Shown here piece by piece: positions 1-20,326 of a DNA stretch of 20,326 bases. The DNA lies in the IMG/VR virus record IMGVR_UViG_3300006921_000222, positions 1-20,326 of that record; one strand, 5' to 3'. Below the pieces are notes generated by a model, which did no database searches, was not told the origin of the DNA, and saw only the letters and a program-made list of their open reading frames with translations. Position 1 is the stretch's first letter. Every line of letters begins with the position of its first letter. The position numbers were made by a program, and so were the translations under genes. Source of the DNA: a virus.

Positions 1-8
1 GGTCAAGC

Positions 9-761
9 ATGGCAAAACAACGCAATAAGATAAAAAATGATGTAATTAAGCAGATTAGACTGTTACTTGGTGACGGTATGATTGACATCGAATTAGACCC
101 AGAACATTATGACCTTGCAATTGATGTTTCAGTAGATAAAATAAGACAACGTTCAGAGAACGCAGTACAAGAAGATTTTTATACTATTGAACTAAAGAAA
201 GAGGTCGAAGAATACACTCTTCCTAAAGAAATAACAGAAGTTAAAAAGATACATCATCGTTCATTTGGTCATGGTATATCTTCTGGTGTTGATATGGACC
301 CATTTGAATTAGCATATGCGAATTCATATTTCTTTATGAACAATCACGTTGGTGGTATTTCAACATACGAATTGTTCTCTCAGTACCGTGAAACTCTAAA
401 CAGAGTTGCGGCAACTGACATTCAGTTTATTTGGAATCCACTTACTCATAAGATGAAACTTTTAAGAAAAATGAGAGCAGACGAAATGGTATTGCTTCAT
501 GTTTACTTAGAACGTTCAGAAGACCAATTGCTAACAGACCCATATCTAAAATCATGGATGAGAGATTACTCACTAGCATATTGTAAAAGAATGATTGGTG
601 AAGCCCGTTCTAAATTCGCTACACTACCTGGCGCACAAGGTGGAGTTTCATTAAATGGTGATGCCTTAAAAGCAGAAGCGTCAGTTGAGATAGAGAAATT
701 AGAAACTGAATTGAAACTATATATCGATGGCTCTGCACCGTTAGGTGTTATGATTGGCTAA
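9..761 (+). CDS. 13: Neck protein, T4 gp13-like
   Basis: This 250-aa protein is probably the T4 gp13-type neck protein, which sits between portal and tail and closes the DNA-filled head before tail joining. The clearest evidence is the C-terminal third: a W-x-x-D-Y-x-x-A segment (about residues 182-190), then an L-P-G-A-Q-G-G-V-S-L-N-G run, then an acidic helix, then a hydrophobic PLGVMIG end. T4 gp13 ends with the same order (WVKDYATAL, LPGGVTIDG, acidic helix, PPFGILVG). The N-terminal helical part (DVIKQIRLLLGD, IELDPEHYDLAID) matches the same family. T4 gp13 is about 309 aa, so this one is shorter in the middle. The ATG lies 8 bases from the window edge, so its ribosome binding site is barely covered. 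The next gene starts 2 bases after the stop. Recognised by eye only; another neck/connector protein is the alternative. Confidence 0.75.
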   Translation: MAKQRNKIKNDVIKQIRLLLGDGMIDIELDPEHYDLAIDVSVDKIRQRSENAVQEDFYTIELKKEVEEYTLPKEITEVKKIHHRSFGHGISSGVDMDPFELAYANSYFFMNNHVGGISTYELFSQYRETLNRVAATDIQFIWNPLTHKMKLLRKMRADEMVLLHVYLERSEDQLLTDPYLKSWMRDYSLAYCKRMIGEARSKFATLPGAQGGVSLNGDALKAEASVEIEKLETELKLYIDGSAPLGVMIG

Positions 762-763
762 GA

Positions 764-952
764 GTGGCTTTTCATCCACTCAACACTAAAAGTCCTTGTG
801 TAAGCATATGCAAGTATAACGAGAAAAACTTCTGTATCGGATGCAAACGTCATATGAATGAAATATTCGATTGGCTTGATTATACTGATGATATGAAAGA
901 CGCTATTCTAAAAGATTTAAAAACCCGAGATATAACCTCAGAAAAAGGTTGA
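764..952 (+). CDS. Small DUF1289-like Cys-rich protein
   Basis: This 62-aa protein has the DUF1289 signature: S-P-C-V-x-I-C near residues 10-16, then C-x-G-C-K-R (residues 24-29), followed by E-I-x-x-W. The four cysteines probably bind a metal ion. The family is common in proteobacteria and its function is not established, so none is assigned. The start is GTG at 764, two bases after the gp13 stop, because the only in-frame ATG is internal and would remove the cysteines. It is therefore probably translated with gp13. The last codons overlap the -35 element of the promoter for the next gene. Small DUF1289 proteins in phages may be host-derived. Confidence 0.75.
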   Translation: MAFHPLNTKSPCVSICKYNEKNFCIGCKRHMNEIFDWLDYTDDMKDAILKDLKTRDITSEKG

Positions 953-978
953 CAATCAGTCAATTTTTGTGGTATAAT
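949..978 (+). promoter_or_regulatory. Consensus sigma70 promoter for dNMP kinase
   Basis: TTGACA at 949-954 and TATAAT at 973-978 are both perfect consensus elements with an 18-bp spacer. The -35 overlaps the TGA stop of the upstream gene. The predicted transcription start is about 985, only about 6 bases before the ATG at 991. This predicts host-polymerase (early) expression of the kinase inside an otherwise late region. Confidence 0.85.
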
Positions 979-990
979 TATTATATCACA

Positions 991-1626
991 ATGAAAAGAA
1001 ATCAAATGATAATAGGTATTACAGGTCTAATTGGCTCAGGCAAAGGCACAGTCGCCGACATTCTAGTTGAAGAACACAATTTTATTAAGTTAAGTTTCGC
1101 AGATAAACTTAAAGATGGAGTTGCAACTGTATTCGGTTGGGAACGTGCTATGTTAGAGGGCGATACAGTAGAAAGCAGAGAATGGCGTGAAACTGTCGAT
1201 GAGTTTTGGACAAATGAAACTGGCAGAGAAATAACACCTAGACTTGTACTGCAAGAGTTTGGTACAGACTGTATGAGAAATGGTTTCTATGACGGTGTAT
1301 GGGTTAGTCTTGTTAAGCAAGAGATAATCAACAACCCAGACAACAATTACATTGTTCCTGATGTAAGATTTCCTAATGAGATACAAATTATAAAATCCCT
1401 AAATGGTAAAGTTTGGAATGTCAGACGAGGTGAACTACCAGAATGGTGGGGAACTGCAATACTCGACAATCAAACTAATTCTACACTTATGAAAGATAAT
1501 CATCCTGAAGTTCATCAAAGCGAATGGAGATGGATTAGTACTAATGATACCTTTGATAAAATACTTTATAATGATGACAGCATAGAGGCTTTATATAGTA
1601 AAGTTTCGGCTGAGTTGTCTACGTAG
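991..1626 (+). CDS. 1: Deoxynucleoside monophosphate kinase, T4 gp1-like
   Basis: This enzyme phosphorylates dNMPs to dNDPs for phage DNA synthesis in the cytoplasm. Evidence is a P-loop GLIGSGKGT at residues 12-20 near the N-terminus, the conserved LVLQEFGTD block near the middle, and P-D-V-R-F-P-N-E followed by a V-x-x-V-R-R strand, all in the order of T4 gp1. The product is 211 aa against about 241 in T4. The open frame extends upstream to 949, but that stretch is the promoter, so translation from there is unlikely. ATG 991 would give a leader of about 6 bases. ATG 1006 (MIIGITGL) is the alternative and aligns better with the T4 start. Neither has a clear Shine-Dalgarno sequence. The gene probably belongs to the early class, unlike its neighbours. 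Confidence 0.85.
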   Translation: MKRNQMIIGITGLIGSGKGTVADILVEEHNFIKLSFADKLKDGVATVFGWERAMLEGDTVESREWRETVDEFWTNETGREITPRLVLQEFGTDCMRNGFYDGVWVSLVKQEIINNPDNNYIVPDVRFPNEIQIIKSLNGKVWNVRRGELPEWWGTAILDNQTNSTLMKDNHPEVHQSEWRWISTNDTFDKILYNDDSIEALYSKVSAELST

Positions 1627-1660
1627 TTAACCCCCAAAACAGTGTTTTTCCGTGATTTTG

Positions 1661-1669
1661 ACTAAATAC
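1661..1669 (+). promoter_or_regulatory. Late-type promoter box upstream of tail sheath
   Basis: ACTAAATAC resembles the T4 late promoter TATAAATA and the GATAAATAC boxes elsewhere in this window, but is the weakest match of the set. It would start transcription near 1674, about 50 bases before the sheath ATG, in an otherwise empty 98-base gap. Confidence 0.5.
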
Positions 1670-1724
1670 AAGTAACGAAATACATTTAAACTATTAGTAA
1701 CAAAATTAAACAAGGAGAAATACT

Positions 1725-4406
1725 ATGGCTACATTAGTATCACCAGGGGTTGCAGTAACAGTCAGTGATGAATCACAGTACGCGGCGGCTACACAAGGTA
1801 CATTACCATTATTAGTTATTGCTACAGCAAGTAACAAGTCAGATGCATCTGGCAGTGCAACTGCTTCTGGAACACTTCCAGCAAACGCAGGAGTTGCCTA
1901 CCTAGTATCATCACAGAGAGAGTTAGTCGAAACATTCGGCGAACCAAAATTTTATGAAGTTGGCGGTTCAGTTGTTCAAGGCGCTGAAACAAGTGAATAC
2001 GGTCTATTAGCGGCATATCAATATCTAGGAGTATCGAACAACGCATATGTTATTCGTGCAGATGTTGACTTGTCAGAACTAGAAGCATCTTCAACAGAAC
2101 CAGCAGGCGTTATCACAAACGGTACATACTGGCATGATACTTCGAAATCAAAATTCGGATTATTCACATGGTCAGGAACAGCGTGGGTGTCAAATGCAAT
2201 TTCAGTCCTAGAGGACACTCCAGGAACAGGAAATGTAGAGGCAATCTCAGGCGGTTATGCGGCACCTTCAAACACATTCGGCTCAACAGGAGACTTCGCA
2301 GTTGTAACATCTACTGCTAAAGTTTCATATTATGAAAAAGTTGCAAGTGCATGGATATTATGTGGTGACACAGGTTCATCAGATTTCCAATTTTCACAAT
2401 TTGCTCCAACTACCAAAAAAGGTGGCGGTGCATTAGCGGCAGGCGATGCTTATGTTCGTCTAGCAACAGCAGGTAGCGGATTAGATGTGTCTTTATCATC
2501 TTATAACTCTACTTCAGGCTTATTCACAAATGTTGAAGCACCAATTTATACAACAGATGATTTGGCACAAGTAGCCCATAATGACCTAGGCGATGTTTAT
2601 ACTAGATATAATACAGCGGCTAACGGTCTTGGTTTCTGGGAACTAAGACGCCACTCAGGTGCAACTACTACAGTTATCACTTCAGGTGCAGTTCCAAGCA
2701 CATCAAGTATTACTGCTGATTTCACAGTTGAGGGTATACAGTTTCAACCAGGAGGAATCACTTTAGATGCATTAATTACATCTATACAAGCAAGTGCTCC
2801 ATTGAATGCATTGAATGTTAAAGTTGAAAAAATCGGCACAAACAAAATGCGTTTCACTAAGACAGATGGCAAAGAATTAAATATTGTTATCTCTTCAGGT
2901 AAAGCGGCAATCGGTTTCACAGCAGACGATAATTCTAAATCAGTTTGGGAAGCATTATCTTACCAAGCGAAGAAAACACAAATTACAGGTACAATCGCAG
3001 AAGGAACATACTGGTTCAATGCAAGTTTAAACATTGAAGTAATGAAGAATGTTAACAACGGTGGTAACATGGAATGGCAGAAGTATGCATGGTCAGAAGA
3101 CACGAATGGTCTTGCACCAAGCGAATGTCAAATCGTTACAGGTGCTCCTACAAAACGTAAAGACGGAACATCGGCTCTAGTAGCAGGCGATATTTGGGTA
3201 GATAGTGACGACACTAAATATCCTGTAACATATCGTTGGTCAGGTTCAGCATGGGTCAAGTTAGACAATACAGACCAGTCATCTACAGCAGGACTAGTAT
3301 TCAGTCATTACTCACACGATGCACCTTATGATGCAGACGGTGTTGCAAACAACAGAACAGCACATGCCTCAGCGGCAAATCCAGATTTATATCCAGAAAA
3401 CATTCTGATGATTAACATGGATTACTCTACTTGGAACGTTAAGAAATACACTAACGGCAAGTGGGAATGGAATTCAGGTGTAAACACTGATGGTTCTGGT
3501 AAGTTCGGCGCGGATGCACAAAGACATATAGTTGTTGAAGCAATGCAAAAAGCAGTTTCTTCAAATGACGGAATTCGTTCAGAAGCAGTTTACTTCAATC
3601 TAATCGCGGCTCCAGGATACTTCGAGTTAATGGATGAGATGATTACATTGAACAAAGACAAGAAAGAAATCGCATTTGTTATCGGTGATTGTCCAATGAC
3701 GTTGAAATCAGATTCGACTTCAATGAAAGCATGGGCATCAGCGAATGTTCCAGCAGAAACTTATGGTGCAATTTATTACCCACACGGTTACTCAAGTGAC
3801 TTATCGGGCAATGATGTAGTTATACCTTCATCAGCAGTCGCACTAAGAACTATTGCTTTCTCAGACCAGGTATCATATCCATGGTTTGCTCCAGCAGGTC
3901 TTACACGTGGTGTAGTTTCAAACGCAACACAAGTTGGTTATATCAACTCAGAAGATGAGTTTGTTAAAGTACAGTTAACAGAAGGTCAACGTGATGTTCT
4001 TTATGGACAACGTATGAACCCAATTGCAGACTTCCCATCAACAGGAATGGCAGTTTATGGTCAGAAGACTACACAAGCAACTGCTAGTGCTTTAGATAGA
4101 ATCAATGTTGCACGTTTAGTTAACTACATGCGTCATAACTTAGACCAATTATCTCGTGCATTCTTATTCGAGCAAAACGATAAGATTACAAGAGATAATA
4201 TGAGAGATGCAGTTGAAAGATTCTGTGGTAATCTTGTTACACAAAGAGGTTTATATGACTTCTTAGTAGTGTGTGATGAGTCGAATAACACACCAGCAAG
4301 AATTGACAGAAACGAACTATGGGTAGATGTTGCAATTCAACCAGCGAAAGCAGTTGAGTTCATTTACATCCCACTTCGTATCAGAAATACTGGCGAAACA
4401 TTATAA
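1725..4406 (+). CDS. 18: Contractile tail sheath protein, gp18-like, with long insertion
   Basis: This is the subunit of the contractile sheath around the tail tube. The N-terminus (SPGVAVTVSDES) and the C-terminal 300 residues (TRGVV, EGQRDVLYGQRMNPIADFP, INVARLVNYMRHNL, then R-D-N-M-R-D-A-V-E-R-F and the PLRIRN end) are typical sheath sequence. It is 893 aa, against about 659 in T4. The extra length lies roughly between residues 115 and 590. That stretch contains degenerate modules built as G-x-Y/I-W, 12-20 variable residues, then W-S-G-x-A-W-V: residues 132-156, 427-456 and 488-512, with looser copies near 196-212 and 559-583. These probably form surface-exposed domains on the tail. The ATG has a strong AAGGAGAA site 6-7 bases upstream. 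The gene stands alone between a late-type box and a terminator. Confidence 0.92.
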   Translation: MATLVSPGVAVTVSDESQYAAATQGTLPLLVIATASNKSDASGSATASGTLPANAGVAYLVSSQRELVETFGEPKFYEVGGSVVQGAETSEYGLLAAYQYLGVSNNAYVIRADVDLSELEASSTEPAGVITNGTYWHDTSKSKFGLFTWSGTAWVSNAISVLEDTPGTGNVEAISGGYAAPSNTFGSTGDFAVVTSTAKVSYYEKVASAWILCGDTGSSDFQFSQFAPTTKKGGGALAAGDAYVRLATAGSGLDVSLSSYNSTSGLFTNVEAPIYTTDDLAQVAHNDLGDVYTRYNTAANGLGFWELRRHSGATTTVITSGAVPSTSSITADFTVEGIQFQPGGITLDALITSIQASAPLNALNVKVEKIGTNKMRFTKTDGKELNIVISSGKAAIGFTADDNSKSVWEALSYQAKKTQITGTIAEGTYWFNASLNIEVMKNVNNGGNMEWQKYAWSEDTNGLAPSECQIVTGAPTKRKDGTSALVAGDIWVDSDDTKYPVTYRWSGSAWVKLDNTDQSSTAGLVFSHYSHDAPYDADGVANNRTAHASAANPDLYPENILMINMDYSTWNVKKYTNGKWEWNSGVNTDGSGKFGADAQRHIVVEAMQKAVSSNDGIRSEAVYFNLIAAPGYFELMDEMITLNKDKKEIAFVIGDCPMTLKSDSTSMKAWASANVPAETYGAIYYPHGYSSDLSGNDVVIPSSAVALRTIAFSDQVSYPWFAPAGLTRGVVSNATQVGYINSEDEFVKVQLTEGQRDVLYGQRMNPIADFPSTGMAVYGQKTTQATASALDRINVARLVNYMRHNLDQLSRAFLFEQNDKITRDNMRDAVERFCGNLVTQRGLYDFLVVCDESNNTPARIDRNELWVDVAIQPAKAVEFIYIPLRIRNTGETL

Positions 4407-4427
4407 TATAAACTAGAGAGTTTAGTT

Positions 4428-4457
4428 AAAAACCCCTCCATCAGTGAGGGGTTTTTT
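4428..4457 (+). terminator. Rho-independent terminator after tail sheath
   Basis: A GC-rich stem CCCCTC (4433-4438) / GAGGGG (4446-4451) with a 7-base loop is followed by six T and preceded by A residues that extend the stem. It lies 22 bases after the sheath stop, so the sheath is probably a single-gene transcript. Confidence 0.9.
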
Positions 4458-4478
4458 ATGGGCAACTGTATGTTAAGT

Positions 4479-4487
4479 GATAAATAC
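4479..4487 (+). promoter_or_regulatory. Late promoter box GATAAATAC
   Basis: This is a close match to T4 late TATAAATA. With the box at -13 to -6, +1 falls at about 4492, which is the A of the ATG of the next gene. The message would be leaderless or nearly so. Confidence 0.75.
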
Positions 4488-4491
4488 AGTT

Positions 4492-6411
4492 ATGCGACTA
4501 AACGAAGTAATATTACACGAAGAAAAACTAGACGTAAAGTCAGTTATAACTTCGTCTATCAAAAAGTTAGATAAAGTCTTTAAGAGCAACAAATACGAAC
4601 TAAGAATAGTTGGTGGTGCTGTTCGAGACCTTGCTTTGGGTAAAACACCTAAAGATATTGACTTGGCAACTGATGCCACACCAGATGAAATGATTGCTAT
4701 ACTTGATAAAGCAGGCATTAGACACAAACCTACAGGATTAGAACACGGCACTATTACTGCAATCCTAGATAACGAACCATTTGAAATCACAACACTAAGA
4801 GCAGACAAAGAAACAGACGGCAGACATGCTGAAGTTGAGTTTGTTCGCAGTTGGGAAGAAGATGCTAAACGCAGAGACTTAACATATAATGCTATGAGCA
4901 TGGATATGGAAGGTAATGTATTTGATTACTTCGATGGAATGGACGATTTACAAGATAAAGTCAGTAATTTTGTGGGCGATGCAGATGAACGTATCAAAGA
5001 AGACTATTTGAGAATATTAAGATACTTCAGATTTCAAGGTAGACTTTCTACTCCATCTTGGGATAAAGATACGTTAAAAGCAATCAGTTCAAACGCAAAA
5101 GGTTTACAGAATATAAGTTCTGAACGTATATGGCAAGAAATGAGTAAAGTTCTTGCAGGCAATAATGTTGCTAATGTTTTAGACCACATGGCTAAATCAG
5201 GTGTCAGCAAAGTTATAGGATTATCAACAAACGATTTAAACAAAGTAAAAGATAAAGGTAACCCCATTGTTGCACTAGCACAAATGGGAAACACAACAGA
5301 TATAGTAAAACGTTGGAGATTAAGTAACAACGAATCGGCTCTGTTAGACTTTTTAGTTAAGAATAAAAACAATTCTCTTGACCAAAAGAAAGTAGAAGAT
5401 ATGATTGCTGATGGAGTTAGCAAAGATTTAATTTCAGCACTGGCAACTTTACAAGGCAAAGATGTAAACATTGATGCAGAAGTTCCAAACTTTCCTGTTA
5501 CAGGAGCAGATTTAATTGCAAAAGGTATGAATCCAGGACCAGAAATGGGCGCAAAACTTGGACAACTTAAACAAAAGTGGAAGCAAAGTAACTTTACTGC
5601 TACTAAAGATGAATTATTAAAAGAGAATTCAGATTTATCAACTCAAAGAGGTAGATTAGAATACTATCTAAAGAAACCAGTTGAAGATGGAATGTTAGTT
5701 CATCTATCGGGTTTAGGAAAGTTTCATAAAGATAACGATGAATTAGCAGATATAGTCCCAGAAAGAAATGGAGTATATGCTTTACATCCTGATAAATGGG
5801 AAAGCACATTCTATAGCCTAACAAACAAAGATTTCAAAAAGATTGTTCACTATAAACCAACATTAATAAAAGCACCAGCAGATATGATTGTTGCTGATAT
5901 GGCTATTGCAAATAGATTTTATAGAACAGATAATCCAGAAGAACAAGAACAACTTGCTAAAGAATACAAAGATAGTATAGACAAAGATATATCTAGTATG
6001 AAGATGCCAGAAGTGATTATGCCTAGTGCAGTATTAGAAAAAATTACTAAACGTACTCCAATGGGTGCCGTTATTGATGACTTCTACAAGAGTGACGCAC
6101 CTCAGTTTAAAGGTAAGAGTAAAGCAAAAAGAAGAGAAATGGCTATAGCGGCAAAGTTATCTAAAATGGATGAAGCAGTTCATCAGTTTATGACAGGTCA
6201 TGGCGTTACTTTTGCTGGTAATAAATATGATGAGATAGAGATTGAAGTGACTGGTACTGATAATGTGAATAGGATGTATCACGTTATGATACTAGCACCA
6301 AAAGAATTATTTGGCAAGAAAACTCAAATCTCTTCTAAGTATATGAATAGAGGACCATGGACTAAGACAAAAGTAGATAATGTATTTGGAGAAGATATAG
6401 ATGTTGATTGA
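4492..6411 (+). CDS. CCA-adding enzyme/poly(A) polymerase-like nucleotidyltransferase fused to unknown C-terminal region
   Basis: The N-terminal half is a class II tRNA nucleotidyltransferase/poly(A) polymerase. It has GGAVRD at 41-46, the metal-binding D-x-D in DIDLATDA (55-62), RRDLTYNAM at 127-135 and E-R-I-K-E-D-Y-L-R-I-L-R-Y-F-R-F at 166-181. Such enzymes add CCA to tRNA 3' ends or A tails to RNA; the motifs alone do not say which. Bacterial CCA enzymes are about 400 aa. Here about 240 further residues (roughly 400-639) show no domain I recognise. ATG 4492 is chosen over GTG 4477, which lies upstream of and overlaps the late promoter box. No Shine-Dalgarno sequence precedes it. The first residues (MRLNEVILHEE) loosely resemble a gp21-type cleavage site (L-x-E). 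It overlaps the HAD gene by 11 bases. Confidence 0.85.
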   Translation: MRLNEVILHEEKLDVKSVITSSIKKLDKVFKSNKYELRIVGGAVRDLALGKTPKDIDLATDATPDEMIAILDKAGIRHKPTGLEHGTITAILDNEPFEITTLRADKETDGRHAEVEFVRSWEEDAKRRDLTYNAMSMDMEGNVFDYFDGMDDLQDKVSNFVGDADERIKEDYLRILRYFRFQGRLSTPSWDKDTLKAISSNAKGLQNISSERIWQEMSKVLAGNNVANVLDHMAKSGVSKVIGLSTNDLNKVKDKGNPIVALAQMGNTTDIVKRWRLSNNESALLDFLVKNKNNSLDQKKVEDMIADGVSKDLISALATLQGKDVNIDAEVPNFPVTGADLIAKGMNPGPEMGAKLGQLKQKWKQSNFTATKDELLKENSDLSTQRGRLEYYLKKPVEDGMLVHLSGLGKFHKDNDELADIVPERNGVYALHPDKWESTFYSLTNKDFKKIVHYKPTLIKAPADMIVADMAIANRFYRTDNPEEQEQLAKEYKDSIDKDISSMKMPEVIMPSAVLEKITKRTPMGAVIDDFYKSDAPQFKGKSKAKRREMAIAAKLSKMDEAVHQFMTGHGVTFAGNKYDEIEIEVTGTDNVNRMYHVMILAPKELFGKKTQISSKYMNRGPWTKTKVDNVFGEDIDVD

Positions 6412-7015
6412 AGAAATAATTTCGGAAGAAGAAAAAGGTAAACCTATTGTTTATGTTGATATGGATGGTGTATTAGCAGACTTCTTTTCAGAATGGGCTA
6501 AAATGGCAGGAGTTAAGTCTGGTAATTATAAAGATATTCCAAGAGAAGACATCAATAAGACACTTGACAGAATGATTGGAACAGATTTCTTTGCTCAGTT
6601 GCCAAAGTTTTCTACAGCAGACAAACTAATACAAATGATTATTGGCCATTTTGGTTCTTATAAAATATTAAGTTCTCCACTCAGAAATGACCACGAGAAC
6701 AGTAAGAAACATAAGATAGATTGGATTGGCAGAAAATTAAAAATTAAGCCAGAAGAGACTATCATATCTAGTAACAAGGGTGCATATGCGACTCAGGCAG
6801 ATGGCACACCAAATATACTAATTGACGATTTAGGTAAAAATGTACAGAACTGGATGAATAATGGCGGACTTGGAATTAAATATCAAGCAGATGAAGACCC
6901 ATTATCAAAAGTACAACAGTGGCTATCTCAGTTTAGAAAAGGCGCAATAGCACAAGAATCAGTTATTGCTGAAAGAGAAGAAAACATATTTGAGAAAGAC
7001 GGTGCAATTAGATAA
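6401..7015 (+). CDS. HAD-family 5'(3')-deoxyribonucleotidase-like phosphatase
   Basis: The HAD motif I DMDGVLADF is at residues 20-28, with the nucleophile and acid/base aspartates D20 and D22. A motif II serine lies in ILSSPL (about 89-94), a lysine/tryptophan stretch K-x-x-W follows near 105, and motif IV NILIDDL has D142/D143. This is the pattern of NT5C-type deoxyribonucleotidases, which remove phosphate from dNMPs, so a role in nucleotide salvage or pool control is likely. A GGAG ribosome binding site lies 9 bases upstream, inside the previous gene. The 204-aa protein carries an acidic 12-residue leader and a roughly 30-residue charged tail outside the HAD core. It is probably co-transcribed with the upstream nucleotidyltransferase. 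Confidence 0.8.
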   Translation: MLIEEIISEEEKGKPIVYVDMDGVLADFFSEWAKMAGVKSGNYKDIPREDINKTLDRMIGTDFFAQLPKFSTADKLIQMIIGHFGSYKILSSPLRNDHENSKKHKIDWIGRKLKIKPEETIISSNKGAYATQADGTPNILIDDLGKNVQNWMNNGGLGIKYQADEDPLSKVQQWLSQFRKGAIAQESVIAEREENIFEKDGAIR

Positions 7016-7022
7016 GAAAACA

Positions 7023-7274
7023 ATGGAATTATTATTGGTTAACTACCATAATATCAATAATTCGATGTTAAAACCTTGTGCTGATAAAACAAAATTTATC
7101 AATCTGATTGCTGATTTAGAAATACAAATCAAAAAAGCAGGTAGAACTGTTGTATATTCTGATGGATTATCAGCATTAGAGTTTGCAAATAAATTAGCAA
7201 AAGAGGCAAACGAAAAATATAATATAGTTCCAAAAAATAAAGCAAAAAAGAGGAAGACAAAAGAGAAGAAATAA
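7023..7274 (+). CDS. Small basic hypothetical protein
   Basis: I do not recognise this 83-aa protein. It has a mixed helical body (for example FINLIADLEIQIKKAG and SALEFANKLAKEANEKY) and a strongly basic tail (KNKAKKRKTKEKK) that could bind nucleic acid. ATG 7023 is preferred because it begins 7 bases after the preceding stop. The frame stays open upstream to TTG 6966, which would overlap the HAD gene by 50 bases. The stop overlaps the next ATG (TAATG), which indicates translational coupling. Confidence 0.65.
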   Translation: MELLLVNYHNINNSMLKPCADKTKFINLIADLEIQIKKAGRTVVYSDGLSALEFANKLAKEANEKYNIVPKNKAKKRKTKEKK

Positions 7275-7621
7275 TGCAAGTATACAAGGAAACAATCTGG
7301 CATTTCACTTGTCAATCATGTAATGGCTTTTGGTCAGTAGCCGCATCAGATAAATGGGTTCCAAAAGAATTATTTTGCACTCACTGTGGCTCAAAAAGAA
7401 CACATAATCCAGAAAAGATTGAATGGGTAGATGATAATGATTACCAACCAGAAGATAAAAGTCATATTAGATTTGGAACATCATCTTATACGAGAGCAAG
7501 TGAAGCCACTTATACTAGTTTTCAAAAAGATGTATGCTCATGTGGACACAAAATCATAGATTGTGACTGTAAAGCAGGGTGTAAATGTGGGTGTAATAAG
7601 AGATTTTTGGGTGCATATTAA
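7274..7621 (+). CDS. Zinc-ribbon and Cys-cluster hypothetical protein
   Basis: This 115-aa protein has two cysteine regions. Residues 13-16 (C-Q-S-C) and 35-38 (C-T-H-C) form a CxxC...CxxC zinc ribbon. The last 30 residues hold a dense cluster with C-S-C-G-H and C-K-C-G-C-N. The function is unknown; metal binding is very likely, and zinc ribbons in small phage proteins often contact nucleic acid or protein partners. The ATG overlaps the preceding stop by one base, so it is the last gene of the late operon that starts at 4492. The C-terminal cluster resembles one in the protein at 11913. Confidence 0.75.
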   Translation: MQVYKETIWHFTCQSCNGFWSVAASDKWVPKELFCTHCGSKRTHNPEKIEWVDDNDYQPEDKSHIRFGTSSYTRASEATYTSFQKDVCSCGHKIIDCDCKAGCKCGCNKRFLGAY

Positions 7622-7647
7622 CTTACAACTTAATTTTTATAAAAATA

Positions 7648-7656
7648 GATAAATAC
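7648..7656 (+). promoter_or_regulatory. Late promoter box GATAAATAC upstream of tail tube
   Basis: T4-late-like box in the 81-base gap before gp19, with a predicted +1 near 7661 and a leader of about 42 bases. It probably drives gp19, the 523-aa tube-fold protein, the 87-aa protein and gp4, since no terminator is visible until after gp4. Confidence 0.75.
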
Positions 7657-7702
7657 TAGTGTTAAAACCATAATCAATTACTAATTATAGGAGATAGAGA
7701 AA

Positions 7703-8302
7703 ATGGCAAGAACATTAAACAATTTTGGTGTACCAACTGACTCCGGTTCGGAAGCAGTCGGCACTGGTATTCTACAACCAAAACTAAACTATAGATTCCG
7801 TGTAGTAGTTGCTGGTTTTGGTGGTGTATTAGGCGGTAGTTCACAAGAATTTACAAGACAGGTTATGAACGTATCACGACCTAAAGTTTCACATGAGTCA
7901 ATTCCATTAGATTCATACAACTCACGTATGTATGTCATGGGTAAGCACACATGGGAACCAATTACAATAACATTGCGTGACGATATCGCAAACAATCTAA
8001 CTAAACTAGTTGGTCGTCAAGTACAATCACAGTTAGACCATAAAAACCAAAGAGGACCTTCAGCAGGTACTAATTATAAGTTTTCAACATTGATTGAAAT
8101 CTTAGATGGTAACTCTGGTGATGCGACTGAACAATGGCAATTAGAGGGTTGTTTCATTACAAACGCTGACTATTCGCAAACAGACTATGCGGTTTCAGAC
8201 CCAGTTACAATCACTGTTACTCTACAATACGACAATGCTGTATTGAATGATGACATTATGCCACCAATGGACTTTATATCTGATTCTACAATCGCAGGTT
8301 AA
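7703..8302 (+). CDS. 19: Tail tube protein, gp19-like
   Basis: This is the major subunit of the inner tail tube through which DNA passes. The 199-aa length and sequence fit the family (T4 gp19 is 163 aa). Evidence is an N-terminal strand pair NYRFRVVVAGFGG, the V-S-R-P-K-V-S-H-E-S-I-P-L-D-S-Y block, the M-Y-V-M-G-K-H-T-W-E-P-I-T-I-T-L-R-D-D motif, and a C-terminal W-Q-L-E-G-C-F-I-T-N segment ending in alternating hydrophobic strands (DPVTITVTLQYDNA). A GGAG site lies upstream of the ATG. It is separated from the sheath by a four-gene enzyme cassette, whereas gp18 and gp19 are adjacent in T4. Confidence 0.88.
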   Translation: MARTLNNFGVPTDSGSEAVGTGILQPKLNYRFRVVVAGFGGVLGGSSQEFTRQVMNVSRPKVSHESIPLDSYNSRMYVMGKHTWEPITITLRDDIANNLTKLVGRQVQSQLDHKNQRGPSAGTNYKFSTLIEILDGNSGDATEQWQLEGCFITNADYSQTDYAVSDPVTITVTLQYDNAVLNDDIMPPMDFISDSTIAG

Positions 8303-8313
8303 TTTAACCGGGA

Positions 8314-8325
8314 GGAGTAAACTCC
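8314..8325 (+). promoter_or_regulatory. Hairpin covering part of a ribosome binding site
   Basis: GGAG (8314-8317) and CTCC (8322-8325) can pair around a TAAA loop immediately before the ATG at 8326. A second GGGAG copy just upstream remains free. This could modulate translation of the 523-aa protein relative to gp19, but the 4-bp stem is short. Confidence 0.35.
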
Positions 8326-9897
8326 ATGTCGTATTATAGAAAAAGTGGAAAGAACACGGCTAAACGAGTTTTAGCCGATAGTGCTAACGCAAAACATAGA
8401 TTTGGCTTCGCAGGAGAGTTCGGCTCTCCTATTACCCAAGATGCCCCTAAACTATCTGACCTCTGGTACGTAGAATTTATTCCAGTATTTGATGGCAAGA
8501 GAGGGGCAAATGCTGGTATTTCTTCATTAGCAAAAGCAGTATCTCCTATTTCCATTCAAACTTCAACAATGCCAGTTGACCAATATGGTAAACGTGTTCA
8601 TGTTCCCACTCGTGTAGATTTTCCAGAAGTAGGACTTACAATGTATGACACAGTTGACGGTAAGATGTTTAACGTTGCTGACCAAATATACTCAAAGTTT
8701 TTTAAGAATCAAAACGCTAAAGTCAGTGGAGCAAATGCAGAGGAAGTATTAACAAGTTCTCAAGCATATGGTAGAAAGTTACCAGATTGGGGTCATGCGT
8801 ATTATCATCAACATTTTGAAAAGATTATAATATATCATTTCTTTGGTAATCTTGAATCAACTGCTGTAAGACCTGGCACTCCGGAGTTTTCTGGTGCCCG
8901 TGCTAACAATGAACAAGGAAGAGCAAGTAATTTAGGTACAGGTTCACTTCAGAAAATTGAATTAATTAATCCATTAGTTACAGGTATTACATTTTCTGGT
9001 AGTGATTATAGTGTTACCGAACTAAGAACAGTGGAATTGGGAATTCAACCGGAAAATATAATATTTGGTCAATGCGAAGAAAGAGTAGCATTCCCAGAAT
9101 GGATGACATTGGGAATGGATTATATGTTAGATTCATTAAGTCCACAACTTAAGAGAAAAGAAGGTAATCTTTATCCTGACCACTTTGGTGATACTGGATA
9201 TGGTCCTAGAACAGTAGATGGTAGATTCAAAGAAAAAATCAGTGATGAGTTAAAACAAGACCAACAAGAGTATGAAGATACCAATAGAAAACTTAGTGAG
9301 TTAATGACTTTATATAATGCTCAAATTCAAAATCCTAATGAGACCGGCAATGAAGAGTTAGAACGTGCAGTGAAAAAGCGAATTGGCGTTATAAATGCGG
9401 CAAGGGCAGAAAGATTTTCTAAATATGCAGAGTTTCCAAAAAATAAATTTGAGACTCCGTATGAAGCAACATATACAAATCCAGATATCCCAACTTTTGG
9501 CGGTATTGGAGATAGTAATCCACCCAAGACTATATTTCCAGGTTATTCTACAGATGTAGGCGATGCTCTAGTTCAAGAAATGATTGGTGCATTTTTTGGA
9601 AGACGCAAATTTGATGCAAGTAATGTCAAAAATGCGTTTAAGAATAAAATGATTGAAGCAACTGGATTCCCTATGAATACGGCTATTGATGGAAGAAGAG
9701 TCATTGATGGCGCAAAAGGTTCGGCACAAGGCGCATACGTTACTACAACAAAAGCAAACAAAGGTGTATCAGAACCTAGACCTGATTTTCTATCAGGACC
9801 AGCAGGTGGACCAGCACCAAAAGTACATAAAACTAATAATACTGAATTGCCAATGGGCATGAGTAAAGAAATATTAAGAAAGATATTAAATAATTAA
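8326..9897 (+). CDS. Large tail-tube-fold virion protein (gp19/gp54-like)
   Basis: The N-terminal 250 residues look like a tail-tube fold: LWYVEFIPVFD (a first strand pair), then S-T-M-P-V-D-Q-Y-G-K-R-V-H-V-P, then D-F-P-E-V-G-L-T-M-Y-D-T-V-D-G, and later KIELINPLVTGITFSGSDYS. This is the same order as in gp19 (I-P-L-D-S-Y, K-H-T-W-E-P-I-T-I-T-L). Such proteins in T4-like phages include the tube itself and the baseplate initiator gp54, so a gp54-like role at the base of the tube is plausible but not shown. Residues about 300-370 form a charged helical, possibly coiled-coil segment (ELKQDQQEYEDTNRKLSELM), and the C-terminus is Gly/Pro-rich. At 523 aa it is far longer than gp54 (about 320). It starts 23 bases after gp19. 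Confidence 0.65.
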   Translation: MSYYRKSGKNTAKRVLADSANAKHRFGFAGEFGSPITQDAPKLSDLWYVEFIPVFDGKRGANAGISSLAKAVSPISIQTSTMPVDQYGKRVHVPTRVDFPEVGLTMYDTVDGKMFNVADQIYSKFFKNQNAKVSGANAEEVLTSSQAYGRKLPDWGHAYYHQHFEKIIIYHFFGNLESTAVRPGTPEFSGARANNEQGRASNLGTGSLQKIELINPLVTGITFSGSDYSVTELRTVELGIQPENIIFGQCEERVAFPEWMTLGMDYMLDSLSPQLKRKEGNLYPDHFGDTGYGPRTVDGRFKEKISDELKQDQQEYEDTNRKLSELMTLYNAQIQNPNETGNEELERAVKKRIGVINAARAERFSKYAEFPKNKFETPYEATYTNPDIPTFGGIGDSNPPKTIFPGYSTDVGDALVQEMIGAFFGRRKFDASNVKNAFKNKMIEATGFPMNTAIDGRRVIDGAKGSAQGAYVTTTKANKGVSEPRPDFLSGPAGGPAPKVHKTNNTELPMGMSKEILRKILNN

Positions 9898-9909
9898 TAG
9901 GAAATTATA

Positions 9910-10173
9910 ATGAAATTAGATATCTTAACTGCAAAATTATTAAAAAGGGGTTTCGACCAAGAGAAAGCAGAAGCATACGCTGTCGAAATTACAAAAATGG
10001 CAAAATTGTATGGATTAAATCCTTATGATTTTATTGACCAAGTTTCAGATAACTCTGCTTTCAATGATTTGGGAGCATTTGTCTTTAATAACGCTTTGCG
10101 ATTTGGATATCAGACGGGTAAGATGACTCCTCGTTCTCCAAACACTTATGTCGCAAGAGCGATTATTAAATAA
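9910..10173 (+). CDS. Small conserved-looking hypothetical protein next to gp4
   Basis: I cannot name this 87-aa protein. It is mostly helical (KLLKRGFDQEKAEAYAVEIT, ITKMAKLYGL) and ends with a polar motif of the form G-Y-Q-T-G-K-M-T-P-R-S-P-N-x-Y-V-A-R-A. A TAGGAAA site lies upstream. It sits between two virion genes and its stop overlaps the gp4 start (TAATG), so it is probably translated with gp4 and is a good candidate for a small virion or assembly protein. Confidence 0.75.
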   Translation: MKLDILTAKLLKRGFDQEKAEAYAVEITKMAKLYGLNPYDFIDQVSDNSAFNDLGAFVFNNALRFGYQTGKMTPRSPNTYVARAIIK

Positions 10174-10649
10174 TGCCACCAACATTTCACAAAGGTTACT
10201 ACACAGTAATAAACGAAGAAAAATACTCTGGAAAGGGGACACCTGTTTTTAGAAGTAGTTGGGAGCAGACTTTTATGCAGTTCTGTGATAACAACCCAAA
10301 CGTTATGGCATGGGCAAGTGAACCAGTCAGAATCTCATACAAAAATCCTTTAACTGGTAAAATTACAACATATGTTCCTGACTTTATTATCGTATATAGA
10401 GATTCTAAAGGAAACAAGAATGCAGAATTAATCGAAATTAAACCAGCAAATCAATCAAATCCAAAATTCGCACGTGGTAGGGCACAACAGGCACAAGTAG
10501 CAGTAAACTATGCTAAGTGGGAAGCCGCCACACAATGGGCTAGAAAAAGAGGCATGAAGTTTAGAGTTCTCAATGAGAATGATATCTATGCTAATACTAA
10601 AAAACCTAAGGCAGTCAAAAAGCCCAAGAAGCCCATAAAGCCGAGATAA
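10173..10649 (+). CDS. 4: Head completion nuclease, T4 gp4-like
   Basis: T4 gp4 (also called gp50) acts late in head completion. The N-terminal stretch F-R-S-S-W-E-Q-T-F-M-Q-F-C-D-N-N-P, then W-A-S-E-P-V-x-I-x-Y-x-N-P and TTYVPDF match gp4 closely. Together they give an endonuclease-like triad E31, D70 and E88-x-K90 (IEIK), as in the TnsA/PD-(D/E)xK group. The length of 158 aa is close to T4 (about 150). The C-terminus is very basic (KKPKAVKKPKKPIKPR), which would favour DNA binding. It is the last gene before a structured intergenic region. Confidence 0.88.
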   Translation: MPPTFHKGYYTVINEEKYSGKGTPVFRSSWEQTFMQFCDNNPNVMAWASEPVRISYKNPLTGKITTYVPDFIIVYRDSKGNKNAELIEIKPANQSNPKFARGRAQQAQVAVNYAKWEAATQWARKRGMKFRVLNENDIYANTKKPKAVKKPKKPIKPR

Positions 10650-10651
10650 CA

Positions 10652-10689
10652 CACCTTAGGACCGATATAAGTTACTTATATCTAAGGTG
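10652..10689 (+). other. Nested bulged stem-loop after gp4
   Basis: CACCTTA (10652-10658) pairs with TAAGGTG (10683-10689), and inside it GATATAAG (10664-10671) pairs with CTTATATC (10675-10682) around a TTA loop. A 5-base bulge (GGACC) lies only on the 5' side. No T tract follows directly, so it is not a standard terminator. It could be a 3'-end stabilising structure, a processing site or part of a small RNA. Confidence 0.6.
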
Positions 10690-10692
10690 AGG

Positions 10693-10773
10693 ATGCCGTT
10701 ATCCATTATTCATATCGCTACTATGACTACAAAAAACGGCAACTTTATTTTTGATAAATACGTATATAATTAA
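10693..10773 (+). CDS. Possible 26-residue mini-ORF
   Basis: ATG 10693 opens 26 codons (MPLSIIHIAT...) in the 139-base gap between gp4 and the next gene. AAGG (10684-10687) is correctly spaced upstream, although it lies in the stem-loop. The frame runs through the late promoter box, which argues against conservation of the peptide. It is listed because nothing else codes here; it may well be non-coding. Confidence 0.2.
   Translation: MPLSIIHIATMTTKNGNFIFDKYVYN
10753..10761 (+). promoter_or_regulatory. Late promoter box GATAAATAC upstream of small terminase
   Basis: This is an exact copy of the repeated late-type box, with a predicted +1 near 10766 and ATG at 10789. It lies just after an inverted pair TGCCGTT (10694-10700) / AACGGCA (10735-10741). 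Confidence 0.75.
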
Positions 10774-10788
10774 TCAAGAGTGTAAACT

Positions 10789-11310
10789 ATGACAAAAAAA
10801 TTAGAAGAAACCTTTAATATTGAGTCAACTGAAGAAGAAAAGATTGAGTCAGTTGAAGAAGAAATAACGCCAACAATAGAGGAATCTAAAGAACTATCAG
10901 AAATTCTTTACAAAGAGTTAAAAACTACTGAAAAGATAGATAATGCACTTCCAGTAGTTCAAGACCTTAATCAACATGATAAAGAGATGGATGATATTCA
11001 TCAAAAGGCTCTGGACGCATTTAATGATTTGCTTTCATTAGGAATGAATGTAGAAGTACATGCGGGTGCTAAGTTACTAGAAACAGCAAATCAGATGCTA
11101 AAAACGGCTATGGAAGCAAAAGATAGTAAAGTTGATAGAAAACTAAAGATGATTAATCTTCAATTACAAAAAGCCAAGTTGGACCATAACATTTCCAAGC
11201 ATAAAGGCGAAGGAACTGAACTAGAAAGCGATGGTGCAGTTACAATTGATAGAAATGAACTTCTAAAACGTATAGAAAATGCCCAAAAAGATATAAAAAA
11301 TGATAAATAA
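10789..11310 (+). CDS. 16: Probable terminase small subunit, gp16-like
   Basis: Small terminase recognises phage DNA and stimulates the gp17 ATPase and nuclease. The 173-aa size fits (T4 gp16 is 164). The central helical hairpin, from DAFNDLL through A-K-L-L-E-T-A-N-Q-M-L-K-T-A-M-E-A-K-D-S-K to KLKMINLQLQKAKLDH, resembles the gp16 core. There a helix with AKIFLETAKNAD is followed by a second long helix. The first 60 residues are acidic and repetitive (ESTEEEKIESVEEE). The position two genes before the gp17 region and the shared late promoter type support the call. Similarity is weak by eye, so an unrelated coiled-coil virion protein is possible. No strong ribosome binding site is seen (GAG at 10778-10780). 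Confidence 0.6.
   Translation: MTKKLEETFNIESTEEEKIESVEEEITPTIEESKELSEILYKELKTTEKIDNALPVVQDLNQHDKEMDDIHQKALDAFNDLLSLGMNVEVHAGAKLLETANQMLKTAMEAKDSKVDRKLKMINLQLQKAKLDHNISKHKGEGTELESDGAVTIDRNELLKRIENAQKDIKNDK
11302..11310 (+). promoter_or_regulatory. Late promoter box GATAAATAA overlapping gp16 stop
   Basis: This late-type box coincides with the end of the small terminase gene, so that its last three bases are the TAA stop. Predicted +1 is near 11315, with a leader of about 36 bases to ATG 11351. Confidence 0.65.
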
Positions 11311-11350
11311 GAATAGAAGTTATTCGAATTAACACAATAGAGAACATATA

Positions 11351-11920
11351 ATGAAAACATTTAAACAATACCTAACGGAGTCAACAAAAGAACACAAATT
11401 CACATTGAGATTCTGTTGTGACTTAGATGAAGCACAAGAGAATCGTATTGAGACATTCTTGTCTAAATATGACCTTAAATCGATGTCAAAAACATCGACT
11501 ACGCCTATCACTAAGAATCCAATGTTTTTTAAAGATGTCGAGAATTCAAAAGTATCAAAGATTGATATCGTTACTGGTTATCCTCTGTCATCAGATATTC
11601 TACAACAACAATTAAGCGATTTACTAAGTTTACCACTTATGCATGTGGTTATTCATCCAGAAGGATGGGAACCAGAAGAAGAAGTTGTTGATGAAGACAA
11701 AGAGGCATTATTGGCATCAGATTACGATGAGACATCAGACGATGGCAAGACATATGGTAAAACTTTTGTAGATAAGTTTTTAAATGATTTAGAGAAAAAA
11801 GAACATGATGTTGTAGAGAACGAATTGAGCGTAACGCCAAAATCTGACCCTGCACCAGAACAAATGTCAAAAGATGAGAAATCTACTCCATCTGTCATAA
11901 CAGGAGATGAAAATGACTAA
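11351..11920 (+). CDS. Hypothetical protein with capsid-targeting-like N-terminus
   Basis: I do not recognise this 189-aa protein by family. Its first ten residues, MKTFKQYLTE, closely resemble the T4 capsid targeting sequence (MKTYQEFIAE-type) of internal proteins that enter the prohead. That sequence is cut by the gp21 protease after (L/I)-x-E, and L-T-E fits this rule. A cysteine-containing beta segment follows (HKFTLRFCCDL). The second half is very acidic (EEEVVDEDKEALLASDYDET), as in prohead core proteins. A role as a prohead core or internal head protein is therefore inferred. Its end overlaps the next gene by 8 bases. Confidence 0.6.
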   Translation: MKTFKQYLTESTKEHKFTLRFCCDLDEAQENRIETFLSKYDLKSMSKTSTTPITKNPMFFKDVENSKVSKIDIVTGYPLSSDILQQQLSDLLSLPLMHVVIHPEGWEPEEEVVDEDKEALLASDYDETSDDGKTYGKTFVDKFLNDLEKKEHDVVENELSVTPKSDPAPEQMSKDEKSTPSVITGDEND

Positions 11921-12860
11921 GAAATATACCTTAACAACATCAGAGGAAACTGTTACAGAAAATCCAGAAGATATCATCAGATTGATGAAACTAGCAGGCC
12001 TTAAAGACGCACAACCAGTTGCTGAAGAAGAAGTAACTGAAGAAGTAGAAGCAGAAGTTTATGAGCCTACTGAAGCAAATGACGAACTGGACTTAGATGA
12101 TTATTCTAAGAAATCTCCAGAAAGCATCAATAAACAAAAGAAATCAATTCAACCAACTCTTGGTGATAACCCATTAGAGTATTCATTAGACGAAAACGAA
12201 ATTTACGAAGCGATGATGAAAGAATTTCCAGAAGATAAAGTAGAAGAAACTGCGGAAGAAAAAGTAGAAGAAACTGACGAATTGAAAGAAGAAGAATTAA
12301 AAGAAGACTGTGACTGTGGTCACGGTTCAGATTGCGATTGCGATTCAGATTGCGATTGCGGTTGTAATGAATCAGTTAATGAAGAACGTGTAGACGAAGA
12401 CAAATCATTGACAGCCGGAACAATTAAAAAACTTCAACATTTAGTTAATACACAGTATGATGTTTATTCTCCTGGCAGTGACATCTTTATGATGTTCGGC
12501 AGTCCATATACCGCGGATGACTGGCTAAGTCATATGAAAATTACTATAGATGAAGTATTTACTAAGGAAGGTTCACCAGTGCCTCCAGAAGTCGCTAAGG
12601 TGTATAATGACTTAGAAGCATATTCTAAACAAACAGAACTTCAAGCGAAAAGAAGAGCAAATACAGATAAAAATGCTTCCAATGCCGCACCGTATTATCC
12701 AGAAAACGAAGATGAGTTGTATATAAGAGATAATTTTGCTGAACAGTGGAATGGTGCCTTTTATAGACTCGAAGACAGACTTGGCCTCGAGTATCAGGAA
12801 GACTTCGATGAATCAGCAGACATGGACAGACTTAAAGATTTAATAAATTATCAAAATTAA
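11913..12860 (+). CDS. Acidic hypothetical protein with Cys cluster
   Basis: This 315-aa protein is unassigned. ATG 11913 is chosen because AGGAG (11902-11906) lies 6 bases upstream; the ATG at 11907 would be too close. After a short N-terminal helix (EDIIRLMKLAGLKDA, residues 19-33) comes a long acidic low-complexity region. A cluster of seven Cys and one His follows at residues 133-151 (C-x-C-G-H then repeats of D-C-D-C). The last 150 residues look globular (TAGTIKKLQHLVNTQYDVYS, DDWLSHMKITIDEVF). The cluster is encoded by a short tandem DNA repeat (GATTGC units near 12330-12360). Its context with terminase genes and an acidic composition suggest a head-assembly protein, but this is inference. 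Confidence 0.7.
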   Translation: MTKKYTLTTSEETVTENPEDIIRLMKLAGLKDAQPVAEEEVTEEVEAEVYEPTEANDELDLDDYSKKSPESINKQKKSIQPTLGDNPLEYSLDENEIYEAMMKEFPEDKVEETAEEKVEETDELKEEELKEDCDCGHGSDCDCDSDCDCGCNESVNEERVDEDKSLTAGTIKKLQHLVNTQYDVYSPGSDIFMMFGSPYTADDWLSHMKITIDEVFTKEGSPVPPEVAKVYNDLEAYSKQTELQAKRRANTDKNASNAAPYYPENEDELYIRDNFAEQWNGAFYRLEDRLGLEYQEDFDESADMDRLKDLINYQN

Positions 12861-12885
12861 AAGCATTCCTCCATTGCGAACAAAT

Positions 12886-12912
12886 AAAGTCTCCTTAGTG
12901 AGACTTTTTTGT
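12886..12912 (+). terminator. Rho-independent terminator
   Basis: AAAGTCTC (12886-12893) pairs with GAGACTTT (12900-12907) around CTTAGT, and six T residues extend to 12910. It ends the transcript carrying the two acidic protein genes, just before the 3' end of the convergent tRNA gene. Confidence 0.85.
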
Positions 12913-12915
12913 TTT

Positions 12916-12992
12916 TGGCCTGCCCGACAAGATTCGAACTTGTGACCTTTGGTTCCGCAAACCAATGTTCTATCCAACTGAACTACGGGCAG
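12916..12992 (-). tRNA. tRNA-Arg (anticodon GCG)
   Basis: The minus strand folds into a full cloverleaf. The acceptor stem is CTGCCCG/CGGGCAG (7 bp), the D arm GTTC/GAAC with GG and A20 in the loop, and the anticodon stem TTGGT/ACCAA with loop TTGCGGA. A 5-base variable loop and the T arm ACAAG/CTTGT with loop TTCGAAT complete it. The discriminator is G and CCA is encoded (12916-12918). The anticodon GCG reads CGC and, by wobble, CGU. The body resembles bacterial tRNA-Arg(CCG), and A20 and C35 fit Arg identity. Most bacteria use ACG (inosine) for this box, so GCG is unusual. It lies downstream of the minus-strand 97-aa gene, beyond that gene's terminator. Confidence 0.93.
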
Positions 12993-13029
12993 TTGTTAAT
13001 AGTATACATTATCTTGGAAATTTGTCAAT

Positions 13030-13056
13030 AAAAAACCCGACATAAAGCCGGGCTTT
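13030..13056 (-). terminator. Rho-independent terminator for the minus-strand gene
   Basis: Read on the minus strand, GCCCGGC and GTCGGGT form a 6-7 bp stem (with G-U pairs) around TTTAT, followed by six T. It lies about 30 bases past the stop of the 97-aa gene. Read-through would be needed to reach the tRNA from the same promoter. Confidence 0.8.
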
Positions 13057-13087
13057 CTAATTCTTACATTTTAGAGTTGATTATCAA

Positions 13088-13381
13088 TTAGTATGCATAA
13101 GTTCCATCGTTATTTCTAACAGTACTTGACGCAGTATCAGTAATTGAACCAAAGTTTTGAGTATCAACAACTGGTCCAGTAAGTTCACCTAACGCAGTAT
13201 AACCACGAGTTCTTCCAGTTGAACCACCCGTTGTTGAACTATGTCCAGCACCTCTAGTTGGTAAATCATCGCCACTAGATGTAATCGCACCAAAATCAGC
13301 CATTTCTCTTAAATCGATTGTACGTCTGACTTTAATCTTCGACATTCCAGCAACTGCTCTTAAACCTCTATATCTTGCCAT
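13088..13381 (-). CDS. Minus-strand 97-aa hypothetical protein
   Basis: This is the only clear protein gene on the minus strand. A GGGAGAA ribosome binding site sits 5 bases before its ATG, and it has its own promoter box and terminator, so it is real. The N-terminus is basic (MARYRGLRAVAGMSKIKVRR). The rest is rich in Gly, Ser and Thr with few charged residues (SSTTGGSTGRTRGYTALGE), a composition common in small virion surface or structural proteins. I recognise no family. The late promoter predicts expression with structural genes. Confidence 0.8.
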   Translation of the reverse strand: MARYRGLRAVAGMSKIKVRRTIDLREMADFGAITSSGDDLPTRGAGHSSTTGGSTGRTRGYTALGELTGPVVDTQNFGSITDTASSTVRNNDGTYAY

Positions 13382-13399
13382 TTTATTTCTCCCATATGA

Positions 13400-13429
13400 A
13401 TGATGTTGAAGTGGGAATCTTCAATCATC
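13400..13429 (-). other. 5'-terminal leader hairpin of the minus-strand gene
   Basis: On the minus strand GATGATTGAAG pairs with CTTCAACATC (one bulged A) around an ATTCCCA loop. It starts exactly where the late promoter at 13434-13442 would begin transcription (+1 about 13429), so the mRNA would carry a stem-loop at its 5' end. Confidence 0.6.
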
Positions 13430-13433
13430 AATA

Positions 13434-13442
13434 GTATTTATC
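13434..13442 (-). promoter_or_regulatory. Late promoter box GATAAATAC, minus strand
   Basis: Exact late-type box on the minus strand, 31 bases from and divergent to the plus-strand box at 13474-13482. It drives the 97-aa gene. Confidence 0.75.
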
Positions 13443-13473
13443 ACATACACAGATTTATTAAGTTCTAATGAAT

Positions 13474-13482
13474 GATAAATAC
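13474..13482 (+). promoter_or_regulatory. Late promoter box GATAAATAC upstream of large terminase
   Basis: Exact late-type box with predicted +1 near 13487 and the terminase ATG at 13513. Together with the minus-strand box it makes a compact divergent late promoter pair. Confidence 0.75.
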
Positions 13483-13512
13483 TACTATAATTAACTGAGT
13501 ATATAATGACAC

Positions 13513-15075
13513 ATGGCAGATTTAACTAAAAAACCATATCAAAAAACCCAATTTAGTAATACACAATTGTTAGAATTTAGCAAGTGTATGTCAGACCCGT
13601 TCTATTTTTTGAACCAGTATTTCTGGATTCAGCATCCAACACAAGGGCAAATACTATATGCGGCATATCCATATCAACATGATTTGGCAAAGTCTTATCA
13701 TAATTATAGATTTTCTATATCTATGTTGGGCAGACAGATGGGTAAATCAACAACTGCGGCTGGTTATCTGTTATGGTATGCAATGTTCAATCCAGACCAA
13801 ACAGTTCTGATTGCGGCACACAAATATTCTGGTGCCCAAGAGATTATGCACAGAATTAGATATGCATATGAGATGTGTCCAGATTTCATTCGTGCAGGTG
13901 TAACAAACTATAACAAAGGTAGTATTGAATTTGATAATGGCTCTCGTATCATTGCTCAAGCAACAACAGAAAATACTGGTCGTGGTCTTTCAATCTCACT
14001 ACTATACGCAGATGAGTTTGCGTTTGTGCGACCAACAATTGCGAAAGAGTTTTGGACTTCTATATCTCCAACATTAGCAACGGGTGGTAAAGCAATTATC
14101 ACTTCAACACCAAACTTAGATGATGACCAATTCGCAATCATCTGGTCAGGTGCTAATAAGCAATTAGATGATTATGGAAACGAAACAGATGTGGGTATAA
14201 ATGGTTTTAAACCGTACAAAGCATTATGGCATCAACATCCAGACAGAGATAAACAATGGTCAGTTGAAGAAGAAGCACGTGTTGGTAAAGAACGTTTCTT
14301 AAGAGAACATGAATGTCAGTTTATTGCCTACGATGAAACTCTAGTAAATAGTTTGAAGTTGTCGGGGATTAAAGGTGTTGAACCAAAATTGCGTACAGGA
14401 CAAATTCGTTGGTTTGAAGATATTAATAAAGATTCTACTTATGTTGTTGGACTCGACCCATCCATGGGAACAGGTGGCGACAATGCCGCTATTCAAGTTT
14501 GGGCATTACCAGAACTCACACAAGTTGCAGAATGGCAAAATAATAGAACAGATGTGAGAGGACAAGTACAGACAATGCATACAGTTCTCACTATTATTAA
14601 AGATGAGATGACAGAACTAGGAAATACTCAACCAGATTTATATTGGTCAGTAGAGAACAACTCATTAGGAGAAGCCGCTCTTATAGTCATTGAAGAAATG
14701 GAAGAAGATAGATTTCCTGGAACATTCTTGCACGAGCCGAAGAAAAAAGGTAGACAGAGGGTTTCCAGAAAAGGATTTACTACAACTTATAAGACAAAAA
14801 TCACAGCCTGTATGAAAATGAAATCTTGGATTGAAAGTGATAAAATGATTCCTATGAGTAAAAACTTAATAAGAGAATTGAAAACATTTATAGCAAAAGG
14901 TAAAAGTTATGAGGCAAAATCTGGAGAAACAGATGATTTAGTGTCAGCAACCCTATTATGTGTGAGACAAATACAGTTTATATCAAGATTTGAAGAAGGA
15001 TATGAAGAAATGCTTGGTGAGAGACTAGACGATGCAGATAGTGATTATTCAGAGCCACTTCCTGTGATATTTTGA
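13513..15075 (+). CDS. 17: Terminase large subunit, gp17-like
   Basis: This is the DNA packaging motor ATPase and headful nuclease, docking on the portal. The ATPase has Walker A GRQMGKST (73-80), Walker B LLYADE (163-168, catalytic E168) and the coupling motif STPNL (198-202). The RNase H-like nuclease follows with D315 (VVGLDPSMGTGGD), E381 (SVENNSLGE) and D474/D475 (GETDDLVS), matching the D/E/D triad of T4 gp17. At 520 aa it is shorter than T4 (610), mostly at the termini, as in marine T4-like phages. No good Shine-Dalgarno sequence is seen before ATG 13513. An out-of-frame ATG at 13506 opens only seven codons. The TGA stop is shared with the next late promoter box. Confidence 0.96.
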   Translation: MADLTKKPYQKTQFSNTQLLEFSKCMSDPFYFLNQYFWIQHPTQGQILYAAYPYQHDLAKSYHNYRFSISMLGRQMGKSTTAAGYLLWYAMFNPDQTVLIAAHKYSGAQEIMHRIRYAYEMCPDFIRAGVTNYNKGSIEFDNGSRIIAQATTENTGRGLSISLLYADEFAFVRPTIAKEFWTSISPTLATGGKAIITSTPNLDDDQFAIIWSGANKQLDDYGNETDVGINGFKPYKALWHQHPDRDKQWSVEEEARVGKERFLREHECQFIAYDETLVNSLKLSGIKGVEPKLRTGQIRWFEDINKDSTYVVGLDPSMGTGGDNAAIQVWALPELTQVAEWQNNRTDVRGQVQTMHTVLTIIKDEMTELGNTQPDLYWSVENNSLGEAALIVIEEMEEDRFPGTFLHEPKKKGRQRVSRKGFTTTYKTKITACMKMKSWIESDKMIPMSKNLIRELKTFIAKGKSYEAKSGETDDLVSATLLCVRQIQFISRFEEGYEEMLGERLDDADSDYSEPLPVIF

Positions 15076-15082
15076 TAAATAC
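15074..15082 (+). promoter_or_regulatory. Late promoter box GATAAATAC overlapping gp17 stop
   Basis: Exact late-type box beginning within the terminase TGA stop. Predicted +1 is about 15087 and the next ATG is at 15108. Confidence 0.75.
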
Positions 15083-15107
15083 ATAAAACAAGTTCGGAAA
15101 TATAATT

Positions 15108-16565
15108 ATGGCAGTAAATTTAAACGATATCGCAAATAAGACTATGAAGTTGATGCAGGGCAGTGGACACAAGATGAGAATGTTCGATGCTAATAGCGGC
15201 AAGAGTGTAGCGACACCAGATGAAGCAAGATTCTTTTACGTTAAAGAGCCAAACATGATGGTTCATATTGATGGGAACACCAATGAACTAAAGTTTCATA
15301 TCGGCGAAGACGTTGCTATAGATAATCCAGAAATTAATAGTATGATGAATCAACTGAAGTCCTTAGCACGTACCAATATGCTAGATTTCGATATTCGTTC
15401 ATTTGGAAAACATATTGAACCTAAGAACTATGCATATAAGGTTAAACAAAACAAGGAGAATACCATGAATGACTTATTCAATGAAGGCATGGGCCCATTG
15501 TCTGGGTCATCACGTACTAGCCGTCAAACATTAGAAAACGTACGTCTAATATTAAAACATCGTGCGCCAGTAAACGAAGAATCTCGTGGTTCTCGTTCAC
15601 GTAATATCTCAGCAATCTTCGTTGAGACTGGAGAAGGCGAACGTTTCAAATATCCATTTATTCACTTGAATGGTGCAAGAGCAATGGCAAGACATATCGC
15701 ATCAGGTGGTGAAACACATGATATGGTAGGCGAAGCAATTGTAGAGTTGTCTAGTAATCTAGCACAATTAAAAGAGTTCACTAAGATAGTAGATAAACAA
15801 CAATTAGTAAATGAAAACAATCGTAAAGTTGTACTAAATGTTAGACGCAGTATGAACTCAATCAAAGAAAAAGTACAGAGAATTCAAGGTGCTAGAGGTT
15901 ATGCTAAATTTGTTGAAGGTATTGCTCTTAATGGTGAAAATACACAAGCAGAGATTTCAGAAGAAACATTAGATTCATACGTTCAAAAATTCACAAAGAC
16001 ATCATTTGAAGAATCGTTAAAAGATATTCTACCATTAGTTCATCGTGTAAATGAAGAAGAATTTGAAAATCGTAGAGATAATCAAACTGCAAGAGTTAAA
16101 GAAATAATGACAGCGACAGTTAAGAAGACTGGCGAGAGAGTTAACAAGATATCATTTGGCGAGCCAAGTAATCCAGCATATGATTACGATAAAATTAAGA
16201 AGCAATTTGCTGAACCTCGTACACCAGAAGAAGCGGCTGAACAGAAGATTTCTAAAATTGCAATGACTTTTGATGATATTGCTGATAGAGTAACAGTAGA
16301 CACACTAAAAGATAAAGGTGCTAAGAAGAAAGGCCACGACTTGGCGGCTGAAATTTCTTTCTTCTTAACAGATATTGCAGATGCTATTCGTTCTAATCCA
16401 AGAGGTATTGATAAAGAAGATATGCAAGTGGCAGGAACACTACTTAAGATGTCAAAAGCATCAGTAGAAACCGTAGAGCCAAAATCAGCAGACGTACAAA
16501 TATCTGAAATGCTTGAAGAAGCATTCTCAAAATTCGACCCAGACAGAGTGCTTATAGAAAATTAA
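15108..16565 (+). CDS. Conserved-looking 485-aa phage protein of unknown function
   Basis: I recognise no enzyme motif in this mostly helical, charged 485-aa protein. Residues 1-115 form a compact region (for example DEARFFYVKEPNMMVHIDG and NELKFHIGEDVA). A second region begins at M120 and is rich in Arg and Ser (GSSRTSRQTLENVRLILKHR), followed by long helices and an acidic C-terminus. M120 is preceded by AAGGAGAA (15453-15460), a better ribosome binding site than that of the annotated start (GGAAA before ATG 15108). Two products, or a fusion of two ancestral genes, are therefore possible. Its late promoter and place between gp17 and a terminator suggest a virion or assembly protein. Confidence 0.8.
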   Translation: MAVNLNDIANKTMKLMQGSGHKMRMFDANSGKSVATPDEARFFYVKEPNMMVHIDGNTNELKFHIGEDVAIDNPEINSMMNQLKSLARTNMLDFDIRSFGKHIEPKNYAYKVKQNKENTMNDLFNEGMGPLSGSSRTSRQTLENVRLILKHRAPVNEESRGSRSRNISAIFVETGEGERFKYPFIHLNGARAMARHIASGGETHDMVGEAIVELSSNLAQLKEFTKIVDKQQLVNENNRKVVLNVRRSMNSIKEKVQRIQGARGYAKFVEGIALNGENTQAEISEETLDSYVQKFTKTSFEESLKDILPLVHRVNEEEFENRRDNQTARVKEIMTATVKKTGERVNKISFGEPSNPAYDYDKIKKQFAEPRTPEEAAEQKISKIAMTFDDIADRVTVDTLKDKGAKKKGHDLAAEISFFLTDIADAIRSNPRGIDKEDMQVAGTLLKMSKASVETVEPKSADVQISEMLEEAFSKFDPDRVLIEN

Positions 16566-16573
16566 TTTTCTAC

Positions 16574-16603
16574 TTGACATTCATTGTCAACCTATGCTAT
16601 AAT
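16574..16603 (+). promoter_or_regulatory. Consensus sigma70 promoter P1 upstream of SSB
   Basis: TTGACA (16574-16579) and TATAAT (16598-16603), with an 18-bp spacer and TG one base upstream of the -10, form a near-ideal host promoter. It begins 9 bases after the preceding stop. Predicted +1 (about 16610) falls within the left arm of the terminator hairpin that follows. Confidence 0.85.
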
Positions 16604-16604
16604 C

Positions 16605-16632
16605 AAAGAGAGTGTTAAAACTCTCTTTTTTT
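16605..16632 (+). terminator. Rho-independent terminator next to early promoter
   Basis: AAAGAGAGT (16605-16613) pairs with ACTCTCTTT (16620-16628) around GTTAAA, and the T tract runs to 16632. It ends transcripts from the late 485-aa gene and so separates late from early transcription, but lies immediately downstream of promoter P1. Confidence 0.85.
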
Positions 16633-16669
16633 ATGCTTCCAAAAACATTCAAAAAGACTGATTTAATGC

Positions 16670-16698
16670 TTGACTTTAAGAAAAAAGATAAGTATAAT
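16670..16698 (+). promoter_or_regulatory. Sigma70 promoter P2 upstream of SSB
   Basis: TTGACT (16670-16675) and TATAAT (16693-16698) are separated by 17 bp. Predicted +1 is about 16705, giving a leader of about 85 bases to the SSB ATG. As it lies beyond the terminator, it is the likelier productive promoter. Confidence 0.8.
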
Positions 16699-16789
16699 AG
16701 TATCATTAGTAGAAATATTTGTGATACATAAAAACTAATAAAAAACTAATAATAAGAAAACTAATAAAGGCTAATATAGGAGAAATATA

Positions 16790-17794
16790 ATGGCAACACT
16801 AGCAGAAATCCGTGCAAAACTTCTTGCACAAGACAACAAAGCATCAGAGAACTCTTCCTCAAATAGAGGGACAGATGCAGTCTATCCCTTCTGGAATATG
16901 GAAAATGACAATACATCAGTATTGAGATTCCTTCCAGACTCAGACCCCACTAACACATTCTTTTGGAAAGAACGTCAAGTTATTAAACTTCCGTTCCCTG
17001 GTGTTAAAGGCGGTGACGAAACTAAACGAGTAATCGTTCAAGTACCTTGCGTTGAAATGTGGGGCGAATCGTGCCCAATTCACGCAGAGATACGTCCTTG
17101 GTTTAAAGACCCAGCAATGGAAGACCTAGGTCGTACATATTGGAAAAAGCGTTCATACGTTTTCCAAGGTTTGGTTGTATCTGACCCTATCGGTGGTGAA
17201 CAACCAGAAAATCCAATTCGTAGATTTATCATTGGACCACAAATTTTCAAGTTATTGAAAGCGGCTCTAATGGACCCAGACATGGATAATCTACCAACGG
17301 ATTATGAACAAGGTACAGACTTCCGTCTTACTAAAACACAAAAAGGTCAGTATGCTGACTATTCAACTTCATCTTGGTCACGTAAAGAACGTTCACTAAA
17401 TGAAGAAGAACGTCAAGCAATTGAAACTCATGGTCTTTTCGACTTGAATGAGTTCATGCCAAAACGTCCAACTGAGGATGACATGCGAGTAATCACAGAG
17501 ATGTTTGAAGCATCTGTTGATGGTGAATTGTATGACCCAACTCGTTGGGGACAGCACTATAAACCTTATGGGTTAGATGTTCCAGCAGGAACTTCTGCAC
17601 CTACAACTTCAACTCCATCTGCTCCAAAAGTAGAAGAAGTTAAAGAAGTTGCACCAGCAGAAACAACACCTGTTGCTGAAACACCAACACCAACGCCAAC
17701 ACCGGCACCAGCAACAGCAGAAACGACTGCTGATGCACCGAAGGCCGATGCGGCAGATATCTTAGCAATGATTCGTAGTAGAAAAACTGACTAA
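16790..17794 (+). CDS. 32: Single-stranded DNA-binding protein, gp32-like
   Basis: gp32 coats ssDNA at replication forks and works with UvsX/UvsY in recombination. The N-terminus LAEIRAKLLAQ is the protein-protein (cooperativity) segment. The core (residues about 30-260) has I-K-L-P-F-P-G-V-K-G, then V-P-C-V-E-M-W-G-E-S-C-P-I-H (C87, C95, H98, the probable zinc site), then RPWFKDPAMEDLGRTYWKKR, all as in marine T4-like gp32. The zinc ligands are spaced C-x7-C-x2-H rather than as in T4 (H64, C77, C87, C90). Residues 265-320 form a Pro/Thr/Ala-rich linker (TPTPTPTPAPATAE) ending with ADILAMIRSRK. The length of 334 aa is near T4's 301. The ATG has a strong AGGAGAA site. Confidence 0.93.
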   Translation: MATLAEIRAKLLAQDNKASENSSSNRGTDAVYPFWNMENDNTSVLRFLPDSDPTNTFFWKERQVIKLPFPGVKGGDETKRVIVQVPCVEMWGESCPIHAEIRPWFKDPAMEDLGRTYWKKRSYVFQGLVVSDPIGGEQPENPIRRFIIGPQIFKLLKAALMDPDMDNLPTDYEQGTDFRLTKTQKGQYADYSTSSWSRKERSLNEEERQAIETHGLFDLNEFMPKRPTEDDMRVITEMFEASVDGELYDPTRWGQHYKPYGLDVPAGTSAPTTSTPSAPKVEEVKEVAPAETTPVAETPTPTPTPAPATAETTADAPKADAADILAMIRSRKTD

Positions 17795-17806
17795 GAACCA
17801 ATATGA

Positions 17807-17835
17807 GTGTGGGGAGTAAATCTCCCCATACTTTT
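17807..17835 (+). terminator. Terminator or attenuator between SSB and UvsX
   Basis: GTGTGGGGAG (17807-17816) pairs with CTCCCCATAC (17822-17831), with one G-U pair, around TAAAT, and is followed by TTTT. The T tract is short, so it may lower rather than stop transcription into uvsX and keep gp32 in excess. Confidence 0.75.
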
Positions 17836-17861
17836 ATAAAATATCACATAAGGAGAATTAT

Positions 17862-18932
17862 ATGGCACGAGCCTTTGATGCGAGTAAATTTCGCAAAAAC
17901 ATAACAAAATCTGTTCCAGGTATGAGTGTAGGTTTTAGAGACCCAGACACTTGGATATCAACAGGTAATTATACATTAAATAAACTTATCAGTGGTGAAT
18001 TCCATAAAGGAATTCCATTAGGAAAAGTAACAGTATTTGCAGGCGAAAGTGGTGCAGGTAAATCATTTGTTGCCGCTGGTAATGTAGTTAGAAATGCACA
18101 ACAACAAGGAATTTTTGTAGTACTAATAGATAGTGAGAATGCACTAGATGAAACGTGGTTACACGCACTCGATGTAGATACTACACCCGAAAAACTACTA
18201 AAATTGAACGTAGCAATGATTGATGATGTTGCTAAAATCGTTTCAGATTTTATGAAAGACTATAAGGCAGAATATGCCGATGCACCAGATGAAGACAGAC
18301 CTAAAGTATTGTTTGTTATTGACAGTCTTGGAATGATGATGACCCCAACCGATGTTGACCAGTTCAATCGTGGTGACATGAAAGGTGATATGGGTCGTAA
18401 ACCAAAAGCCCTAGCGGCACTAGTAAGAAATAGTGTGAATATGTTTGGCGACTATAATATCGGTTTAGTTGCTACAAATCACACATACGCATCACAAGAT
18501 ATGTTTGACCCAGATGATAAAATCTCAGGTGGTCAAGGATTTATCTATGCGTCTTCAATTGTAGTAGCAATGAAGAAACTTAAACTAAAAGTAGATGCAG
18601 ATGGCAATAAGACATCTCAAGTACATGGTATTAGGGCGGCTTGTAAAGTAATGAAAACAAGATATGCTAAACCATTTGAGGGTGTTCAAGTAGAGATTCC
18701 ATATGAAACTGGAATGTCACCATACTCTGGATTAGTTGAGTTTTTTGAAGCAAAAGGAGTATTAATAAAACAAGGCAATCGATTGAAATATAATACAAAA
18801 TCAGGTGAAGAAATGATTGAGTTTCGTAAGAACTGGACAGATGATAAACTTGATATTGTTATGAAAGACTGGAATGAAGAAAATTTGGATGACGAAAAGC
18901 ATGAACTGGAACCAGTTGAGTCAGAAGTATAA
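17862..18932 (+). CDS. uvsX: UvsX recombinase (RecA family)
   Basis: UvsX is the phage RecA-type strand-exchange protein. It forms filaments on ssDNA with the help of UvsY and displaces gp32. Evidence is Walker A GESGAGKS at residues 61-68, Walker B VLFVIDSLG at 149-157, and an RNDxxx-free UvsX-type ending with an acidic tail (ENLDDEKHELEPVESEV). The region L-V-A-T-N-H-T-Y and S-G-G-Q-G-F-I-Y-A-S-S-I matches the family (loop L2 and following). The length of 356 aa is close to T4's 391. AAGGAGAA lies 5 bases before the ATG. It follows SSB across a weak terminator and precedes the small acidic gene and UvsY, the usual recombination cluster. Confidence 0.95.
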   Translation: MARAFDASKFRKNITKSVPGMSVGFRDPDTWISTGNYTLNKLISGEFHKGIPLGKVTVFAGESGAGKSFVAAGNVVRNAQQQGIFVVLIDSENALDETWLHALDVDTTPEKLLKLNVAMIDDVAKIVSDFMKDYKAEYADAPDEDRPKVLFVIDSLGMMMTPTDVDQFNRGDMKGDMGRKPKALAALVRNSVNMFGDYNIGLVATNHTYASQDMFDPDDKISGGQGFIYASSIVVAMKKLKLKVDADGNKTSQVHGIRAACKVMKTRYAKPFEGVQVEIPYETGMSPYSGLVEFFEAKGVLIKQGNRLKYNTKSGEEMIEFRKNWTDDKLDIVMKDWNEENLDDEKHELEPVESEV

Positions 18933-18996
18933 GAAAAAAGCAAAATGTAATAAATACATTGCTTACACTAACAAGACATACTAAGAGGAGACGTTT

Positions 18997-19227
18997 TTGG
19001 AATCAGAATCGCTTTATGAGTTATGGGAGACTTTACTAACTTACATCCCAGGAAAAGACAGAATCGAAGCAGGTGAGATGTTTATCAAACAGTGTGACGA
19101 ACTAGGAATGAGTCCGGAAGACATAGAGATATTAATCGACGGAGATAAGATACTAGAAGTCGCACTAGACCGATATTTTGAAGATGATGATGAGGATTAT
19201 TATGAAGAAGACGATGATTGGGACTAA
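18997..19227 (+). CDS. Small acidic protein between UvsX and UvsY
   Basis: I do not recognise this 76-aa protein. The start is TTG at 18997, supported by AGAGGAG 6 bases upstream; no ATG lies earlier in frame. The body is helical (ESLYELWETLLTYIPG, RIEAGEMFIKQCDEL) and the last 15 residues are almost all Asp, Glu and Tyr (FEDDDEDYYEEDDDWD). Such an acidic tail can mimic DNA or bind the basic surfaces of recombination proteins. The stop overlaps the UvsY start (TAATG), so the two are translationally coupled and probably work together. Confidence 0.8.
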   Translation: MESESLYELWETLLTYIPGKDRIEAGEMFIKQCDELGMSPEDIEILIDGDKILEVALDRYFEDDDEDYYEEDDDWD

Positions 19228-19691
19228 TGAATTGGTATAGTGACATAGTAAAAGACTGGAGTAAAATTCCAAACTGCATTCAATTTTTTGAAAGCGAGTT
19301 GCTAGATGCGAGAAAGGAAGTTAAGATTAAGGGTAATATTGAAAAGAACTCTACTCAACTTCCTGCATTCGTTGAATTAAGATTTGCCCAGTTACAAGAG
19401 ATTGAAGCAATACTTGAACATCTGAATATTCAGTTACGTAAAAAGAGAAGTTCGTATCTAAGAAAATATTTAGAGAATTATAATAAAGTATTGAGTAGCA
19501 GAGATGCTGAAAAGTATGCCGATGGAGAAGACGAAATTGTTGCAATTGGTGAATTGATAAATCAAGTAGCACTTGTAAGAAATCAATACCTAGGAATAAC
19601 AAAAGGCTTTGAAATCAAACACTTTCAACTGTCAAACATAATTAAGTTACGTGTGGCAGGAATGGAAGATTCAGAGATTAACACATATTAG
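19227..19691 (+). CDS. uvsY: UvsY recombination mediator
   Basis: UvsY loads UvsX on gp32-coated ssDNA. The 154-aa product (from ATG 19227, which overlaps the previous stop as TAATG; a TTG at 19218 is a less likely start) has R-K-K-R-S-S-Y-L-R-K-Y-L and S-S-R-D-A-E-K-Y-A-D-G-E-D-E-I. It also has a V-x-x-R-N-Q-Y-L-G-I-x-K-G-F-E-I-K-H-F-Q block, as in T4 UvsY, where the equivalent is YWGILLDFCSGAL...RGFAIKHIQ. T4 UvsY is 137 aa. The place after uvsX supports the call. The C-terminal stop is 13 bases before nrdA. Confidence 0.85.
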   Translation: MNWYSDIVKDWSKIPNCIQFFESELLDARKEVKIKGNIEKNSTQLPAFVELRFAQLQEIEAILEHLNIQLRKKRSSYLRKYLENYNKVLSSRDAEKYADGEDEIVAIGELINQVALVRNQYLGITKGFEIKHFQLSNIIKLRVAGMEDSEINTY

Positions 19692-19704
19692 GGAATGAGG
19701 AACA

Positions 19705-20326
19705 ATGACTGGGATTCACATAGTTAAAAGAAACGGAGAGAAAGAAGAACTAGATTTAGAAAAAATGCACAAAGTTGTGTTTGAAGCATGTAATAATATT
19801 AATAATGTATCAGCAAGTGAAGTTGAATTAAAATCACATATTCAATTTTATAGCGGAATGACAAGTAGTGAGATACAAGAAACATTAATTAAAGCGGCCG
19901 CTGAACTAATAACAGAAGACACACCAAATTATCAATGGGTTGCAGGAAATCTAATTAATTATCATATTAGAAAAGAAGTGTATGGTGCTTTTGAGCCATC
20001 TCATGTACTTGATTTAGTTAAACAAAATGTCAACTCTGGATTTTATGATAAGTCTTTATTAGAAGATTATACTGTAGAAGAATGGGAAAAGATTAATAGT
20101 TTCATCAAACATGATAGAGATTTTGATATTACTTATGTAGGGATGGAACAGTTTCGAGGAAAATATCTAGTTCAAAATCGTGTTACTGGCACAATATATG
20201 AAACACCACAAATGGCATATATGTTAATTGCGGCAACACTATTCAGTAAATATGATAAAGAAGAAAGATTAAAATGGGTAAAAGATTACTATGATGCAAT
20301 TAGTACTTTTGATATCTCTTTACCAA
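19705..20326 (+). CDS. nrdA: Ribonucleotide reductase alpha subunit NrdA, 5' part
   Basis: The frame is open to the window end, giving 207 residues of a protein that is normally about 750 long; the catalytic cysteines lie beyond the edge. The first 95 residues are an ATP-cone with HIVKRNGEKEELDLEKMHKV and Y-S-G-M-T-S-S-E-I-Q. The barrel-domain start follows (IYETPQMAYMLIAA, T-F-D-I-S-L-P), very close to T4 NrdA (IYETPQFAFM, TRQISLP). It reduces NDPs to dNDPs with NrdB. GAGG lies 5 bases before the ATG. It follows UvsY by 13 bases and probably shares its transcript. Confidence 0.93.
   Translation, partial: MTGIHIVKRNGEKEELDLEKMHKVVFEACNNINNVSASEVELKSHIQFYSGMTSSEIQETLIKAAAELITEDTPNYQWVAGNLINYHIRKEVYGAFEPSHVLDLVKQNVNSGFYDKSLLEDYTVEEWEKINSFIKHDRDFDITYVGMEQFRGKYLVQNRVTGTIYETPQMAYMLIAATLFSKYDKEERLKWVKDYYDAISTFDISLP

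Follow-up and report, generated by a model that had tools for sequence, protein, structure and literature searches.

How late RNA can be stopped and early RNA started within about 60 bases, as phages require, is the question raised by a short gap in the 20,326-base virus record analysed here, the whole of which will be referred to as the window. In this gap, between a structural gene (15108-16565) and a gp32 gene (16790-17794), are found a promoter P1, a hairpin followed by a T run, and a second promoter P2. If the answer proposed below is true, a stop signal from which its own promoter is exempt would account for such a switch without any added factor, would correct readings of promoters of this kind as attenuated or as decoys, and would furthermore supply laboratory gene circuits with an insulator-promoter part of very small size. 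The rule is moreover directly testable by shifting the hairpin by a few bases.

Layout of the boundary between the structural gene and gp32

The upstream gene (15108-16565, plus strand) encodes a virion structural protein according to its match to phrog_13484 (E 8.6e-29), a Pfam search with the same protein having returned no match, and the downstream gene (16790-17794, plus strand) encodes a gp32-like single-stranded DNA-binding protein (PF08804, phrog_1192). These assignments are in agreement with the late/early boundary that an earlier note on this DNA had placed here, the late timing of the former gene and the early timing of the latter being presumptive. The motif GATAAATAC at 15074-15082 (plus strand), 34 nt ahead of the upstream gene, is likely a T4-type late promoter motif; it occurs in five copies on the plus strand of the window (4479, 7648, 10753, 13474 and 15074) and in one on the minus strand where 0.2 would be expected per strand, and it is enriched in longer relatives too. 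Profile matches to a T4-type terminase, a contractile tail sheath, a UvsX-like recombinase and gp32, together with the GATAAATAC motifs, place the phage among the T4-like myoviruses taken in a broad sense. Among named phages, the gp32 proteins nearest to that of the window occur, for example, in PA5oct-type Pseudomonas phages (~285-288 kb) and in Sinorhizobium phage Phosso, in every case at less than 60% protein identity, and on reading the PA5oct sequence a TTGACA was found before gp32 and no joined hairpin with a T run was seen there. Elsewhere in the window a terminator is called on both strands next to a tRNA-Arg gene (12886-12992), and a polyA-polymerase-head/tRNA nucleotidyltransferase-like protein is encoded at 4477-6411.

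P1 (16574-16603, plus strand) is composed of TTGACA (16574-16579) and TATAAT (16598-16603), a match in 12 of 12 positions, separated by an 18-nt spacer that includes a TG at 16595-16596. The upstream ORF stops at 16565 and the -35 opens at 16574, the ninth base, which bears out the earlier statement that P1 begins 9 bases past the late gene. Against the -10 lies a predicted intrinsic terminator (16605-16632, plus strand), with its left arm AAAGAGAGT at 16605-16613, the loop GTTAAA at 16614-16619, the right arm ACTCTCTTT at 16620-16628 and the T run at 16626-16632, and the computed folding energy of the hairpin (16605-16628) in read-through RNA is -11.3 kcal/mol. Transcription usually starts 7 nt after the -10, and by this rule the +1 of P1 would be G16610, a position that indeed lies within the left arm of the hairpin, as had been claimed. 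P2, the likewise anticipated promoter of gp32, is found further downstream at 16670-16698 (plus strand; TTGACT-17-TATAAT, 11 of 12 match), and a promoter is called at the equivalent position in most gp32 relatives as well.

The gp32 leader (16699-16789) carries, where transcription from P2 is predicted to start, an inverted repeat, GTATCA (16700-16705) and TGATAC (16722-16727), and past this repeat CTAATA units recur up to the ribosome site and are kept in relatives; this leader resembles the one through which T4 gene 32 is autoregulated. The palindrome TTGACA-TTCAT-TGTCAA within P1 is not taken to be an operator, because relatives retain the promoter but lose the palindrome, and a leader peptide starting at the ATG behind the T run was likewise dismissed, its frame not being kept among relatives as judged by reading the sequences.

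Folding and conservation of the hairpin

Promoter-like sites alone are no commoner in the window than in shuffled sequence (70 versus 74.8, sd 8.9). The combination of a promoter with at most one mismatch and a terminator within 14 nt occurs once on the two strands of the window and is absent from 855,720 shuffled bases (one strand), and when up to 3 mismatches are allowed the same 855,720 bases (one strand) yield three promoter-terminator pairs.

Relatives were gathered by way of gp32 (best 80 of 592) and of the upstream protein (57), 6 of the 133 sequences being without a usable gp32 start. At a gp32 identity of about 72% or higher there are 66 loci, of which 65 have enough upstream DNA (L013 is too short), and P1 together with the hairpin is present in 65/65. 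This search demanded TTGACA and TATA[AC]T, so that invariance here means no miss among the 65 eligible loci, which correspond to 56 contigs and count both the window and L001, its own copy. The -35, the -10 and the TG of P1 are constant across 18 different spacers (65/65 eligible loci); L020, the sole locus between 72 and 81% identity, has 72% gp32 identity, TATACT as its -10 and a different hairpin, and the remaining loci are at 81-100%. By its 12/12 match and its conservation in 65/65 loci P1 is thus predicted to be a strong sigma70-like promoter. In some relatives an additional ORF-like stretch is inserted between the structural gene and P1, directly ahead of the latter in for instance L098, L099, L113, L114 and L121-L123, and the element is still found beside P2 and gp32 (by reading).

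At 68-72% gp32 identity (L018, L022-L031) a terminator is found at the matching place in 11/11 loci and no linked promoter exceeds 9 of 12 positions, whereas L020, which falls in this band as well, has both promoter and terminator. The retention of a terminator without a promoter of P1 grade in these 11 relatives suggests that the terminator may be the older of the two and that P1 may later have been built onto its flank. Below 67.5% identity a terminator is found by the same criterion in 4/48 loci, 3 of the 48 having less than 160 nt of upstream DNA, and in L265 (67%) a 10-pair hairpin overlaps TTGACA-18-TACATT in a register like that of RB49, discussed below (promoter by reading).

The stem begins 0-1 nt past the -10 in 18/18 hairpin variants, and in read-through RNA the full hairpin folds at -9.5 to -13.3 kcal/mol. 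RNA started from P1 at position 7 folds at 0 to -4.0 kcal/mol with at most 4 pairs, and when started at position 8 or 9 it forms no pairs (0 kcal/mol); a start at position 6 leaves up to 5 pairs and -4.5 kcal/mol, and partial termination would therefore be possible in that case. With the +1 at the seventh base, the outer 5-6 stem pairs are outside the P1 RNA, and these pairs alternate between A-T, G-C and G-T among the 18 variants with the pairing preserved. The number of Watson-Crick pairs is 97/103; when arms of different variants were re-paired 2,000 times, it averaged 79.6 and never exceeded 88, in a control that ignores kinship and mixes stem lengths. The stem finder accepted fully paired stems only, and pairing in 103/103 is thus built in; the alignment had the right arms out of register, and the pairs were therefore counted by script. 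Since pairing is kept in bases outside the P1 RNA, the incoming RNA appears to be what the hairpin acts on.

P1 and its hairpin are real and conserved, and we consider it probable that they form a composite boundary element between a presumed late structural operon and the presumed early gp32 operon, one that terminates incoming late RNA and exempts the RNA of its own promoter. RNA arriving from upstream would contain both hairpin arms and the U run and would terminate near 16632, and the host's RNA polymerase, carrying a sigma70-type factor, would also initiate at P1. Because the predicted +1 lies inside the left arm, P1 RNA would be without most of that arm and unable to fold the terminator, and it would continue past P2 into gp32; the element would in this way halt all transcripts but its own. 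Both promoter and terminator are here presumed to function in vivo, as is the passage of P1 RNA through the hairpin. The possibility, raised previously among others, that late read-through is stopped and early transcription goes on is the best-supported one. Against it stands the fact that P2 is in principle enough for gp32, which would make P1 dispensable.

Similar elements in other phages and rival explanations

Related arrangements were sought with the query TTGACA-16..18-TATAAT followed by T7 within 17-47 nt, identical sites being merged. Among the matches listed, viral contigs gave 116 distinct sites, 30 of them with a hairpin and 23 with a stem whose first base is at -3 to +2 nt relative to the -10 (abutting), the membership of some loci in this TTGACA/TATAAT scan being taken from their numbering. 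A control with reversed -35 gave 95 sites, 5 with a hairpin and 0 abutting, again among the matches listed, and on these counts the difference in abutting stems is significant (Fisher p = 4.3e-7), with the provisos that the class -3..+2 was defined after the data had been seen and that the control is unmatched for intergenic position. Bacterial contigs yielded, among the matches listed, 120 sites of which 8 have a hairpin and 1 is abutting. When two viral scans are pooled (matches listed), there are 149 sites, 40 with a hairpin and 32 abutting. The gene downstream is codirectional in 31/32 of these abutting elements listed, and the genes on both sides are so in 26/32; furthermore, in 23/32 the T run begins no more than 34 nt ahead of an ATG that opens an ORF of 50 aa or more. 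The proteins encoded downstream of these elements make up 17 groups, of which the largest has 11 members, and 3 of the elements come from the clade of the window. One abutting element (L402), in surroundings of the cyanophage type, precedes a talC-like gene (gene by reading). In Synechococcus phage SynMITS9220M01 (L692:1530-1575) a TATAAT without a good -35 lies just ahead of the terminator hairpin behind psbA (by reading).

The 115-kb relative G001 has two promoter-terminator elements with at most 1 mismatch, which are of unlike sequence. The second of these is near 66771 (L166:6500-6900) between Hsp20-like and ClpS-like genes (names by reading), and it is kept in L184-L191, where L190 and L191 have different stems, and by reading also in L194, with TTGACA-17-TATACT; in more distant Hsp20 relatives (L195-L198, L200, L204) hairpins are present but no clear promoter is. 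Just upstream of this element are ClpX-like, IF3-like and S21-like ORFs (names by reading). Its own RNA, when started at position 7, retains 9-10 pairs at -7.3 to -11.7 kcal/mol in 7/7 loci folded and could therefore terminate itself, and 6-7 pairs are retained in the own RNA of 5/32 abutting elements listed. Truncation of the hairpin in the promoter's own RNA, as predicted by folding, is common and not universal. It is conceivable, although we would sooner doubt than assert it, that phages of unrelated kinds follow a common design rule, in which a consensus promoter is joined to the terminator of the preceding operon with the left arm placed before the +1, so that only the promoter's own RNA passes. 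Such fusions would then have originated several times, in three registers or more (in the spacer, around the -10 and immediately behind the -10), and would be uncommon in bacterial genomes.

Other explanations of the P1 hairpin have to be considered. The earlier note suggested that P1 could be a source of tiny RNAs. These would be of ~20-25 nt, would start near 16610 and end in the T run, and would serve as a sponge or signal or be mere waste. A strong promoter immediately ahead of a U run is what such a function would call for, and the 9-10 pair hairpin of the Hsp20/ClpS RNA indicates that this other element could make tiny RNAs, but the P1 RNA can form no more than 4 pairs when started at position 7 and no pair at all when started at 8 or 9, and in look-alikes the ATG mostly follows so soon after the T run that there is no space for another promoter. 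For P1 this explanation is consequently not favoured and seems unlikely to us. Nor do we favour the suggestion that P1 is a decoy, since the stem begins right behind the -10, the P1 RNA retains a weak stub only and the outer half of the stem keeps its pairing.

A role of the hairpin mainly as a 5' stabiliser of the P1 mRNA, or as an attenuator of P1 opened at an anti-termination point, which would require some factor, is less likely still and in our opinion quite improbable. A 5' hairpin on the gp32 mRNA would fit such a role, and distant relatives do have inverted repeats right behind the gp32 promoter (by reading), but too little of the stem is left in the P1 RNA, the conserved pairing covers bases outside that RNA, and the terminator is retained without P1 in the 11 relatives described above. 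Finally, promoter and terminator may overlap merely because phage gaps are short, without any functional link between them, and the -35 is indeed at most 10 nt from the upstream stop codon in many abutting elements. Compaction alone however predicts no fixed offset, in poor agreement with the 0-1 nt found in 18/18 variants and the -3..+2 found in 23/30 viral hairpin sites listed, and we consider this explanation unlikely.

Relation to known promoter-terminator arrangements

Composite promoter-terminator cassettes of T4-like phages, named PeSL (promoter early stem-loop), were reportedly treated by Arbiol 2010 and Comeau 2014. PeSL cassettes have been described as recombination modules that shuffle genes. 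In published accounts citing that work, the PeSL cassettes of T4-like phages are an early promoter joined to a stem-loop (PMC4503421, PMC5931544). PeSLs share with the window element, as predicted here, a strong sigma70-like promoter that is combined with a stem-loop where the space between genes is short, and the combined stem-loop terminator of PeSLs has a likely counterpart in the hairpin and T run against the -10 of P1. In RB49, a hairpin begins between the -35 and about +18 at 33/134 promoter-like sites; of these hairpins 12 lie at about -30 to -12, 15 at -24/-20 to about +1 and 6 elsewhere, 4 of the last lying entirely past +1. Hence 27/33 hairpins belong to two registers that end at, or at most 2 bases from, the +1 and would be missing from the promoter's own RNA, which is the same logic as in the window. 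The register is however different, since the window hairpin extends from about -5 to +19 with a T run and those of RB49 end at about +1 or earlier, and the repetition typical of PeSLs, which occur as numerous similar copies in variable parts of the genome, is absent, there being 1 copy in the window and 2 unlike ones in the 115-kb G001, with the genome incomplete. Because of these differences in repetition and register the window element is not filed as a PeSL, yet it follows PeSL logic in a third register, and PeSL cassettes may be an instance of a more general transcription device. Consensus promoters in which a GAGCCGC/GCGGCTC hairpin has the -10 as its loop, an arrangement like that of RB49-type PeSLs, were also noted at L316:5399, L316:5777 and in L318, in a scan with looser hairpin thresholds than those of the abutting-element counts.

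The overlapping frd terminator and ampC attenuator of E. coli likewise place a promoter ahead of a terminator serving the operon before it, but the full hairpin is there within the ampC RNA and attenuates ampC, whereas the P1 RNA would, with the predicted +1, be without most of the left arm (0 to -4.0 kcal/mol). Phage lambda pR'-tR' is similarly a phage promoter followed by a terminator, the promoter being constitutive; tR' is however well downstream inside the transcript and is overcome by Q, whereas the stem in the window begins ahead of the +1. Inverted repeats are also seen within the -35/-10 spacer of several consensus promoters of these phages (e.g. TTGACAGATATGATATCTGTGCTATAAT), located at 949-978 of the window and in L164, L167, L174 and L294, and spacers folding at -3 kcal/mol or lower make up 25.7% of 105 promoters, many of them related variants, against 8.6% of shuffled spacers.
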